From: Oscillibacter valericigenes
Lineage (GTDB): Bacteria > Bacillota > Clostridia > Oscillospirales > Oscillospiraceae
Assembly: GCF_021531915.1 (NCBI RefSeq)
Contig: NZ_JAFBIV010000002.1
Location: forward strand, 186,001-250,000
DNA length: 64,000 nucleotides
Reading direction: 5' to 3'
A model generated the notes under the pieces. That model searched no databases. It saw nothing but the letters and a program-made list of their open reading frames with translations, and was not told the DNA's origin. Each line of letters begins with the position of its first letter. Positions within the stretch are counted from its first letter, which is position 1. Position numbers and translations under genes: made by a program. Shown here piece by piece: positions 1 to 64,000 of the stretch.

Positions 1-26
1 AGAGATTTCATTTTGAAAATTGCCAT
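1..26 (-). CDS. 5' end of an unidentified gene (partial)
   Basis: Only the first eight codons are inside the window, reading MAIFKMKS, so the product cannot be named. The start is supported by a strong AAGGAGG ribosome-binding site (complement of 34-40) seven bases before the ATG whose complement is at 24-26. A closer ATG (29-31) sits too near the ribosome-binding site. The gene follows the zinc-ribbon gene on the same strand, but a terminator separates them. Confidence 0.6.
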
Positions 27-130
27 ATCATACCCTCCTTTGATTTTAAGTTTCGCTTTATGATAGATGTTTCTCTGCCCTATTGTCTATCGCAAATGCA
101 ACATTCCGGTAAGTTTCTCCACCGGTGCGC

Positions 131-160
131 AAAAAGAAACCGGCCATTCAGCCGGTTTCT
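131..160 (-). terminator. Rho-independent terminator after the zinc-ribbon gene
   Basis: A 10-bp stem AGAAACCGGC/GCCGGTTTCT with a 6-base loop, followed on the minus strand by a run of T. It ends the gene at 176-553. Confidence 0.85.
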
Positions 161-175
161 CTGATGGCTGATGCC

Positions 176-553
176 TTACTCACCCATGGGAGCGCCGCAC
201 TGGGGGCAGAACTTGCTGTCAGCCTTTGCGCCGCAGATGGGGCAGGTCTTTTCCGCCGTGACCACTTCCGCCACAGGCTCGTCCTTGGTGGCTTCCTTGG
301 CGGCTTCCATCTCCGCGATCTTGGCCTTGGAGGCGTTGACGGCCTCCACCATGTCGCGGACGGCGTCGGGGATCTCACCCTCGTACTCGTTGACGAACCA
401 CTCGCCGATGATGCGGTAGTTCTTGTCGATCTCCCGCTGCTCGCCGGCAATGGCGACGGAGAGCTTGGTCAGTTCAGCCGCATCCTTTGCCTTGTCCGCG
501 GCAACAGCGGCCACGTCCCTTGCCTTCTTGGTCAGTTCATCAAAAAAAGCCAT
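176..553 (-). CDS. Small zinc-ribbon protein
   Basis: This 125-residue protein has a long charged, Ala/Lys/Glu-rich helical N-terminal part (about residues 1-95). A C-terminal zinc ribbon follows, with the pairs CPICG and CPQCG about 12 residues apart and ending GAPMGE. The fold is that of the zinc_ribbon_2 class, often seen on proteins of unknown function in clostridia. There is no signal peptide or membrane segment. The start has AAAGGGGA upstream and its own promoter and terminator, so it is transcribed alone. The function is unknown; I infer only metal binding and a possible protein-interaction role. Confidence 0.85.
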   Translation of the reverse strand: MAFFDELTKKARDVAAVAADKAKDAAELTKLSVAIAGEQREIDKNYRIIGEWFVNEYEGEIPDAVRDMVEAVNASKAKIAEMEAAKEATKDEPVAEVVTAEKTCPICGAKADSKFCPQCGAPMGE

Positions 554-605
554 TTGAAAATCCCCTTTCTATCATACGGCCCTTGGCCGTTTCTTTGATG
601 CTCTC

Positions 606-634
606 AGTATATCCGAGTTTTTTCGGAAACGCAA
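606..634 (-). promoter_or_regulatory. Promoter of the zinc-ribbon gene
   Basis: On the minus strand, -35 TTGCGT, a 17-base spacer and -10 TATACT lie about 50 bases before the start codon. A short palindrome ACGGCC/GGCCGT lies in the leader. Confidence 0.7.
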
Positions 635-650
635 CTGCTTTTCCATTTGT

Positions 651-2162
651 TTACACATCGTTTTCAATCCAGCTCCGGGCGCGCTCCACTGCCCGCCGCC
701 ACTGGCGGTAATCCGCCGCACAGTCTGCCTCCGCCCGCTGGGGCTGGAACACATGCTGGCTGCGGCGCAGGCCCTCCAGCTCCGGCAGGCCGCTCCAGAC
801 CCCCGCTGCCAGTCCCGCCAGGGCCGCCGCACCGAAGGCGGTGGTCTCCACCTGGGCGGGCCGGTCCACCGGCAGCCGCAGCAAGTCCGCCTGGGTCTGC
901 ATCAGGATGTCGCTGACGGAAGCGCCGCCGTCCACCCGCAGGGTAGTGATGGGGCAGGAGGCGTCCGCGTTCATGGCCCGCACCAGGTCCGTCACCTGGA
1001 AGGCGATGGAGTCCAGCACCGCCCGGGCAATATGGGCCTTGGTAGAGCCCCGGGTCAGGCCAACGATGGTGCCCCGGGCGTACATATCCCAATAGGGTGC
1101 GCCCAGTCCCGTGAAGGCAGGCACGATGTACACACCGCCGGAGGAGGGCACACTCTCCGCCAGCCGGTCGCAGTCCGGCGCGGATTCGATGAGGCCCAGC
1201 TCATCCCGCAGCCACTGGATGGTGCTGCCGGCGTTGAACACGCTGCCCTCCAGAGCGTAGGAAACTTCGCCGTTCAGCACCCAGCCCACGGAGGTCACCA
1301 GACCCGACCGGGACCGCACCGCCTGGCCGCCCACGTTCATCAGGGTGAAGCAGCCGGTGCCGTAGGTGTTCTTGGCCTGACCCGGCGTAAAGCAGCCCTG
1401 TCCGAACAGTGCCGCCGGCTGGTCTCCGGCGCTGCCGCAGATGGGGATGCCCGCCAGGTCCTCCAGACCGGGAATTCCCGCCGCGACCATGCCGTACACC
1501 TCGCTGTTGGACCGGGGCTCCGGCAGCAGGGACATGGGGATGTCCAGGGCCTTGCACAAGTCCGCGTCCCATTGCAAGGTGTGGATGTTGAACAGCATGG
1601 TGCGGGAGGCGTTGGAGACGTCGGTCACATGGACCTTTCCGCCGGTCAGATTCCAGATGAGCCAGGAGTCCACCGTGCCGGCGCACAGCTCGCCCCGCTC
1701 CGCCCGTTGCCGGGCGCCGGGGATGTTGTCCAGAATCCATTTGATCTTGGTCCCGGAGAAGTAGGCGTCGATCAGCAGGCCCGTCTTCTCCGTCACGGTC
1801 TCGTCCAGCCCCTCCGCTTTCAGAGCGTCGCAGATGGCGGCAGTCCGGCGGCACTGCCATACGATGGCGTTGCACACCGGGCGCCCGGTGGCTCGCTCCC
1901 AAAGGACCGTGGTCTCCCGCTGGTTGGTGATGCCCAGAGCCGCGATCTGCTTGGGGTCGATGTGGGCGGTGTCCACAGCCTCCGCCAGGGCCCGCTTCTC
2001 CGTAGCCCAGATCTCCATGGGATCGTGCTCCACCCAGCCGGGCCGGGGGTAGATCTGGCGGAAGGGATACTGGGCGCGGGACACGATGGCCCCGGCCCGG
2101 TTGAACAGGATGGCCCGGGAGCTGGTGGTCCCCTGGTCCAGTGCCACGACATAATTTTCCAT
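651..2162 (-). CDS. glpK: Glycerol kinase
   Basis: Glycerol kinase of the FGGY family phosphorylates glycerol to sn-glycerol 3-phosphate in the cytoplasm. The N-terminal phosphate-binding motif DQGTTSSR is at residues 9-16. The substrate segment GWVEHDP and the C-terminal [17 protein letters not shown] signature are present. The length of 503 residues is normal. The ATG at 2162 has AGGAGG six bases upstream; an in-frame TTG two codons earlier lies too close to it. It is divergent from a lipase-like hydrolase at 2240, which could supply glycerol from acylglycerols. No glpF or glpD is beside it. Confidence 0.97.
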
Positions 2163-2194
2163 AAACAACCTCCTCTGGCATTTTTCGACGGAGT

Positions 2195-2223
2195 ATGATA
2201 TGATAGCTATGATTATATCACAA
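2195..2223 (-). promoter_or_regulatory. Putative glpK promoter
   Basis: Minus-strand TTGTGA, 17-base spacer, TATCAT, about 30 bases before glpK. The 77-bp gap is shared with the divergent hydrolase, for which no convincing promoter was found. Confidence 0.5.
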
Positions 2224-2239
2224 GGAGGCGGCGTTTGCT

Positions 2240-3178
2240 ATGGTCCGAAACGAATTTACCTTCCTCTCCGCCGACGGAAAGACCCCCATCCACGCGGTGG
2301 AATGGCTGCCGGAGAGTCAGGTCCGGGCTGTTCTGCAGATCTCCCATGGCGTGTCTGAGTACATCCTGCGCTATGAGCCCTTCGCGGAATATCTCACCGC
2401 CCGGGGCTTCGCCGTGGTAGGCCACGACCATCTGGGTCACGGCCAGTCTGTGGCAGAGGGCAGCGCCCGACTGTACTTCGGCCCCAAAGGCAGCTGGAAC
2501 TGGGTGGTGGACGACATCGACCAACGGCGGAACCTGGCAAAGGAGAAATTCCCCCAGGTCCCCTATTTCCTGCTGGGCCACTCCATGGGCTCTTTCCTGG
2601 CCCGCACCTATCTGATCCGCTATCCCGGCGCCGTGGACGCGGTGGTCATTATGGGCACCGGGCAGATGCCCCCCGCCGTCATCGCCGGAGGCATGGCGGT
2701 GGCCGCCGAGGAAGCTCGCCGCGTGGGCGAGGACCAGGTCAGCCCGCTGGTAGACAAACTGTCCTTCGGTGCCTACAACAAGCGCTTTGCCCCCAACCGC
2801 ACCAACTTTGACTGGCTGTCTCTCAATCAGGACAACGTGGACCGCTACATTGCCGACCCCCTCTGCGGCGGGAACGCCACCATTGGTCTGTTCCGGGAGA
2901 TGCTGGGCGGTCTGTCCTTCATCGCAAAGCCCAAAAACCTGAAACGGATGAATCTGAACATTCCGGTGCTGTTCATCTCCGGGGAGATGGACCCGGTGGG
3001 CGACTGCGGCAAGGGCGTGCAGCGGGCTTATGAGAGCTTCCGGAAGGCGGGCGTCCGGGACGTGTCCCTGAAGCTGTATCCGGAGCTGCGGCATGAGATT
3101 CTCAACGATACCTGCCGGGAGACGGTCTATGACGATATTTATCAATGGCTGGCAGCCAAAGTTCCTGCTGCTGTTTAA
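2240..3178 (+). CDS. Alpha/beta hydrolase, monoacylglycerol lipase-like
   Basis: A 312-residue serine hydrolase of the Hydrolase_4 / lysophospholipase group. The nucleophile elbow GHSMGS puts Ser at 115. The oxyanion segment ISHGVSEY is near 34-41, the acid is probably Asp251 in SGEMDP, and the His is 285 in LRHEIL. It has no signal peptide, so it is cytoplasmic. The family cleaves monoacylglycerols or lysophospholipids; the neighbouring divergent glycerol kinase fits release of glycerol, which is inference. AAGGAGG stands 11 bases before the ATG, a slightly long spacing. The specific substrate cannot be told from sequence. Confidence 0.9.
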   Translation: MVRNEFTFLSADGKTPIHAVEWLPESQVRAVLQISHGVSEYILRYEPFAEYLTARGFAVVGHDHLGHGQSVAEGSARLYFGPKGSWNWVVDDIDQRRNLAKEKFPQVPYFLLGHSMGSFLARTYLIRYPGAVDAVVIMGTGQMPPAVIAGGMAVAAEEARRVGEDQVSPLVDKLSFGAYNKRFAPNRTNFDWLSLNQDNVDRYIADPLCGGNATIGLFREMLGGLSFIAKPKNLKRMNLNIPVLFISGEMDPVGDCGKGVQRAYESFRKAGVRDVSLKLYPELRHEILNDTCRETVYDDIYQWLAAKVPAAV

Positions 3179-3180
3179 CC

Positions 3181-3218
3181 AAAAAGGAAGCGGTGCTGAA
3201 AAGCACCGCTTCCTTTTT
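3181..3218. terminator. Bidirectional terminator between convergent genes
   Basis: A long stem AAAAAGGAAGCGGTGCT / AGCACCGCTTCCTTTTT with a GAAA loop serves both the hydrolase (+) and the S-layer-homology gene (-). Confidence 0.92.
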
Positions 3219-3224
3219 CATGGT

Positions 3225-5198
3225 TTAATGCTTCACTTCCACCACACGGATGACGCCGTCCTTGGCATAGAGGTTGGCCGTATCGGCATAGGCCAGGGCC
3301 TTTTCAAGAGTAGTCCACTCCTTGCTGTCCAGGTTGTAGCACAGGACATCCTGGGGGACCTCATAGGTCCGGCCGCCGAAGGTCACCACATCTTTGCCGA
3401 TCCAGGCGTCCTTGGACACGTTGGCCATCTTGGACAGCTTGATGAGGCTGGAGAAGCCGGAACCGTTGCGGTTCAGCTTCACCGCCGCGTAATCGCCGGT
3501 CTGCACGTTGTAGCGCATGTTGAAGGGACCAACCCGGTCCTCCTTGCCGTTGCCGTACTGGATACCCAGCAGTTCCTCGTACTCCGGCTCCTGGCCTTCC
3601 TCAGTAACCGGGAGTCGGTTCACTTCCCAGAACACCCGGCCGAAGATCTCGTCGGTGGTGCGGTTCAGCACGATCAGGTCTATCTGACCGGCCCAGTTGG
3701 TGCGGGCGTACTTGATCTGTGCTTCCCGGACCAGGCCGGTATTCAGCTGGCTCAGGGAGATCATCTGGCCGTTGTCAAAGACCATGGCGTTCTCCGCCAG
3801 AGACTTGCTGCCCAACTTGCGGGCGCTCACATCCAGATCACCCCGGACGCTGCCGGACTGGACAGTCAGTGTGACCGTATCTTTCTTGTCAGCGGAGATG
3901 CGGACCACCTGGCCGCTGTACTTCTCCTCCGCCGTGCCCGCCAGCTGGATGGTCCCGGTACCGCACAGCAGCTGCACAGTGCCGTCCCCGGACACCACGC
4001 CCAGCGCATTGCCCCGGGCAGAAGTGCCGCTGGGCTCCACGGCACCAGCCACCTGGCCGTCCGCCGTCAGCAGCAGAGTCATCTGCTTGCCGGGCTTGAA
4101 GGCCGCCAAGGAGTCTCTGGCCGTAGGCAGCACATAGAGCTCCGTGCCGTTCAGGACCTCGATCTTGGTGGGCGCATCGGGATTGGGCTCACAGGATTCA
4201 TAGTACACCGTCACCCGGGTGTCGCAGACCAGGATGGAGTTGGTGGCGGGGTAATAGGTGGCCACGTCATTCTTCCGCAGGTCGCCCACCGTGGCGGGGG
4301 AGCCGTTCTTATAGATCTGATAGTTGTCGTTTCCAGCCAGGGTATTCAGGCCCACAGCGGAACGGTCGGCGTAGATGATGACCGCCGCAGCGGCATTGCC
4401 CGTGCTGCTGGTGGACTGAGGCAGGAATGTCAGGGCCTTGCCCTTGCTGAGCACCACCCGGCCACGGGTACCCAGCAGAGACGAGGTCGCCACAGGATGG
4501 GCCATGGGGTACTGCTTTCCGTCGGAGGTCTTGAGGGTGCCGGTGCCGCCGTCAATGGACAGAAGCTCTGTCTCCTCCCCCAGCTCATACAGGGTGCCGC
4601 CCTCCTTCTGCTGGGCCTGCAGCAGGTTCACAAACAGCTTTGCCGCCTGAACGCGGGTCAGGGGCGCATTTCCGTCGGTGCCCACGCCATCGGTCAGGCC
4701 AGCGGTGGCGCCCACGGCCATGTAGCTGTCCGGCCACACGCCGCCCACGTCCTCGTCCTTATAGCCCAGCAGCCGCAGCAGGATGGTCACCGCCTGCCCC
4801 AGGGTCACGGTCCGCTCCGGATAGAACTTTCCGTCGGGGTAGCCTGCGATGATGCTCCGGCCCTTGGCGGCCAGGTTGATGTATCCGGCAGCCCAGTGGG
4901 AGGGCTTCACATCCGGAAAGATCGTCACCGTCCGGTAGCGGCCCAGCTCGCTGGCGCCGTCCACGGCATAAGTCACCATTTTGCAGAACTGGGCCCGGGT
5001 CAGCTGCCGGTTGGGGCGGAACGTACCGTCCCCATAGCCGTCCAGCACCCCCATGAGCCGCAGGCTCTCCACCGCCACGGCGGTGTTGGTGTCCGACAGG
5101 TCGGAAAACCGGACGGTCTCTGCGGCGCCCGCCGGGAGCACCAGTGTGGTCATCACCATGACAACCGCCAACAGGGCTGTCAGGATTCTTTTTTTCAT
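3225..5198 (-). CDS. S-layer homology (SLH) domain protein, secreted
   Basis: A 657-residue exported protein. A signal peptide (Lys-Lys-Arg then a hydrophobic stretch ending PAGAA, about residues 1-27) precedes three SLH repeats at roughly 30-75, 92-142 and 150-200 (motifs FSDL, DGTFRPN, LTRAQF; FPDV, DGKFYPE; LTRVQA). SLH domains anchor proteins to pyruvylated secondary wall polymer. The remaining ~450 residues are beta-rich without a recognised enzyme motif. GGAGGAAG stands before the ATG. It lies 14 bases after the ABC permease and is the last gene of that operon, so it may act at the wall with the transporter; that is inference. Confidence 0.88.
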   Translation of the reverse strand: MKKRILTALLAVVMVMTTLVLPAGAAETVRFSDLSDTNTAVAVESLRLMGVLDGYGDGTFRPNRQLTRAQFCKMVTYAVDGASELGRYRTVTIFPDVKPSHWAAGYINLAAKGRSIIAGYPDGKFYPERTVTLGQAVTILLRLLGYKDEDVGGVWPDSYMAVGATAGLTDGVGTDGNAPLTRVQAAKLFVNLLQAQQKEGGTLYELGEETELLSIDGGTGTLKTSDGKQYPMAHPVATSSLLGTRGRVVLSKGKALTFLPQSTSSTGNAAAAVIIYADRSAVGLNTLAGNDNYQIYKNGSPATVGDLRKNDVATYYPATNSILVCDTRVTVYYESCEPNPDAPTKIEVLNGTELYVLPTARDSLAAFKPGKQMTLLLTADGQVAGAVEPSGTSARGNALGVVSGDGTVQLLCGTGTIQLAGTAEEKYSGQVVRISADKKDTVTLTVQSGSVRGDLDVSARKLGSKSLAENAMVFDNGQMISLSQLNTGLVREAQIKYARTNWAGQIDLIVLNRTTDEIFGRVFWEVNRLPVTEEGQEPEYEELLGIQYGNGKEDRVGPFNMRYNVQTGDYAAVKLNRNGSGFSSLIKLSKMANVSKDAWIGKDVVTFGGRTYEVPQDVLCYNLDSKEWTTLEKALAYADTANLYAKDGVIRVVEVKH

Positions 5199-5212
5199 AG
5201 TTTTCTTCCTCC

Positions 5213-6469
5213 TTATTCCGCCCGCAGGGCTTCCACGGGCTGGAGCTTCGATGCTTTGGCCGCCGGGTAGCTGCCGAAGATGATACCCAGTGCCACGGAC
5301 AGGGCAAAGGCCCCCACCGTCACCTTCACCGGCGGGAAAATGGTCATCTGCAGCAGCAGGTTACTGAGGATCACGCTACCTGCCGTGCCGAACAGGATGC
5401 CAATGATGCCGCCGATGCCGCAGAGCATGGCCGCCTCGATGAGGAACTGGGCCACGATGCTGCTGCGCTGGGCGCCGATGGCCCGGCGGATGCCGATTTC
5501 CCGGGTCCGCTCCGTCACCGTCACCAGCATGATGTTCATGATGCCGATGCCGCCTACCGCCAGAGAGATGGCAGCGATGCCGCCCAGCACCAGGCCGATC
5601 ATGCTCAGGTACTCGTTGGACTGCTCCTGCCACTGGCTCTCCGAATAAACGTTGTAACCGCCGGTGTTCTGGTCCACCAGGCCCTTCAAAAAGCCGCTGA
5701 GCCGGGAGATGGCCTCGGTCATGGCCTCGCTGCTGCGGGCCTTCACCAGGAACTCCGTGGGCTTGTCGCCGCCCAGGAGCCGCCGGGCGGTATAGGGAAA
5801 CACAATAAAGTTATCCAGCCAGCTCTGGTCTGCGCTCTCATCGCTGAGACGGGCGGTGTAGACGCCCGCCACCAGGAATTTGTTGCCGTCGACGGACAGC
5901 TCCTTTCCCACCGGGTCTGCGGAGCCGAAGAAGGTCTTTGCCGCCTGGGCGCCCAGAACACAGACCTGGTTGTACTTCTCAATGTCCAGAAGGGCCAGGT
6001 CCCGGCCCCTGGCAATGGTCAGGTTGTTGCAGGCGGCGTACTGGTCGCTGCCGTAGTACAGACTGGGGGGCATATCGCCGGTGAGGTTGCCCATCTCGTC
6101 CCACTGGTACTGCATATTGGCGGTGGATTTGGTGCCGTAGGACACCGTGGCATCGCACCGTCCGGTGGGTGTCACGCCCAGCACGTATTCCTTCAAGCCG
6201 TTGCAGTAGTCGTACAGGTCCGGGAAGTAGTCCCTGGAGATGTCATTGCCCTCCTCGTCGTACATCCAGCTGTAAATGCTGACGGTGATGCGGTTGCTGC
6301 CCATGGCCTCGAACTGCTCCATGGTCTTGAGCTTCATGCCCTCCATGACGGAGACGATGGTCATGACGGCGGCAATGCCGATAAAGATGCCCAGGATGGT
6401 CAGGGCGGACCGGCCCTTCTTGCCCCAGATGGATTTCCATGCCATTTTCACGGCCTGTTGGAGATTCAC
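5213..6469 (-). CDS. ABC transporter permease, MacB/FtsX type
   Basis: A permease of about 418 residues with the MacB-like layout: one N-terminal membrane helix, an extracytoplasmic domain (~45-285) and three C-terminal helices with the FtsX segment including TERTREIGIRRAIGA. Such permeases move substrates by mechanotransmission and export peptides or small molecules. The start is uncertain. A GTG at 6469 overlaps the ATPase stop as GTGA, with AGGAGG ten bases before it. A TTG at 6475 is only four bases from the same site. It sits between its ATPase and the SLH protein in one operon. Confidence 0.92.
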   Translation of the reverse strand: MNLQQAVKMAWKSIWGKKGRSALTILGIFIGIAAVMTIVSVMEGMKLKTMEQFEAMGSNRITVSIYSWMYDEEGNDISRDYFPDLYDYCNGLKEYVLGVTPTGRCDATVSYGTKSTANMQYQWDEMGNLTGDMPPSLYYGSDQYAACNNLTIARGRDLALLDIEKYNQVCVLGAQAAKTFFGSADPVGKELSVDGNKFLVAGVYTARLSDESADQSWLDNFIVFPYTARRLLGGDKPTEFLVKARSSEAMTEAISRLSGFLKGLVDQNTGGYNVYSESQWQEQSNEYLSMIGLVLGGIAAISLAVGGIGIMNIMLVTVTERTREIGIRRAIGAQRSSIVAQFLIEAAMLCGIGGIIGILFGTAGSVILSNLLLQMTIFPPVKVTVGAFALSVALGIIFGSYPAAKASKLQPVEALRAE

Positions 6470-7167
6470 AGCCAATCCACCTCCTGTTCCCGGTCCTCCA
6501 CGATCTTTCCGTCCGCCAGCCGCACACAGCGGCGGGCGGTGGCGGCGATGCCGTTGTCGTGGGTGATGAGGATGACGGTGCTGCCCTCCTTGTTGAGCTG
6601 CTGGAGGAATTTCAGCACCTCCTGGCCCGTCCGGGAATCCAGGGCGCCGGTGGGCTCGTCGGCCATGATGATGGGGGGCTTGGTGGCGATGGCCCGGGCA
6701 ATGGCCACCCGCTGCTGCTGGCCGCCGGACATCTCCGTGGGCTTGTGCTTCACCCGGCCCGCCAGCCCCACCCGTTCCAGGGCCTCCATGGCCATGTCAT
6801 AGCGGTCATCGGCGTTGATGCCCTGATAGATCAGGGGCAGCTCCACATTTTCCAGCACCGTCAGGGACTGAATCAGGTTGTACTGCTGGAAAATGAAGCC
6901 GATCTGCTTGTTGCGGATGCGGGAAAGCTCCTTGTCCGTCAGTTCCCGGACATCCGTGCCATCCAGATAGTAGTCGCCCCGGGTGGGAATATCCAGGCAG
7001 CCCAGCACGTTCATCATGGTGGACTTGCCGGAGCCGGACTGGCCCACCACGGCCACGAACTCCCCCCTGTCGATCTCAAGGGACACGCCGTCCAGGGCGC
7101 GGACCTCGCTCTCCAGGCCCTCGCCGTAGATCTTATACACGTCCCGCAGTTGTATCAAGTGTGCCAT
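6466..7167 (-). CDS. ABC transporter ATPase, MacB/LolD/YknY type
   Basis: A 233-residue ATPase. Walker A GQSGSGKST is at 42-50, Q-loop FIFQQYN at 91-97, signature MSGGQQQR at 146-153 and Walker B IIMADEPTGALD at 166-177. The PTGALD form is typical of the MacB/SalX/LolD exporter group. The ATG lies four bases after the adaptor stop and has only a weak GGGG site, so translation is probably coupled. A reading frame upstream of this ATG is shadow sequence of the adaptor gene. It powers the permease encoded next. Confidence 0.95.
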   Translation of the reverse strand: MAHLIQLRDVYKIYGEGLESEVRALDGVSLEIDRGEFVAVVGQSGSGKSTMMNVLGCLDIPTRGDYYLDGTDVRELTDKELSRIRNKQIGFIFQQYNLIQSLTVLENVELPLIYQGINADDRYDMAMEALERVGLAGRVKHKPTEMSGGQQQRVAIARAIATKPPIIMADEPTGALDSRTGQEVLKFLQQLNKEGSTVILITHDNGIAATARRCVRLADGKIVEDREQEVDWL

Positions 7168-7171
7168 GGCG

Positions 7172-8827
7172 TCAACCCCAGGCTTCCATGGTCTGGAGCT
7201 GAGTGAACACCTCGGTTCCCTCTTCCACACCGGACTTGATCTCCACGTTGTAGTTGTCGGAAATGCCGATCTCCACCGGCACGGCCCAGAAGCCGTCGGG
7301 GATCTCCTCGTCCGCCATGACACCGTCCAGGGCGTTATCGGGCCGGTCACCAGAGACATAAACCACCGTGGCGGTGGAGCCGTCCTCCAGGGACACCGTC
7401 CGCACCGCCTGGATGGGCAGGACCAGACAGTTGTCGTTCTGGCTGGCGATCAGGGAGTACTGGATGTTGCTGTTGACCTGGATCATACCCTCGGTGTTGT
7501 CCATGGACACCACCATGGGATAGGTAGCCACGCCGTTGTTGACGGTGCTGGACAGGCTGACGCTCTCCACTGTGCCCATTGCCGCATTGCCCCACTGGTC
7601 CAGGTCCACCATCATGCCAGGCTTGATGTAGCTGATGTTCCGCTCGTCCACGTTGGCGTTGACGATGAGGGAACGGATATCGGAAATCGTCAGAATGGGC
7701 TGCTGGGTGTTGATCTCGTCGCCGGGCTGGATGGTCAGGCCGATGACCTTGCCGTCGATAGGCGCCACAGCGTTGCAGTTGGCCAGGTTCTTCTCCGCCT
7801 TCTCCAGCTCCTCACGAGCTTCTTCCAGACTCTGCTCAATGCTGAAGATCTCGCTCTCGCTGTCCTCGCCGTCAATACGCACCAGCACCTGTCCGGCGGA
7901 CACCTGGAGGTAATTCACCAGGTCGCTGGAGAGGACCGTGCCGTTGACGGTGGATTTCAGCTCGCCGGTGCGGTAATATGCCAGCTTGCCCGGCTCGTAG
8001 GGATAGACGGTCTCGCCGTTCACCACGGCGGTGGCAGTAGCCGCCATCTCCGCGGTCAGAGCGCCCTCGTTCTCCACGATGATCTCCGCGGAGAACAGCT
8101 TGGACCCCTCCGGGGTGATGCGGCTGACCATGTGGACCGCCTCCACCGTACCGGGGACGGTGGTCATCAGGGCGGGGATGGACACGTCCACCGTCTGCCC
8201 CGCCTTCAGCTCGCCGGCGTAGGCGTAGCTGTAATACTGCTCCAGCCGCAGGCGGGTATCGTCGTTGAGCTGGGCCACCACCTGACCCTTGGAAATGGTG
8301 TCGCCGGGGTTCAGGGTGGCGACCTCCATCAGTTTGCCGGGATAGGTCGCCGCCAGATTCAGTCCGGCGATGTCCTTCTGTGTAGCGGAGAGCTGCTTCT
8401 CGAAGCCCTCCACCTGGCTCCTGGCCTTCTGCACTGCCGCCTGGGCAGCGGGAGAATCCACGGTGAACAGGGGCGTACCTGCGGTGACCTCCTGCCCCTC
8501 CGTCACCAGCACCTCCAGCACCGTACCGGGGGTGCTGATGGAGATGCTCTCGCTGCTCTTGGCCTTCACCAGGCCGCTGCCCTCCACCTTGGCGGTGATG
8601 GCGCCGTACTGGACGAAGTCCGTCACCACCTGCTTTTCCGCATCCTTCTTTCCGCCCAGCAGCTTGAACAGCGCAAAGGCGATGACCGCAAGCACCACCA
8701 AAATGACACACCAGCGGATGATACGGCGCCGGGTCTTGCGGGATAGTTTCTTTTTCACAGGCGTTCCGGCATCCGCTTCCAGCGGCTCCTTCTGGACCTG
8801 CTGCTCCTTTTCCATCAATTCAGACAT
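7172..8827 (-). CDS. Membrane fusion (adaptor) protein, HlyD/YknX type
   Basis: A 551-residue adaptor with a cytoplasmic Lys-rich tip, one membrane helix (~37-57), then two lipoyl/barrel-sandwich segments. Examples are EVLVTEGQEVTAG and APIDGKVIGLTIQPGDEI, around a coiled coil near 310-335. In Gram-positive bacteria such proteins pair with MacB-like permeases (YknXYZ) and work across the wall side of the membrane. It is longer than usual (about 380-420 residues): the barrel-sandwich region looks duplicated. AGGAGA precedes the ATG by nine bases. It is the first gene of the operon adaptor-ATPase-permease-SLH protein. Confidence 0.9.
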   Translation of the reverse strand: MSELMEKEQQVQKEPLEADAGTPVKKKLSRKTRRRIIRWCVILVVLAVIAFALFKLLGGKKDAEKQVVTDFVQYGAITAKVEGSGLVKAKSSESISISTPGTVLEVLVTEGQEVTAGTPLFTVDSPAAQAAVQKARSQVEGFEKQLSATQKDIAGLNLAATYPGKLMEVATLNPGDTISKGQVVAQLNDDTRLRLEQYYSYAYAGELKAGQTVDVSIPALMTTVPGTVEAVHMVSRITPEGSKLFSAEIIVENEGALTAEMAATATAVVNGETVYPYEPGKLAYYRTGELKSTVNGTVLSSDLVNYLQVSAGQVLVRIDGEDSESEIFSIEQSLEEAREELEKAEKNLANCNAVAPIDGKVIGLTIQPGDEINTQQPILTISDIRSLIVNANVDERNISYIKPGMMVDLDQWGNAAMGTVESVSLSSTVNNGVATYPMVVSMDNTEGMIQVNSNIQYSLIASQNDNCLVLPIQAVRTVSLEDGSTATVVYVSGDRPDNALDGVMADEEIPDGFWAVPVEIGISDNYNVEIKSGVEEGTEVFTQLQTMEAWG

Positions 8828-8967
8828 GTCGACACTTCTCCTTCACTGACTGTTTCGATCTGTACCAACCATGCTAGTACAGTCCATTCCGTAAAACAAC
8901 AACAAAACGGTTACAGTTTTACATATATTTCCCTATTTCATAGACGGAAGAATCAGTCATTTGGTTG

Positions 8968-9003
8968 CAAAAAATCGTCCCCAAATATGGGGACGATTTT
9001 TTG
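8968..9003 (-). terminator. Terminator of the TRAP operon
   Basis: Stem CAAAAAATCGTCCCC / GGGGACGATTTTTTG with a 6-base loop. T-runs lie in both directions, so it can also insulate the adaptor gene promoter region (8840-8960), where only weak promoter-like matches exist. Confidence 0.9.
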
Positions 9004-9021
9004 TGAAAACGAAACAGATAT

Positions 9022-11079
9022 TTAAGCCTTTTCGGTCTTTTTCGCAGCAGCCCGCTGGAGCAGGATGATACTGACTACCACCGCCAGGCCGATCACGTCG
9101 GTCAGGGTGCCGGGGATCATCATGCACAGGCCACCGGCGGCCAGGACCACGCGGAACAGAGGATTGATGTTCCGGTACAGGAAGCCGTTCAGAGCCGCGG
9201 CCACGCCGAACAGGCCCACCAGGGAGCTGAGAACGATCTGGACCACCTGGACAGGCGTGGTGTTGATGAACAGCATGGCCGGATTCAGGGCGAAGATGTA
9301 GGGCACGATGAAGGCCGCGATGGCCAGCTTTGTGGCATTCAAAGCCGTCTTCATGGGCGGTGCCTTGGCGATGGCGCTGCCGGCGTAGGCCGCCAGGGCC
9401 ACGGGAGGCGTGATATCGGCCACAATGCCGAAGTAGAACACGAAGAAGTGGGCCGCCAGCATGGGGATGCCGATCTGGTCGCTCATGAGGATGGGCGCGC
9501 AGGTGGAGGCCATGATGCAGTAGTTGGCGGTGGTGGGGACACCCATGCCCAGCACGATGCAGCACAGCATGGTCAGGAACAGGGCGATGATCGCCATGCC
9601 GCCGGACAGGGACACGATGCCCCGCAGGATGGTGTTGGCAAGGCCCGTGGAGGTGATGCAGCCCGCCACGATACCGGCCATGGCGCAGGCGGCCGCCACG
9701 GTGATGGTGCCCTTGCCGCCGGCCTCCAGGGCGTCGACGATCTTGGGCAGGGAGATGCTCTCCGCCCCGCTGTCCCGGCGAACCAGGGACATGACCAGAT
9801 GCCGGCCAAAGCTCTCACCGGCCCGGCTGGCCGTGACGGCGTTGATGATGTTGCCGATCAGGCCCACCGCAATGGTGACGATGATGGCGATGGCGGCGGA
9901 AGACTGCATGGTGCGGGTGCCGTTGGAAACCAGCACCACCAGGATCACCAGGGGCGCCAGCAGGTAGATCTTCTTGATGAGAACGCTGAACTTGGGCAGT
10001 TCCTCCTTGGGGATGCCCTTCAGACCCAGCTTCTTGGCCTCCAGATGGACCGCCATGAAAATACCGGTAAAATACAGTGCGGCGGGCAGGATCGCCAGAA
10101 GGGCGATCCTGGCATAGGGGATACCGGTGTACTCCGCCATCAGGAAGGCGGCGGCGCCCATGATGGGGGGCATGATCTGGCCGCCGGTAGAGGCGGCAGC
10201 CTCCACGGCGCCGGCGAACTCGCCCCGGTAACCGGTCTTCTTCATCATGGGGATGGTGACGGAGCCGGTAGTGACGGTGTTGCCCACGGAGGAGCCGGAC
10301 ACCATGCCGCACAGGGCGGAGGAGATGACGGCCACCTTGGCGGGACCGCCTGCGGCGGAGCCGGCCACACAGTTGGCCAGATTGATAAAGAAGTTGGAGA
10401 TGCCGGTGCGTTCCAGGAAGGCGCCGAAGATAATGAACACCACGATGTACTTCTGGCAGACGTTGATGGGGGTACCCATGACGCCGTTGGTGGTGAAGAA
10501 CAGGTCATAGAGTACCTTGCCGAAACGGACGTTAGCAAAGGTGTAGACCAGCAGGCAGCCCACCACACACAGGATGGGCAGGCCCACGCTGCGGCGGCAG
10601 AGCTCCACCAGGGTCAGGATACCGATCACCGCCATGGCCAGCATCAGGGCGTCCTTGGACAGGACCGTGTAGCTGGTGTTGACGATCTTGTTAGCATTGA
10701 AGGCAAAATAGAAAAAGGGCAGGCAGCCCACCACCATAATGATGATGTCATACCAAGGCATGTAATTGACCCGGACATGGCCCCGCTTGGCGGGATAGTT
10801 CAGATAGCCGATGATAATGATCAGCGCCAGGAAAATGGTAAGGCGGAACTCCGGCAGGCTGGTGTCAAACAGGGTCAGGTACAGGCAGAACAGGGAAAAG
10901 CCGGCCATCAGGGCCTTGACAACGATCCCGGGAACACCTTCCCAAACACGGACGTTGGATTCCCTGTCATACTTTTTCATGACCTCTTCCACGTCCGCCG
11001 CAGTCCCCACGTCGGCGGAATCGGCAGGCGCCGTGGAGGTCTGGGGCGCCGTGTCCGGCTTTTTCTTCAAAAAGCTCAT
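9022..11079 (-). CDS. TRAP transporter permease, fused 4TM/12TM (TAXI family)
   Basis: A 685-residue multispanning protein in which the small DctQ-like and large DctM-like permease parts are fused, as is normal for TAXI-type TRAP systems. A soluble N-terminus of ~45 residues precedes many hydrophobic helices. The DctM core shows GMVSGSSVGNTVTTG and AAASTGGQIMPPIMGAAAF, typical of ion-coupled uptake. It uses the substrate-binding protein encoded just upstream. GAGGAGG stands seven bases before the ATG. TAXI systems often carry glutamate or dicarboxylate-like acids, but the substrate here is not identifiable. Confidence 0.95.
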   Translation of the reverse strand: MSFLKKKPDTAPQTSTAPADSADVGTAADVEEVMKKYDRESNVRVWEGVPGIVVKALMAGFSLFCLYLTLFDTSLPEFRLTIFLALIIIIGYLNYPAKRGHVRVNYMPWYDIIIMVVGCLPFFYFAFNANKIVNTSYTVLSKDALMLAMAVIGILTLVELCRRSVGLPILCVVGCLLVYTFANVRFGKVLYDLFFTTNGVMGTPINVCQKYIVVFIIFGAFLERTGISNFFINLANCVAGSAAGGPAKVAVISSALCGMVSGSSVGNTVTTGSVTIPMMKKTGYRGEFAGAVEAAASTGGQIMPPIMGAAAFLMAEYTGIPYARIALLAILPAALYFTGIFMAVHLEAKKLGLKGIPKEELPKFSVLIKKIYLLAPLVILVVLVSNGTRTMQSSAAIAIIVTIAVGLIGNIINAVTASRAGESFGRHLVMSLVRRDSGAESISLPKIVDALEAGGKGTITVAAACAMAGIVAGCITSTGLANTILRGIVSLSGGMAIIALFLTMLCCIVLGMGVPTTANYCIMASTCAPILMSDQIGIPMLAAHFFVFYFGIVADITPPVALAAYAGSAIAKAPPMKTALNATKLAIAAFIVPYIFALNPAMLFINTTPVQVVQIVLSSLVGLFGVAAALNGFLYRNINPLFRVVLAAGGLCMMIPGTLTDVIGLAVVVSIILLQRAAAKKTEKA

Positions 11080-11128
11080 ATATTGGCCTCCTCTTAGCGA
11101 TTATTTAACACTCTCTCATAGCACAAGG

Positions 11129-11157
11129 GACTGCGGCGGAAAATCCGCCGCAGTCCG
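11129..11157 (-). other. Intercistronic hairpin between TAXI binding protein and permease
   Basis: A 13-bp perfect stem GGACTGCGGCGGA / TCCGCCGCAGTCC with a 3-base loop and no T-run. Such hairpins commonly protect the upstream mRNA part so that the binding protein is made in excess; that role here is inference. Confidence 0.7.
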
Positions 11158-11177
11158 TTGGTCATGCAGTCAGCTGC

Positions 11178-12128
11178 TTACTTGGTGGGGACGGTAATGC
11201 CCTTCTCGCTGAAATACTTGGCAGCGCCGGGATGATAAGGAACGGCGGTGACGGAGGAGGCGAAGTCCAGGCTCAACTCGTTCTTCTTGTCATGGGCCAG
11301 GGTGTCGATGCTCTCGAAGATACCGGAGACCACATTGTAGATGTCGTCGTCCTTCACATCGTTGTTGGCGATGATGACGGCACCCACGGCCACGGTGGTG
11401 GCGTCATGCTCCAGACCGTAAGCGGCGGCGGGGATGACGTTTTTGCTGTAATAGGGAGAAGCGGCGATCAGCTTCTCGATGTGAGCGTCGTCCAGCTCCA
11501 CCACGTACACGTCGCGGGTAGCGGCCAGAGAGGTAACAGCGGTGGTGGGAGCGCCGGCCACGATGAAGGCAGCGTCGATCTTGCCGTCCTGCAGGGCCTC
11601 GGCGCTGTCGCCGAAGGACTGGTAGGTGGGCTTAATGTCATCCAGGGTCAGATCATAGGCGCCCAGCACGTCCAGAGCGTTGAAGTACACGCCGGAGCCG
11701 GAGTCACCGACGGACACGTTCTTGCCCTTCAGATCGGCAACGGTCTTGATGGAGGGATCCAGGGTGATGATCTGGACCTGCTCCATGTACAGGGCAGCCA
11801 CAGTGGAGAAGCTGTCGATCTTGCCGGCCTCGGCAAACAGGTTGGTACCGTTATAGGCATACGCCATAACGTCGGACTGGACGAAGCCCAGCTGAGCGTC
11901 GCCGGCAGCCATGGCCTCGATGTTGGCCTTGGAGCCCTTGCCCACGATGGCGGTCACAGTGGTGTCGGTGTTGTCGCTGATCTGACCGGCCAGAACACTG
12001 CCAAAGCCATAGTAAGTACCCTGGTCACCGCCGGTGGTGAAGGTCAGCTCGGTCTTCTTGCCGCCGCAGCCGGCCAGCGTGGCAGTCATGGTCAAAACAA
12101 CCAGCATCAGAGCAAAAAACTTCTTCAT
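11178..12128 (-). CDS. TAXI family TRAP transporter solute-binding lipoprotein
   Basis: A 316-residue lipoprotein. The signal peptide ends in lipobox LAGC (Cys about residue 21), followed by the TAXI start FTTGGDQGTYYGFGSVLAG, which resembles the family pattern of an early glycine-rich loop. It captures the solute outside the membrane and delivers it to the fused permease downstream. GAGGATGTTACT stands before the ATG. The gene has its own strong promoter and a protective hairpin after it, consistent with high expression. Confidence 0.93.
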   Translation of the reverse strand: MKKFFALMLVVLTMTATLAGCGGKKTELTFTTGGDQGTYYGFGSVLAGQISDNTDTTVTAIVGKGSKANIEAMAAGDAQLGFVQSDVMAYAYNGTNLFAEAGKIDSFSTVAALYMEQVQIITLDPSIKTVADLKGKNVSVGDSGSGVYFNALDVLGAYDLTLDDIKPTYQSFGDSAEALQDGKIDAAFIVAGAPTTAVTSLAATRDVYVVELDDAHIEKLIAASPYYSKNVIPAAAYGLEHDATTVAVGAVIIANNDVKDDDIYNVVSGIFESIDTLAHDKKNELSLDFASSVTAVPYHPGAAKYFSEKGITVPTK

Positions 12129-12179
12129 AGTAACATCCTCTTTTCCTTTTTAATACGGGGGTCGATGCATTACTTGCAC

Positions 12180-12208
12180 ATCATACCGCAACCGCTGTCA
12201 TTTTTCAA
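12180..12208 (-). promoter_or_regulatory. Promoter of the TAXI-TRAP operon
   Basis: Minus-strand TTGAAA, 17-base spacer, TATGAT about 50 bases before the start codon. Confidence 0.8.
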
Positions 12209-12259
12209 GTCTTTTTTCACATTTCCAGAGATTTTCTGCAAGTACATTCGCTTTATCCT

Positions 12260-12749
12260 GCATTTTCTTTAACCGGATAAGGTTTTAAAGTCTCAAGCCA
12301 CCTCAGAGGTAGTATCTTTACACAACTCTTCCGGTCCTCCCCGCCGTCGGTTTGGGCAAATCGACGGCAGGTGACTTTCAGCGGATGGTCAGCAGTCTGC
12401 CTCCTATCATATCCGGAATTTTGGAGCCGGGGCTGATGTTCAGATGCCGGTCTCCCCGCAGCCCGGGCGAAGTCACACAGCCGCAAACGGGATGGATAGC
12501 GTCAGCGCTGTGCGGAAAATGCCGTATGTATCCTCACAGAAACAGGCCGCGATGGTCCGAAAGCACCTCCTCTTCACGATCCATGCAGCAGAAATATGAT
12601 ATAGAGTATACGCTCTTCGATTCATCCCATGCAACGACTTTCCCCCGACCCTTCTCATTTTCGGAGGTGACGCCAGATTCTTTCTTCTGCCGTCAAAAAG
12701 TTTTATCTATTATTCAAGACATTTGTCCGCTATGTGCGCACGCTTCTTT
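12260..12749. other. Intergenic stretch with no recognised gene
   Basis: About 490 bp between the TRAP promoter and the thrS terminator. Frames exist on both strands but have no family-like sequence, no ribosome-binding site and unusual composition. I see no RNA gene. Confidence 0.5.
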
Positions 12750-12790
12750 ATAAAAGACACCGCACCCAGATCGGGTGCGGTGTCTTTTAT
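12750..12790 (-). terminator. Terminator of thrS
   Basis: An 18-bp stem ATAAAAGACACCGCACCC / GGGTGCGGTGTCTTTTAT with a 5-base loop directly after thrS. Confidence 0.92.
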
Positions 12791-12795
12791 GCATC

Positions 12796-14592
12796 TTACT
12801 TCTTCGCTTTGGAGTCCACCACGTCCTTCAGCAGGGCGTTGAAGGCCTCGAAGGTCATGGCGCCCAGGTCGCCGTCGGCGCGGTGACGGGGAGACACGGT
12901 GCCGTTCTCCATATCCCGGTCGCCCACCACCAGCATATAGGGGACTTTCTCCAGTTGAGCCTCGCGGATCTTCTTGCCGATCTTCTCGTTGCGGTAGTCC
13001 ACCTCCACGCGGTAGCCCTGCTCCGTCAGCTTGCGGGCCAGGTCGGCGCAGTAATCGGCGGCGCGGTCGGTGACGGGCAGGAAACGGACCTGCTCGGGGG
13101 CCATCCAGGTGGGCAGGGCGCCGGCATACTCCTCGATCAGGTAGGCCAGGGTCCGCTCGTAGCAGCCCAGAGAGGTGCGGTGCAGAATATAGGGCAGAGC
13201 CTTTTCACCGTTCTCGTCGATATAGTACATGCCAAAGCGCTCCGCCAGCAGCATGTCGATCTGGATGGTGACCAGAGTGTCCTCCTTGCCGTAGACGTTC
13301 TTGTACTGAATGTCCAGCTTGGGGCCGTAGAAGGCGGCTTCGTCGATGCCGATGGTATACTCCAGGCCCAGGTCGTCCAGGATCTGGCCCATGACCCGCT
13401 GGGCCTCCTCCCACTGCTCGGCGGTACCCTCATACTTGTTGTTGGGGTTGGCGGGGTCCCACTGGGAGAACCGGAAGGTGCACTTGTCCAGCATGCCCAC
13501 GGTGCCCAGGAAGTACTTGCACAGGTCCAGGCAGTTCTTGAACTCCTCCTCCAGCTGGTCGGGACGGACGATATTATGACCCTCGGAGATGGTGAACTGG
13601 CGGACGCGGATCAGGCCGTGCATCTCGCCGGAGTCCTCGTTGCGGAACAGGGTGGAGGTCTCACCCAGCCGCATGGGCAGATCCCGGTAGGAGCGCTGGC
13701 GGTTCAGATAGACCTGATACTGGAAGGGGCAGGTCATAGGACGCATGGCGAAGCACTCCTTGCTCTCGTCATGAGGATCGCCGATGATGAACATGCCGTC
13801 CAGATAGTGGTCCCAGTGACCGGAGATCTTGAAGAACTCACGCTTGGCCATCAGCGGGGTCTTGGTCAGCAGGTAGCCGGCCTTCTGTTCGGTATCCTCC
13901 ACCCAGCGTTGCAGCAGCTGCACCACCCGGGCGCCCTTGGGCAGCAGCACCGGCAGGCCCTGGCCCAGAGTATCCACGGTGGTGAAATACTCCAGCTCAC
14001 GGCCCAGCTTGTTGTGGTCCCGCTTCAGGGCCTCCTCCCGCTGCTTCAGGTACTCGTCCAGCTCGTCCTTCTTGGGGAAGGCCACGCCGTAGATGCGCTG
14101 CAGCATCTTGCGGTTGGAGTCGCCGCGCCAGTAAGCGCCGGTGGCGGAGGTCAGCTTGATGCCGTTGCCCTTGATGCGGCCGGTGGAATCCAGGTGGGGA
14201 CCGGCGCACAGGTCGGTGAAGTCACCCTGCTTGTAGAAGGAGATGACGGCGTCTTCGGGCAGGTCGTTGATCAGCTCCACCTTGTAGGGCTCTTTCTTCT
14301 CCTCCATGAACTTGACGGCCTCTTCCCGGGGCAGCTCGAAGCGCTCCAGCTTCAGCTTCTCCTTGCAGATCTTCCGCATCTCGGCCTCCAGGGCCTCCAG
14401 ATCCTCGGGGGTGAAGGGGCGGGGGGTATCGAAGTCATAATAGAAGCCGTTCTCAATGCTGGGGCCGATGGCCAGCTTGACCTCGGGGTGCAGGCGCTTC
14501 ATGGCCTGGGCCAGCACGTGAGAGCAGGTGTGCCAATAGGTGCGGCGGTACTGCTCGTTCTCAAAGGAATACTGGTTGTTTTCTTCGGACAT
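12796..14592 (-). CDS. thrS: Threonyl-tRNA synthetase
   Basis: Charges tRNA-Thr. The 598-residue protein begins in the editing domain (HTCSHVLAQAM, the HxxxH pair, and LCAGPHL). It continues with the class II core: motif 2 FRNEDSGEMHG, zinc Cys in MRPMTCPF, motif 3 region HRTSLGCYERTLAYL, and a C-terminal anticodon-binding domain ending VDSKAKK. The usual N-terminal TGS domain (~60 residues) is absent, which explains the shorter length. GGAGGAATTTTT stands before the ATG, and no longer in-frame extension resembling TGS is visible. It is controlled by the T-box upstream. Confidence 0.97.
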   Translation of the reverse strand: MSEENNQYSFENEQYRRTYWHTCSHVLAQAMKRLHPEVKLAIGPSIENGFYYDFDTPRPFTPEDLEALEAEMRKICKEKLKLERFELPREEAVKFMEEKKEPYKVELINDLPEDAVISFYKQGDFTDLCAGPHLDSTGRIKGNGIKLTSATGAYWRGDSNRKMLQRIYGVAFPKKDELDEYLKQREEALKRDHNKLGRELEYFTTVDTLGQGLPVLLPKGARVVQLLQRWVEDTEQKAGYLLTKTPLMAKREFFKISGHWDHYLDGMFIIGDPHDESKECFAMRPMTCPFQYQVYLNRQRSYRDLPMRLGETSTLFRNEDSGEMHGLIRVRQFTISEGHNIVRPDQLEEEFKNCLDLCKYFLGTVGMLDKCTFRFSQWDPANPNNKYEGTAEQWEEAQRVMGQILDDLGLEYTIGIDEAAFYGPKLDIQYKNVYGKEDTLVTIQIDMLLAERFGMYYIDENGEKALPYILHRTSLGCYERTLAYLIEEYAGALPTWMAPEQVRFLPVTDRAADYCADLARKLTEQGYRVEVDYRNEKIGKKIREAQLEKVPYMLVVGDRDMENGTVSPRHRADGDLGAMTFEAFNALLKDVVDSKAKK

Positions 14593-14623
14593 AAAAATTC
14601 CTCCTTGTCATAAGGGGCAAGAT

Positions 14624-14875
14624 GAAAAAATCCCACCCCTGAAAGATCAGGGGTGAGATACGAAAAACGTATTCCACGGTTCCACCCTGCTTACGGTCCT
14701 CAGACCGTCGCTCGTGTCCTCTGTAACGGGAGGTCCCGTCCCAGCCTACATATCGGTGGGCGGCTCCAAGGCGGTGACTGGTTTCGGTTCCGACAAGAGC
14801 CGTTTGCAGCCAACGGCGGCTCCTCTCTGATGTCTTTCCCGGACAGCGTCCTTTTCAAGGCCTTTTTCAAATCGG
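14624..14875 (-). promoter_or_regulatory. T-box riboswitch controlling thrS
   Basis: The leader carries the T-box sequence AGGGTGGAACCGTGG (complement of 14674-14688). A terminator stem CACCCCTGA/TCAGGGGTG (14634-14655) with a T-run follows, just before thrS. Uncharged tRNA-Thr is expected to favour the antiterminator. An ACC codon at 14780-14782 in GAAACCAG is a candidate specifier; I did not fold stem I, so this is tentative. Confidence 0.9.
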
Positions 14876-14880
14876 AATTT

Positions 14881-14909
14881 ATGATAACACTTGCTTTTGT
14901 TCCTGTCAA
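14881..14909 (-). promoter_or_regulatory. Promoter of the thrS T-box leader
   Basis: Minus-strand TTGACA, 17-base spacer, TATCAT. Confidence 0.85.
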
Positions 14910-14957
14910 GAGGACAAATCTCACGAAAATGGTACATTTTCGCAAGTATCCGGTCCG

Positions 14958-15479
14958 TCAGATGGATTGGATGACATCCTTATTCTTCACAAAATATTCC
15001 ACGCCGGAATACAGGGTCGTCAGGGTGATGACCCAGCCACAGATGGTGTTCAGAACGGCGGGAATGGGCAGGAACATCACCACGATGCACACCATGGTGG
15101 AGGCGGTCTTTACCTTGCCGGACCAACCGGCGGCGATCACCCGGCCCTTGTCGCTGGCGATCATCCGCAGGCCGCTGACAGCGAATTCCCGGCAGATGAC
15201 GATCAGCAGCATCCAGGCCGCCATCTGGCCGTTCTCCACGAACCACAGCATGGCCGCCGTCACCAGCATCTTGTCCGCCAAGGGGTCGGCGAACTTGCCG
15301 AAGTCCGTCACCAGGTTGTACTTCCGGGCGATCTTGCCGTCCAGCATGTCCGTCAGACTGGCGATGATGAAGATGGCCAGGGCCACCCAGGTGGCGCCGG
15401 GGAAGCCCCAATACAGCACCAGCATGAACACAGGGATCAATATAATGCGCAAAAGCGTCAGTTTATTAGGCAGATTCAT
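14958..15479 (-). CDS. pgsA: CDP-diacylglycerol-glycerol-3-phosphate 3-phosphatidyltransferase
   Basis: A 173-residue membrane enzyme of phosphatidylglycerol synthesis. It has the full CDP-alcohol phosphotransferase motif: DGKIAR, then Gly, then Asp and Asp in FGKFADPLADK (about residues 47-70). About five hydrophobic helices are present. AGGAGGAACTT stands before the ATG. It is the last gene of the recA-recX-rimO-pgsA run, a common clostridial order. Confidence 0.96.
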   Translation of the reverse strand: MNLPNKLTLLRIILIPVFMLVLYWGFPGATWVALAIFIIASLTDMLDGKIARKYNLVTDFGKFADPLADKMLVTAAMLWFVENGQMAAWMLLIVICREFAVSGLRMIASDKGRVIAAGWSGKVKTASTMVCIVVMFLPIPAVLNTICGWVITLTTLYSGVEYFVKNKDVIQSI

Positions 15480-15496
15480 AAGTTCCTCCTGCTTTC

Positions 15497-16819
15497 TCAG
15501 ACCATCTCACCCGTCAGCTCGCCGTCCATGGTGCCGGTGAGCCGGACGTTCACGAAGGTACCAGGGGCTATCTCTTCCTCGGCGGTGAAGTAAATGCGGC
15601 CGTCGATATCCGGGGACTCGGCGTAGCTGCGGCCGAAGAACATCTGGGCCTGACTGTCGAAGCCCTCGCAGAGGACCTCCCGCTGGGTGCCCAGCACGGA
15701 CTCGTTGTAGTCGTCGATGATGTCGGACTGGACGTCCACCGCCAGCTCCGCACGGCGCTTGGCCTCCTCGGTGTCCACATGGTCCATCTGCGCCGCCTTG
15801 GTACCCTCCTCCGGGGAGAAGGGGAACACGCCGGCCCGCTCGATGCGGACCTCCCGCAAGAATTCGCACAGCTCTTCGAAAGCCGCCTCGTCCTCATAGG
15901 GCAGGCCGGTGATCAGGCTGGTCCGCAGCACCAGACCGGGGATGCGTTGGCGCAGCTTTGCCAGCATGGTCGTCAAAGATACCTTGGTATCCCGGCGGTT
16001 CATGGCCTTCAAAATGGTGTCGTTGCAGTGCTGGATGGGAATGTCCAGATAGGGCAAAATCTTGGGTTCCGCCGCGATGGTGTCGATCAGCTCGTCGGTG
16101 ATCTCATCGGGATACAGGTAGTGGAGTCGGATCCAGTGGAAGTCCAACTTGCACAGTTCTTTCAGGAGCTTCGCCAGCTGGTGCTCGCCGTTCAGGTCCG
16201 TACCGTAGCGGGTGATGTCCTGGGCGATGACCAGCAGCTCCTGTACCCCGGCAGAGGCCAGCTCGGCGGCCTCGTCCAGCAGCTCATTCATGGGGCGGCT
16301 GCGGTACTTGCCCCGCAGGGCGGGGATCACGCAGTAGGCGCAGTGGTTGTCGCAGCCCTCGGCGATGCGGAGATAGGCATACCAGGGCGGCGTGGACAGG
16401 ATGCGCTCACCGCTCTGGTTGGCGGTGTGGATGTTGCCGATGTGGCAGGGCCGCAGGCCCTGTTCCATGACCTCCACAATGGCCCCGGCAATGTCGTCGT
16501 AGCTGCCGGTACCCAGGATGCCGTCCACTTCCGGCAGTTCCTTCAGCACATCCTCCTTGTACCGCTGTGCCATGCAGCCGGTGACGAGAATTTTCTTCAC
16601 CTGGCCGGCCTTTTTCAGCTCGGCCATCTCCAGGATGTTGTCGATGGCCTCCTCACAGGCGGAGGCCAGGAAGCCGCAGGTGTTGACCACCACCACGTCG
16701 CAGCCCTCGGGAGCGGCCTGGATGTGGTAGCCCGCAGCCTGGCAGGTTGCCATCATCTGCTCGCAGTTCACCTGGTTCTTGGCGCACCCCAGGGAAATGA
16801 ATGATACGTTATAACTCAA
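15497..16819 (-). CDS. rimO: Ribosomal protein S12 methylthiotransferase RimO
   Basis: A radical-SAM enzyme that adds a methylthio group to an Asp of ribosomal protein S12. The N-terminal UPF0004 domain has Cys12, Cys48 and Cys82 for one Fe-S cluster. The radical-SAM motif CDNHCAYC places cysteines at 156, 160 and 163. A C-terminal TRAM domain ends the 440-residue protein. SLGCAKNQVN at 9-18 is typical of RimO rather than MiaB. The start is a TTG with GGAGG eight bases upstream. Confidence 0.96.
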   Translation of the reverse strand: MSYNVSFISLGCAKNQVNCEQMMATCQAAGYHIQAAPEGCDVVVVNTCGFLASACEEAIDNILEMAELKKAGQVKKILVTGCMAQRYKEDVLKELPEVDGILGTGSYDDIAGAIVEVMEQGLRPCHIGNIHTANQSGERILSTPPWYAYLRIAEGCDNHCAYCVIPALRGKYRSRPMNELLDEAAELASAGVQELLVIAQDITRYGTDLNGEHQLAKLLKELCKLDFHWIRLHYLYPDEITDELIDTIAAEPKILPYLDIPIQHCNDTILKAMNRRDTKVSLTTMLAKLRQRIPGLVLRTSLITGLPYEDEAAFEELCEFLREVRIERAGVFPFSPEEGTKAAQMDHVDTEEAKRRAELAVDVQSDIIDDYNESVLGTQREVLCEGFDSQAQMFFGRSYAESPDIDGRIYFTAEEEIAPGTFVNVRLTGTMDGELTGEMV

Positions 16820-16861
16820 GTCTGTATCCTCCGATACATTGATATTTCAATCGCAGAGTCC

Positions 16862-17482
16862 TCAATCCTCCCAGGTTTCGGACCCCAGCCGGCTCCACGC
16901 CGCTTTCACGTTGCCCCATGAATAGCCCCGGCGCAGGAGGGCGTCACTCAGACGCTTTTTTGTCTTTTCATCCGGTGCCTGGCCCCGCAGCTTGCTCCTC
17001 AGGAAGCGGTCGATCTGTTCGCCGGTGTCCGGAAGCTGGTCCAGGGCGTCCTCCCACAGTTCCCGGGGGATTCCTTTTTCATACAGCTTCTGGCGAACAT
17101 AGGCGGGACCATAGCCCATTTCGCCGTAGTGCCGCGCCAACAGGGCAGCGTAGTCGGCATCGTTGATGGCCCCAATGGCCTCCAGCCATTCGGCGGCGTA
17201 ACGGGCCTCTGTCTCGGAGGCCCCCTTTTCCTGCAGCTTTTTCTCCAGAGAAGCCCGGCTCATAGCCCGCTTGCCGATCAGATCTGCCGCCGTGGCCTTC
17301 ACATTGGAGACGCCCGCCGCCTCTTTCAGCCTTGCCAGAGTCGCTTCATTCAGGTCATCCCCGGCCCGCAGGCCGAAGTCCAACAGCTCCTGCTCCGTGA
17401 TTTTCAGGCAGGCGCCGTCCTCCAGAAACACCAGCACCCGGCCCCGCTTATGCCTGGAGGCCTCGATGCGCTCAATCCTCAT
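16862..17482 (-). CDS. recX: RecX regulatory protein
   Basis: RecX binds and modulates RecA filaments. The ~206-residue protein has the three-helix RecX repeats, for example [15 protein letters not shown] and [16 protein letters not shown]. The ATG at 17482 overlaps the recA 3' end by 11 bases, so translation is coupled to recA. A GTG six codons earlier is possible but less likely. Confidence 0.93.
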
Positions 17483-18593
17483 CCTTAAAGTCGTCGGCAC
17501 TGACGTCCACGGCCTTGCCGGCGGTCCTGCCCGCGGCCTTGGCAGCGGCGATGCGGGACTGGTTGCTCATGAGCTTGTCAAAGTTGGCCCGGATATCGGC
17601 CTCCAGCTTCTCCGCCACCTCCGGGTTGTCCTGAAGGTACTTCTTGGCGGCGTCGCGGCCCTGGCCGATGCGGGTCTCGCCGATGGAGAACCAGGAACCG
17701 GCCTTCTGGACCAGGTCCAGCTTCACACCCAGGTCCAGCAGCTCACCCTCGTGGGCGATGCCCTCGCCGTACATGATGTCGAATTCCGCCTCCCGGAAGG
17801 GGGGTGCAACCTTATTTTTGACCACCTTGGCCCGGGTGCGGCTTCCCACCACCTCGCTGCCATTTTTCAGGGCCTCGATACGACGGACGTCGATGCGGAC
17901 GGAGGCGTAGAACTTTAATGCCCGGCCGCCAGTGGTGACCTCCGGATTGCCGTACATGACGCCTACCTTCTCGCGGAGCTGGTTGATGAAGATGACGATG
18001 GTGTTGGTCTTGCCGATGGCGCCGGTGAGCTTCCGCAGGGCCTGGCTCATGAGCCGGGCGTGGAGGCCCACATAGCTGTCGCCCATCTCGCCCTCGATCT
18101 CCGCCCGGGGCACCAGAGCCGCCACAGAGTCCACCACGATGACGTCGATGGCGCCGGAGCGGACGAGAGCCTCGGTGATCTCCAGGGCTTGCTCACCTGT
18201 GTCCGGTTGGGCAATCAGCATCTCCTCCACGTTGACGCCCAGCGCGCGGGCGTAGGTGGGGTCCAGAGCGTGCTCGGCGTCCACAAAGGCCACCTCACCG
18301 CCTTTCTTCTGGGCCTCGGCCACCACATGGAGGGCCAGGGTCGTCTTACCGGAAGACTCCGGTCCGTAGATCTCGATGATACGGCCCTTGGGCAGGCCGC
18401 CGATGCCCAACGCCACATCCAACGCCAGCGATCCGGTGGGGATATAGTCCACGGCCAGATTGCTCTGATCGCCCAGGCGCATGATGGAGCCCTTGCCGTA
18501 CATCTTCTCGATCTGGGCCATGGCGGTGTCGATGGCACGCTTCTTGTCGCTGGCAGGTGCTGCCGCAGGCATGGGCGCTTTCTCTTTTGCCAT
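17472..18593 (-). CDS. recA: Recombinase RecA
   Basis: DNA strand-exchange ATPase and SOS co-protease. Walker [10 protein letters not shown] is at 77-85. The canonical stretches GSIMRLGDQ and [18 protein letters not shown] follow, with an acidic end FKDED. The length of 373 is slightly long because of an Ala/Pro-rich N-terminal extension. GGAGGACGAAATT stands before the ATG. I saw no convincing LexA box directly in front of recA; one lies at the yqhQ promoter upstream in the same transcriptional direction. Confidence 0.98.
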
Positions 18594-18654
18594 AATTTCG
18601 TCCTCCTAAATCTCTATGTAAATGCTGTATAAACGTTCTTGTTAAACAAAACGA

Positions 18655-19521
18655 TCAGAGCTCCGTGCAAAGGGTTCCGAACACCACTCTCGGGATGTCA
18701 TGGTAGTCCTTCACTATCTGGATATCTCCAAATCCCTGGGCCCGCATGATGCGCAGAACACTGTCCGCCTGGCCGATACCCACTTCAAAGTACAGCCGGC
18801 CGCTAGGCCGAAGGGCATCCTTCCACTTTTCGGAGATGGAGCGGTAGAAATCCAGGCCGTCCTCCCCGCCGTCCAGGGCCAGATGGGGCTCATAGTCCTT
18901 CACGGACACATCCAGCCCGGCGATATCCGCCCGGGGGATGTAGGGCGGGTTAGAGATGATGCAGTCAAACTCTCCCAGAGCCCGCTCCGGCATATTCCGG
19001 GCATCCACCTGCACGGGGACCACCCGTCCGGAGAGATTGTTGCGGCGGATATTCTGGCGACAGATCTTCAGGGCCGCATCGGAATACTCGCCCAGCACCA
19101 CCCGGCTGTGGGGCAGCCGGGACGCCATGGCAAGACCGATGCAGCCGCTGCCGGCGCACAGATCCAGGATACGGCACTCGGGAAGAATATCGCAGTACGC
19201 CAGGGCCTGTTCCACCAGGACCTCCGTGTCCGGTCGTGGGATCAGCACATCCCGGGAGATGTCCAGGGGCAGGCCGTAGAACTCCCACTCACCGATCAAA
19301 TAAGCCACCGGCTCTCCCGCCAGATGGCGGTCCACCAGATTCCGGACCCTCCGTTCCACCTCCGGAGAGGCATACAGTCGGCCATCCCGCTGAAGCTCCT
19401 CCCGGCTCTTTCCGGTGCCGAAGCACACCAGCTCCCGTGCCTCCAGGGTGGCGGCGTCGATGCCGCTCTTCCGCAGTTGTTGGCGAATATCCAAATACAA
19501 ATTGTTATATGTGATTGCCAT
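18655..19521 (-). CDS. prmC: Release factor glutamine N5-methyltransferase PrmC
   Basis: Methylates the GGQ glutamine of peptide-chain release factors. The 288-residue protein has an N-terminal helical domain. The SAM-binding motif DLCAGSGCIGL is at 120-130 and the catalytic NPPY at 191-194. It follows yqhQ by 21 bases and precedes recA by 61. The prfA gene that often neighbours it is not here. Confidence 0.95.
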   Translation of the reverse strand: MAITYNNLYLDIRQQLRKSGIDAATLEARELVCFGTGKSREELQRDGRLYASPEVERRVRNLVDRHLAGEPVAYLIGEWEFYGLPLDISRDVLIPRPDTEVLVEQALAYCDILPECRILDLCAGSGCIGLAMASRLPHSRVVLGEYSDAALKICRQNIRRNNLSGRVVPVQVDARNMPERALGEFDCIISNPPYIPRADIAGLDVSVKDYEPHLALDGGEDGLDFYRSISEKWKDALRPSGRLYFEVGIGQADSVLRIMRAQGFGDIQIVKDYHDIPRVVFGTLCTEL

Positions 19522-19542
19522 AGCTGTGCTCCGTAATTGTTA

Positions 19543-20517
19543 TTACCACTCGTCCTTGCCTTTCTCGCTAGGCAGGACCAACTCCAGGGACCGGATGGCA
19601 ACTTCGATCATGCCGTCGTCTGGCTCGTTGGTGGTGAAGTTCTGCAGCCACATGCCCGGCGCCGTCAGGACCTTTGCAAGACCGCTGTCCTGCACATGAC
19701 GTCCCACCCAGCGGTTGAACTCATAGGTGACGCCCACGATCAGGGGCAGCAGCAGCAAATGGATCAGAGACCGCAGCCAGACGTTGGTAATAGGCCAGAT
19801 TCCGAAAACAATGCTGGAGAAAACAATGGACACAAAAATGACCACAAACAGGAAGCTGGTGCCGCAGCGGGGATGGTGCCGGGGCTGGACACGGACGTTC
19901 TCCACTGTCAGAGGCAGGCCCGCCTCATAGCAGAAAATGGACTTGTGCTCCGCGCCGTGGTATTGAAACACCCTGTAAATGTCCTTCTGTTTGGAGCAAA
20001 AGATCAGATACAACAGGAAGATGGCGATCTTCAGAAGGCCCTCCACCAGGTTCCGCCCCCACATGGGAAAGCCGGGGAAAAAGTGCAGGATGCCGCCGGT
20101 GATGAAGGTGGGCAGCACCATGAACAAAAACACACTGAGGCCCACGCCCAGCACCACCGCCAGACCAACGACCGCCTGCTCCAGCTTTTTGCTGGAGAGG
20201 TGCTTTTCCAGCCACAGTTCAAATTTGGAAGGCTGGGAGACCTCCTCATCGGGATAGAATTCCGCGGAGTACATGAGGGCCTTCACACCATTGACCATTG
20301 CCGCCAGGAAATTGACGGTGCCGCGCACCAGGGGCATGCCCAGAATGGGATATCGGTCCTTGATGAATTTCAGACCCTCTACTTTTTCTACCAGGTTCCC
20401 TTCCTGGTCCCGGACCACGATGGCCTGTTTCTCAGGCCCGCGCATCATCACGCCTTCGATCAGCGCCTGCCCGCCGATACTGGTACGGAAAGTGCAGGAT
20501 TTGTTCTCTTCTGCCAT
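19543..20517 (-). CDS. yqhQ: YqhQ family membrane protein (DUF1385)
   Basis: A 324-residue protein starting with the family signature GGQALIEGVMMRGP near residue 13 and several central and C-terminal hydrophobic helices. HHPRCGTSFLFVV, a conserved DUF1385 segment, is present. The biochemical role is unknown; it commonly neighbours prmC and prfA in Firmicutes. The ATG at 20517 has AAAGGA six bases upstream; an in-frame GTG further up would add 11 residues inside the promoter region. Confidence 0.9.
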   Translation of the reverse strand: MAEENKSCTFRTSIGGQALIEGVMMRGPEKQAIVVRDQEGNLVEKVEGLKFIKDRYPILGMPLVRGTVNFLAAMVNGVKALMYSAEFYPDEEVSQPSKFELWLEKHLSSKKLEQAVVGLAVVLGVGLSVFLFMVLPTFITGGILHFFPGFPMWGRNLVEGLLKIAIFLLYLIFCSKQKDIYRVFQYHGAEHKSIFCYEAGLPLTVENVRVQPRHHPRCGTSFLFVVIFVSIVFSSIVFGIWPITNVWLRSLIHLLLLPLIVGVTYEFNRWVGRHVQDSGLAKVLTAPGMWLQNFTTNEPDDGMIEVAIRSLELVLPSEKGKDEW

Positions 20518-20540
20518 GGGATTTCCTTTCTTGCTTTTCA

Positions 20541-20569
20541 AGTATATCACAACGTTCCATAGAAATCAA
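20541..20569 (-). promoter_or_regulatory. Promoter of yqhQ-prmC-recA operon
   Basis: Minus-strand TTGATT, 17-base spacer, TATACT, 24 bases before the yqhQ ATG. Confidence 0.75.
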
Positions 20570-20579
20570 ACGTTTGTTC
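20568..20579 (-). promoter_or_regulatory. LexA/DinR-type SOS box
   Basis: Minus-strand GAACAAACGTTT fits the core GAACRNRYGTTY of the Bacillus-type LexA box and overlaps the -35 element. The outer bases of the 14-mer (C...C) do not match. Confidence 0.6.
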
Positions 20580-20588
20580 TAATTTCTT

Positions 20589-22034
20589 TTATTCTTCCAT
20601 AGGCAGCCGGATAGCCACTACGGCACCCCCGCCTTCGGCGTTGCCGATCTCAAAGGTGCCGCCGTGGAGCTTCACGATCTCGTCGCAGACCGCCAAGCCG
20701 ATGCCGCTGCCCCGGGCCTTGGAGGTGCCCTTATAAAATTTCTGCTTCACGTAGGGCAACTCTGCCTCTGGGATACCGGGGCCGTAGTCCCGGACCCGGA
20801 TCACCTGTTCCTTCCCCTCCCGGGTCATGGAGACCGTGATGCGTTTACCGGTGCCGCCGTGCTTGGCCGCGTTGTCCAGCACGTTGCAGAACACCTGCTT
20901 CAGCCGCTCGGGGTCGCCCATGATGGCGGGAAGCAGCTCGTCTCCCGCCTCGTATTCCAGCTGGATGCCATCCTGCCGAAACAGCTCCCGGTAGGTGAAG
21001 ATGGCATCCTCCAGCTCCGCCTGCAGGTCTGTCTCCTCGATATGCAGGGTGAATCGGCCATCCTCCATTTTGGAAAAGTCCAGCAGTTCCTCCACCATGG
21101 AGGACAGGCGCCGTGACTCGTTGAGGATGATGCGGATGCCCCGGCGCAGCTGCACCGGGTCCCCGGTGGGGTCCTCCAGAATGGTCTCGCCCCAGCCGTT
21201 GATGGCGGTCAGGGGCGTCCGCAGCTCATGGGACACGGAGGAGATGAATTCCGACTTCATCTTTTCGTTCTGGCCGATCTGCATGGACATGTCGTTGATG
21301 CTCTCCACCAGCTCACCCAGCTCGTCACTGTACTGCTTTTCAATGCGGAAGCCGTAGCTTCCGGATGCGATCCGTTTAGCTGCCTCCGTCACCACTGCCA
21401 CCGGCTCCACCACGTTGTTGATGAACACTAGGTTGGAAATGATGACCAGCGCCATGCACAGCAGCGCCACCAGCACCACCATCAGTACCACCATCAGCAC
21501 CTGACGGTTCACTTCCCGCAGAGAGGTGACGAACCGCATGACGCCCACCACCTGGCCGTTGAAGACCAATGGGTGGGACACCGCCATGATCTCCTCCCCG
21601 GTCTCCGGGTCCTGGCCCCGGAAAGGTGTCATCTGGTTGGTGGAAATGGCCTGACTGATGTCGCCCGTGCCGGGAGAGGTGCCTGCCGTCAGGCCGGAGG
21701 TGGACACCTGGATGCGGCCGGTCTTGCTGCTGATGAACTGCAATTCGATGTGGCCCTTGTCCTCGAAGTTCTCCGCAGCCTGGGTGGCCTTCTGGATATA
21801 GCTGCTGTAGCCGTTGCTCATGAAATACTCATTAAAGGAGTTGGCCATGGTCTGGGCCCGGGTCTCCAGGCCCTCCCGCATGGTGCCGTAATAATAGTTG
21901 GAGATACCGGCGGAGACCGCCAGCACCAGCAGCGCCAGCAGTAAAAACACCGGCATCACGGTGTTGAATACCCAGCGCTTCCGCAGACCCCGCAGCCGCA
22001 GGGGTCCCCATGTTCCCTTTTCTCCCCTGGCCAC
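20589..22034 (-). CDS. Membrane sensor histidine kinase
   Basis: A 481-residue kinase with TM1 ~23-45, an extracytoplasmic sensor region ~46-177, TM2 ~178-205, HAMP ~206-258 and a HisKA domain with phospho-acceptor His269 in SHELRTPL. The HATPase domain follows (NVLDNAAKH, DYGPGIPE, GSGIGLA). It autophosphorylates and passes phosphate to the OmpR-type regulator encoded upstream. The GTG start has AAGGGA nine bases upstream. Between it and the regulator lies about 260 bp with a duplicated gene tail and palindromes. Confidence 0.95.
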   Translation of the reverse strand: MARGEKGTWGPLRLRGLRKRWVFNTVMPVFLLLALLVLAVSAGISNYYYGTMREGLETRAQTMANSFNEYFMSNGYSSYIQKATQAAENFEDKGHIELQFISSKTGRIQVSTSGLTAGTSPGTGDISQAISTNQMTPFRGQDPETGEEIMAVSHPLVFNGQVVGVMRFVTSLREVNRQVLMVVLMVVLVALLCMALVIISNLVFINNVVEPVAVVTEAAKRIASGSYGFRIEKQYSDELGELVESINDMSMQIGQNEKMKSEFISSVSHELRTPLTAINGWGETILEDPTGDPVQLRRGIRIILNESRRLSSMVEELLDFSKMEDGRFTLHIEETDLQAELEDAIFTYRELFRQDGIQLEYEAGDELLPAIMGDPERLKQVFCNVLDNAAKHGGTGKRITVSMTREGKEQVIRVRDYGPGIPEAELPYVKQKFYKGTSKARGSGIGLAVCDEIVKLHGGTFEIGNAEGGGAVVAIRLPMEE

Positions 22035-22070
22035 GGACTCACTTCCCTTCTCAGAATTTCACAGTGCTGC

Positions 22071-22136
22071 TCAGAATCCCCACTTGTAGCCATAACCCCA
22101 AACCGTGGTCATATAAACCGGATTCTGCACGTTGTT
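22071..22136 (-). pseudogene. Duplicated 3' tail of a response-regulator gene
   Basis: These ~66 bases repeat, with a few mostly synonymous changes, the last 22 codons of the regulator at 22297. Both read VQNPVY-x-TTVWGYGYKWGF-stop. There is no upstream coding part, so this is a gene remnant or an element-borne tail. Confidence 0.8.
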
Positions 22137-22138
22137 TT

Positions 22139-22271
22139 CCCACAGAGCTTCGCTCTGCGGGAGCCCTTTTGATTGCACTTGCGCGGCGGAAATGAATTCC
22201 ACCTTGCGCCAAGGTTTTGCCTCCCGGCAAAACGCTTGTACGCGCCTGCCGGCGCGCCCCGCTATGCGGGG
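22139..22271. repeat. Cluster of five small palindromes
   Basis: Between the two tails stand consecutive inverted repeats: CCCACAGAGC/GCTCTGCGGG, ACCTT/AAGGT, GTTTTGCC/GGCAAAAC, GCGCC/GGCGC and CCCCGC/GCGGGG. This is the look of a small non-coding repeat element. Confidence 0.7.
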
Positions 22272-22296
22272 CCCTGGACAACGTGCCATAGGTCTG

Positions 22297-22983
22297 TCAG
22301 AAGCCCCACTTGTAGCCGTAGCCCCAGACTGTGGTAATGTATACCGGATTCTGCACATTGTCCTCGATTTTCAGCCGCAGACGGCGGATGTTCACATCCA
22401 CGATCTTCAGCTCCCCGAAGTAATCCCGGCCCCAGACCCGGTCCAAAATCTCCTCCCGGGAGAGCGCCTTGCCGGGGTTCTCCATGAACACCCGCATGAT
22501 AGAATACTCCACCTGGGTCAGCTTGATGCGCTGACCGTTTTTCTCCAGGGTCCGGTTCCGGGTGTTCAGCAGGAAGGGGTCCTGTCGGATCTCCCCGGTC
22601 TGGACCGGGTCCTCCCCGCCGGCCCGGCGGAACAGGGCGTCCACCCGGGCGGTCAGCTCCGCTGGGGAGAAGGGCTTGGTCACATAATCGTCGGCGCCGG
22701 TCATCAGCCCCGTCACCTTGTCCATCTCCTGGGAACGGGCGGTCAGCATGATGATGCCGATTTTCGTGTTGGTGGCCCGGATGCGGCGGCAGACCTCAAA
22801 GCCGTCAATACCCGGCAGCATAATGTCCAACAGAGCCACCTTGGTGTCCGGGTGCTCCTTCAGGCGCTCCAGCGCCTCCTCGCCGGTCTCGGCCTCGATG
22901 ACATCGTAGCCGGCCCGCCGCAGGTTGATGACGATAAAACTGCGGATACTGGATTCATCTTCCAAAACCAATACTTTTTTCAC
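22297..22983 (-). CDS. OmpR/PhoB-family response regulator
   Basis: A 228-residue regulator. The receiver domain has acidic pocket Glu8/Asp9, phospho-acceptor Asp53, Thr81 and Lys103. The C-terminal winged helix ends VWGYGYKWGF. The GTG start has AAAGGA eight bases upstream. It lies between a lipoprotein gene and its kinase on one strand, so these are probably one operon. Target genes are not visible. Confidence 0.96.
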   Translation of the reverse strand: MKKVLVLEDESSIRSFIVINLRRAGYDVIEAETGEEALERLKEHPDTKVALLDIMLPGIDGFEVCRRIRATNTKIGIIMLTARSQEMDKVTGLMTGADDYVTKPFSPAELTARVDALFRRAGGEDPVQTGEIRQDPFLLNTRNRTLEKNGQRIKLTQVEYSIMRVFMENPGKALSREEILDRVWGRDYFGELKIVDVNIRRLRLKIEDNVQNPVYITTVWGYGYKWGF

Positions 22984-23004
22984 GGCTTGTATCCTTTCTC
23001 ACAC

Positions 23005-24369
23005 TCAGTTGTCTCCGGCAGCCCATTCCGTGGTGATAAGGCTGAATGCCTCCCGCACCCCGTCTGCCGTGATCCCGTATTTCCAGTTCTCGTTGGCGTC
23101 CAGCAGCTCCGCCGTGTAGATGATCTCCGGCTGCCGGCTCAGCAGGAACCGGTTGCCCCGCACCGCGCGGTACTCCCGGCTGCTGCCGGTGATGGCGGTG
23201 ATCCGCAGGAAGGGCTCCGCCTCTTCTCCATCACCACCCAGGATATAGAAAGTGGCGGAGGTCTCGTCCGGCGCTGCCATCCGGCTGATCCAGATTCGGT
23301 TCACCCACTCCTCCGGCAGGCGGAAATACCACTTGTCCTCCATGTTGTGATAGGTCCGCAGGACCACAGTGCCATTGCCTCCGCTGTCGTAGCGGTACCA
23401 GTCCACCCGCTGGTAGGACAGGCCCTCGTTGGCCAGAGACAGAAGCTGGGTGGGCCAGGGGACCTCCGTCAGTCCGTCGCCGTTGATATCCGTGGGATAC
23501 AGGGAGCAGTAGGGCGCGATCTGGGAGGAAACGCCGGTGAGCTCTGAAAGGACGATGTTGCTCAGTTCCCCGTTCCGCACCGCCAGAATATCCGTGATGG
23601 CCCGGGGCATCTCTGTGACGCCGGTGACGAACAGGGCCGGGACCTCCCCTTCCAGCTTGCCCGCGGTCACGCGGCCCTGCTGGCTCAGCTCAGCCATAGT
23701 GACAGAGATACGGGCGGAGGACTGGCTGTTGAAGCTTCCGTCGGGCTGCCAGCTGTAATAATCCGCCACACCGTCGCCCTCTTCATCTGCCCGGATGACC
23801 ACCAGCTCCCGCCGCCGGTCCTGGTCCAGGTCCGTGGTAATGTATTTCACATAGTTGGCCCGCACCAGAGCCTCCATGCCACTGATTCCCTTGGTGTAGA
23901 CCTCCAGCACCTGCTGATCCACGGCGATCTTCCAGCCCACCAGCAGTTCCATCCGCCCGTCGCCGTTCAGGTCCTCATAGGCCATGCTGTAAATACCGGT
24001 GCCAGTGCCTTCGATCAGGCCGGACTGCTGATAACTGTCCTCACCTGCAGTAAAAATATAGATCTTCAGGGGTTTTTCGTCATTGGGATTGCGGAAGAAG
24101 GCCACAGCCTCCTCCCGTCCGTCCCCGTCCAGGTCCACCAGCTGCACCGGCTGGGTATTGGTGCCGGAGGTGGGAGCGGCATACTCCGCGCCGCCGTCCA
24201 GAATGTCGCTGAGGAGGGCATTGAGGTCCGTATACTTTTCCGGCAGGGTGGGGAGGGCATACAGGTCCTGGGGATTGAGGATCATCTTCGGCACACTACA
24301 GCCGGTCAGCAGATACAGCGCCGCCAGCAGTACGCCGGACAGCACCAGTGTTTTCCAGCCCCGTTTCAC
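23005..24369 (-). CDS. Lipoprotein with VCBS/FG-GAP-like DxDGDG repeats
   Basis: A 454-residue exported lipoprotein: signal peptide with lipobox LLTGC, then a domain with repeated calcium-type loops (DLDGDGREE, DLNGDGRME, DLDQDRRRE, DINGDGLTE). These resemble integrin-like FG-GAP/VCBS blades, which suggests a beta-propeller on the outer face. The GTG start has GGAGGAGGG upstream. It is first in an operon with a response regulator and a kinase, so it could be an accessory sensor; that is inference. Confidence 0.85.
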   Translation of the reverse strand: MKRGWKTLVLSGVLLAALYLLTGCSVPKMILNPQDLYALPTLPEKYTDLNALLSDILDGGAEYAAPTSGTNTQPVQLVDLDGDGREEAVAFFRNPNDEKPLKIYIFTAGEDSYQQSGLIEGTGTGIYSMAYEDLNGDGRMELLVGWKIAVDQQVLEVYTKGISGMEALVRANYVKYITTDLDQDRRRELVVIRADEEGDGVADYYSWQPDGSFNSQSSARISVTMAELSQQGRVTAGKLEGEVPALFVTGVTEMPRAITDILAVRNGELSNIVLSELTGVSSQIAPYCSLYPTDINGDGLTEVPWPTQLLSLANEGLSYQRVDWYRYDSGGNGTVVLRTYHNMEDKWYFRLPEEWVNRIWISRMAAPDETSATFYILGGDGEEAEPFLRITAITGSSREYRAVRGNRFLLSRQPEIIYTAELLDANENWKYGITADGVREAFSLITTEWAAGDN

Positions 24370-24417
24370 CGTTACCCTCCTCCTTTCCAGTCAAATGCGC
24401 ATAGTTTAACAGATATT

Positions 24418-24426
24418 ATCATAGCA
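24418..24426 (-). promoter_or_regulatory. Possible extended -10 promoter of the lipoprotein/two-component operon
   Basis: Minus-strand TGCTATGAT about 50 bases before the start. No clear -35. Confidence 0.4.
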
Positions 24427-24515
24427 CATCCCCCGGTATTTGGGTAGCTTTTCTTTGGATTTTCCGTGCTTTTAACGGTATGTTCATTTTTTATGGATAC
24501 CGGGTAAATCTCCTC

Positions 24516-24544
24516 TTGAATTTTGCCCCGGTGTCTTGTATAAT
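24516..24544 (+). promoter_or_regulatory. tRNA-Leu promoter
   Basis: TTGAAT, 17-base spacer, TATAAT; the -10 ends 15 bases before the tRNA. Confidence 0.8.
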
Positions 24545-24559
24545 GGGCAAGTACCATCA

Positions 24560-24646
24560 GCCGGTGTGATGGAATTGGTAGACGTGACGGACTCAAAATC
24601 CGTTGGTAGCGATACCGTGTGGGTTCGAGTCCCACCACCGGCACCA
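24560..24646 (+). tRNA. tRNA-Leu (anticodon CAA)
   Basis: Acceptor GCCGGTG/CACCGGC, anticodon stem ACGGA/TCCGT with loop CTCAAAA, hence CAA reading UUG. A long variable arm marks a class II tRNA. T-loop GGTTCGAGTCC and an encoded CCA end are present. Confidence 0.96.
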
Positions 24647-24690
24647 CGTCGTCGCGGACTGCATATCGTTCGCGACGACGTTTTCTTTTT
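24647..24690 (+). terminator. Terminator of tRNA-Leu
   Basis: Stem CGTCGTCGCG / CGCGACGACG with a 14-base loop, then TTTTCTTTTT. Confidence 0.85.
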
Positions 24691-24810
24691 CAAAGCAAAC
24701 GTCATCTCTCACTCATTTCGTCGCTTCTCCTTTCCGAATCGAACCCGCTGCGCTGGGCTTCGATTCGGGTTGGGAAACGTAAATATCCGAATCGAAGCCA
24801 CCTGACAAAA

Positions 24811-24844
24811 AGCGCCCTTAGAGTTGCAATGCTCTAAGGGCGCT
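24811..24844 (-). terminator. Terminator after the phage-like lysozyme gene
   Basis: Stem AGCGCCCTTAGAG / CTCTAAGGGCGCT, 8-base loop, T-run on the minus strand. Just beyond it, TACCCACTT occurs twice (24859-24867 and 24871-24879). Confidence 0.85.
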
Positions 24845-24886
24845 CTAATTTTTACGAGTACCCACTTAGGTACCCACTTTTGAAAT

Positions 24887-25579
24887 TTACTGCACCGCAG
24901 TGGGCAGGCCGGCCACCCTCAGCTTGGCGTCAAATCCGCCGCCGCGGTAGACAAACATCAGCGTCCGCACCTGCTCATGGGTCAGGTTGATGACGTCGCC
25001 GTTGCCGGAGGGGTCGCTGCCGTCACCCTGGATGATGCCGGCGGTCATCAGCACCTCAATCATGGGGCGGAACTGCTCCGGAATGTCCTCCAGATACTGA
25101 TAGGTCACGTTCTCTCCCTCCTTCCCTTCCTTCGATATCACCGGAGTATTGAACAGGTCCTGCTCCGCCTTCCTGCGGTGCGTCAGGCCGACGAGGACCT
25201 TGCCGCCCGCCTTGTCGTACAGCGCCATGGCCGTGCAGATCTGGGGCAGGCTGCGACCCTTGCAGAGGGTTTTCAGATTACCAACGCCGCAGTTAAAGGC
25301 AAAAGAGATCAGAGCATCCCGCTGGTTGGCGTTCAGCCAGGCCGTCAGCGGGCAATACGCCGTGTTGTCCACCGCATCCGCGAACCGCTGGCAGTCAGAT
25401 GCCAGCAGGGCATCCGCCTCCGCCTGGGTGATCCGGTCCCCTTCCCGCACGTCCGGGCCGTAGTGGCCCCAGCCGATGGTCCAGTATTTCTCCGTGGGCA
25501 CGGGCTTGTAGGCCATCAGGCGGCAGCCCTCGAACTTCTTGATCAGCGCCAGCCCGGCCGCGCCAATGGGCTTGCTCAT
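24887..25579 (-). CDS. Phage-type lysozyme (GH24) with C-terminal extension
   Basis: A 230-residue endolysin. The GH24 muramidase domain (~1-145) has catalytic Glu in KKFEGC, the GWGHYG segment and FNCGVGNL. It cleaves peptidoglycan glycan strands. The last ~75 residues (after YQYLEDIPEQFRPM) form a small helical domain like those on clostridial phage lysins, possibly wall-binding. No signal peptide or holin is seen. The ATG at 25579 overlaps nothing but lies 11 bases after the upstream gene. Its place beside tRNA-Leu suggests a prophage remnant. Confidence 0.9.
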   Translation of the reverse strand: MSKPIGAAGLALIKKFEGCRLMAYKPVPTEKYWTIGWGHYGPDVREGDRITQAEADALLASDCQRFADAVDNTAYCPLTAWLNANQRDALISFAFNCGVGNLKTLCKGRSLPQICTAMALYDKAGGKVLVGLTHRRKAEQDLFNTPVISKEGKEGENVTYQYLEDIPEQFRPMIEVLMTAGIIQGDGSDPSGNGDVINLTHEQVRTLMFVYRGGGFDAKLRVAGLPTAVQ

Positions 25580-25589
25580 AGTTCCGCCC

Positions 25590-25931
25590 TCAGTCCGCAA
25601 AGGTCACGCGGCGCGCCTTTGCGGCATAGCCGTCTTCATCATAGAATACGGCAAAGTATCCGCTTCTGACCCTCTGAATGACTACCTGTCCGGCCAGGTC
25701 CCTGCGGCGGCACATATCCGGGGTGTTGCGCAAGGGCTTCTCACTGCCGCGGCCGATGTCGATGAGGCCCTCCCGGTCCTCCCGCTCTCCTTTGGCTCTG
25801 GCCTCCTCTTCTGTCATGGGCTCCAGGTGATACCCCGCCCCCAGTTCCTTCAGCTTTTCGTTGATCTCCTCCATCGTGAGCTCACCGGCAGCATACTTCT
25901 CCATGATCTCGCTGATTACTTTCTTCTCCAT
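25590..25931 (-). CDS. Uncharacterised 113-residue protein
   Basis: I do not recognise this protein. An N-terminal acidic helical part (MEKKVISEIMEKYAAGE, EEINEKLKELG) precedes a shorter basic, beta-like C-terminus. AAAGGATGATCCT stands before the ATG. It is coupled to the lysozyme gene, with the same orientation and an 11-base gap, so it may be part of the same phage remnant. Confidence 0.6.
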   Translation of the reverse strand: MEKKVISEIMEKYAAGELTMEEINEKLKELGAGYHLEPMTEEEARAKGEREDREGLIDIGRGSEKPLRNTPDMCRRRDLAGQVVIQRVRSGYFAVFYDEDGYAAKARRVTFAD

Positions 25932-25968
25932 AGGATCATCCTTTCCGCATCGTTGTCGCGGTCTCTGC

Positions 25969-26000
25969 CTTAATAAGCGGGACCGCTCTTAATAGCGGGA
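25969..26000. repeat. Direct repeat upstream of the 113-residue gene
   Basis: CTTAATAAGCGGGA (25969-25982) and CTTAATAGCGGGA (25988-26000) stand in tandem with small palindromes (CCGCT/AGCGG), which looks like paired operator sites. Confidence 0.45.
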
Positions 26001-26067
26001 GGAAACACACCGGTTTTTGCCCTTTTTCGTGCAACAAAGCTGTTGGGATATCCCGTCCGGCATAAAA

Positions 26068-26100
26068 ATGGCCGGCCGGACATCTGCCCGGCCGGTCTCT
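26068..26100 (-). terminator. Terminator of the PfkB kinase operon
   Basis: A GC-rich stem around GGCCGGCCGGAC / GCCCGGCCGGTC, followed by ATTTTTAT on the minus strand. Confidence 0.85.
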
Positions 26101-26110
26101 TTACTTCGTA

Positions 26111-26995
26111 TTATCCCTGATAGAATTCCCGGATGTAAGCCTGAACATCTTCCCGGGTCCCGGTGAAGGGGCCGGGGGTCTCCATTTTCAGAGAGACGCA
26201 GGCAGTGGCATACAGCAGGGCCTCCTCCATATCCGCGCCCAGCATCCGCATGGCCAGGTAGGAGCCGAAGGTGGTGTCGCCCCGGCCGGTGCGGCCAGAC
26301 AGGTTCCGGGCCTTGATGGGGCAGGTGCAGTACCGCTCTCCGTCATAGGCCAGGATCTCGCTGTTGTGAGAGATGACGACCTCCTTGGCGCCCCACTCAT
26401 GGAGCTGCCGGGCAGCAGCTGCCCGGTCTGTCAGACCCGTCAGGATCTCCGCCTCGGCGGCGTCCGTCTTGAGGAAATCCATGTAGGGCAGGTACTTCAG
26501 CTTCTTCTCCCAGTCGTGGAAGCACAGGGTTCCGTTCTCATTGTGCCGCAGGAAGCCCTGAGCATCGGCGGACACCAGGCCCATCTGGTGCAGCTTCTCG
26601 ATCAGTGCGTCGGGGAAGTCGCCGTACAGCAGGCCTGCCAAGTGGTACAGGCGGCAGGGCACATCGGGGATCTCCTCCGGCAGCACAGGGTCGGACTGCG
26701 CCGGGCAGGAGGAATTGCGCCGCTCCCGGTCGGCGGTGAAATACTCATTGCGCATCAGAGTGGTCTTTTCGGAAGGCAGCAGCGCCGCATCAGCGGGATC
26801 GCCGCCCAGGGGCTCCAGCACATCCCGGTCTGCCGGGTTGGCCTTTACGGCGGCAAAAACCTTGGCGCCCGTGGCTCTGGCGGCAGGGGTGCAGAAGGTG
26901 ACAGCGCCGCCCACGCAGCGGTCCTCCGCGCCGGTGTAGTCGATGTTCACATCTCGGGTAGCGGGGCCAATGATCATCAGATCGTAGGAATTCAT
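26111..26995 (-). CDS. PfkB-family carbohydrate kinase
   Basis: A 294-residue ribokinase-fold enzyme. The N-terminal gate segment GGAVTF is at 29-34. The C-terminal anion hole and catalytic base stand in GRTGRGDT at 234-241 (Asp240), where most members have GAGD. It phosphorylates a sugar or sugar-like alcohol; the substrate is not identifiable. GGGAGGATATTTCC stands before the ATG. It is the last gene after the permuted mutase and four HAD proteins, which suggests handling of sugar-phosphate products. Confidence 0.9.
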   Translation of the reverse strand: MNSYDLMIIGPATRDVNIDYTGAEDRCVGGAVTFCTPAARATGAKVFAAVKANPADRDVLEPLGGDPADAALLPSEKTTLMRNEYFTADRERRNSSCPAQSDPVLPEEIPDVPCRLYHLAGLLYGDFPDALIEKLHQMGLVSADAQGFLRHNENGTLCFHDWEKKLKYLPYMDFLKTDAAEAEILTGLTDRAAAARQLHEWGAKEVVISHNSEILAYDGERYCTCPIKARNLSGRTGRGDTTFGSYLAMRMLGADMEEALLYATACVSLKMETPGPFTGTREDVQAYIREFYQG

Positions 26996-27024
26996 GGAAA
27001 TATCCTCCCTTTTTCATAACGCTC

Positions 27025-27059
27025 AAATTTCCCGCACCCTTTCCGGGTGCGGGAAATTT
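27025..27059 (-). other. Hairpin between the permuted mutase and PfkB kinase
   Basis: A perfect 15-bp stem AAATTTCCCGCACCC / GGGTGCGGGAAATTT with a 5-base loop but only AAATTT after it. It may be a partial terminator or an mRNA-stabilising element. Confidence 0.7.
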
Positions 27060-27067
27060 GCGGTTTT

Positions 27068-28636
27068 TCAGCAATACTGGGTGCCTACGCCGTCCACCAT
27101 GGCATCATAGGCCCGCTTGACCTTGTCATAGTTCTTGTCACGGTCCAGGACCACACCGCGGCCCACGCCGTCCACGATACGGCCCAGACCGATCTGATCC
27201 AGTCTGGCGTCCAGCTCAGCCAGCAGAGTGGGAGCGGAGCCCGGCTCGGTGGAGCGGCCGTCGAAGATGATGTGGAAGTAGACCTGCTCCAGTCCGGCCT
27301 CCTTGGCCATCTCGCAGACGGAGATGGGATAGTCGATGCAGCCGTGAGAGGACTTGTAGGTCAGGTAGGCCAGCAGGTGCAGGGCGGTGCCGTTCTTCTT
27401 GGCGTGCTCAATGGCCTGCAGGAAGATGGGATTCTTCTTGAAGCTGCCGTCCTTCACAGCAGCGTCCAGGCGGACGTCATCCTGCATGACGCAGCGGCCC
27501 GCGCCCAGGTTGGAGTGGCCGGCCTCGGAGTTGCCGGCCTTGCCGGCGCCCAGGCCCACGAACTCGCCGGAGGCGTGGAGCTTGCTCCAGGACTGTTCAG
27601 CCAGCAGGGAATCCCAGTAGGGGGTGTCTGCCACATGGATGGCGTCGTTCTCGTCGCCGGAGCCCAGGCCCCAGCCGTCGCAGATGATGAGCAGCATTTT
27701 GCGGTCCTTGCCCCAGTCCTTGCCAACAGCCAGGGACTTGCCGTCCATCTCGGCGGGCTGCGGAATGCCCATGACCTCCAGAACCGTGGGGGCAACATCG
27801 CCCAGGGAGCCGTCCCGCAGGGTGATGGGAGCCTTGTCGGCGGGATCGATCATGATGAAGGGCACCAGGTTGGTGGTATGGGCGCCGTCGGGTTTGCCGG
27901 CAGCGGTGTACAGCTTCTCAATGTTGCCGTGGTCGGCGGTGATGGCCACCACGTAGCCCTTTGCCAGAGCGTCGTTGACGACCTTGTCCAGGTAGCGGCT
28001 GACATGGCCGCAGGCCTCGATCTTGGCAGCGGTGTTCTGGGTGTGGCCGATGACGTCGCCGTTGGCGAAGTTGGTGACCACGAAGTCGTACTTGCCCAGA
28101 GCATCCATCACCGTATCCGCCACCTTGGGCAGAGACAGCTCAGGCTGCTGGTCAAAATCGATCCCCTTGGGAGAGGGGATGCAGACATCGTCCTCACCGG
28201 GGAAGGGGTTGTTTTCACCGCCGTTGAAGAAGAAGGTCACATGGGCGAACTTCTCGCTCTCGGCGCAGTGGAACTGACTCTTGCCGGCCTCGCTGAGGAT
28301 CTGGGCCAGGGGCTTCACCACCTTGGCGGGAGCGAAGGCGATGGGCAGGTCCTTGAATTTATCATGATACATGGTCATGATGACAAAGTCAAGGTCGTTC
28401 AGCTTCCGGCGCTCCACCTTGTCGAAGGGATCGTCGGTGAACATCTCGGTCAGCTCGATCTCACGCTCGCCGCGGCGGCAGCAGAACACCACGGAATCGC
28501 CGTCGCTGATCTTGCCCACGGGCTTTCCGTCCTCCACCAGGAGCATAGGTTCCAGATGGTAGTCGTCCTGACCCAGTTCGTATGCTTTCTTGACGGCTTC
28601 CGCCAGCTGGGCGCCGCCGCGTTTACTATCAGACAT
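27068..28636 (-). CDS. gpmI: Circularly permuted iPGM-family phosphoglycerate mutase
   Basis: A 522-residue alkaline-phosphatase-superfamily mutase with its halves in reversed order. Residues 1-312 match the second half of cofactor-independent phosphoglycerate mutase: RRGER (Arg54, Arg57), ESEKFAHVTFF (Lys129), NFANGDVIGHT (Asp194, His198), TADHGN (Asp235, His236), AHTTN (His253). Residues 314-522 match the normal N-terminal half: IICDGWG (Asp320), GNSEAGH (nucleophile Ser370), SSHG (His431), DGRST, VGRGVVLDRD (Arg493, Arg499). All metal ligands and the serine are kept; the Asp of the usual DGRDT is Ser462. AGGAGG precedes the ATG. An internal AAGGA seven bases before ATG 27697 marks the old start. 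It lies in the HAD operon, so the substrate may differ from phosphoglycerate. Confidence 0.93.
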   Translation of the reverse strand: MSDSKRGGAQLAEAVKKAYELGQDDYHLEPMLLVEDGKPVGKISDGDSVVFCCRRGEREIELTEMFTDDPFDKVERRKLNDLDFVIMTMYHDKFKDLPIAFAPAKVVKPLAQILSEAGKSQFHCAESEKFAHVTFFFNGGENNPFPGEDDVCIPSPKGIDFDQQPELSLPKVADTVMDALGKYDFVVTNFANGDVIGHTQNTAAKIEACGHVSRYLDKVVNDALAKGYVVAITADHGNIEKLYTAAGKPDGAHTTNLVPFIMIDPADKAPITLRDGSLGDVAPTVLEVMGIPQPAEMDGKSLAVGKDWGKDRKMLLIICDGWGLGSGDENDAIHVADTPYWDSLLAEQSWSKLHASGEFVGLGAGKAGNSEAGHSNLGAGRCVMQDDVRLDAAVKDGSFKKNPIFLQAIEHAKKNGTALHLLAYLTYKSSHGCIDYPISVCEMAKEAGLEQVYFHIIFDGRSTEPGSAPTLLAELDARLDQIGLGRIVDGVGRGVVLDRDKNYDKVKRAYDAMVDGVGTQYC

Positions 28637-28658
28637 GAAATATACCTCCTATTACAAG

Positions 28659-29435
28659 TTACTGCCCGTCATCGGGGGCAATCAGCTTATCGACAGCCAC
28701 CTGACCGCAGGCGGGGAAGATGTCCAGCAGCTGGGGGAAGGTGTAGATCTTGCCGCTGGGCATATTCTCCTCGGTAAGCTTCAGGGGCTTGTTTTTGTTG
28801 TACTGGACAGCCACGGTCATGCCGAAGTCCACGGCCTTGGCGCCGACGATGTCGCGGTTGAGGTTGTCGCCGACGTAGCAGCAGTTCTCCGGCTGGGCAC
28901 CGACTTCCTCCATGGCATAGTAGTAAATGGCAGGACCCGGCTTGCGAACATAGGTGATGGAGGACTGCTGCACGGTCTTGAAGTAGGGCCGCAGGCCGTC
29001 GGCATCCAGCCACTCGTCCACCTCGCGCTTGCCCACCAGGTCGCTGATGATGCCCAAGGTGTAGCCACGCTTGCACAGCTCCTTGACGGTCTCGGCGCCA
29101 CCTTCCACCACGGTACGGCGGCCCTTGGTCTGGCGATACTGGTAGGTCAGCTCGGCGGCGTTCTTCAGGATGCGCTCCCGGTCCATGTCGTAGGCCAGCC
29201 AGCGGGTCCAAAGGACCTCCTCGGGAGCCTCGCACATATACTTCAGCGCCCACTCACGGTACTTGTCGTACCGCTTGTCGATCACGTCGTCAAACCACTT
29301 GTTGGGATCATCGGTCTCCACACCGCACAGCTCGGCGATCTTGGCCCGGGCTGCGGAAAGATAGGCGGGGTCCTCGTCGATGACGCGGAAGGTACCGCCC
29401 AGGTCGATGAAGATGTAACGGATATCAGTATTCAT
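28659..29435 (-). CDS. HAD-fold hydrolase, DxGxT variant (HAD-1)
   Basis: A 258-residue HAD protein with a helical cap. Motif I is FIDLGGTF: nucleophile Asp11, but Gly13 where phosphatases have the acid/base Asp. Motif II is IISD, motif III Lys in RKPGPAIY, motif IV YVGDNLNRD. Closest in the window is HAD-2 (shared YQYRQTKGRR and GYxLGIIS). GGAGGTCATTACT fixes the ATG at 29435. It is fourth of four tandem HAD genes before the permuted mutase. E. coli YihX (glucose-1-phosphatase) also has Gly at this place, so activity is possible. Confidence 0.9.
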   Translation of the reverse strand: MNTDIRYIFIDLGGTFRVIDEDPAYLSAARAKIAELCGVETDDPNKWFDDVIDKRYDKYREWALKYMCEAPEEVLWTRWLAYDMDRERILKNAAELTYQYRQTKGRRTVVEGGAETVKELCKRGYTLGIISDLVGKREVDEWLDADGLRPYFKTVQQSSITYVRKPGPAIYYYAMEEVGAQPENCCYVGDNLNRDIVGAKAVDFGMTVAVQYNKNKPLKLTEENMPSGKIYTFPQLLDIFPACGQVAVDKLIAPDDGQ

Positions 29436-29454
29436 AGTAATGACCTCCATAACG

Positions 29455-29486
29455 CGGGACGCGTCCGGGTGACCCCGGACGTCCCG
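29455..29486 (-). other. Intercistronic hairpin between HAD-2 and HAD-1
   Basis: Stem CGGGACGcGTCCGGG / CCCGGACGTCCCG (one bulge) with a TGAC loop and no T-run. Probably an mRNA-stability element. Confidence 0.6.
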
Positions 29487-29493
29487 TATCGAT

Positions 29494-30231
29494 TCAGTTC
29501 AGGGGCGGCAGCAGGTCCAGGATCTCCCGGAAATCCTTGATGATGGCATCAGGGCGGTTCTCCTCGGTGAACTCCACGGCGTGCTTCTTCTCGGGAGACT
29601 CGAAGATGATGTTGCAGCCCACGCCGGCTTTCTTGGCACCGGGAATATCCCGCTTGATGTTGTCAGCCACGGACACGCAGTCCGCCAGGTCCACGCCCAT
29701 TTCCTTGGCGCAGAGCTGATAGATCTCAAAACCGGGCTTGCGCAGATGGCACACAGAGGAGAGAATGACGGAATCGAAGTACTTGTCCAGACCGTCCTCC
29801 TCCAGCCAGTCGGGCACCTCGTTCTCACCGATGAGGTTGGAGATGATGCCCAGCTTGTAGCCGCGCTCATGGAGACCCTTGATGACCTCCACACCGCCGT
29901 CCACGACGACGCGGCGGCCCTTGGTCTGGCGGTACTGGAAGCTCAGCTCGTGGCAGACCTGCTTGATGCGCTCCTGGTCATAGTCAGGCAGCAGCCACTT
30001 GCACCACAGCTCCTCGTCACCGGATTCCTTGTATTCGCCCAGAGCCCACACACGATAGGGCTCATAGCGTTCCTCGATCACCTGGTAGAATTCCTCGTAG
30101 GGCATCTCCGTGCCGGCCAGCTCCGCCATTTTCCGGCGGGCGTGCTTCATATAGGGTTCATCCTTCAGCGCGATACGCAGCGTACCGCCCAGATCAAAAA
30201 AGACTGCCTTATAACGTTTATTCAGTTCCAT
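29494..30231 (-). CDS. HAD-fold hydrolase, DxGxT variant (HAD-2)
   Basis: A 245-residue HAD protein. Motif I is FFDLGGTL with Asp13 and Gly15 at the acid/base position, motif II IISN, motif III RKPGFEIY. Motif IV reads SVADNIKRD, with Ala replacing the usual Gly before Asp. It pairs with HAD-1 as a recent duplicate. AGGAGG stands nine bases before the ATG. It is probably cytoplasmic and acts in the same pathway as its paralogues. Confidence 0.9.
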   Translation of the reverse strand: MELNKRYKAVFFDLGGTLRIALKDEPYMKHARRKMAELAGTEMPYEEFYQVIEERYEPYRVWALGEYKESGDEELWCKWLLPDYDQERIKQVCHELSFQYRQTKGRRVVVDGGVEVIKGLHERGYKLGIISNLIGENEVPDWLEEDGLDKYFDSVILSSVCHLRKPGFEIYQLCAKEMGVDLADCVSVADNIKRDIPGAKKAGVGCNIIFESPEKKHAVEFTEENRPDAIIKDFREILDLLPPLN

Positions 30232-30251
30232 GGGATGAAGCCTCCTCTCTT

Positions 30252-30983
30252 TTAAGTGCGGGCGGGAAAAATATCCAACAATTCGCCCAGATTTTCAATC
30301 AGATAGTCACAGGCCTCCCGCTTCTCCTCCACACGGCCCTTCTTGGGATCGTGGATCAGGATCATGCAGCCGAAGCCGGCGGCCCGGGTCCCCTCTACAT
30401 CCCGGTCGATGTTGTCGCCCACATAGGCGCAGCCGGCCTCGGGGGTGCCGCAGCAGCGGCAGGCCAGATGGTAGATGGCCGGGTCCGGTTTCCGCAGACG
30501 CACCTTGGCGGAGAGGATCGTGGTGGTGAAGCAGTGGGAGATGCCCTCCTCGATCATCCAGTTGGTGATCTCCGTCTCGGTGATAGTATTTGCGATGACG
30601 CCCAGCTTGTAGCCGCGGCGGTAGAGCTCCCTGACCGTCTCCACTGTGTCGAACCGGGTCAGGCGCTTGCCGTTGGTACCATCCCGCCAAAGGGTGGTCA
30701 GTTCCTGGGCATGAGCCGCCACATACTCGGGCTCCACATCCGGCAGCATGATCTGCTGCCAGAACTCGATCTCAGGATAGTCCAGCAAATCGATCTTGGA
30801 TCTCTCCCGGTACACATCATAGCGGGCCTTCAGCTTGTCGTAAAAGGCCTGGGGATCTTCCTTGCTCCCGGCCAGCTCCGCCAGCTTCCGGCGGCCTTCC
30901 GCGATAAACGCGGGGTCCTTGTCAGTCACCCGCAGGGTGCTGCCAATGTCAAAGAAAATGGTTTGAATATTGGAAGCACTCAT
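30252..30983 (-). CDS. HAD-fold hydrolase, DxGxT variant (HAD-3)
   Basis: A 243-residue HAD protein. Motif I is FFDIGSTL (Asp12, Gly14), motif II VIANT, motif III LRKPDPAIY, motif IV YVGDNIDRD. It shares long identical stretches with HAD-4 (IANTITETEI, RLRKPDPAIY). Its ATG lies two bases after the HAD-4 stop without a clear ribosome-binding site, so the two are translationally coupled and may form a complex. Confidence 0.9.
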   Translation of the reverse strand: MSASNIQTIFFDIGSTLRVTDKDPAFIAEGRRKLAELAGSKEDPQAFYDKLKARYDVYRERSKIDLLDYPEIEFWQQIMLPDVEPEYVAAHAQELTTLWRDGTNGKRLTRFDTVETVRELYRRGYKLGVIANTITETEITNWMIEEGISHCFTTTILSAKVRLRKPDPAIYHLACRCCGTPEAGCAYVGDNIDRDVEGTRAAGFGCMILIHDPKKGRVEEKREACDYLIENLGELLDIFPART

Positions 30984-30985
30984 AA

Positions 30986-31723
30986 TTACATGCTTGCCCG
31001 GTCGGGGAACAGATCCAGCAGTTCCCGGATGGCCTTGATGCGGTAATCAGGCTTCACCGTGGGGGCCTTGCCCTCCCGGTCTGCCGTTCCGGCATCCTCA
31101 TACAGGATCATGCTGCCGTAACCGGCGTCCACGGCACCTTCCACGTCGCGGACCGGGTTGTCGCCCACGTAAGCGCAGTTCTCAGGGACAGAGCCGATGC
31201 AGCGGGAGGCCAGCAGATAGATGGCGGGATCGGGCTTCCGCAGGCGTACCTTGGAGGAGAGGATCACGGTCTGGAAGCAGTCGGCCACCTGGTCGTGGCA
31301 CATCCAGTCGGGGATCTCCGTCTCGGTAATGGTGTTGGCAATGATGCCCAGCTTGTAGCCGCGGCGCTTCAGCTCCAGCAGCGTGTCCTTCACGTCATCG
31401 TGAGGCACCCGGCGGCCATCGTGGTCACGCCACAGGCGGGTCAGACGGGCGGCATTGGGTGCGATGACCTCCGCGGGATAATCCGGCAGCAGGTACTGGA
31501 GCCACAGCTCCATTTCAGACACATCCAGCAGGACCGTCTTGGCCAGCTTGCGGTAGGCCTTCCAATTCTTGTTCAGCTTCTCAAAAAACACTTCGTGGGA
31601 CTCGGTGGCACCGACGATCTTCATCAGTTCCCGGTCTGCGGCGGCGGAGAATTCGGCGTCCTCCACCACATAGCGCAGCGTAGCTCCCACATCAAAGAAA
31701 ATAGTATCGATATTCCGGTTCAT
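30986..31723 (-). CDS. HAD-fold hydrolase, DxGxT variant (HAD-4)
   Basis: A 245-residue HAD protein, first gene of the operon HAD-4/3/2/1, permuted mutase, PfkB kinase. Motif I is FFDVGATL (Asp11, Gly13), motif II IIANT, motif III LRKPDPAIY, motif IV YVGDNPVRD. AGGAGGTATCCCC stands before the ATG. The operon promoter, a LacI-type operator and a ~260-base structured leader lie upstream. The acid/base Asp is missing as in all five paralogues. Confidence 0.9.
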   Translation of the reverse strand: MNRNIDTIFFDVGATLRYVVEDAEFSAAADRELMKIVGATESHEVFFEKLNKNWKAYRKLAKTVLLDVSEMELWLQYLLPDYPAEVIAPNAARLTRLWRDHDGRRVPHDDVKDTLLELKRRGYKLGIIANTITETEIPDWMCHDQVADCFQTVILSSKVRLRKPDPAIYLLASRCIGSVPENCAYVGDNPVRDVEGAVDAGYGSMILYEDAGTADREGKAPTVKPDYRIKAIRELLDLFPDRASM

Positions 31724-31986
31724 GGGGATACCTCCTTGTTTTTTTGAATCAGATCACGTTCTTGCGGTTACTCGCTTTGTACATGCTTTTTTCTGTTTTG
31801 GCCGGAGCCTCAGGCCAACCTATGGGAGGCGCTCCGCCAGGTCTGCGCGTTTCTTTCGGGCTGCCGGAATCCGGCGAACACACTTCTGCCGGATCGCCGC
31901 CAGGGGTATCCCTCTCCCTGGAAACGGTTCGTGTGTTCTTCGCCGGTCCGGTCTCCCGTCTTTGCTCAAACGTTTCCGCTTTCTAC
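31724..31986 (-). other. Long structured leader of the HAD operon
   Basis: About 260 bases between the inferred transcription start and HAD-4. CCGGCGAAgAACACAC can pair with GTGTGTTCGCCGG around an inner CCAGGG/CCCTGG stem; a further TTGGCC/GGCCAA stem follows. No T-box motif, no known riboswitch recognised, no terminator T-run seen. Confidence 0.45.
31964..31979. promoter_or_regulatory. LacI-type operator O1 (HAD operon)
   Basis: GCTCAAACGTTTCCGC, 14 of 16 positions fitting the palindrome GCGCAAACGTTTGCGC, about 8-23 bases after the inferred start of HAD operon transcription. Confidence 0.65.
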
Positions 31987-31993
31987 AATTTGA

Positions 31994-32022
31994 ATTTTAC
32001 TGTATTTTTTGTATGGTGTCAA
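31994..32022 (-). promoter_or_regulatory. Promoter of the HAD operon
   Basis: Minus-strand TTGACA, 17-base spacer, TAAAAT. Confidence 0.85.
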
Positions 32023-32247
32023 CACAAATTTTGAATTTTTCACTGTTAAATAATCTAAATTTTCTTTGTTTCTATTATTTTTCGGAATTTATTCGGATAT
32101 TTCCGGAAATTTTCCGTTTGAGCCAAGAGGCATTTTCGATACCCCTCAAGTGGGGTCCTCCCCCCAAAAAACAGCACCGTCTCTTCTGCCAAAAAGGCTA
32201 TGATCCCCGCAGCTTTTACATATTGAAAACTTTTTTGGGATTTCCTC

Positions 32248-32276
32248 TTGATTTCTTTGCGAGAAAAAATTACAAT
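32248..32276 (+). promoter_or_regulatory. Promoter of the LacI-family regulator
   Basis: TTGATT, 17-base spacer, TACAAT. The surrounding 32030-32240 is AT-rich, with no gene. No AAACGTTT palindrome is next to this promoter, so strong autoregulation is not indicated. Confidence 0.75.
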
Positions 32277-32323
32277 ATGGTTACGAAAATCGCATCGTAA
32301 ATTTTCGACGCGGAGGCATACTT

Positions 32324-33337
32324 ATGAAAAACGTCACGATCAAAGATGTAGCGAAAGCCGCCGGTGTCTCCTACTCTACCGTTTCCCGTGCTCTCTCCGG
32401 CAGTCCGGAGATCAGTGCAGACACCCGGGAACGTATTCTCCAAGTCTGCAAGGATATGAACTACACCGCCAACACCGTGGCACGGGCCATGGTCATGAAG
32501 AGCACCAAACTGCTGGGCCTGATTCTAACCGGGGTCAACAACCCATTCATGTCAGAGCTGGCATACCATATCGACCGTCAGGCCAGAGCCCGTGGCTACA
32601 ACATCATTCTGTGCAATTCTTCCCGGGATGCCGAGCAGGAGCGGGAGCAGTTCGAGCTGATGATCGGCCGTCAGGTGGACGGCATCATCCTGTGTCCCTC
32701 CGGCCCCGAGAGCTACGAGTCCCTGCGTCCTTACCTGTCCCGCCTGCCCACCGTATTCGTGGGTGAAAACCTGCGGGAAGTCCCTGAGAGCTATGTCTCC
32801 GTGGACAATGCCCGGGGCGCCTACATCGGCGTGGAATACCTCTATAACCTGGGCCATCGGGATATTCTCTATTTCGGCCGCCGCCGGGGCAGTACCACCC
32901 ACCAGCTCCGGGCCGACGGCTACGCCGCCGCCTGCCGGGATCTGGGCCTCACGCCCCAATACTGCAACAATACCTTCTCTTTCACGTCCATCAAATACGG
33001 CTACCAGTTGGCCAAGCAGCTTTTCGCCCAAGAGCGGCACTACTCCGCCATCTTCGCCGCTACCGACACCAATGCCCTGGGTATCATGCAGGCCGCCGAA
33101 GAGAACGGCATTCGCATCCCGGAGGATATCTCCCTGCTGGGCTTCGATAATATCCGGGACAGCGGCCTGCCCCGCATCAACCTGACCACCATCGAACAGC
33201 AGAAGAAAATGCTGGCCTCTGTGGCGGTGGACAGCCTGCTGGACAAGATCCAGAACGAGCTGGCCGGCTACACCCACCGTATCCTGACCCCCACCTTGAT
33301 CGAGCGTGACTCTTGTGCCCCCTATTCTGGGAAATAA
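32324..33337 (+). CDS. LacI-family transcriptional regulator
   Basis: A 337-residue regulator. The helix-turn-helix and hinge stand at residues 5-27 (IKDVAKAAGVSYSTVSRALS), followed by a periplasmic-binding-protein-like effector domain (GLILTGVNNPF, SLLGFDNIRDS). It would bind a sugar or sugar-phosphate and control the flanking operons. GCGGAGGCATACTT stands before the ATG. The gene separates the two minus-strand operons of the locus. Four palindromes centred on AAACGTTT-like cores at those operons and at the PHP gene are the likely targets; the link is inference. Confidence 0.95.
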   Translation: MKNVTIKDVAKAAGVSYSTVSRALSGSPEISADTRERILQVCKDMNYTANTVARAMVMKSTKLLGLILTGVNNPFMSELAYHIDRQARARGYNIILCNSSRDAEQEREQFELMIGRQVDGIILCPSGPESYESLRPYLSRLPTVFVGENLREVPESYVSVDNARGAYIGVEYLYNLGHRDILYFGRRRGSTTHQLRADGYAAACRDLGLTPQYCNNTFSFTSIKYGYQLAKQLFAQERHYSAIFAATDTNALGIMQAAEENGIRIPEDISLLGFDNIRDSGLPRINLTTIEQQKKMLASVAVDSLLDKIQNELAGYTHRILTPTLIERDSCAPYSGK

Positions 33338-33355
33338 ACACCTGATAAAGCAGTA

Positions 33356-33394
33356 CCGCCCCGCCGTTTTTCCAAACGGCGGGGCGGTTGTTTT
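33356..33394 (+). terminator. Terminator of the LacI-family gene
   Basis: Stem CCGCCCCGCCGTTT / AAACGGCGGGGCGG, TTCC loop, then TTGTTTT. Confidence 0.9.
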
Positions 33395-33410
33395 ACCGCT
33401 GTATGAGAGT

Positions 33411-34172
33411 TCAGGCGGTCTCTGCTTCCCGCAGCTGCTGCACGATGGGATAGACCTCATAGATATCCTCCACCATGTAGTCCGGCTCAAACTCCCGCCG
33501 GATACCGCTGTCCTTTTCGCCCGTCAGCTTGGAGCAGATCTGGATGGCCTTGGCAAAACCGGCCCGCTTGGAACCGATCACGTCCCGGGAAACCGTGTCT
33601 CCCACATAAACGCACTCCTCCGGCTCGGACTGCACCTGCCGCAGGGCCACCGTGAAGATGTCGGTGCAGGGCTTCCGGAAGCCGGTGACAGAGGAGAGTG
33701 TCACGTCCTGGAAGTAGTCCCGGATGCCGTATTCCTTCAGAATGTCAAACACCTGATAGAGCGCTGCCGTGTTGCTGATGATACCCAGCTTGATGCCCAT
33801 CTCCTTCAGGCCTTCCAGCATGGGCACCACCCGGGGACGGAGGCGGCGGTGATAGTGGGTCACTTCCCACATGTGGGCGATCTCCTCACAGTGGGGTGCC
33901 AGCGTCTCTCTGGGGAAGCCGAAATCCGTCAGCACATAGTCGCACCAAATCTCCACAGGCTTCAGCTCCACATCACAGGAGTCCCGATAGGCCCCGTAGC
34001 GCTTCCAGCCTGCATCCACCCGGCGCTTCAACTCCTCCAGATCCACCTGGGGGTCCAGACCGCAGCTCTTCAGGATCTCCGCCAGCTTTTCAACAGCCTC
34101 CCGCTCGGAGGCCTCATCCACGAAGATATCCTCCAGAGTGCCTCCCATGTCAAATAAAACAGTCGTAATCAT
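33411..34172 (-). CDS. HAD-fold hydrolase, DxGxT variant (HAD-5)
   Basis: A 253-residue HAD protein, more divergent than HAD-1 to HAD-4. Motif I is LFDMGGTL (Asp8, Gly10), motif II IISNT, motif III Lys in FRKPCTDIF, motif IV YVGDTVSRD. AGGAGG stands six bases before the ATG, which lies two bases from the upstream metallo-beta-lactamase-fold gene. It ends the importer operon, tying the importer to this HAD family. Confidence 0.9.
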   Translation of the reverse strand: MITTVLFDMGGTLEDIFVDEASEREAVEKLAEILKSCGLDPQVDLEELKRRVDAGWKRYGAYRDSCDVELKPVEIWCDYVLTDFGFPRETLAPHCEEIAHMWEVTHYHRRLRPRVVPMLEGLKEMGIKLGIISNTAALYQVFDILKEYGIRDYFQDVTLSSVTGFRKPCTDIFTVALRQVQSEPEECVYVGDTVSRDVIGSKRAGFAKAIQICSKLTGEKDSGIRREFEPDYMVEDIYEVYPIVQQLREAETA

Positions 34173-34174
34173 TG

Positions 34175-35146
34175 TTACCTCCTATCGCCGTCACAGCTTT
34201 CCGGAGCTATGACGGTCCCATCCTCATGGATCGTAAAATCCACAGAATTCCAATAATCCGCCTGGTGCCACGGGGCGGAAAACGAATCGGTGAACAGCAC
34301 ACAGGCGCCGGTCCGGCGCAGCAGTTCCACAGCCCCCTGAGAAGGGCGGTCCTTGTGGGGGATGTACTCCGATTTGCAGGAGATCACCGCCCATGTAGGA
34401 CGGAGCTTCTCCGCCAGTTTTTCCGTCATAGACTTTGCATCTCCGTGATGCGGCACCTTGAAAATATCACAGGGCGTAAGCGCCTCGTTCTCCCACACGC
34501 AGCCATAGCAGTCCCCTGCCAGCTCCATGACACGCCCCGCGTAAGTCAGGCGTACCCGCAGAGAGCCGGGGTTTCTGGATTTGGCAGCCCAGTACTTCAG
34601 GTCCTCCGGCACGGGAAGGCCCCGGAGCATGTCCCCCCATACCAGCCGCTGGGCAGCGTTTTCCGTCCGGTTGGGACAGATGATATCCACGGACAGCCGG
34701 GGTGTCAGAGGAAGCGCCCGAAGGGTTTCGGATACCGTATGCAGCCTGCATCCCATCTCCCGCAGCCGGTCCGCATTCTCAGCCCATTCGTTGAGACATT
34801 CAATCAATCCGCGAACGGTCTTTTGCCCGTCAGGCTCCAGGGGAGCACGCTCTCCCGGACCGCCGGGGAAAAAACCGGAATATACGTTGTCAATCATGAT
34901 CTCCGGCAACAGGTTTCCAAGACCGCCGGAGTGGTCTGTATGCAGGTGGGTGACCACCAGCACGTCCAGATGCGTGATCTTCTTCTCACGCAGATAGTCG
35001 ATGGTCCGGCATCGCAGGGAATCGGGCACATCTCCCAGTTCCTGCCGTCCGGTGTCCACCATCATGCGGAACACCCGATCTCCCTCCCAATCCTCGATCA
35101 GAATGGAGTCGCCGTCCGCCACATTGATAAAATGGATGTTCAGCAT
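34175..35146 (-). CDS. Metallo-beta-lactamase-fold hydrolase (ComEC/Rec2 C-terminal type)
   Basis: A 323-residue soluble hydrolase with the metal motif THLHTDH (His67, His69, Asp71, His72), a later GDCYG segment and VPHHGD, the arrangement of the ComEC-like MBL group. Such proteins cleave phosphodiester or phosphate esters, but substrates are largely unknown. No signal peptide. The ATG lies six bases after the membrane protein stop with a weak ribosome-binding site, so translation is coupled. It stands between a membrane protein and a HAD protein in the importer operon. Confidence 0.88.
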   Translation of the reverse strand: MLNIHFINVADGDSILIEDWEGDRVFRMMVDTGRQELGDVPDSLRCRTIDYLREKKITHLDVLVVTHLHTDHSGGLGNLLPEIMIDNVYSGFFPGGPGERAPLEPDGQKTVRGLIECLNEWAENADRLREMGCRLHTVSETLRALPLTPRLSVDIICPNRTENAAQRLVWGDMLRGLPVPEDLKYWAAKSRNPGSLRVRLTYAGRVMELAGDCYGCVWENEALTPCDIFKVPHHGDAKSMTEKLAEKLRPTWAVISCKSEYIPHKDRPSQGAVELLRRTGACVLFTDSFSAPWHQADYWNSVDFTIHEDGTVIAPESCDGDRR

Positions 35147-35152
35147 CCGTTA

Positions 35153-35707
35153 TCACCGCCGCTGAAGAGATTTTTTCCAGTCCGGCTCATCATCCGGCTT
35201 GGGAGGTACATAGTCCCGCCGGAAAAGGTAGTATGTCACCGCCAGTCCCAGGGCCAACGGGATCACGACGAACCAACCGTAAAAGGTCAGCAGAGCCCCG
35301 ACAGCGCCGGTCCCCCGCAGGTAAATCAGCAGCGTGATCAGACAGGCAGCGGCATACAGTGCCAGCCACAGATAGGTGCCGAACATCAGCCGCTTGTCCG
35401 TCAGGACAAAATGCAGCAGTATACTCACCAGCAGTCCTACGATAGCAGCCGCCAGGGATTGGATCAGGTTGCCCCAGAAGACCGGAAGCCCCGCCGTCAG
35501 ATTATGGAGTCCTTCGATCACAACAAAGAAGGCGGCTCCGTATACCGCCAGCATCACAAAGCTGAGGCAGAAGGTGTATACCAACAATCCGCTTTTGGGC
35601 TTTCCGTTCTCCGTCATCCGGAAGGCAGACCAGAAACTGTCCGCCGCCTTGGTGACTTTTTCGTTCCACTCCTTGTCCTGAATGGGGTTGGTGCCTTTGC
35701 TCAGCAT
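35153..35707 (-). CDS. Small integral membrane protein, four helices
   Basis: A 184-residue protein I cannot assign to a named family. A soluble N-terminus of ~38 residues is followed by four hydrophobic helices (about 40-65, 79-102, 109-131, 135-160) and a basic tail YVPPKPDDEPDWKK. AAGGAGGAACTCC stands before the ATG. It lies between the binding protein and the MBL-fold gene, so it may anchor or regulate the system in the membrane. Confidence 0.75.
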   Translation of the reverse strand: MLSKGTNPIQDKEWNEKVTKAADSFWSAFRMTENGKPKSGLLVYTFCLSFVMLAVYGAAFFVVIEGLHNLTAGLPVFWGNLIQSLAAAIVGLLVSILLHFVLTDKRLMFGTYLWLALYAAACLITLLIYLRGTGAVGALLTFYGWFVVIPLALGLAVTYYLFRRDYVPPKPDDEPDWKKSLQRR

Positions 35708-35727
35708 GGAGTTCCTCCTTTTTAAAA

Positions 35728-35755
35728 GGGCGGGCAGCCGGCTGGCTGCCCGCCC
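35728..35755 (-). terminator. Hairpin after the binding-protein gene (partial terminator)
   Basis: A 12-bp stem GGGCGGGCAGCC / GGCTGCCCGCCC followed by TTTT on the minus strand. It probably lets some transcripts end after the binding protein. Confidence 0.7.
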
Positions 35756-35790
35756 GGTGCGTGGTTTGATCAGCTGTCAGATATGTATGA

Positions 35791-37095
35791 TCACTTCTTC
35801 TGGTTCAGCCAGTAAGTCCACATATCCTGAACGTCGGGATAGATTGCATAGATGGCGTCGATGTCATTGGGACGGGCGCCCAGCTCAGACAGCTTGGCGG
35901 GGTTCTTCTTGTCCTCAACGTCGTCACGCAGGGGCCAGTTGCCGACCTTGGTGAAGGGCTTCAGACCACCGCTCTGGCCATCAGCGCCGCCGGTGATGTA
36001 GCGGATGAACAGACGGGCACCAGCAGGGCTGTCGGTACCGGCAGCAACGAACAGGGACTCGGTGTTCAGCAGAGCGTTGTAGGGCTTCAGGTCGATGCAC
36101 CAATCAATGTTGTAACCGGACTCCTCCTGGTTCTCGATCTTGCCGGCAGAAGCCAGGCACAGAGCGGGTTCGTCCTTGGTGGAGTTGTGAACGGCCAGCA
36201 CCAGCTCGTCGCCGTCGCCGATGAAGGTCATCTCAGCCTGAGTGAAGCGCCACAGGTACTCTACGCCGGCGTTGTTCTCGGGCACCTCGAAGTTGAACTT
36301 GGAAGCGTCATAGGTGTACTCCAGATCCTTGCCGTAGACGCGCTTGTAATCGGCCTCCATCTCGTCAGCATGGTTGATGAAGCTGGCGAACAGGGACAGG
36401 TAAGCGGACTCCTGACCGATCTCCTTGGTGTACAGGTGGAAACGCTGATTGCCATTCTCGTCCTTCTCAATGATCTGCCACCAGCTGTCGATAGGCTGAC
36501 CATCGGGGAACGCCTCGGTGTTGTAATACCAGAAAGCCTGAGAAGCGTACAGAGGATAGCTGTACTTCAGGTTGCCCTCTTCGATGTGGGAGCAGATGTC
36601 ACGGGGATAGAAGGGCTCCAGGATGCCCTGGTTGTACCACTCGTAGAACACGCTGCCGTTGACGTCCTTGGTCTGCAGCACGTCGGCGGTGACGTTGCCG
36701 GTCTCATGCTCGATCTGAGCCTTGCTCAGGACCTCGTCGGAGTCCAGGTCGGAAACAACCAGATCCAGGCCGGGATACATCTCTTCGAAGGGCTCCTCGG
36801 CCTTCAGCATCTTGGAAGAGGTGGCGTAGATGTTCAGGACCGTGTCCTCCTTCAGCGCCATCTCATACAGCTCGTCGTCGGTCATGTCGCTCCAGTCATC
36901 ATAATAGGGACCATAGGCCTCAGCGCCGGTCTCAGGGTCATAGCCCAGAGGCAGGTCGGTGGTGGGCTCTGCCGCAGGTTCCTCAGTGGCAGGAGCATCG
37001 GGGGTGGTGCTGGGGGTCTCGGCCTTCTTGCCGCAGGACGCAAGGCTGAGAACCATGACAGCAGCCAGCAACAGTGCAAACAGCTTCTTTTTCAT
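35791..37095 (-). CDS. ABC importer substrate-binding lipoprotein (Fbp/Afu class)
   Basis: A 434-residue lipoprotein with a signal peptide ending in lipobox LASC (Cys about 21), a Pro/Thr/Glu-rich linker and a family-1 extracellular solute-binding domain. The ATG at 37095 has AAAGGAGAAG upstream; a longer frame would start inside the leader. It belongs with the ATPase and fused permease encoded before it. In this class ligands include ferric iron, 2-aminoethylphosphonate and hexose phosphates. Which one applies cannot be read from sequence, but the HAD/PHP/PfkB context favours an organophosphate. Confidence 0.9.
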   Translation of the reverse strand: MKKKLFALLLAAVMVLSLASCGKKAETPSTTPDAPATEEPAAEPTTDLPLGYDPETGAEAYGPYYDDWSDMTDDELYEMALKEDTVLNIYATSSKMLKAEEPFEEMYPGLDLVVSDLDSDEVLSKAQIEHETGNVTADVLQTKDVNGSVFYEWYNQGILEPFYPRDICSHIEEGNLKYSYPLYASQAFWYYNTEAFPDGQPIDSWWQIIEKDENGNQRFHLYTKEIGQESAYLSLFASFINHADEMEADYKRVYGKDLEYTYDASKFNFEVPENNAGVEYLWRFTQAEMTFIGDGDELVLAVHNSTKDEPALCLASAGKIENQEESGYNIDWCIDLKPYNALLNTESLFVAAGTDSPAGARLFIRYITGGADGQSGGLKPFTKVGNWPLRDDVEDKKNPAKLSELGARPNDIDAIYAIYPDVQDMWTYWLNQKK

Positions 37096-37160
37096 CGGGT
37101 CTTCTCCTTTCGTTTTGAAAACATTTAGGGAATTCCGCTGGGACATTTATAAACTCGCGA

Positions 37161-38282
<1,122 letters not shown>

Positions 38283-38323
38283 ATCATTCTTTCCTTTCAG
38301 TCAAGTACCTAAAGCTCCGGAAA

Positions 38324-40150
38324 TTACCAGCTCTTGCTGATGTCTGCGCCGCCGATCTTGTTGGCCGCGATGTAGCAGAGCAGGATGTAGAACAGCACGA
38401 CCACGGAGATCGCGTCGGACATCTGGTTGTAGCCCTCCTGAGAGTAGGTGAAGGCCAGATAGGACAGGGTCCGGGTGGTGGGGGTCATCATGATGATGAT
38501 CAGGTCCAGCTCCTTGGCGATGGAGATGAACACCAGCATGAAGCCGGAGATAAAGCCGTTCTTTGCCAGGGGGATGATAATGGAGGTCATGCGCTTCCAG
38601 AAGCTGGCGCCGGCAATGTCGGCGGCCTCTTCCAGTTCCACGCTGATGGACAGCATGTTGGCGGTACCGGAACGGCTGGCGAAGGGGAAGTGCTTGACCA
38701 CGGAGGTCAGAATGATGAGGGTGAAGGTGCCGTACAGGGAGGGGATCAGGCCGCCCAGGTGAGGACGGGAGAACATGGAGAAGTACATGGTGGAGAACGC
38801 CACACCGCTCATCAGGTAGGGCACGAACACCAGCTGCTCGGTGAGATTGCCGTACCACTTGCCGCGGCCGCGGGAGCTGATGTAGCCCAGGAACTGGCCG
38901 CAGAAGGCGGTGATGATGGAGGCGATCAGGGACAGGCGGACGGTGTTCCACAGGGACTGCCAGAACTCGTCATGGCGGAAGATGCCGGGATAGTTGGTGT
39001 ACTTCACGGCGGCGTCCGTCGTGCCGATCCAGTTATACAGGGTCAGGTTCTCGGGACCGTAGCCGGCGCCGGTGGTGATCTGGAAGGTCTCCATGATCAG
39101 CACGAAGAAAGGCATCACCATGGCCAGGAACAGGAACACGAACAGGAAGGCCATCATGGGCTTCTTGGCAGCGCCCAGAGGCATCAGGGTGCTGCGGCCG
39201 CCCTTGCCGCCCACGGTGGCATAGGACTTGCGGACGCCGATGATGCGCTGGTTGCTCATCAGGATCAGAGCCGCCAGGCCAACCAGAACGATACTCATGG
39301 CGTAGCCGACGCCGCGGGGACCCTGGTCGATGAACACGCGCATCTTGGTGGCCAGAGTGTAGTAGCCGATGCGGTTGCCCAGGTTGGCGGCAACGCCGTA
39401 TGTACCGATGGACTTGGAAACGGTCATGACCAGTGCGGACAGCACGGAGGGCATGATCAGGGGCAGGGTGATATGGCGCAGGATCTGGGCCTTGTTGGCG
39501 CCCTGGATCTCACCCATCTCCTCCAGCTCGGAGTTGATGGAGCGGAGCGCGCCGGACACCTGGATATAGGAGAACGCGTAGTAGTGCATGGACATGCACA
39601 GGATGATGGCGATGGGCCCGTAGGCCAGCCAGTCGGGGATCGGGATGCCCATGCCGGCCAGGAAGCCGTTGGCGCCGCTGGTGGAGTTGCGGAACACCGC
39701 CAGCCAGGCCAGCGCCTTGGTCCAGGAGGGGATCATATAAGGAATGGTGATCAGCAGGCCCAGCACCTTCTTGCCGGGGATGTCGGTACGGATCATCAGC
39801 CAGGCCAGCAGGGAACCCAGAGGCACGGAGATCAGGGTGGTCATGGCGCCGCAGAACAGGGAGTGCAGCAGGGGCTCCCACAGCACGGCCTTGCTCATGT
39901 TGCTGGCGATCATGTATTTCCAATAGTAAAGGGTAAAGTCACCCACATGTGCGCCGGGGTTGCGCCGAAGCTCGGACTGAGCCAGTGTAAAGGTGGACTT
40001 CACCATGGTCAGCAGAGGGATCACGATCAGGCAAAACAGCACGACCAGGCTGACCAGTACGATCATGTTGAACGGGTTCTTGACCACGTTCAGAATTTGG
40101 TTTTTGAGCCGCGTCTTACTAAATGGACGGCGTTCTTTCTTCCTTTTCAA
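38324..40150 (-). CDS. ABC importer permease, two fused permease domains
   Basis: A 608-residue protein with two BPD_transp_1 halves of about six helices each. The EAA-loop segments are EEMGEIQGANKAQIL with HITLPLIMPSV in the first half and EEAADIAGASFWKRM with IIIPLAKNG in the second. Fused permeases of this type occur in FbpB (iron) and AfuB (hexose phosphate). The start is a TTG with AAAGGAG seven bases upstream. It is the first gene of the operon permease-ATPase-binding protein-membrane protein-MBL-HAD-5. Confidence 0.94.
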   Translation of the reverse strand: MKRKKERRPFSKTRLKNQILNVVKNPFNMIVLVSLVVLFCLIVIPLLTMVKSTFTLAQSELRRNPGAHVGDFTLYYWKYMIASNMSKAVLWEPLLHSLFCGAMTTLISVPLGSLLAWLMIRTDIPGKKVLGLLITIPYMIPSWTKALAWLAVFRNSTSGANGFLAGMGIPIPDWLAYGPIAIILCMSMHYYAFSYIQVSGALRSINSELEEMGEIQGANKAQILRHITLPLIMPSVLSALVMTVSKSIGTYGVAANLGNRIGYYTLATKMRVFIDQGPRGVGYAMSIVLVGLAALILMSNQRIIGVRKSYATVGGKGGRSTLMPLGAAKKPMMAFLFVFLFLAMVMPFFVLIMETFQITTGAGYGPENLTLYNWIGTTDAAVKYTNYPGIFRHDEFWQSLWNTVRLSLIASIITAFCGQFLGYISSRGRGKWYGNLTEQLVFVPYLMSGVAFSTMYFSMFSRPHLGGLIPSLYGTFTLIILTSVVKHFPFASRSGTANMLSISVELEEAADIAGASFWKRMTSIIIPLAKNGFISGFMLVFISIAKELDLIIIMMTPTTRTLSYLAFTYSQEGYNQMSDAISVVVLFYILLCYIAANKIGGADISKSW

Positions 40151-40256
40151 AGCTGCGCTCCTTTCTTAAATGCGGGTCTTGCAAAAGTCACCGCAGCCGC
40201 CGTGGGATACTTCGGCCGCCGCGGGTATTTTTTCCACTTCTCATCCCTGCCTTTCG

Positions 40257-40272
40257 ACGAACACGTTTCCGC
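40257..40272. promoter_or_regulatory. LacI-type operator O2 (importer operon)
   Basis: ACGAACACGTTTCCGC, 12 of 16 positions fitting GCGCAAACGTTTGCGC, just downstream of the inferred start, the same placement as O1. Confidence 0.5.
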
Positions 40273-40289
40273 AATCTGATCTTGTTCCG

Positions 40290-40318
40290 ATTATAGCAAA
40301 GTTGTAAAAACTAGTCAA
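40290..40318 (-). promoter_or_regulatory. Promoter of the importer operon
   Basis: Minus-strand TTGACT, 17-base spacer, TATAAT. Confidence 0.88.
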
Positions 40319-40624
40319 TTCATTCGCCGGCAAAAGTCACTAATTTGACGTTTTATATATAGTTCTCAGGGAACAAATGAGCATATTTCACAAGTATTTC
40401 TGTATCCTTCGGGAGTTTTCCGAATGCAATTTTCGTATTTATTGCAATTTTTTCCGAAACTTTTCGCAAAGCAGTCTCATTCTCCGTTCTTTGCCATGAT
40501 ACAACACTGAGCCGTCTCCCTGCCACCCGTGTCATGTAAGAAGCATGCAAAAAATCCGAAAAGCCCTTCATCACTTCCACTCTCTCTGCGCGCTTTCTTT
40601 TTTTACGGCCGCCTCTGTTTTTGA

Positions 40625-40640
40625 GCGCAAACGTTTTCCG
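40625..40640. promoter_or_regulatory. LacI-type operator O3
   Basis: GCGCAAACGTTTTCCG, with a perfect left half plus centre. It stands ~100 bp upstream of the PHP promoter and ~350 bp from O2, suitable for looping. Confidence 0.6.
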
Positions 40641-40742
40641 TTGTGCAGTATCGTTGGCTCTACAGATCAATTGCAATAATCCCTAATTTTTCTGTTCATT
40701 TTTATCTAATTCGTCCAAAAATGCAAGAAAAATATAAAAAGG

Positions 40743-40770
40743 TTGACAAAGGTCCCCTATTTGATATATA
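40743..40770 (+). promoter_or_regulatory. Promoter of the PHP gene
   Basis: TTGACA, 16-base spacer, TATATA. Confidence 0.8.
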
Positions 40771-40776
40771 TTTTTT

Positions 40777-40792
40777 TCGAAAACATTTGCGC
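40777..40792. promoter_or_regulatory. LacI-type operator O4 (PHP gene)
   Basis: TCGAAAACATTTGCGC, 13 of 16 positions fitting the palindrome, covering the inferred transcription start of the PHP gene. Confidence 0.6.
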
Positions 40793-40845
40793 TCTGTTTT
40801 TCACTATATGAAGACAGAGACGTTCTGAGAAGGAGGACGATGGAG

Positions 40846-41517
40846 ATGCACAAGATCGAAACGCATCTGCACACCAAGATCGTCAGCAAGTGCGGCTGGC
40901 TGAGTCCCGAGGAACTGATTGCCGGCTACAAGGCCGCCGGGTATGACGCTATCGTGGTGACGGATCACTATAACCGCACCACCTTTGAATATCTGGGAAT
41001 CGATACCCGGGCCCCCGGCGACAAGGTAGGTGCTTTCCTGGATGGCTACCGCCGCATGGCGGAGCTGGGCGAGCGGGAAGGCATCCGCGTGTTCAAGGGT
41101 GCGGAGCTCCGCTTTGACGAGAGCGAGAACGACTATCTGCTCTACGGCTACGCCGATGAACTGCTGGAGGACCCCGAGGCGCTGTTCCGTATGGGCATTG
41201 CCGCTTTCTCCCCCATCGCCCGCGGTCAGGGCGCCCTGCTGGTGCAGGCTCATCCCTACCGCAAAAAGTGCACCCCCGCTATCGCCTGCTACCTGGACGG
41301 CGTGGAGGTCCGGAACCAGAATCCCCGCCATGCCAACTTCAACGAGCGTGCCGTGGAGTACGCCCAGCAGTATGGCCTGCTGGGTCTGGCCGGCTCCGAC
41401 TGCCACCGGACCGAGGACATCGCCACCACCGGTATTCTGTCTGCTGAGCTGCCTGGAGACTCCTTTGGCATGGCACGGCTGATCCGTTCCCGCAATTACA
41501 CCTTGATTGGTGATTAA
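40846..41517 (+). CDS. PHP-domain metal-dependent phosphoesterase
   Basis: A 223-residue PHP protein. Metal ligands are visible as His7/His9 (THLHT), Asp40/His41 (VTDHYN), Glu87 (KGAE), His136 (QAHPY) and Asp185/His187 (GSDCHR). PHP enzymes hydrolyse phosphate esters, including histidinol phosphate and cyclic or nucleoside phosphates; this one is short and stand-alone. The ATG at 40846 has AGGAGG nine bases upstream; ATG 40840 is only three away. It diverges from the importer operon and carries its own operator, so it is probably part of the same regulon. Confidence 0.92.
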   Translation: MHKIETHLHTKIVSKCGWLSPEELIAGYKAAGYDAIVVTDHYNRTTFEYLGIDTRAPGDKVGAFLDGYRRMAELGEREGIRVFKGAELRFDESENDYLLYGYADELLEDPEALFRMGIAAFSPIARGQGALLVQAHPYRKKCTPAIACYLDGVEVRNQNPRHANFNERAVEYAQQYGLLGLAGSDCHRTEDIATTGILSAELPGDSFGMARLIRSRNYTLIGD

Positions 41518-41542
41518 CTCTTTTCTCCACACACTTACCCCC

Positions 41543-41590
41543 AAAGTTCACACCCGGAGCGATGAATGCCGCTCCGGGTGTAAACTTTTT
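41543..41590 (+). terminator. Terminator of the PHP gene
   Basis: Stem ACACCCGGAGCG / CGCTCCGGGTGT extended by AAAGTT/AACTTT, then TTTTT. Confidence 0.9.
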
Positions 41591-41673
41591 GTATACAAAT
41601 CCGATTTTGTCTGTCAATTGTCGAAAAAAGAGGTATACTAACGCTGTAAAAACAACGCTGTGGGAGGATATAT

Positions 41674-42900
41674 ATGAATGCTGACATGCTGCTTCAGGAA
41701 GCGGAGCAAATCCGGGACCATGTTCTGCGGGAACGGCGGGCCCTGCACCAGATGCCCGGCACCGGCTTTGATATTGACGACACCCTGTCCTTCGTCCGGC
41801 AGGAGCTGACGGAAATGGGTCTCCAGCCCACAGACTGCGGCCGGGCAGGACTTACAGCCCTGGTGGGCGGGAAGCGCCCGGGAAAAGTATTCCTGCTGCG
41901 GGCGGACATGGACGCCCTGCCTATCCGGGAGGAGGCGGACGTGGACTTCGCCTCCCGAAATGGCAGGATGCACGCCTGCGGCCACGACCTGCACACCGCC
42001 ATGCTGCTGGGGGCCGCCCGGCTGCTGAAGGCCCACGAGGACGAGATCGACGGCACGGTGAAGCTGATGTTCCAACCCGCCGAGGAGATCTTTGAGGGCT
42101 CCCACAGCATGATCCAAGCGGGCCTGCTGGAAAACCCGAAGGTGGACGCCGCCCTGATGATCCATGTCATGGCAGGGATGCCCTTCCCGGCAGGCACCGT
42201 GGTGGTCTCCGCTCCCGGCGTCAGCGCCCCGGCGGCAGACTACTTTGACATCAGGGTCCAGGGCAAGGGTTGCCACGGCTCCATGCCCAACACCGGCGTG
42301 GACCCCCTGACCGCCGCCGCCCACATTTTGATTGCTCTCCAGGAGCTCCACGCCCGGGAACTGGCTATGGACGACCGGGCAGTGCTGACCATCGGCACCA
42401 TGAACGCCGGCACCGCCGCCAACGTCATCCCGGACACCGTCACCATGGGCGGCAGTCTCCGCACCTTTGACGAGGAGACCCGGACCTTCCTGAAGCAGCG
42501 GATGACAGAGATCGCCCAGTGTACCGCCAGGGCCTTCCGGGCGGAGGCAGAGGTCACCTTCGGCAGCGGCTGCCCCACCCTGGTCAACGACAAGGACCTG
42601 TCCGCCTGCTGCGGGCAGTATATGAAAGAACTGCTGGGTCCGGGAAAGGCCTTTTCCGTGGCGGAGCTCAATGCCATGGGCGGCGGCAGCTCCTCCAAGA
42701 CCGCCGGGTCCGAGGACTTCGCCTATGTCAGTCAGGAGGTACCCTCCCTTATGCTGGCCCTGGCCGCCGGACAGCCGGAAAAGGGCTACTGCTATCCCCA
42801 GCACCACCCCATGGCAAAATTCGATGAAAGCGTCCTCCCCGGCGGCAGCGCCGTCTACGCCTGGGCCGCCCTCCGCTGGCTCCAGGACCACAAGGCATGA
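41674..42900 (+). CDS. M20-family amidohydrolase (M20D type)
   Basis: A 408-residue zinc amidohydrolase. Motifs are RADMDALPI, HACGHDLHTAM, the catalytic Glu pair in QPAEE and a later SEDF segment, arranged as in N-acyl-amino-acid / hippurate / IAA-amino-acid hydrolases. It removes acyl groups from amino acids in the cytoplasm. GGGAGGATATAT stands before the ATG. A -10 TATACT lies upstream at 41635-41640 with a poor -35. Two AACGCTGT repeats stand in the leader. It is transcribed away from the PHP gene's terminator, so it is separate from that locus. Confidence 0.93.
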   Translation: MNADMLLQEAEQIRDHVLRERRALHQMPGTGFDIDDTLSFVRQELTEMGLQPTDCGRAGLTALVGGKRPGKVFLLRADMDALPIREEADVDFASRNGRMHACGHDLHTAMLLGAARLLKAHEDEIDGTVKLMFQPAEEIFEGSHSMIQAGLLENPKVDAALMIHVMAGMPFPAGTVVVSAPGVSAPAADYFDIRVQGKGCHGSMPNTGVDPLTAAAHILIALQELHARELAMDDRAVLTIGTMNAGTAANVIPDTVTMGGSLRTFDEETRTFLKQRMTEIAQCTARAFRAEAEVTFGSGCPTLVNDKDLSACCGQYMKELLGPGKAFSVAELNAMGGGSSSKTAGSEDFAYVSQEVPSLMLALAAGQPEKGYCYPQHHPMAKFDESVLPGGSAVYAWAALRWLQDHKA

Positions 42901-42908
42901 TCTTTAAT

Positions 42909-42953
42909 ATAAAAAGCAAGACGCAGAGAAAGCCTCTGCGTCTTGCTTTTTAT
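42909..42953. terminator. Bidirectional terminator, M20 gene / HD gene
   Basis: Long stem ATAAAAAGCAAGACGCAGAG / CTCTGCGTCTTGCTTTTTAT with a 5-base loop. Confidence 0.92.
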
Positions 42954-43029
42954 ATGCGATTGGAACAGGTCCGTGTAAAAAATGCTGCCTTTTCACGGCG
43001 CTGAGCACCAGTCCCGGACCGCAGTTCCC

Positions 43030-43689
43030 TCAAATCAGCTGCTGTTCGTTGATCATCAGCTTGAACTGCAGCCCCAGCTTCTCCGCCGCCTTGCGGCAGA
43101 GAAGCATCCGCCCCATGAAGATCTCAAAGTAGTCCATGACGGAACCATACTTGGTGTCCACGGACAGCTTCAGCTTGATCAGGGTATGCTCTCCATTGAT
43201 TTTCAGCTGGGATTCCTTCACCGAATAGTTCACCCGGTCGTGAATGTCAAAGGTGGAGGGATCCTGATTCCGGACCCGGCTGCGGCGGACATCGGATTTG
43301 TCCGCCAAAATCAGCGCCGCTGCCACGGCGTTCACCGGCTGGCCGGTGCCCTCGTCGTGGTTGCCGATGGCGGTGACGATGGTGGCGATCTCCGCCGGAT
43401 CGCAGTCCAGATTGTCCAGAATGCGGAAGGCCATGACGGCGCCGGACTGGGAGTGGTCGATGCGGTTCACCAGATTTCCGATGTCGTGAAGGAATCCGGC
43501 GATCTTTGCCAGCTCCACCGTCCGCTCCGGGTAGCCCAGGGTCCGCAGGATATACCCCGCATTCTCCGCCACTACCGTCACGTGGGCAAAGCTGTGCTCT
43601 GTAAAGCCCAGGGCGATGAGGGACTCATCCGCCCGCTGGATATAGGTGCGGATGGCTTCATTGTTTTTCACCTCTTCAAAGGTCAGCAA
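43030..43689 (-). CDS. HD-domain phosphohydrolase
   Basis: A 219-residue protein with the HD metal signature: His32/His36 (HSFAH), His68-Asp69 (FLHDIGN), His79 and a later NHDEGTG. The domain fills about residues 20-150; the C-terminal ~70 residues are basic and family-specific. It probably hydrolyses a nucleotide or phosphoester. The start is a TTG with AAAGGAG about ten bases upstream. It is transcribed alone. Confidence 0.88.
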   Translation of the reverse strand: MLTFEEVKNNEAIRTYIQRADESLIALGFTEHSFAHVTVVAENAGYILRTLGYPERTVELAKIAGFLHDIGNLVNRIDHSQSGAVMAFRILDNLDCDPAEIATIVTAIGNHDEGTGQPVNAVAAALILADKSDVRRSRVRNQDPSTFDIHDRVNYSVKESQLKINGEHTLIKLKLSVDTKYGSVMDYFEIFMGRMLLCRKAAEKLGLQFKLMINEQQLI

Positions 43690-43810
43690 TACCGGTCTCT
43701 CCTTTCAGTGGAAGAGCGGCACTGCCGCCTCCCTGTTTTCATGATTCGACGGATGCACACCTGCAGGGGCATAGCCGGCGCCGCTGCACATGGTGCGCCG
43801 TTACAATAAT

Positions 43811-43839
43811 AGTATACTTGCTTTTCAGTTCTGCCGCAA
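43811..43839 (-). promoter_or_regulatory. Promoter of the HD gene
   Basis: Minus-strand TTGCGG, 17-base spacer, TATACT. The promoter lies ~120 bases before the start. Confidence 0.7.
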
Positions 43840-44007
43840 GGTCTTTGATTTCGGATGTAAAAATAGGCCGGGTTCTGTAAGACGGCAAACTCTTTTTTCA
43901 TGGCGGCATTTTCCTTTTCAGATGTCCGCTGCTTAGTACCGCAGTTCTAGTATAAACAGCCTGCCGCAAAATCCATCACCATGCTATTGTAAAGTATGTG
44001 TAAACAT
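43840..44007. other. Intergenic stretch upstream of the HD gene
   Basis: With the HD promoter, leader and dctA-type terminator this completes a 370-bp gap (43690-44060). It holds a second TTGCGGCAG...TATACTA-like sequence at 43945-43970 with a bad spacing. No supported gene. Confidence 0.4.
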
Positions 44008-44039
44008 GAAAAAGCCGGGGCCGCGAAAGCGGCCCCGGC
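44008..44039 (-). terminator. Terminator of the dicarboxylate symporter gene
   Basis: Stem GCCGGGGCCGC / GCGGCCCCGGC, GAAA-type loop, TTTTT on the minus strand. Confidence 0.95.
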
Positions 44040-44060
44040 AAAGAACGGTGTCTGTTCAGT

Positions 44061-45254
44061 TTACAGCACGGGAGACTGGCGCTCCTCGTCCTTCAGTCCG
44101 TGCTTCTCGGCGTAGCCGGTGAGCATCAGGGTCAGGGCGCCGTCGCCGGTGACGTTGCAGGCGGTGCCGAAGCTGTCCTGCAGGGCGAAGATGGCCAGCA
44201 TCAGGGCAGTGCCCGCGTTGTCAAACAGCAGGATACCGGTGATGAGGCCCAGGGAAGCCATGACGGTACCGCCGGGGACGCCGGGGGCGCCGATGGCGAA
44301 GATGCCCAGCAGCAGGCAGAACAGGACCATGGTGCCCACAGAGGGGATGGAGCCGTACAGGATCTTGGAGATGGTCATAACGAAGAACACCTCCGTCAGC
44401 ACGGAGCCGCACAGGTGGATGTTGGCGAACAGGGGTACGCCGAAGCTGACCATGTCATGGCGCAGCACCTTACTCTTCCGGGCGCAGTCCAGCGCCACAG
44501 CCAGGGTGGCAGCGGAGGACATGGTGCCCACGGCGGTCAGGTAGGCGGGGCCGTAGTGGCGCAGGACCTCCCAGGGGTTCTTGCCGGAGTAGGCGCCGGC
44601 CAGCAGGTACAGCACCGCCAGCCAGATGTAATGGCCCAGCATGACGATGATGATGATCTGCAGGAAGGCGGGAAGCTGGCGGGTGATCATGCCCTCATAG
44701 CTCAGGTTGCAGAAGGTGGCGGCGATATAGAAGGGCAGCACGGGGATGATGATCTTCTTGACGATGTCCAGCACGATGTTCTGGAACTCCGCCAGCAAAC
44801 CGATGAACCGCTCGGACTTGGTCCAGGTGGCCGCCAGGCCGATCAGCACAGACAGCACCAGGGCGCTCATAACGGGCATGATCTGGGGGATGTTCAGCTC
44901 GAACACCACGCCGGGCAGCTCCCGCAGGCCCGCCACGCTGGTGTCGATGGACAGGTGGGGGATCAGGGCATAGCCCGCAGCAGTGGACATAAAGGCGGCG
45001 CAGATTGAGGAGACATAGGCGATGACCACCGCCACGCCCAGCAGGCGGGAAGCATTGGCGCCCAGCTTGGTGATGGACGGCGCAATGAAGCCGATGATGA
45101 TAAGGGGCACGCAGAATGTGATGAGCTGGCCCATGATGTACTGCAGGGTGACAATGACTTTCATCACGCTCTCAGGGAACACCAGACCGCAGAGGATGCC
45201 CACCGCGATGCCCAGAAGCAGGCGGAAGGGCAGGCTGCCAAACAGTTTTTTCAT
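44061..45254 (-). CDS. Dicarboxylate/amino acid:cation symporter (DAACS)
   Basis: A 397-residue membrane symporter. About eight helices and two hairpin loops; the HP1-like motif GTMSSAATLAVALD is present, and the C-terminal part GAPGVPGGTVMASLG matches the family core. It takes up glutamate, aspartate, Ser/Thr or C4-dicarboxylates with sodium or protons. AGGAGG stands six bases before the ATG. Monocistronic. Confidence 0.93.
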   Translation of the reverse strand: MKKLFGSLPFRLLLGIAVGILCGLVFPESVMKVIVTLQYIMGQLITFCVPLIIIGFIAPSITKLGANASRLLGVAVVIAYVSSICAAFMSTAAGYALIPHLSIDTSVAGLRELPGVVFELNIPQIMPVMSALVLSVLIGLAATWTKSERFIGLLAEFQNIVLDIVKKIIIPVLPFYIAATFCNLSYEGMITRQLPAFLQIIIIVMLGHYIWLAVLYLLAGAYSGKNPWEVLRHYGPAYLTAVGTMSSAATLAVALDCARKSKVLRHDMVSFGVPLFANIHLCGSVLTEVFFVMTISKILYGSIPSVGTMVLFCLLLGIFAIGAPGVPGGTVMASLGLITGILLFDNAGTALMLAIFALQDSFGTACNVTGDGALTLMLTGYAEKHGLKDEERQSPVL

Positions 45255-45331
45255 AATGACCTCCTAAGAAAATTCACATCCGCCCGAAAGCGGCGTTCAC
45301 AAGGGGCACACACATCGCCCCTTTTGTGTTT

Positions 45332-45360
45332 ATCCTACCTGATTGCTTCGGGAAAGTCAA
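45332..45360 (-). promoter_or_regulatory. Promoter of the symporter gene
   Basis: Minus-strand TTGACT, 17-base spacer, TAGGAT. Confidence 0.75.
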
Positions 45361-45442
45361 CGTGCGTCTGTCCCCTTTTTCAAGGAAACTTGATATTTTT
45401 TCAAGGGATTAAATCGTTTTCTTTGATATTCTGTGATTCTTA

Positions 45443-45472
45443 TTGACAAGAAAATGCGTATTCTGCTATCAT
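45443..45472 (+). promoter_or_regulatory. Promoter of pfkA
   Basis: TTGACA, 18-base spacer, TATCAT. Confidence 0.8.
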
Positions 45473-45554
45473 CGTGTCAGATGGGCTTCTCCGCAGGCCC
45501 CCATGGTTCGTTATGGAAAACTCTTGATAAAAATACGGAAGGAGCTTGTTCCTT

Positions 45555-46556
45555 ATGGAAAAGCAGGTCAAACGGATTGGCGTTCTCACCAGCGGCGGCG
45601 ATGCCCCGGGCATGAATGCCGCAGTCCGTGCCGTGGTCCGCACCGCCGTCAGCCAGGGTATTGAGTGTGTGGGCATCCGCCGGGGCTGGAACGGCCTCAT
45701 CAACAGCGACTTCGTCCCCCTGAACGCCTCCAGCGTCAGCCACATCATCAACAAGGGCGGCACCATGCTCTATACCGCCCGCAGCCTGGAATTCATGGAT
45801 CGTCCCGGCCGGGACAAGGCTCTGGCCACCTGTCGGCTGCTGGGTCTGGACGGCATCGTGGCCATCGGCGGCGACGGCACCTTCCGGGGTGCCCTTGCTC
45901 TCAGCCGCCAGGCGGCCGAGGCGGGCCTCACCCTACAGACGGTGGGCATCCCCGCCACCATCGACAACGACATCGGCTGTTCCCATTACACCATCGGTTT
46001 TGACACCGCCTGCAACACCGCCATCGAGTGTATCGACAAGCTGCGGGACACCATGCAGTCCCACGAGCGCTGCTCCGTGGTGGAAGTCATGGGCCGTCAT
46101 GCCGGCTATCTGGCCCTGTACGTGGGCATCTCTGTAGGCGCCACCGCTGTTCTGATCCCGGAGCGTCCTCTGGATTTTGACCAGGACATCGTGGAAAAGA
46201 TCCGCCGGGCCCGCCTGGCCGGCAGCACCCACTACATGATCGTGGTGGCCGAGGGCGCCGGCAGCGCCGTGGATATCGCCAAACGCATCCACGAAGAGGT
46301 TGGCATCGACCCCCGCGTCACCGTGCTGGGCCACATCCAGCGGGGCGGCTCCCCCTCGGCCCGGGACCGGGAGACTGCCAGCCGCATGGGCTACCGCGCT
46401 GTCATGTCCCTGATGGAGGGCCGGGGCAACCGGGTGGTAGTCACCCGGGACGGCAGCATCACAGACATGGACATGGAGGAGGCTCTGCAGATGGTGAAGC
46501 CCTTCCCCATGGAGCGCTATCAGATTCTGGGTGCCCTGTCCATTACCCGGGACTGA
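45555..46556 (+). CDS. pfkA: 6-phosphofructokinase (ATP-dependent)
   Basis: Glycolytic phosphofructokinase, 333 residues. Nucleotide loop TSGGDAPGMNAAVR, GGDGTFRGA (Gly in place of the second Asp of pyrophosphate-dependent forms), PATIDNDI, MGRHAGY and HIQRGGSPSARDR are all present, so ATP is the likely donor. AAGGAG stands ten bases before the ATG at 45555; a TTG at 45546 touches the ribosome-binding site and is unlikely. Monocistronic. Confidence 0.96.
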   Translation: MEKQVKRIGVLTSGGDAPGMNAAVRAVVRTAVSQGIECVGIRRGWNGLINSDFVPLNASSVSHIINKGGTMLYTARSLEFMDRPGRDKALATCRLLGLDGIVAIGGDGTFRGALALSRQAAEAGLTLQTVGIPATIDNDIGCSHYTIGFDTACNTAIECIDKLRDTMQSHERCSVVEVMGRHAGYLALYVGISVGATAVLIPERPLDFDQDIVEKIRRARLAGSTHYMIVVAEGAGSAVDIAKRIHEEVGIDPRVTVLGHIQRGGSPSARDRETASRMGYRAVMSLMEGRGNRVVVTRDGSITDMDMEEALQMVKPFPMERYQILGALSITRD

Positions 46557-46593
46557 TCCATACAGCATACGTTTCCCATCACCAAACCCACCA

Positions 46594-46628
46594 AAAACCG
46601 CCTTCGGCATCAGGCCGAAGGCGGTTTT
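46594..46628. terminator. Terminator shared by pfkA and the VanZ-like gene
   Basis: Stem AAAACCGCCTTCGGC / GCCGAAGGCGGTTTT. The stem includes the last codons and stop of the minus-strand gene (KPPSA-stop). Confidence 0.9.
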
Positions 46629-46972
46629 CCATATTGATCCCAAAGCCACAGGGCCACGCCGCCCAGCCAGCAGGCCAGCATGTCCCATGGGTCCCCCACG
46701 GAGCGGGGCAGATACAAGGGTGTGACCATCTCCCAGAACAGGCCGCAGCCCAGCAGGAACAGCGCCACGGCGGCAAACCGCCGCAGGGGCGGGCGGCCTG
46801 TCAGAGCCAACAGACCGTTGACCACGCACAGCATCAGCGCCCCCGCCAGAAAGTCCGCACCGTGCCAAGCCAGCAGGCGGTGCAGCGGCCCCGTGGTGGC
46901 CGGAATGAAGCACAGACGGTTCAGGATATACAAAGCGGCGATGATGGCCGCGGGCGGGATGTACCGTCTCAT
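46610..46972 (-). CDS. Small VanZ-like membrane protein
   Basis: A 120-residue protein with three to four hydrophobic helices and the segment WEMVTPLYLPRSVGDPWDMLACWLGG, shortened here as WEMVTP...DPWDML, which resembles VanZ-type proteins. The role is unknown. The ATG lies one base after the stop of the XRE/zinc-ribbon gene, so translation is coupled. The terminator stem is partly coding. Confidence 0.75.
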   Translation of the reverse strand: MRRYIPPAAIIAALYILNRLCFIPATTGPLHRLLAWHGADFLAGALMLCVVNGLLALTGRPPLRRFAAVALFLLGCGLFWEMVTPLYLPRSVGDPWDMLACWLGGVALWLWDQYGKPPSA

Positions 46973-46973
46973 T

Positions 46974-47696
46974 TCAGAACACCGACAGCAGGAGCAGCGC
47001 AAGAATGACCCCCACTGCCACCGCCAGCACTGTGCCGCCGAAGCCCATGGGCTCCTTATTCGGCTTTACAGCCGGCAGCTCCATGGCCCTGCGTTTGATC
47101 GCAAGCATGTCGTCTGACTCTCCGCAGTCCTCCACGATCTTCAGGCGGAACAGGTCCTGATTCAGATGGCTGGCAAGCCACTGCACAGCCGTATCACTCA
47201 GTCCCCGCCGCAGCAGCGTATAGGTGCCGTATTCACTCATCTGCTTGCAGCAGGTATTGGCATATCCCTGACTGAAACCACAGTATTGCATCAATTCCGC
47301 GGCTCTCCGGTCGTTATCCACCGTCCCCACAACGCCCTCTGTGACCAACGCATAGCCGGGACCTCTGGGCGGCTGGGTCGGCATGGGATACCCGCAGCCG
47401 GGACAAATGCTCCCCTCCACCGCTCTCTTGCAGATCGGACACTCCTTCGGCGGCTCATAAGGCGGCTCCGCCGGCGCCGCAGGCTCGCCCTCCTCCGGCT
47501 CCTTGCCCAATATAATGTAATCCGCCGAGACGTTCAGCGCCCGGCAGAGCTTTGCCACGGTGACGGCGTCCGGCACAGTCTGACCGGATTCCCATTTGCT
47601 GACCGCCTGGCGGCTGACGCCCACCAGTTCTCCCAGCTGCTCCTGGGTCAGGCCCATGGCCTTGCGGACCACGGCGATCCGCTCGTTCAGTTCCAT
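46974..47696 (-). CDS. XRE regulator with zinc ribbon and C-terminal membrane helix
   Basis: A 240-residue protein. The N-terminal helix-turn-helix (~5-60) includes LTQEQLGELVGVSRQAVSKW. A zinc ribbon (CPIC...CPGCG, ~86-101) and a middle helical domain follow, with a final membrane helix (~217-239). It may be a membrane-tethered regulator. GGAGGGACGCCG precedes the ATG. It is co-transcribed with the VanZ-like protein. Confidence 0.88.
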   Translation of the reverse strand: MELNERIAVVRKAMGLTQEQLGELVGVSRQAVSKWESGQTVPDAVTVAKLCRALNVSADYIILGKEPEEGEPAAPAEPPYEPPKECPICKRAVEGSICPGCGYPMPTQPPRGPGYALVTEGVVGTVDNDRRAAELMQYCGFSQGYANTCCKQMSEYGTYTLLRRGLSDTAVQWLASHLNQDLFRLKIVEDCGESDDMLAIKRRAMELPAVKPNKEPMGFGGTVLAVAVGVILALLLLSVF

Positions 47697-47794
47697 CGGC
47701 GTCCCTCCTTTTCCTCCATCATACCCGAGACACCGCCGGTTGACAAGCGGCCCAAGCTGTCATTTTGTCAACCGGCTGTTGACAGCGGCCAATT

Positions 47795-48310
47795 TCACCC
47801 CATATCCGCCCGCAGCAGCTCTATGTCCCCCGTCACCCACAGCAGGCGGGCGGACACCAGGGCGTCCGCTGTGAACACCAGCAGGCACAACCAGGTGACC
47901 TCCCCCGGCACCCGGGCCGCCAGGGCCTCCACCCCCGGCTGGACCCACCGCACCGCCAGAGCCGTCAGCACCCCCCAGGCCGCCGTGAAGGGCAGGCACA
48001 CCCGCCCGCGCAGATTGCCCCACACCCGGGAGTAGTCCCAGAACCGCACATGGAGGAAGGTCTCATAGGCCCAGTGGACCGCGTATTCCACCGCCGTTGC
48101 CGCTAGGCCGCCCCACGCCACCAGCCAAATCCCTTCTTTACATATGGGTGGCAGGGCCAGCACTGCCAGCATCCCCAGGCCGTACACCGGACACAGGGGC
48201 AGCAGCAAAAAGCACTTGCGCCCCTGCTGTTGTGCACGGGTCACCTTGGCGAACGCCTTTTCCAGCAAATAACCCAGAAAGCTGTAGATCCAAAAAAACC
48301 AGAGCCACAT
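47795..48310 (-). CDS. Putative ABC-transporter type IV membrane protein (PF06541-like)
   Basis: A 171-residue membrane protein starting WLWFFWIYSFLGYLLEK. That N-terminal YSFLGYLLE pattern and the later PVYGLG and DYSRVWGNLRGRVCL segments are typical of the PF06541 group. About five helices. Function unknown. The ATG at 48310 has GGGAGGG about six bases upstream; ATG 48316 touches that site. The long frame extending upstream is shadow sequence of the glycosylase gene. Confidence 0.8.
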   Translation of the reverse strand: MWLWFFWIYSFLGYLLEKAFAKVTRAQQQGRKCFLLLPLCPVYGLGMLAVLALPPICKEGIWLVAWGGLAATAVEYAVHWAYETFLHVRFWDYSRVWGNLRGRVCLPFTAAWGVLTALAVRWVQPGVEALAARVPGEVTWLCLLVFTADALVSARLLWVTGDIELLRADMG

Positions 48311-48418
48311 CCCCATCCCTCCCGTCACAGTGTTCCCCGGAGAAAACCTTTGATTCCCGGTTGCGCGGGAAAGTGTTTCGTGGTAGCATGGTCCTATCAA
48401 AATTGCGGGAGGTGCGCC

Positions 48419-48979
48419 ATGGCGGACAGCTGGGAAGCGCTGAAACAGGAATGTATGGCCTGCCGGGGCTGCGCCCTGGCGGAGACCCGGACCAACGTGG
48501 TTTTTGGAGACGGTGCGGAAGATGCCAAGCTGTTGTTCATCGGAGAAGGCCCCGGCCAGCATGAGGATGAGCAGGGCATACCCTTTGTGGGCAAAGCGGG
48601 CCAGCTGCTGGACGACATGCTGGAGATCATCGGCCTGGATCGCACCAAGGTCTACATCGCCAATGTTGTCAAATGCCGCCCGCCCCAGAACCGGGATCCC
48701 CTGAACGTGGAGCAGGACGCCTGCATCGGCTTCCTCCGCCGCCAGACGGCCCTGCTGCGGCCCAAGATCATCGTGTGTCTCGGACGCATCGCCGCCAAGG
48801 CCATCATCAAGGAGGACTTCAAGATCACCAGTGAGCACGGCCAGTGGTTCCAGCGGGGCGGCGTGCAGATGACCGCCATCTATCACCCGGCAGCGCTGCT
48901 GCGGGATGTGAGCAAGCGGCCTGAGACCTTCGAGGACCTGAAGGCCATCCAGGCCAAGTTCCGGGAGCTTTGTGAATAA
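48419..48979 (+). CDS. Uracil-DNA glycosylase, family 4 (Fe-S)
   Basis: A 186-residue DNA-repair enzyme that removes uracil. Fe-S cysteines are Cys12, Cys15, Cys86 and Cys102. Active-site motif GEGPGQHEDEQG is at 42-53 and a C-terminal YHPAALLR motif follows. GGGAGGTGCGCC stands before the ATG at 48419; a longer frame would run through the divergent gene. Monocistronic. Confidence 0.94.
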   Translation: MADSWEALKQECMACRGCALAETRTNVVFGDGAEDAKLLFIGEGPGQHEDEQGIPFVGKAGQLLDDMLEIIGLDRTKVYIANVVKCRPPQNRDPLNVEQDACIGFLRRQTALLRPKIIVCLGRIAAKAIIKEDFKITSEHGQWFQRGGVQMTAIYHPAALLRDVSKRPETFEDLKAIQAKFRELCE

Positions 48980-48987
48980 AATACCGC

Positions 48988-49024
48988 AAAAGTCCAGCGG
49001 GCACGAAGCCCCCGCTGGACTTTT
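48988..49024 (+). terminator. Terminator of the uracil-DNA glycosylase gene
   Basis: Stem AAAAGTCCAGCGGG / CCCGCTGGACTTTT. Confidence 0.92.
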
Positions 49025-49045
49025 CATGTTTATGGAAATTGACCA

Positions 49046-49074
49046 TTGACAGTCCGGTCCTCCTGCTGTATCCT
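49046..49074 (+). promoter_or_regulatory. Promoter of bioY
   Basis: TTGACA, 17-base spacer, TATCCT. I did not find a clear BirA palindrome. Confidence 0.75.
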
Positions 49075-49106
49075 CAAACGCAGAATTTGACAAGGAGGTC
49101 TCTGCC

Positions 49107-49661
49107 ATGACCACTGCCACTGCTTCCTCCCGCCTGCGCACCCGGGACCTGACCTACATCGCCCTGTTCGCGGTGCTGATGGCGGTCTGCGCCTGGATCA
49201 CCATTCCCATGACAGTGCCCTTTACCCTGCAGATCTTTGCCGTGTTCGCGGCGCTGGCGACCCTGGGAGGCCGCCGGGGCACCTACGCCGTGGCAGTCTA
49301 TCTGCTGCTGGGTGCCGTGGGCCTGCCGGTGGGTGCCGGCTTCCAGGGCGGCCTAGGCTGGCTGCTGGGCACCACCGGCGGTTATATCGTGGGCTTCCTT
49401 TGCATCGCTCTGATCTACTGGCTGATAACCGCGAAGCTGGGAGAGTCTCTCCCGGTCAAAGCCGTGGCCTGTGTGCTGGGCCTGCTGGTCTGCTACGTGT
49501 TCGGAACGATCTGGTTCATGGTGGTCTACGCCCGGACCACCGGCCCTGTTGGCGTCATGACCGCCCTGGGCTGGTGCGTGTTCCCCTATGTGGTCCCGGA
49601 CCTTTTGAAGCTGGTGCTGGCGGTGACGCTGAGCCAGCGGGTCAAGGGCTTCCTGCGGTAA
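49107..49661 (+). CDS. bioY: Biotin transporter BioY (ECF S component)
   Basis: A 184-residue membrane protein with about six helices and the BioY signatures TVPFTLQ, VYLLLGAVGLPVG and TGGYIVGF. It binds biotin and needs an energy-coupling factor module, which is not in this window. ACAAGGAGG stands before the ATG. Monocistronic. Confidence 0.95.
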   Translation: MTTATASSRLRTRDLTYIALFAVLMAVCAWITIPMTVPFTLQIFAVFAALATLGGRRGTYAVAVYLLLGAVGLPVGAGFQGGLGWLLGTTGGYIVGFLCIALIYWLITAKLGESLPVKAVACVLGLLVCYVFGTIWFMVVYARTTGPVGVMTALGWCVFPYVVPDLLKLVLAVTLSQRVKGFLR

Positions 49662-49672
49662 TACAGGCAATC

Positions 49673-49705
49673 AAAACTCCCCGTCCGATCGGACGGGGAG
49701 TTTTT
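49673..49705. terminator. Terminator of bioY
   Basis: A perfect stem AAAACTCCCCGTCCG / CGGACGGGGAGTTTT with an AT turn, bidirectional with the GNAT gene. Confidence 0.95.
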
Positions 49706-49719
49706 CGCTGTCAAGTCCT

Positions 49720-50205
49720 TCAAAAGGTCAGCCGCATGTCGTACCAGACCACGCCGCCATGTACGGATTCCGACACGCCCTCATTCACAAAACCCAGCTT
49801 GCCATAGTAGTGGATCAGCTTGTCCTTGCAGGTTAGGACACAGCCCTTGCGGCCCTGGGCTTTGGCGTCGGCGATGACCTGGCGCAGGACCTGCTCCGCC
49901 AGCCCCTGCCGCCGGTGAGAGGGCAGGGTGTTGACGCCGAAGATCATCTGCCAGGCGCCGTGTTCATCATGGAAGGAGGCATCGCTGTACATTTCGTCCC
50001 GGAGGGTGGGTTCGTCGGTCACCAGCCCGTCCACAAAGGACACAATGGCGCCGTTCTCATCCTCCAGGAGCCAGAAATGATTCGGGTAGACCGCCAGACG
50101 GGCTCTAAAATCCGCCTCCGTAGCGGCCTCCGCCGCCGGGAAGCAGGCGGCCTCCACCGCGGTAATGGCGGCCAGGTCCGCCATGGTAGCTGTGCGAATG
50201 TGCAT
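49720..50205 (-). CDS. GNAT-family N-acetyltransferase
   Basis: A 161-residue acetyltransferase. The acetyl-CoA loop is HRRQGLAEQVL (~94-104) and the last strand LGFVNEGVSES is present. Substrate unknown (small amine or protein N-terminus). GGAGCGCATTTTCC stands before the ATG. It follows the XRE-cupin regulator by 14 bases, so the two are probably co-transcribed. Confidence 0.9.
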   Translation of the reverse strand: MHIRTATMADLAAITAVEAACFPAAEAATEADFRARLAVYPNHFWLLEDENGAIVSFVDGLVTDEPTLRDEMYSDASFHDEHGAWQMIFGVNTLPSHRRQGLAEQVLRQVIADAKAQGRKGCVLTCKDKLIHYYGKLGFVNEGVSESVHGGVVWYDMRLTF

Positions 50206-50219
50206 GGAAAATGCGCTCC

Positions 50220-50774
50220 TTATTTCAGATATTGGTACACCAGCAGCAGTCGCGCCGTGGCGTTGGTCATGTTCTCAAAGCGGTAGGGCTGGTCCGCCGC
50301 AAACCGGATGGCGTCCCGCTCCAGCAGGCGGAAGCTCTGGCCCTCCGCCATCAGGCTCACGGTTCCGGACATAGCGGTCACATAGCACACGCAGCCGGGC
50401 ACCGAGGGCTCCGGTTCATACCGGGCGCTGATGTACAGGTCCAGGAACCGGCTCTCCAGCCGGGTGACCTCGTCATAGGGAAAATTCTCCCGCAGGACCG
50501 CCTTACCGCCGTCCAGACGGGTGGGCTTGGTCTTGACCTCCGGATACTCCGCCAGGGTGACAAAGTCATCGTTTTCCAGCAGGACCTCGGCAGGCACCTT
50601 CAGAGCCATCGCCAGCTTGCCCAGAATGGCCACGGAGGGATTGGCCTCCCCCCGCTCGATCTGCCCCAGCATACTGCGGGACACGCCGGCCTCCGCCGCC
50701 AGCCGCTCCATGCTGAGCTTCTTGCTCTTCCGTATGCGCTTGATGTTCTCCGCCACGGCCCGGTTCAGTTCCAT
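50220..50774 (-). CDS. XRE regulator with cupin domain
   Basis: A 184-residue regulator. The helix-turn-helix (~10-62) includes MERLAAEAGVSRSMLGQIERGEANPS, quoted here as SRSMLGQIERGE. A C-terminal cupin_2 domain (~105-180) could bind a small ligand. It probably controls itself and the GNAT gene. The ATG at 50774 has AGGGGGA about ten bases upstream. Confidence 0.92.
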   Translation of the reverse strand: MELNRAVAENIKRIRKSKKLSMERLAAEAGVSRSMLGQIERGEANPSVAILGKLAMALKVPAEVLLENDDFVTLAEYPEVKTKPTRLDGGKAVLRENFPYDEVTRLESRFLDLYISARYEPEPSVPGCVCYVTAMSGTVSLMAEGQSFRLLERDAIRFAADQPYRFENMTNATARLLLVYQYLK

Positions 50775-50808
50775 GCCAGCCATCCCCCTGCTAAAAAGCC
50801 AATATATT

Positions 50809-50853
50809 GACAAATTCTTTTCTTATAGTAAGGGAACTGACAGGATTTGTCAA
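50809..50853 (-). promoter_or_regulatory. Promoter of the XRE-cupin gene with flanking inverted repeat
   Basis: Minus-strand TTGACA (50848-50853), 17-base spacer, TACTAT (50825-50830). TTGACAAAT at 50809-50817 and ATTTGTCAA at 50845-50853 form an inverted repeat around it, a likely autoregulatory operator. Confidence 0.7.
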
Positions 50854-50863
50854 GGCCATGGGA

Positions 50864-50892
50864 TTGTTTTCCGCCCCGGAAGCTGATACAAT
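50864..50892 (+). promoter_or_regulatory. Promoter of the 73-residue gene
   Basis: TTGTTT, 17-base spacer, TACAAT. Confidence 0.65.
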
Positions 50893-50921
50893 GGAGCCAT
50901 TCAAATACGGGAGGGACGCAC

Positions 50922-51143
50922 ATGGCGGACATCATCGACTTCGGCGCATACCGGGACCCGGCGGACATGAACAAGGCGGAGCTGCGGGCCTATCTGGAAC
51001 TTCTGCGCCGTCAGATCGCAGAGCTGGACGAGGCGGAACCGGCGGACATGGAAAGCGAAGAATATGAAGACTGGGGCCAGCGCCACGAGGACCTGGAGGA
51101 CCTGGTGGACGATGTGCTGGACCGCCTGGAGGAATTGGAATAA
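50922..51143 (+). CDS. Small acidic helical protein
   Basis: This 73-residue protein is very acidic and is predicted as two long helices (KAELRAYLELLRRQIAELDE and DLEDLVDDVLDRLEELE). I do not recognise a family. GGAGGGACGCAC stands before the ATG, with its own promoter and terminator, so expression is likely. It may act as a small protein-binding factor, which is inference. Confidence 0.8.
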   Translation: MADIIDFGAYRDPADMNKAELRAYLELLRRQIAELDEAEPADMESEEYEDWGQRHEDLEDLVDDVLDRLEELE

Positions 51144-51146
51144 ACA

Positions 51147-51172
51147 ACGCGGGAGCCTGATGGCTCCCGCGT
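51147..51172. terminator. Terminator between the small acidic gene and cysS
   Basis: Stem ACGCGGGAGCC / GGCTCCCGCGT, TGAT loop. T-rich on the minus strand (GTTGTTTATT). Confidence 0.8.
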
Positions 51173-51184
51173 CTGCTATTTGTT

Positions 51185-52633
51185 TCAGATCCGCTTCCAG
51201 GTGGCGCCGCCCTTGACATCGACGATCTCGATGCCCTGGGCCTTCAGCTCGTCGCGGATGCGGTCCGCCTCCGCGAAGTTCTTGGCCTTCTTGGCCTCGT
51301 ACCGCTGCATCACCAGGGCGTCGATGGCAGGGTTGCCCTCGCCGGTGACGATATATACGCCGTCATGCTGTGCGATTACCTGAGCTGGCTTGGCGTTCCG
51401 AAATGCTGCCGCCGCTTCCAGCAGATTCAGGCTCAGCACCTGGTCGAAGTCCCCGATCAGGGCCAGCTTGGTGGCGTCGTTGGTCTTGGCCTTCAGCACG
51501 TCGAAGATGGCCGTCACACCCATGGAGGTGTTCAGGTCGTTGCCCATGGTCTGGACAAACTTGGCCTTGTACGCGTCGAACACCGCCTGGTCCACCGTCC
51601 CGTCATTGGGGTCCAGCGCGGCGATCTTCTTTTGCAGCTTCACATAAGCTCCTGCGGCATTGTCCAGATTCTCCCAGGTGAACACCAAGGCCTTGCGGTA
51701 GTGGCTCTGGAGGCAGAAATAACGGTAGGCCAGGGGATCGTATCCCTTCTCCTGCAGCAGGGAGACCGTCAGGAACTCACCCTTGGACTTGGACATCTTG
51801 CCGTCGTTGGTGTTCAGGTGGGCCACATGGAACCACTGGGGGCACCAGGGATGACCCAGGTAGCTCTCGGACTGGGCGATCTCGTTGGTGTGGTGGGGGA
51901 AGGCGTTGTCCACGCCGCCGCAGTGGAGGTCCAGATACTCGCCGTTGTACTTCAGGGAGATGCAGGAGCACTCAATGTGCCAGCCGGGATAGCCCACGCC
52001 CCAGGGGGAATCCCACTTCAGGGCCTGATCCTCAAACTTGGACTTGGTGAACCACAGCACGAAGTCGTTCTTGTTGCGCTTGTTGGTGTCCTCCTCCACG
52101 CCCTCCCGGACGCCCACAGCCAAATCTTCCTCATCGTGGTCGTTGAACACATAGTACCGGGGGAGCTTGGAAGTATCGAAATAGACGTTTCCGCCGGCCA
52201 GATAGGCATAGCCCTTCTCCAACAGGCCGCTGACCATCTGGACGAACTCGGGGATCAGGCCGGTGGCGGGCTGCACCACATCGGGGGTCTTGATATTCAG
52301 CTTGCGGCAGTCGTCGAAGAAGGCGTCCGTGTAATACTGGGCGATCTCCATGACGGTCTTGTGCTCCCGCCGGGCGCCCTTGAGCATCTTATCCTCGCCC
52401 TCGTCGGCATCGGAGGTCAGGTGGCCCACGTCGGTGATATTCATGACGCGGTTCACGTCATAGCCCGCGTAGCGCAGGTACTTCTCCAGCACGTCCTCCA
52501 TGATATAGCTGCGGAGGTTGCCGATGTGGGCGAAGTGATAGACGGTGGGTCCGCAGGTGTACATCTCCACATGGTTGGGGGTATGGGTCTTGAATTCTTC
52601 CTTCTTATGGGTCGCTGAATTGTACAGATACAT
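51185..52633 (-). CDS. cysS: Cysteinyl-tRNA synthetase
   Basis: Class I synthetase, 482 residues. The zinc Cys in YTCGPTVY, HIGH-like FAHIGNLRSY and KMSKS in DGKMSKSKGEF are clear. It charges tRNA-Cys. Its ATG lies one base after the cysE stop (TGAAATG), so translation is coupled; both are under the Cys T-box. Confidence 0.97.
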   Translation of the reverse strand: MYLYNSATHKKEEFKTHTPNHVEMYTCGPTVYHFAHIGNLRSYIMEDVLEKYLRYAGYDVNRVMNITDVGHLTSDADEGEDKMLKGARREHKTVMEIAQYYTDAFFDDCRKLNIKTPDVVQPATGLIPEFVQMVSGLLEKGYAYLAGGNVYFDTSKLPRYYVFNDHDEEDLAVGVREGVEEDTNKRNKNDFVLWFTKSKFEDQALKWDSPWGVGYPGWHIECSCISLKYNGEYLDLHCGGVDNAFPHHTNEIAQSESYLGHPWCPQWFHVAHLNTNDGKMSKSKGEFLTVSLLQEKGYDPLAYRYFCLQSHYRKALVFTWENLDNAAGAYVKLQKKIAALDPNDGTVDQAVFDAYKAKFVQTMGNDLNTSMGVTAIFDVLKAKTNDATKLALIGDFDQVLSLNLLEAAAAFRNAKPAQVIAQHDGVYIVTGEGNPAIDALVMQRYEAKKAKNFAEADRIRDELKAQGIEIVDVKGGATWKRI

Positions 52634-52634
52634 T

Positions 52635-53309
52635 TCAGGCAGTCTCCTTCCGTTTATTCGGTTCTTTCAGTTCCTTCAGTTCCTTTTCCAGTTCCTCGAT
52701 ACGCTGGGCCATCGCCATCAGCTCATCCACCACAGGATCGGCCACGTGGATCTGATCCACATCATCCGCGTAGTAGACCGGCTTGCCGTTCACCCGCACC
52801 ACGCGGGCAGGCACACCCACAGCGGTACAGCCGGGGGGCACCTCTCCCAGCACCACGGCGCCGGCCGCAATGCGGGCGTTGTCCCCCACGGTGAAGGGGC
52901 CCAGCACCTTGGCGCCGGAGCCAACCAACACGTTGTTGCCCAGGGTAGGATGGCGCTTTCCTTTATCCTTACCAGTGCCGCCCAGGGTCACGCCCTGATA
53001 GAGCAGGCAGTCGTCGCCGATCTCCGTGGTCTCGCCGATGATGATGCCCATGCCGTGGTCAATGACCAGCCGGTGGCCGATGGTGGCGCCGGGGTGAATC
53101 TCAATGCCGGTCCAGAAGCGGCTCCACTGGGAGACGCACCGGGCCAGGAAAAAGCGGTGGTGCCCATACAGCCAATGTGCCAGTCGATGGTAGAGGACAG
53201 CATGGACGCCGGGATAGAGGAGAAAAATCTCCAGCTTGCTGCGGGCCGCGGGGTCGCGGCGCTGGTAGGCGGCCAGCAGGCCGCCCAGACGGGTCACTCG
53301 TTTTGCCAT
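52635..53309 (-). CDS. cysE: Serine O-acetyltransferase
   Basis: Makes O-acetylserine, the cysteine precursor. The 224-residue protein has a short helical N-terminus and a left-handed beta-helix with hexapeptides ([40 protein letters not shown]). A charged helical tail [12 protein letters not shown] closes it. AAGGAG stands before the ATG at 53309. The longer upstream frame is T-box leader, not coding. Confidence 0.95.
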
Positions 53310-53338
53310 AAAAATAAGCTCCTTGTGTCGGTCGGGAG

Positions 53339-53574
53339 GAAAAAGAAATCGCCTCCCGTACCAAAGTACGAGAGGCGACGAATCGCGGTTCCACTCTCTT
53401 TTATCACTCAAGGAAGGCCATTGACGCAGGCCACTCGGAGGGCTTCCACATCCCCCGCGCTCCTGGGCGCACTTCGCAGTTCCCTCCGCAGGCACGCTTG
53501 CAGCCGGTGACGCGCCCTCTCTGTCCTTTGGGTAAACTGGTACTCTTCCCAATCATCACGCTATTTAAGATACC
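53339..53574 (-). promoter_or_regulatory. T-box riboswitch controlling cysE-cysS
   Basis: T-box sequence AGAGTGGAACCGCG (complement of 53384-53397). Terminator stem CGCCTCTCGTAC / GTACGGGAGGCG (53350-53377) then ATTTCTTTT. A TGC codon in GAACTGCGAAG (53476-53478) is the likely Cys specifier. Confidence 0.92.
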
Positions 53575-53579
53575 TTAGT

Positions 53580-53608
53580 ATATTAGCAGGATTCGCCGGG
53601 GGTGTCAA
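53580..53608 (-). promoter_or_regulatory. Promoter of the cysE T-box leader
   Basis: Minus-strand TTGACA, 17-base spacer, TAATAT. Confidence 0.88.
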
Positions 53609-53643
53609 GAGCGTTTTCCTGTCCATGCTCTCCGGCCACCGGT

Positions 53644-54636
53644 TCATTCTGCCGGCCAGAGGATATCCTTGGCGATGGGCGTATAGAACAGCCGCTCCAC
53701 CTCGCTGCGGTCACGGGTCTGCCCCAAAATCCACATCAGCTTGGCCACCACCGCCTCGGTGGTCATGTCGTAGGCCTCCAGTACGTTCAGTTGGTTTTTC
53801 AAGGCATGCCCCACGTGGTATACGCCCACGTCACTGCCCTCGTTGGCCACCTGGGTGGTCAGCACGATCACCCGCCCCGCATCCATCCACTGACGGACGC
53901 AGTCGTAAAACCCACCGCTCTCCGGCAGGCCGCCCACGCCGAAGCTCTCGATGATGAGGGCATCGTTCCGCTCCAGCAGGAAGTCCGCCTGGGCCCGGTC
54001 CGCGCCGGGAATCAGCTTCATGAGGGCCACCTTGGTGTCCAGCTTGTCATAGAACAGCGGATACGCGCCGCAGTCCTGGCGGATATAGCGCAGCAGGACC
54101 CCGTCCCGCAGGACGCCCAGGTGGGGGTAGTTGATGCTGGAAAAGGCCTGGAAGCTCTTGGAGCGGGTCTTTCTGGCCCGGGTCCCCAGGATCACCTGGT
54201 TGTTGAAGACGATGGAGACTCCCGGCAGGTCCTCCGCCGCGCACCGGAAGGCATCCAGCAGATTGATCTTGGAGTCCGTGGAGTCAAAGCCGATGGGCTT
54301 CTGGGCGCCGGTGAGGATGATAGGCTTGGGACTGCCCTGCACCAGATAGCTGAGAGCCGCCGCCGTATAGGCCATGGTGTCCGTGCCGTGGGTCACCACA
54401 AAGCCGTGGTAGGCCCCGAAGTGTTCCCGGATGCACCGGGCGATCATCTGCCAGTGCCTGGGCTCCATGTTGGTGCTGTCCAGATTCAGAAGCTGGACAC
54501 AGTCCACGTCGCAGATCTCCGAAATGGCCGGGATGTGGGCCAGCAGCTGCTCCGTGGTCAGCTCCGGGGCCAGGCCGTTGGCGGTCACATCCGACGCGAT
54601 GGTGCCGCCGGTGCCGATCAGCAAGACTTTTTTCAT
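53644..54636 (-). CDS. ansA: L-asparaginase, type I
   Basis: A 330-residue amidohydrolase that turns Asn to Asp and ammonia. First catalytic motif TGGTIAS has Thr12. The second is THGTDTM with Thr85 and Asp86. Without a signal peptide it is cytoplasmic. The ATG lies four bases after the SbcD-like gene's stop, with GGGG upstream inside that gene, so it is translationally coupled. No terminator is seen before the cys T-box promoter. Confidence 0.94.
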   Translation of the reverse strand: MKKVLLIGTGGTIASDVTANGLAPELTTEQLLAHIPAISEICDVDCVQLLNLDSTNMEPRHWQMIARCIREHFGAYHGFVVTHGTDTMAYTAAALSYLVQGSPKPIILTGAQKPIGFDSTDSKINLLDAFRCAAEDLPGVSIVFNNQVILGTRARKTRSKSFQAFSSINYPHLGVLRDGVLLRYIRQDCGAYPLFYDKLDTKVALMKLIPGADRAQADFLLERNDALIIESFGVGGLPESGGFYDCVRQWMDAGRVIVLTTQVANEGSDVGVYHVGHALKNQLNVLEAYDMTTEAVVAKLMWILGQTRDRSEVERLFYTPIAKDILWPAE

Positions 54637-54640
54637 ATCG

Positions 54641-55735
54641 TTACCCCAAATCTCTGTGGTCCAGGGCCGCCAGCCCGAAGCGGGCCGCCCGGGTGACGGT
54701 CTCCCGTTCCTCCTCCGTGGCGGCGGCCTTCCATTTGGCCCGCAGCTCCCGCAGGAACAATCCCCGAAGGGAGTCCTCGTCCTCCCGCTTCCAGACGTCC
54801 TCCGCCATACAGGTGTGGTCCCGGATATCCAGGGCATAGAACCGGTCCGCCAGGGCCTCCTGCAGCGCCTGAGCATTCACGCCGCCCTCCCCGGTCTCGC
54901 CGGTGAGAAGAATGCGGTACAGATGCTGGGCCGTGCCCGGCGGCAGGGCCGCCTCCAGGGCGGCGCGGGGGTCCTTCCCCGTCACGTCCACCTCTAAAAT
55001 CTCATAGCAGTGGCGGGCAAATGGCACAAATTGCAGGGACACGGTCCCGTTTTCCAGGATACCCTGGTAAAAGCCCTTCTCCCCCAGCTCGTCAAAGCCC
55101 CGGCCCTCCGGACAGCCCGGCCAGGCGCAGAGGGTCCCGCCGCAGCGGAAGGGCTCTGTCCGCTTGTGGATGTGGCCCAGGGCCAGATAGGTCAGGCCGC
55201 TGGCGGCGATCTCCTCCCGGCGGATGGGGCCATAGCGGTCCTCCGCCGGGTCCACCTCCCCGTGCAGCAGGCCGAAGTGGGTCCTGCCGTCCTCCGGAAC
55301 GGTGAAGCCCGCAAGAACGTGCTCCGCCTGCTGGTCGCCGGTGAAGGCGGCACCGTGGATGGTCAGGTTCCAGTCGGGAAGGTCCACCGCCATCAGGCGG
55401 TTTTCCCGGAAGATGGTCACGTTCTCCGGCCAGTCCACCGTCAGCCAGGGGCTGCCGGGGCCGTACCAGTCGTGGTTGCCGGGGGCGATGAACACCCTGG
55501 CCCGCATCTGCCCGAAGGCCTGGGCCAGCTGCTCCCCGGTCTCCCGGAAGGCGTTGCTGCTGTCGAACAGGTCTCCCGCCAGCAGCACCAGGTCGATGTT
55601 CTGTTGGTTGACGTAATTCGCCAGTCGGAAGGCCAGTTCCCGGCTCTCCCGTCGGCGGGCCGCCGCCTGCTGGGCGGTCAGGGCGCCGAAGGGACTGTCC
55701 AGATGAAAATCAGCGGCGTGGATAAATTTGAGCAT
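54641..55735 (-). CDS. SbcD/YhaO-like metallophosphoesterase
   Basis: A 364-residue calcineurin-like enzyme. Metal motifs are DFHLDS (Asp9, His11), GDLFDS (Asp55), GNHDW (Asn87, His88), a later HGEV and GHIH. This is the SbcD/Mre11/YhaO DNA-nuclease pattern. AGGGAG stands before the ATG. The usual ATPase partner (SbcC or YhaN) is not next to it; the next gene is asparaginase. Confidence 0.9.
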   Translation of the reverse strand: MLKFIHAADFHLDSPFGALTAQQAAARRRESRELAFRLANYVNQQNIDLVLLAGDLFDSSNAFRETGEQLAQAFGQMRARVFIAPGNHDWYGPGSPWLTVDWPENVTIFRENRLMAVDLPDWNLTIHGAAFTGDQQAEHVLAGFTVPEDGRTHFGLLHGEVDPAEDRYGPIRREEIAASGLTYLALGHIHKRTEPFRCGGTLCAWPGCPEGRGFDELGEKGFYQGILENGTVSLQFVPFARHCYEILEVDVTGKDPRAALEAALPPGTAQHLYRILLTGETGEGGVNAQALQEALADRFYALDIRDHTCMAEDVWKREDEDSLRGLFLRELRAKWKAAATEEERETVTRAARFGLAALDHRDLG

Positions 55736-55794
55736 GGTAATTCTCCCTGCTGCATCACAAAATTTCAATCATTTTTGCCGCGGCATGTACGTGG

Positions 55795-55886
55795 CAAAAT
55801 ACTTTGACTCAACCGCCTTGGGCGGCGTTCACCAGTGACAGATGTCACTGGTGGGGGGAATCTAAAGGGGGGATGAAATCCCCTCT
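55795..55886. repeat. Intergenic block of three hairpins
   Basis: Contains CCGCC/GGCGG, CACCAGTGAC/GTCACTGGTG and GGGGAT/ATCCCC stems in 90 bp. It ends with a possible terminator of the YbaK gene (minus strand). It looks like a dispersed non-coding repeat. Confidence 0.5.
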
Positions 55887-56363
55887 TTACTCTCTCCATG
55901 CCTTACAAACATCGACCCACTGGACAAAATTCGAAGAATATTTCTCCAGCTCCTCGCAGGTGAATTCAATGGCGCTGTTGTCGCTGCCTGCCGCGGGGAA
56001 CACGGTGTCGAACCGCTGCAGGGACACGTCCAGATACACCTTCACGTTTTCCGGCAGGGCGAAGGGGCACACACCGCCCACGTCGTGACCGATGAGGGTG
56101 TGGGCCTCCTCGTGGGTCAGCATCTTGGCCTTGGTGTGGAACTGCTTTTTATAGGCGCTGTTGTCCACCTTGGCGTCGCCCGCCACCACGATGATGATGG
56201 GCTGGTCCTCCACCTTGAAGCTCAGGCTCTTGGCGATGCGGGCGCCCTCCACGCCCACGGCCACCGCCGCCAGCTCCACCGTGGCGGAGGACACCTCAAA
56301 CTCCCGGATGCGGTCGGCGATGCCGAAGCCTTCAAAATAAGCGCGTACTTTCTGAATAGACAT
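55887..56363 (-). CDS. YbaK/ProX-type aminoacyl-tRNA deacylase
   Basis: A 158-residue trans-editing protein. The family segments KSLSFKVEDQPIIIVVAGD, GGVCPFALPE and YKKQF are visible in a compact single domain. Such proteins clear misacylated tRNA (Cys- or Ala-tRNA-Pro and others). AGAGGAAAC precedes the ATG at 56363. It follows ymdB by 29 bases on the same strand. Confidence 0.92.
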   Translation of the reverse strand: MSIQKVRAYFEGFGIADRIREFEVSSATVELAAVAVGVEGARIAKSLSFKVEDQPIIIVVAGDAKVDNSAYKKQFHTKAKMLTHEEAHTLIGHDVGGVCPFALPENVKVYLDVSLQRFDTVFPAAGSDNSAIEFTCEELEKYSSNFVQWVDVCKAWRE

Positions 56364-56392
56364 GATTCGTTTCCTCTCTGTTTCTCTTGGTT

Positions 56393-57166
56393 TTATCGAA
56401 TATCCACCCGCTCCACGGCGGTGCACAAACCGGTATCGCTGTCCAGGGTAAAGACGGCGCCCTGCAGCTTGCAGGGGCCCACGGCCGGCTTGTAGCGGCC
56501 CGGCAGGCCGCCCAGGAAGCTCTCCACCGACTGCCAGGGCTCAATGCCCAGCACCGACTCAATGGGGCCGGTCATGCCCAGGTCGGTGAGATAGCCGGTG
56601 CCCTTGGGGTACACCCGCTCGTCGGCGGTGGGGACGTGGGTGTGGGTGCCCCAGATGGCGGACACCCGGCCGTCCAGGTAGTAGCCCAGGGCCAGCTTTT
56701 CGCTGGTGGCCTCGGCGTGGAAGTCCACCAGGGTGAAGTCCGCCTCCCCCTGCTTCAGCAGCCGGTCCGCCGTGGTGAAGGGGTCATTGGCCTTCCAGTC
56801 CAGGTCACAGCGGCCGATCAGGTTCATCACCCGGACGCGGACGGCCCCCAGGTCAAAAATCTCGCAGCCGCGGCCCGGAGCCCGGCCCGTATAGTTGGCA
56901 GGCCGCAGCAGCCAGGGAGTTTCCTCCAGCATGTCCCGGATCTGCATTTTCCCGAAGGTGTGGTTGCCCAGGGTGACGGCGTCGGCCCCGGCGTCATAGA
57001 TGCGCCAGGCCTGCTCCGGCGTCAGGCCCACGCCGGAGGCGTTCTCGCCGTTGACCACGGTGAAGTCGATGGCCTTCAGCTTTTTCAGCGGGCGCAGGTG
57101 GCGCTCCAGATGCTTCAATCCGGGCTCTCCCACCACGTCGCCCACGGCTAAGATATGATACAGCAT
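56393..57166 (-). CDS. ymdB: YmdB-family metallophosphoesterase
   Basis: A 257-residue phosphodiesterase (TIGR00282 family). Motifs: VGDVVGEPG, NGENASG, LGNHTFG, DFHAEATSEK and GTHTHVPT. In Bacillus, YmdB cleaves cyclic nucleotides and affects biofilm and motility decisions. AAGGAGGAGCACCC stands before the ATG. It is co-directional with a HAD gene upstream and the YbaK gene downstream. Confidence 0.95.
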   Translation of the reverse strand: MLYHILAVGDVVGEPGLKHLERHLRPLKKLKAIDFTVVNGENASGVGLTPEQAWRIYDAGADAVTLGNHTFGKMQIRDMLEETPWLLRPANYTGRAPGRGCEIFDLGAVRVRVMNLIGRCDLDWKANDPFTTADRLLKQGEADFTLVDFHAEATSEKLALGYYLDGRVSAIWGTHTHVPTADERVYPKGTGYLTDLGMTGPIESVLGIEPWQSVESFLGGLPGRYKPAVGPCKLQGAVFTLDSDTGLCTAVERVDIR

Positions 57167-57178
57167 GGGTGCTCCTCC

Positions 57179-57808
57179 TTATCCGTCCAGGCTCACCAGG
57201 TCATCCAGCTCTGTGAGCTCCCGGATGCGGTGGTCCGCCGCCGTTTCCTGGGGCTCCGGACTGAACAGGCAGGCGTGGATGCCCGCGTTTTTGGCCGCCA
57301 GGATGTCCAGCTCCCGGTCTCCCACCGCCAGGGTCCGTTCCCGGTCCAGACCGTGGGTCGCGATCAGATAGTTATTCCCCGCCGGGTCGGGCTTTCTTGC
57401 ATAGGTTGTCCCGGCAGAGACCACGTCGGTGAAATACTTCGTCAGGTCCGCCCCCGCCAGATAGTCGTGGACGGAACCGCTGCGGTGGGTGAACACGAAG
57501 TTCCGCCCACCAGCAGCCTGGAACCGGGCCAGGAATTCCCGGATGTGGGGGAAGGGATGGGCCTCCGGCTGGCCGTGCTCCGCCACCCAGGCCCGGTATA
57601 CCCGGTCGATCTCCTCTGGGGGCAGCCCTGCCTGCTCTCCGCACCAGGTCAGCACCGCCTTTCGGGAGACCGTGAACCGGGCCATCAAATCCTCCTGCGG
57701 AACGGGCACCCCCAGGCTGTCCATCACTTTTCCAAGGTCCCGGCACATGGCGGGATAGGTGTCGAACAGGGTGCCGTCAAAATCCCAGATGATATTGTCA
57801 TAGCGCAT
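57179..57808 (-). CDS. HAD hydrolase, phosphoglycolate-phosphatase-like
   Basis: A 209-residue HAD enzyme with complete classical motifs: DFDGT (nucleophile and acid/base Asp both present), THRSG, Lys in RKPDP and VGDRELD. It is therefore unlike the five DxGxT HADs at 28.6-34.2 kb. AAGGAG stands eight bases before the ATG at 57808. It lies just ahead of ymdB, 12 bases apart. Confidence 0.92.
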   Translation of the reverse strand: MRYDNIIWDFDGTLFDTYPAMCRDLGKVMDSLGVPVPQEDLMARFTVSRKAVLTWCGEQAGLPPEEIDRVYRAWVAEHGQPEAHPFPHIREFLARFQAAGGRNFVFTHRSGSVHDYLAGADLTKYFTDVVSAGTTYARKPDPAGNNYLIATHGLDRERTLAVGDRELDILAAKNAGIHACLFSPEPQETAADHRIRELTELDDLVSLDG

Positions 57809-57894
57809 AGCATCCGCTCCTTTTTTCACTCCGTATCAGTATACCAAAGAAGCCGCTGTTTGAAAAGAAATTCCCTGAATTTTTGCGCTTTCTG

Positions 57895-57923
57895 TTGCGT
57901 TTTACTCATTTCCTGCTTATAAT
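57895..57923 (+). promoter_or_regulatory. Promoter of the LysR gene
   Basis: TTGCGT, 17-base spacer, TATAAT. Confidence 0.8.
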
Positions 57924-57966
57924 GATTTATCGGTAATAAGAAATACTAATTGCAGGAGGAGCGCTT

Positions 57967-58854
57967 ATGGCAGTCAAGCTGGAGCTGTACCGCGTATTCA
58001 AGGAGGTGGCCGAGACGGGCAACATCTCCGTGGCGGCGAAAAACCTCTATATCTCCCAGTCGGCGGTGAGCCAGTCCATCAAGCAGCTGGAGACCGCCCT
58101 CCAGGCCCGGCTCTTCGCCCGCAGTCCCCGGGGCGTCACCCTCACCGGGGAGGGGCAGATGCTGTACCAGTACGTCCGCAGTGCCCTGGGGCTTCTGGCC
58201 ACCGGAGAGGACAAGCTGTCCCAGGCCCAGCAGCTGCTGCTGGGCACCCTGACCATCGGCGCCAGCGACACCGTCACCAGCTTTTTCCTGGTTCACTATC
58301 TGGACGCCTTCCACCGCCTTCACCCCGGCATCCGGCTGAAGATCGTCAGCGGCCGCAGCGCCAAGGTGCTGAGCATGCTGAAATCCGGGGCGGTGGACAT
58401 CGCCTTCGCCTCCTCCCCCGCCGACCCGGCGGTGGAGAGCTGGCCCTGCTTTGCCACCCACTCCGTCTTTGTGGCAGGCAGCGGCTATGACTGCGACTTC
58501 GACCACCGCTACACCCGCCAGGAGATCGCGGAGTTCCCCCTGATCCTGCTGGAGCGGAAGGCCAGCAGTCGGGTGTTCCTGGAGCAGGAATTTCTGAAAA
58601 GCGGCGTCACCCTGACGCCGGAGATTGAGCTCTCCTCCCGCAGCCTGCTGGTGTCCCTGGCCCGCATCGGCCTGGGCGTGGCGGGCGTGACCCTGGAGTT
58701 CGTGCAGAAGGCTCTGGACGCCGGGGACATCCGCCTGCTCCAGACGGACTTCGATATCCCCGCCCGGTCCGTGGACATGTGCACCCTGCGGGACGTGACT
58801 CCCACGGCGGCAGCCGCCGCTTTCATGGAAATGGTGCGGAAAGGAAAGGCATAA
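57967..58854 (+). CDS. LysR-family transcriptional regulator
   Basis: A 295-residue regulator with N-terminal helix-turn-helix (GNISVAAKNLYISQSAVSQS, ~19-38) and an effector-binding domain. GGAGGAGCGCTT precedes the ATG. Nine bases separate it from the TRIC-type channel gene, so the two form an operon; the channel is a plausible target. Effector unknown. Confidence 0.95.
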   Translation: MAVKLELYRVFKEVAETGNISVAAKNLYISQSAVSQSIKQLETALQARLFARSPRGVTLTGEGQMLYQYVRSALGLLATGEDKLSQAQQLLLGTLTIGASDTVTSFFLVHYLDAFHRLHPGIRLKIVSGRSAKVLSMLKSGAVDIAFASSPADPAVESWPCFATHSVFVAGSGYDCDFDHRYTRQEIAEFPLILLERKASSRVFLEQEFLKSGVTLTPEIELSSRSLLVSLARIGLGVAGVTLEFVQKALDAGDIRLLQTDFDIPARSVDMCTLRDVTPTAAAAAFMEMVRKGKA

Positions 58855-58863
58855 AGTCAAAGG

Positions 58864-59493
58864 ATGGATACCTTTATTCTGATCTTCGAGCTGGTGGGCA
58901 CTGTGGCCTTCGCGGCCTCCGGAGCCATGACCGGCATCAAAAAGAACATGGACATCTTCGGCGTGTGCATTCTGGCCCTGACCACCGCCGTGGGCGGCGG
59001 CGTCATCCGGGACCTGATCCTGGGCAACACGCCCCCCGCCACCTTCCGGGACCCCATTTACGCCACGGTGGCCCTGGCGGCGGCGCTGGTGCTGTTCTTC
59101 TCCAGAGTGCGCCGTCTCCTGATGCACAACACGGTCCTCTTTGACAAGGCCATGTTCTGGATGGACACGGCGGGCCTGGGCATCTTCACCGTGGTGGGCA
59201 TCCGCACGGCCTATGCCCACGTGCCCCAGGCCACGGTCTTTCTGCTGGTGTTCGTGGGCGTCATCACCGGCGTGGGCGGCGGACTGCTGCGAGACATGAT
59301 GGCCGGGGACACCCCCTATATCTTCGTCAAGCACGTCTACGCCAGCGCGTCTCTGGCGGGTGCGCTGGTGTGCGGGCTGCTGTGGCACTACGCCGGGGAG
59401 ATGGGCTCCATGCTGGCAGGCGGCGGGCTGGTCATCCTGATTCGGGTCCTGTCGGCCCACTACCGCTGGAACCTGCCAAAAGCCCACGAGTGA
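58864..59493 (+). CDS. TRIC-type cation channel family protein (UPF0126/YicG)
   Basis: A 209-residue membrane protein of two repeats, each with three helices and the signature GGGVIRDLILG or GGGLLRDMMAG. Prokaryotic TRIC homologues form potassium-permeable channels. It follows the LysR gene and has a terminator after it. Confidence 0.93.
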   Translation: MDTFILIFELVGTVAFAASGAMTGIKKNMDIFGVCILALTTAVGGGVIRDLILGNTPPATFRDPIYATVALAAALVLFFSRVRRLLMHNTVLFDKAMFWMDTAGLGIFTVVGIRTAYAHVPQATVFLLVFVGVITGVGGGLLRDMMAGDTPYIFVKHVYASASLAGALVCGLLWHYAGEMGSMLAGGGLVILIRVLSAHYRWNLPKAHE

Positions 59494-59510
59494 TACAGGC
59501 AAATAAAACG

Positions 59511-59545
59511 GGACCGCTGCATCTGCAGCGGTCCTTACTTTTTGG
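59511..59545. terminator. Terminator of the LysR-TRIC operon
   Basis: Stem GGACCGCTGCA / TGCAGCGGTCC, then TTACTTTTT. Confidence 0.88.
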
Positions 59546-59759
59546 GCGGATAGGGTTGCTGTTCATCTGTCAGGCCAGCCAGATAATCCATGCTGGTCTC
59601 CAACGCCAGCGCAATGCGCCGGCACTGTTCAAAAGTCATGTTTCGCTTTCCGCTCTCGATCTTGGAATAATCACTTTGGTCGATCCCGGTCAGCATCTGC
59701 ATCTTGACCTGGGAATAGCCCCGCTCCTTTCGGAGCACTTTCATCGGTGTCATATCCAT
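59535..59759 (-). CDS. Small XRE-family regulator
   Basis: A 74-residue, single-domain helix-turn-helix protein (SQVKMQMLTGIDQSDYSKIE, ~18-37). The ribosome-binding site is weak and ATG 59759 or 59753 could be the start. It diverges from a 67-residue gene. Palindromic CCTATT/AATAGG sites in the gap suggest that it represses that promoter and itself. Confidence 0.85.
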   Translation of the reverse strand: MDMTPMKVLRKERGYSQVKMQMLTGIDQSDYSKIESGKRNMTFEQCRRIALALETSMDYLAGLTDEQQPYPPKK

Positions 59760-59776
59760 CACCCATCAAAATTATG

Positions 59777-59818
59777 CCCTATTGACCTATTGAAAATAGG
59801 GTGATTTGGACCTATACT
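59777..59818 (+). promoter_or_regulatory. Promoter of the 67-residue gene with CCTATT operator sites
   Basis: TTGAAA (59790-59795), 17-base spacer, TATACT (59813-59818). The perfect palindrome CCTATT-GAA-AATAGG (59786-59800) covers the -35; further half-sites CCCTATT (59777) and CCTATA (59811) flank it. Confidence 0.75.
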
Positions 59819-59837
59819 ATCTAGTGAGGTGATAAAA

Positions 59838-60041
59838 ATGACCAGAGAACCTGATTATCAAAAAGCCTACGAGATTCTGGATGAAGCCCTGGGAGACGCT
59901 ATTCATATCCTGCAAAAGGCGCGCCTGCGCACCACACTGAGCATGCGTCTGGATTCCGGGGAGCTGACGGCGGACGACGAGGGAGATTCTGCCGAGCTGT
60001 ACGTGAAAACAGCCCAGGAATACGCCGACCACTGCACATGA
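59838..60041 (+). CDS. Uncharacterised 67-residue helical protein
   Basis: Not recognised. Mostly helical, with YQKAYEILDEALGDAIHILQ followed by a short charged tail. GAGGTGATAAAA precedes the ATG at 59838. It is divergent from the XRE gene and probably controlled by it. A terminator overlaps its stop. An antitoxin-like or accessory role is possible, but unsupported. Confidence 0.75.
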   Translation: MTREPDYQKAYEILDEALGDAIHILQKARLRTTLSMRLDSGELTADDEGDSAELYVKTAQEYADHCT

Positions 60042-60071
60042 AAAAGCCTCTCCCGCGGGAGAGGCTTTTTC
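60040..60071. terminator. Bidirectional terminator
   Basis: Perfect stem GAAAAAGCCTCTCCCG / CGGGAGAGGCTTTTTC, serving the 67-residue gene and the M23 gene. Confidence 0.95.
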
Positions 60072-60077
60072 ATATTC

Positions 60078-61379
60078 TTATTCCGCTTTCAACGTTTCCC
60101 GGATGGCGCTGTCGAAGTAGGCCACCGGGTTCTGGGGTTCGCTGTCCTGGCGGACCTCGAAGTGGAGGTGGGGGCCGGTGGACATGCCGGTGGAGCCTAC
60201 GGCGGCGATCATCGCTCTTGCCTGCACCGTGTCGCCCTCTTTCACGTCCACATTCCGGCAATGGGCGTACAGGGTGGTCAGGCCGCCCCCGTGGTCCAGA
60301 ATCAGGTAGTTGCCCCTGGCCGCGTCGAAGCCTGTCTCCGTCACGGTGCCGTCCGCCGCCGCCAGGATGACGGCCCCCTGGTCGGCGGGAATGTCGATGC
60401 CGCTGTGCAGCTTGCCGTTGATGATGCCATAGGGATTGCCCTTCCACACCGTCCGGCTGTCCTGGACAGGCCACTGGAGCCAGCGGCTCTCCGCCTCGCT
60501 GGCGGCGTAAATGCCGTAGACAAAGGGTTCCTCGTCCCCCGCCAGCTGGGGCAGCATGGTCCGCGTCCCGTCCTCCCCGTACTCCACCCGCAGACGGCCG
60601 GTGGACAGGGTGTAGGTCTTGCTCTGCTCCCCGCCGTCCGCAAAGGTGACGGTCACGGTCAGCCGTGCGCCGTCAAAGGTGTCAATGCTGGCCCGGGCCG
60701 CCTGCCGCAGATCCGTGTCCGGGTCCTCCCGGTACTCCGGCACCCAGAAGCCGTAGCGCGCCTCCGGGTCGTAGTCCTCCGTGACGCTGGTGCCCAGCGC
60801 GGTCATCACTTCGGCGTTCATGGGGCCGTTCTCGTCTTTGCCGTAGATGGTGCAGACAGAGCCGCCCGCTTCCTCTGCCTGCCAGAGCTTTCGCACCTCT
60901 TCCGTGGTCAGTCCCGTCCGGGTCTCGCTGCGGTACAGGCCGCCCCGATCCACGGTGAGGGAGACCGTCCTGATCTCCTCTCCCGTCACCCGGAACAGGC
61001 ATCCGGTATAGTGTCCGGTCTCCTGGTCGGCCATGCCGGAACCGGAATCAAAGGCCAGTCCTCCGTTGGCGTTGGGCTGTACCGTCTCCCCAGTGTCGGC
61101 GGCATAGGCCGTCAGGCCGAAGGAATAGGTCATCACCGGCGCGGTCCCCGGCTGTTCTCCGCTCTTTTCGGCGGGCCGGAAATGGACCGTCCCCAGCACC
61201 AGGGCCAGGGCGCAGGCGGCGCACACGGCCCCCCGCAGAACGGGCTTCCAGCCCCGCTTCTCCAACCGCTTAGGTCCCGCCTGCTCCGCCCGCTGCCGCC
61301 GGGCCGCGCACAATACCCGGTCCTCCAACTCCTCGGGGACAGAAATCTCCTCCATCAGCTTGCGATAGTCATTCATCAT
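60078..61379 (-). CDS. Membrane protein with anti-sigma-like N-terminus and M23 peptidase domain
   Basis: A 433-residue protein. Residues 1-45 are cytoplasmic and helical (YRKLMEEISVPEELEDRVLC), one membrane helix follows (~48-66), then a middle region of ~230 residues. The C-terminal LytM/M23 domain (~320-425) has metal ligands in HSGIDIP and GPHLHFEV. M23 enzymes cut peptidoglycan cross-bridges. The gene overlaps the ECF sigma gene, so the N-terminus probably acts as its anti-sigma factor; this is inference. GGGAGGTATTG precedes the ATG. Confidence 0.88.
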   Translation of the reverse strand: MMNDYRKLMEEISVPEELEDRVLCAARRQRAEQAGPKRLEKRGWKPVLRGAVCAACALALVLGTVHFRPAEKSGEQPGTAPVMTYSFGLTAYAADTGETVQPNANGGLAFDSGSGMADQETGHYTGCLFRVTGEEIRTVSLTVDRGGLYRSETRTGLTTEEVRKLWQAEEAGGSVCTIYGKDENGPMNAEVMTALGTSVTEDYDPEARYGFWVPEYREDPDTDLRQAARASIDTFDGARLTVTVTFADGGEQSKTYTLSTGRLRVEYGEDGTRTMLPQLAGDEEPFVYGIYAASEAESRWLQWPVQDSRTVWKGNPYGIINGKLHSGIDIPADQGAVILAAADGTVTETGFDAARGNYLILDHGGGLTTLYAHCRNVDVKEGDTVQARAMIAAVGSTGMSTGPHLHFEVRQDSEPQNPVAYFDSAIRETLKAE

Positions 61380-61845
61380 CAATACCTCCCAACAGGTCTT
61401 TCAGTTGACGCCGTGCCCGGTGGAGCCGGGTCCGAACGGTGGCGGGCGGCACCCCCAGCAGCGCGGCGATCTCCTCGGTGGAGTACCCCTCGGCGTAGTG
61501 CAGGTGCACTGCTGTCCGCAGCTTCTCCGGCAGGCGGGCCACCGCGTCCCACAGTCCGGCGGCACTGTCGTCCGCGGGCCGGGCCAGCTCCGGAATGTCC
61601 TCCAGGGCCAGCACCGGACGCCGTAGACGGAAGCGGTGCAGGTCCGCGCAGCGGTTCAGGGTAGCCCGGATCAGCCAGGCTTTCATATGTTCATCATCCC
61701 AGTCCGCCGTCTGCTGAAGCAGCCGCAGGAATACATCCTGATACACGTCCTCCGCATCAGCGGTGTTCTGCATCCGGCACAGGGCCAGACGGTACACCGT
61801 GTCGCCGTGGAGCCGCATGGCATTGCAAAGGGCTTGTTCCGTCAT
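61369..61845 (-). CDS. ECF RNA polymerase sigma factor
   Basis: A 158-residue sigma-70-family factor. Region 2 (~10-70) includes DAEDVYQDVFLRLL, and region 4 (~105-150) includes YSTEEIAALLGVPPATVRTR. GAAAGGAGGCATTGC precedes the ATG. The downstream membrane/M23 gene overlaps its end by 11 bases, so both are translated together. Target promoters are unknown. Confidence 0.95.
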   Translation of the reverse strand: MTEQALCNAMRLHGDTVYRLALCRMQNTADAEDVYQDVFLRLLQQTADWDDEHMKAWLIRATLNRCADLHRFRLRRPVLALEDIPELARPADDSAAGLWDAVARLPEKLRTAVHLHYAEGYSTEEIAALLGVPPATVRTRLHRARRQLKDLLGGIDDE

Positions 61846-61867
61846 GCAATGCCTCCTTTCCTAGAAT

Positions 61868-61881
61868 CAAAAGCGCTTTCA
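61868..61881. promoter_or_regulatory. CcpA cre-like site upstream of the ECF sigma gene
   Basis: Minus-strand TGAAAGCGCTTTTG, 12 of 14 positions fitting TGWAANCGNTNWCA. May be chance. Confidence 0.3.
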
Positions 61882-61921
61882 CCCTGAACACGCCTGTTGG
61901 CCGCAAAATGTTCCCTGCTTG

Positions 61922-61954
61922 AAAAAAATATCCCACCGGAAGTCCGATGGGATA
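61922..61954 (-). terminator. Terminator of the ychF operon
   Basis: Stem ATCCCAtCGGA / TCCGgTGGGAT (one wobble) then ATTTTTTT on the minus strand. Confidence 0.85.
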
Positions 61955-61959
61955 CTTTC

Positions 61960-62172
61960 TCACTTTTCTTTGATGCCGTAAATTTCAAACCGACCAATCA
62001 GGTTCTGCACCGTCAGCTTCTGGGCCATCAGCTGCTGATAGGTGGCGCCCCGGTTTTTCCCGGCGGCACGGAGCCTGTCCATATCGGCAAGCACCTTGTC
62101 CCGTTCCTTCAGCAAATCGGCGTACATGCGGTCATAGGCCGCAAGGCGTTCCTGCTCCGTCATATCAGACAT
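61960..62172 (-). CDS. Small coiled-coil protein
   Basis: A 70-residue helical protein (YDRMYADLLKERDKVLADMD). Not recognised. Its ATG overlaps the ychF stop by eight bases; a second ATG three codons on (62163) is possible. No clear ribosome-binding site, so translation is coupled to ychF. Confidence 0.7.
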   Translation of the reverse strand: MSDMTEQERLAAYDRMYADLLKERDKVLADMDRLRAAGKNRGATYQQLMAQKLTVQNLIGRFEIYGIKEK

Positions 62173-63274
62173 TGAAGCGGAAGTAGATCATGTCGCCGTC
62201 CTGGACCACGTACTCCTTGCCCTCGCTGCGCAGCAGGCCCTTTTCCTTGGCGGCGTTGACGCTGCCGCACTTCATCATGTCGTCATAGGCGATGACCTCA
62301 GCGCGGATGAAGCCACGCTCGATGTCGGTGTGGATCTTGCCGGCGGCCTTGGGAGCCTTGGTGCCCTTCTTAATGGTCCAGGCCCGGCACTCGTCCTTAC
62401 CGTAGGTCAGGAAGGAGATCAGGCCCAGCAGAGCGTAGGAGCACTTGATGAGCCGGTCAAGACCAGACTCCTGCACCCCCAACTCCTCCAGGAACATCTG
62501 CTTCTCCTCGCCCTCCAGCTCGGCGATGTCCTGCTCCAGCTTGGCGCAGATGGGCAGCACCTGGGCGCCCTCCTTCTCCGCCAGGGCCTTCACCTGCTGG
62601 TAGTACTGGTTGCCGTCCAGGTTGGTGAAGCCGTCCTCGTCGGTGTTGGCGGCGTAGATGATGGGCTTCAGGCTCAGCAGGTCAGATGTGGCGATGAGAG
62701 CCATGTCATCCTCAGAGCACTCGTAGGTCCGGGCGGACTTGCCGCCGTTCAGGTGCTCCGCCAGCCCCTTGAACACGTCCACCTCATGCAGGAACTTCTT
62801 GTCGCCCTTGGCGGCCTTCTGGGCCTTCTCGATGCGGCGGTTCACCATCTCCAGGTCCGCCATGATCAGCTCCAGGTCGATGGTCTCGATGTCGCCCAGG
62901 GGGTCCACGGGCACGTTGATGCCGGCGTCGGCGACGACGTGCATGATGTTCTCGTCGTCAAAGCAGCGGACCACATGGACGATGGCGTCGGTCTCCCGGA
63001 TGTTGGCCAGGAACTTGTTGCCCAGGCCCGCGCCCTGGCTGGCGCCCTTCACCAGGCCCGCAATGTCCACGAACTCGATGACGGCGGGGGTCTTTTTGTC
63101 GGGCTCGTACATCTCGGCCAGCTTGTCCAGCCGCTCGTCGGGCACGGCCACCATGCCCACGTTGGGGTCGATGGTGCAGAAGGGATAGTTGGCGCTCTCG
63201 GCGCCGGCGTTGGTGATGGCGTTGAACAGGGTCGATTTGCCCACGTTGGGCAGGCCCACGATACCTAATTTCAT
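62165..63274 (-). CDS. ychF: Ribosome-associated P-loop ATPase YchF/OLA1
   Basis: A 369-residue Obg-family protein. G1 GLPNVGKST is at 7-15, G3 DIAGLVKGA follows, the usual NKxD is replaced by NTDE as in YchF (ATP rather than GTP), and the C-terminal TGS domain ends DMIYFRFNV. Binds ribosomes. The ATG at 63274 has AGGAGAG upstream. Confidence 0.96.
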   Translation of the reverse strand: MKLGIVGLPNVGKSTLFNAITNAGAESANYPFCTIDPNVGMVAVPDERLDKLAEMYEPDKKTPAVIEFVDIAGLVKGASQGAGLGNKFLANIRETDAIVHVVRCFDDENIMHVVADAGINVPVDPLGDIETIDLELIMADLEMVNRRIEKAQKAAKGDKKFLHEVDVFKGLAEHLNGGKSARTYECSEDDMALIATSDLLSLKPIIYAANTDEDGFTNLDGNQYYQQVKALAEKEGAQVLPICAKLEQDIAELEGEEKQMFLEELGVQESGLDRLIKCSYALLGLISFLTYGKDECRAWTIKKGTKAPKAAGKIHTDIERGFIRAEVIAYDDMMKCGSVNAAKEKGLLRSEGKEYVVQDGDMIYFRFNV

Positions 63275-63453
63275 AAAAAGCAACTCTCCTTGCTGATTTT
63301 TTCGACATGATATTGTATCATCCTCCACGGGAAAGTGCAAGTATTTGTGGGACTTCTCTTGCAGTTGGCCTCTTTTCCCGCCGCATTCGTTGCGTCAGGG
63401 CGGATTTTATGGTAACATGAGGGAAAATTTGAGAAAATGGAGGTAGCTCCCCC

Positions 63454-64000
63454 ATGAACCTCTCACCTGCCGGCGCCGCCAGGCTGCGGTTGACGGCCTC
63501 CATGCTGATCTTCGGCACCATCGGAATCTTCGTCCGGCACATTCCCCTGCCCTCCAGCGTTATCGCCCTGGTACGGGGCGTGGTGGGCACGGCGTTCCTG
63601 CTGCTGTTGACCCGGACACGGAAAACGCCCCTGGACCGCTCCGCTCTCCGGCGGCGGCTGCCGCTGCTGTGCCTTTCCGGCGTGGCCATCGGCTTCAACT
63701 GGATCCTGCTGTTCGAGGCCTACCGCTACACCACCGTGGCCACCGCCACCCTCTGTTACTATCTGGCGCCGGTATTCGTGATGCTGCTGTCCCCGCTCCT
63801 GCTGAAGGAGTCCCTTACCTTACGGAAGGCCCTCTGCATTCTGGGCGCCCTTTTCGGCATGGTGCTGGTCTTCGGCGTGCTGGAGAGCGGCTTCTCCGGC
63901 TCCGGCCAGACTCTGGGAATCCTCTGCGGCCTGGGGGCCGCCGTGCTCTACGCCGCCGCGGTGCTGATGAATAAAAAGCTCCCCGATGTCCCCGCCTTCG
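63454..64000 (+). CDS. EamA/DMT-family transporter (partial, runs off the window)
   Basis: At least 182 residues of a multispanning permease. The first EamA repeat (~10-150, with FNWILLFEAYRYTTVATAT) and the start of the second are seen. DMT proteins export or take up metabolites. GGAGG stands ten bases before the ATG. The 3' end is outside the window. Confidence 0.88.
   Translation, partial: MNLSPAGAARLRLTASMLIFGTIGIFVRHIPLPSSVIALVRGVVGTAFLLLLTRTRKTPLDRSALRRRLPLLCLSGVAIGFNWILLFEAYRYTTVATATLCYYLAPVFVMLLSPLLLKESLTLRKALCILGALFGMVLVFGVLESGFSGSGQTLGILCGLGAAVLYAAAVLMNKKLPDVPAF

Follow-up and report, generated by a model that had tools for sequence, protein, structure and literature searches.

The question raised by this locus is what kind of enzyme results when the second half of a cofactor-independent phosphoglycerate mutase (iPGM) is read before the first, and whether such an enzyme still serves as an ordinary mutase. 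The window analysed here, a stretch of 64,000 nucleotides from Oscillibacter valericigenes, carries on its minus strand one uninterrupted frame for a protein of 522 aa (27068..28636), which profile and structure-chain matches identify as a circularly permuted member of the iPGM family. The frame opens with an ATG at 28636, preceded by AGGAGG, and its stop codon ends at 27068.

The initial annotation had claimed, from the letters alone, that the second half of an iPGM precedes the first, and this swap is seen with three references. A phmmer comparison with the chain of PDB 1ejj aligns residues 13-304 of the window protein with chain residues 218-510 (i-Evalue 8.8e-63) and residues 313-521 with chain residues 5-213 (i-Evalue 7.5e-42). 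NCBIfam TIGR01307 gives the same half swap, and Pfam places Metalloenzyme first and iPGM_N second. Homology to iPGM therefore runs across both domains of the protein, in violation of the canonical linear order. As the sum of two stretches the protein scores 467.1 against TIGR01307, whose equivalog cut-off is 330.65, and it reaches 386.9 against NF003897, below the cut-off of 862 of that model. The C-terminal half of the canonical enzyme is encoded at 27725..28600 and holds R55, R58, K129, D194, H198, D235, H236 and H253; the N-terminal half is encoded at 27074..27700 and holds D320, S370, H431, R461, S462, R493 and R499. Between them, the alignment leaves a linker from the old C-terminus to the old N-terminus (GKDWGKDR, about residues 305-312; 27701..27724), all three segments lying on the minus strand. 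The breakpoints and the short linker near residues 300-313 that had been proposed are thus borne out by the 1ejj alignment, with the new chain start at about canonical position 214-217 and the old termini bridged by about 8 residues. If phosphatase domain A is taken to comprise residues 1-76 and 311-510 of the canonical enzyme and transferase domain B residues 77-310, the cut falls inside the transferase domain; by these borders the phosphatase domain, which is split in normal iPGM, becomes continuous and the transferase domain is split instead. An AlphaFold2 model of the window protein, built on a 21-row alignment (pLDDT 87.3, pTM 0.85), has iPGMs as its closest solved matches, superposed over one half because aligners retain the sequence order. 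That this gene encodes a circular permutation of an iPGM-family enzyme is near certain.

How the fusion came about is less clear-cut. The old start codon survives as M314 at 27697 and AAGGA does stand seven bases before it, as the initial annotation noted, but the further proposal that AAGGA is a surviving ribosome-binding site is not supported. The string codes for the Gly-Lys-Asp-Arg part of the linker. When the 51 nt spanning the old start were compared, a Shine-Dalgarno-like string (any of three) turned up in only 24 of 55 relatives. An in-frame ATG is found at the old start position in 44 of the 55. Moreover, the permutation is common to two branches that are only about 40% identical, so the fusion must be old and a silent relic would be unlikely to persist. 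No residual duplicated segment was seen at the gene, where a HAD gene ends 22 bp upstream and a hairpin follows downstream; duplication, fusion and trimming is a possible origin.

The active site was compared in a joint alignment of 56 permuted and 34 canonical rows (one canonical gene appearing twice), with the canonical order restored. The equivalents of D12, S62, H123, R153, R185, R191, R261, R264, K336, D403, H407, D444, H445 and H462 are kept in 56/56 permuted sequences. The set includes the Ser nucleophile and the ligands of both metals (D12, S62, D403, H407, D444, H445, H462), so Ser370 should still be able to accept and pass on the phosphoryl group. The residue assignments made at the outset (K129, D194, H198, D235, H236, H253, D320, S370, H431, R493, R499) are correct and invariant in the 21-row alignment, and the claim that all metal ligands are retained extends to every one of the 56 sequences. 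On the other hand, position 154 is Asp in all 34 canonical rows and Ser in all 56 permuted ones, where it corresponds to S462 of the window protein. The loop around His123 has also been rewritten, mostly from GVHS to SSHG, with Ser, Ser and Gly at positions 121, 122 and 124 in the whole permuted set, and position 120, which is Gly in 31/34 canonical rows, is Lys or Arg in 53/56 permuted sequences. Asp154 of iPGM presumably contacts and activates the glycerate hydroxyl. The removal of this acid together with the gain of a base at position 120 would favour either a substrate that carries one more phosphate there or an outcome as a phosphatase, and suggests that the substrate pocket was made less acidic to accept a more highly phosphorylated acid.

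The distribution of the gene was followed at several depths. A genome scan with six exact peptide patterns, which recovers close relatives only, returned 47 loci. The domain order of the window protein recurs in 41 of them, each with the full protein in one open frame of 520-567 aa and 63-95% identity to the window protein; the remainder comprise five incomplete matches truncated at the ends of contigs and a single weak match, L047, that was excluded. The excluded locus has a 436-aa frame with an iPGM match over only 101 residues at 43% identity. Among the carriers are the isolates Oscillibacter valericigenes An890 (L022) and Oscillibacter sp. 1-3 (L035). Whole-genome searches with a profile made from 21 permuted sequences (E <= 1e-110, the window's own genome counted every time) detected the gene in 32/86 genomes of the genus (two of these with a partial match) and in 2/245, 2/391 and 12/398 genomes drawn from the order, the class and the phylum; in these larger draws just a few candidates per genome were scored, so that the three counts are lower bounds. 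The split TIGR01307 signature is present in 3/61 genomes of the window's own family. The phylum draw brought in a second branch with the same breakpoints, about 40% identical to the window branch and spread over four other families, so that the gene is found in seven families of one phylum (tool labels f1, f13, f105, f142, f155, f161, f167). Within the order holding two of the second-branch families, 5/12 genomes have it (one only in part), a patchy distribution.

In a FastTree phylogeny of 91 sequences, the 56 distinct permuted sequences are monophyletic (support 1.0), and within their clade the support is 0.913 for the window branch and 0.999 for the second. On the evidence of this tree the permutation arose once, and it is kept by selection. 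The dN/dS ratio of the window gene is 0.03-0.17 against five of six relatives chosen from the 41 and 0.27-0.35 against the sixth, which indicates that both halves of the enzyme are constrained.

Does the permuted enzyme replace the housekeeping mutase? The gene was found in 48 genomes, and 18 of these were checked for another phosphoglycerate mutase (3 from the 32 within the genus, 15 from the 16 outside it). All 18 have one. It is a canonical-order protein above the TIGR01307 cut-off in 15 and an archaeal-type mutase above its own cut-off in the remaining three; the window's own genome has its canonical iPGM on contig C11. Histidine-phosphatase proteins, mutases and others taken together, occur in 17/17 genomes. 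The permuted enzyme is thus not the sole housekeeping phosphoglycerate mutase in the 18 genomes checked. In one of the 15, the single-contig genome G382, the canonical and the permuted gene (L119, L088) are both split across frames, perhaps through sequencing errors.

The genomic surroundings of the window gene offer further indications. Upstream, on the same strand, profile searches recognise four HAD-type hydrolases, the first directly adjoining (28659..29450, 29494..30231, 30252..30983 and 30986..31723). Beyond them lies a divergent regulator on the plus strand (32324..33337), which we take from its sequence to be LacI-type and a relative of which stands beside the permuted gene in 33/41 loci (L001-L041). 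The minus strand continues with a fifth HAD-type hydrolase (33411..34172), a metallo-beta-lactamase-fold protein with weak likeness to ComEC (34175..35146) and a 184-aa protein with no Pfam match that looks membrane-like by eye (35153..35707). The genes of an ABC transporter follow: a solute-binding protein (SBP_bac_1; 35791..37146), an ATPase (37161..38282; best models UgpC and PotA, below their cut-offs) and a permease with two transmembrane modules in a single chain (38324..40150). Among solved structures this binding protein has just two relatives, both of them weak matches (E 0.009 and 0.01) that are named as components of Fe3+ transport. When only relatives of genes from the window or from locus L108 of the second branch are counted, the first recognised gene upstream on the same strand, up to 400 bp away, encodes a HAD protein in 34 of the 41 loci and an ABC ATPase in 3, while 4 loci have none.

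All five HAD proteins read D-x-G in motif I (DLGGT, DLGGT, DIGST, DVGAT, DMGGT) and not D-x-D. The second Asp of D-x-D is the usual general acid/base of HAD phosphatases; it is accordingly absent from all five, and the chemistry of the set may be other than the hydrolysis of phosphate esters. Downstream, a perfect 16-bp hairpin (27024-27060, minus strand) begins about 8 nt past the stop codon of the permuted gene; the 86-nt stretch around it has a folding energy of -35.9 kcal/mol (z -5.9), and the hairpin lacks an obvious T run. Past this hairpin lies a gene for a PfkB-type sugar kinase (26111..26995, minus strand, by profile search), and a phage-type lysozyme-like frame with a C-terminal extension was noted by eye at 24887-25600 on the same strand.

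The second branch has a different setting. In families f142, f155 and f167 the gene order is GntR regulator, 446-aa protein, binding protein, permease, ATPase and permuted enzyme. The 446-aa protein is a homologue of cyclic 2,3-diphosphoglycerate (cDPG) synthetase (9sxb, 8ork, 8oru; E about 1e-127), so that at six second-branch loci the permuted enzyme ends an operon with this synthetase and an ABC importer. According to PMC10690619, the Methanothermus synthetase binds 2,3-DPG, nucleotide and Mg through E45/K46, K145/R146, K149/T150, D208 and K406. The motifs holding these residues (GGTEK, GTGKRIGKT, SDHxED, ELKAAAVDV) are present in 8/8 synthetases, all of the second branch. Within the phylum draw, the synthetase was found in 8/398 genomes, and 6 of these 8 also count among the 12 carriers of the permuted gene (P = 4.7e-9 if kinship is ignored). 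The eight synthetase loci share one gene order as far as their contigs extend, and the permuted gene is present at all six that reach its place, the other two ending earlier at contig ends. One of these genes, in genome G831 (L130), encodes a protein of 622 aa that scored below the cut-off used in the phylum draw and was recognised only through its adjoining synthetase; its phosphatase domain contains an insertion of 66 residues near query position 265. No synthetase was matched at E <= 1e-30 in the window's own genome, and the same search gave no match in six of the 12 genomes with the permuted gene (the window's own, four of f161, and G974); the G974 contig begins within the ATPase gene. The context in f161 differs: in L110 the permuted gene is preceded by RapZ, an FAD protein and an MFS transporter, and in L112 it is followed by a phosphohexomutase-like gene, L113 being similar by gene sizes only.

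As for what the importer carries, the top models for the L108 importer proteins are those for 2-aminoethylphosphonate, yet below cut-offs. The best solved match of the L108 binding protein is the iron(III)-compound binder 8x1a (E 7.8e-18), by a small margin over 4r72 (E 4.5e-17), which we take to be AfuA, and over the pyridoxal-phosphate binder P5PA (E 1.4e-16). AfuABC was itself once predicted to be an iron carrier (PMC4546632), and P5PA (PMC8427247) is a binder of a phosphorylated small molecule.

Taken together, these neighbours (HAD genes and an importer in one branch, synthetase and importer in part of the other) make a catabolic role most likely, and the permuted enzyme probably processes a phosphorylated molecule from outside the cell. 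The reading that we favour, with moderate confidence, is that of an ancient, neofunctionalised permuted iPGM whose substrate is a phosphorylated acid taken up by the cell; sequence and gene context suggest 2,3-bisphosphoglycerate as a possible candidate. The ABC importer would bring a phosphorylated C3 acid into the cell, the assumed direction of transport, and the permuted enzyme would convert 2,3-bisphosphoglycerate or a close analogue into phosphoglycerate, either as a phosphatase or as a mutase. The phosphate would move onto Ser370 with the help of two metals, as in iPGM; without Asp154, the back-transfer to the glycerate hydroxyl should be impaired, or else a different acceptor or a second phosphate would be accommodated. 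Against this stand the window genome, which has no synthetase match at E <= 1e-30, the RapZ context in f161 and the iron binders among the relatives of the importers' binding proteins. A bolder, testable extension, which we consider rather unlikely, is that Bacillota anaerobes scavenge cDPG, a solute accumulated by methanogens: after import, the synthetase working in reverse would open the ring, possibly yielding ATP, and the permuted iPGM, deprived of Asp154, would dephosphorylate the resulting 2,3-bisphosphoglycerate to phosphoglycerate. Methanobrevibacter smithii is a gut methanogen. According to a review (PMC1224877), cDPG also accumulates in Methanobrevibacter smithii, and the Methanothermus synthetase is reversible, though it prefers synthesis; the same review has the Methanothermobacter enzyme as apparently irreversible. 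The abstract of a 2023 paper places the product of cDPG synthetase exclusively in hyperthermophilic methanogens. Since the window genome has no synthetase at the threshold used, its branch would have to open the ring with a different enzyme or use a different substrate; under the scavenging reading, the HAD set of the gut branch would take the place of the synthetase.

Several alternatives to our favoured reading have to be weighed. The enzyme might act, as mutase or phosphatase, on another phosphorylated sugar acid or on a phosphonate-like compound, with the neighbouring synthetase acting on something related; the HAD- and PfkB-rich operon of the window, its genome without a cDPG synthetase (E <= 1e-30), the aminoethylphosphonate models and the kinship of the binding protein with binders of other phosphorylated molecules point this way, and we grant it a real if lesser likelihood, as every 2,3-DPG-binding motif checked is present in the synthetases of six uncut and two cut loci. 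It is unlikely, in our judgement, that the protein is a second and still ordinary phosphoglycerate mutase, neutrally permuted, which feeds imported 2- or 3-phosphoglycerate to glycolysis. The summed TIGR01307 score passes the cut-off, the residues for phosphate, carboxylate and metals are retained and importer genes lie close by; nevertheless, Asp154 is replaced and the H123 loop rewritten in 56/56, and another mutase is already there in 18/18 checked genomes. The loss of Asp154, the canonical paralog and the operon context all argue against a simply rearranged glycolytic mutase. A decaying or regulatory pseudo-enzyme, which the loss of one active-site residue might suggest, is very improbable given the nucleophile and all metal ligands in 56/56, dN/dS values as low as 0.03-0.17 for five of the six chosen relatives and open frames in 41/41 full-length loci. 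Finally, an assembly or binning artefact might be suspected because the window assembly consists of 63 contigs, and an assembly rearrangement had been named beforehand as a finding that would overturn the permutation. This idea is refuted, and left with practically no likelihood, by the dozens of independent assemblies that show the order seen here, among them those of the isolates L022 and L035, and by its occurrence in other families.

These observations describe a natural circular permutation in a family of central glycolytic enzymes. It was apparently fixed a single time and is retained in many gut and other bacteria. The family offers an evolutionary test of a two-domain hinge enzyme that has been cut inside one domain and had its old ends joined. 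All three permuted proteins scored against TIGR01307 exceed the cut-off, so automatic annotation would call them ordinary mutases and mask both the permutation and the loss of Asp154. The association with cDPG synthetase, in turn, suggests that bacteria use phosphoglycerates in a way not yet described; a literature search covering mostly open-access papers turned up neither a permuted iPGM nor an operon with a bacterial cDPG synthetase.

Among known systems, the closest is GpmI/GpmM (TIGR01307; 1ejj, 1o98), to which both halves are homologous at about 40% identity and with which the permuted enzyme shares the Ser nucleophile, the two-metal ligands and the substrate arginines. It differs in its swapped halves, in the change of Asp154 to Ser, in the S-S-H-G loop around H123 and in Lys or Arg at position 120 (53/56), as well as in coexisting with another phosphoglycerate mutase and in a gene that mostly adjoins HAD or importer genes. 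Phosphopentomutase and other members of the alkaline phosphatase superfamily, such as phosphonoacetate hydrolase, are far more distant and have a different cap domain. The hexose-phosphate importer AfuABC and P5PA are distantly related to the L108 system through its binding protein, whereas the window binding protein bears no recognisably close relation to AfuA or P5PA (best solved match E 0.009). With archaeal cDPG metabolism, in which Methanothermus employs a 2-PG kinase and cDPG synthetase, six second-branch loci share a close homologue of the synthetase, but here the enzyme is bacterial and is encoded beside an ABC importer and a permuted iPGM.
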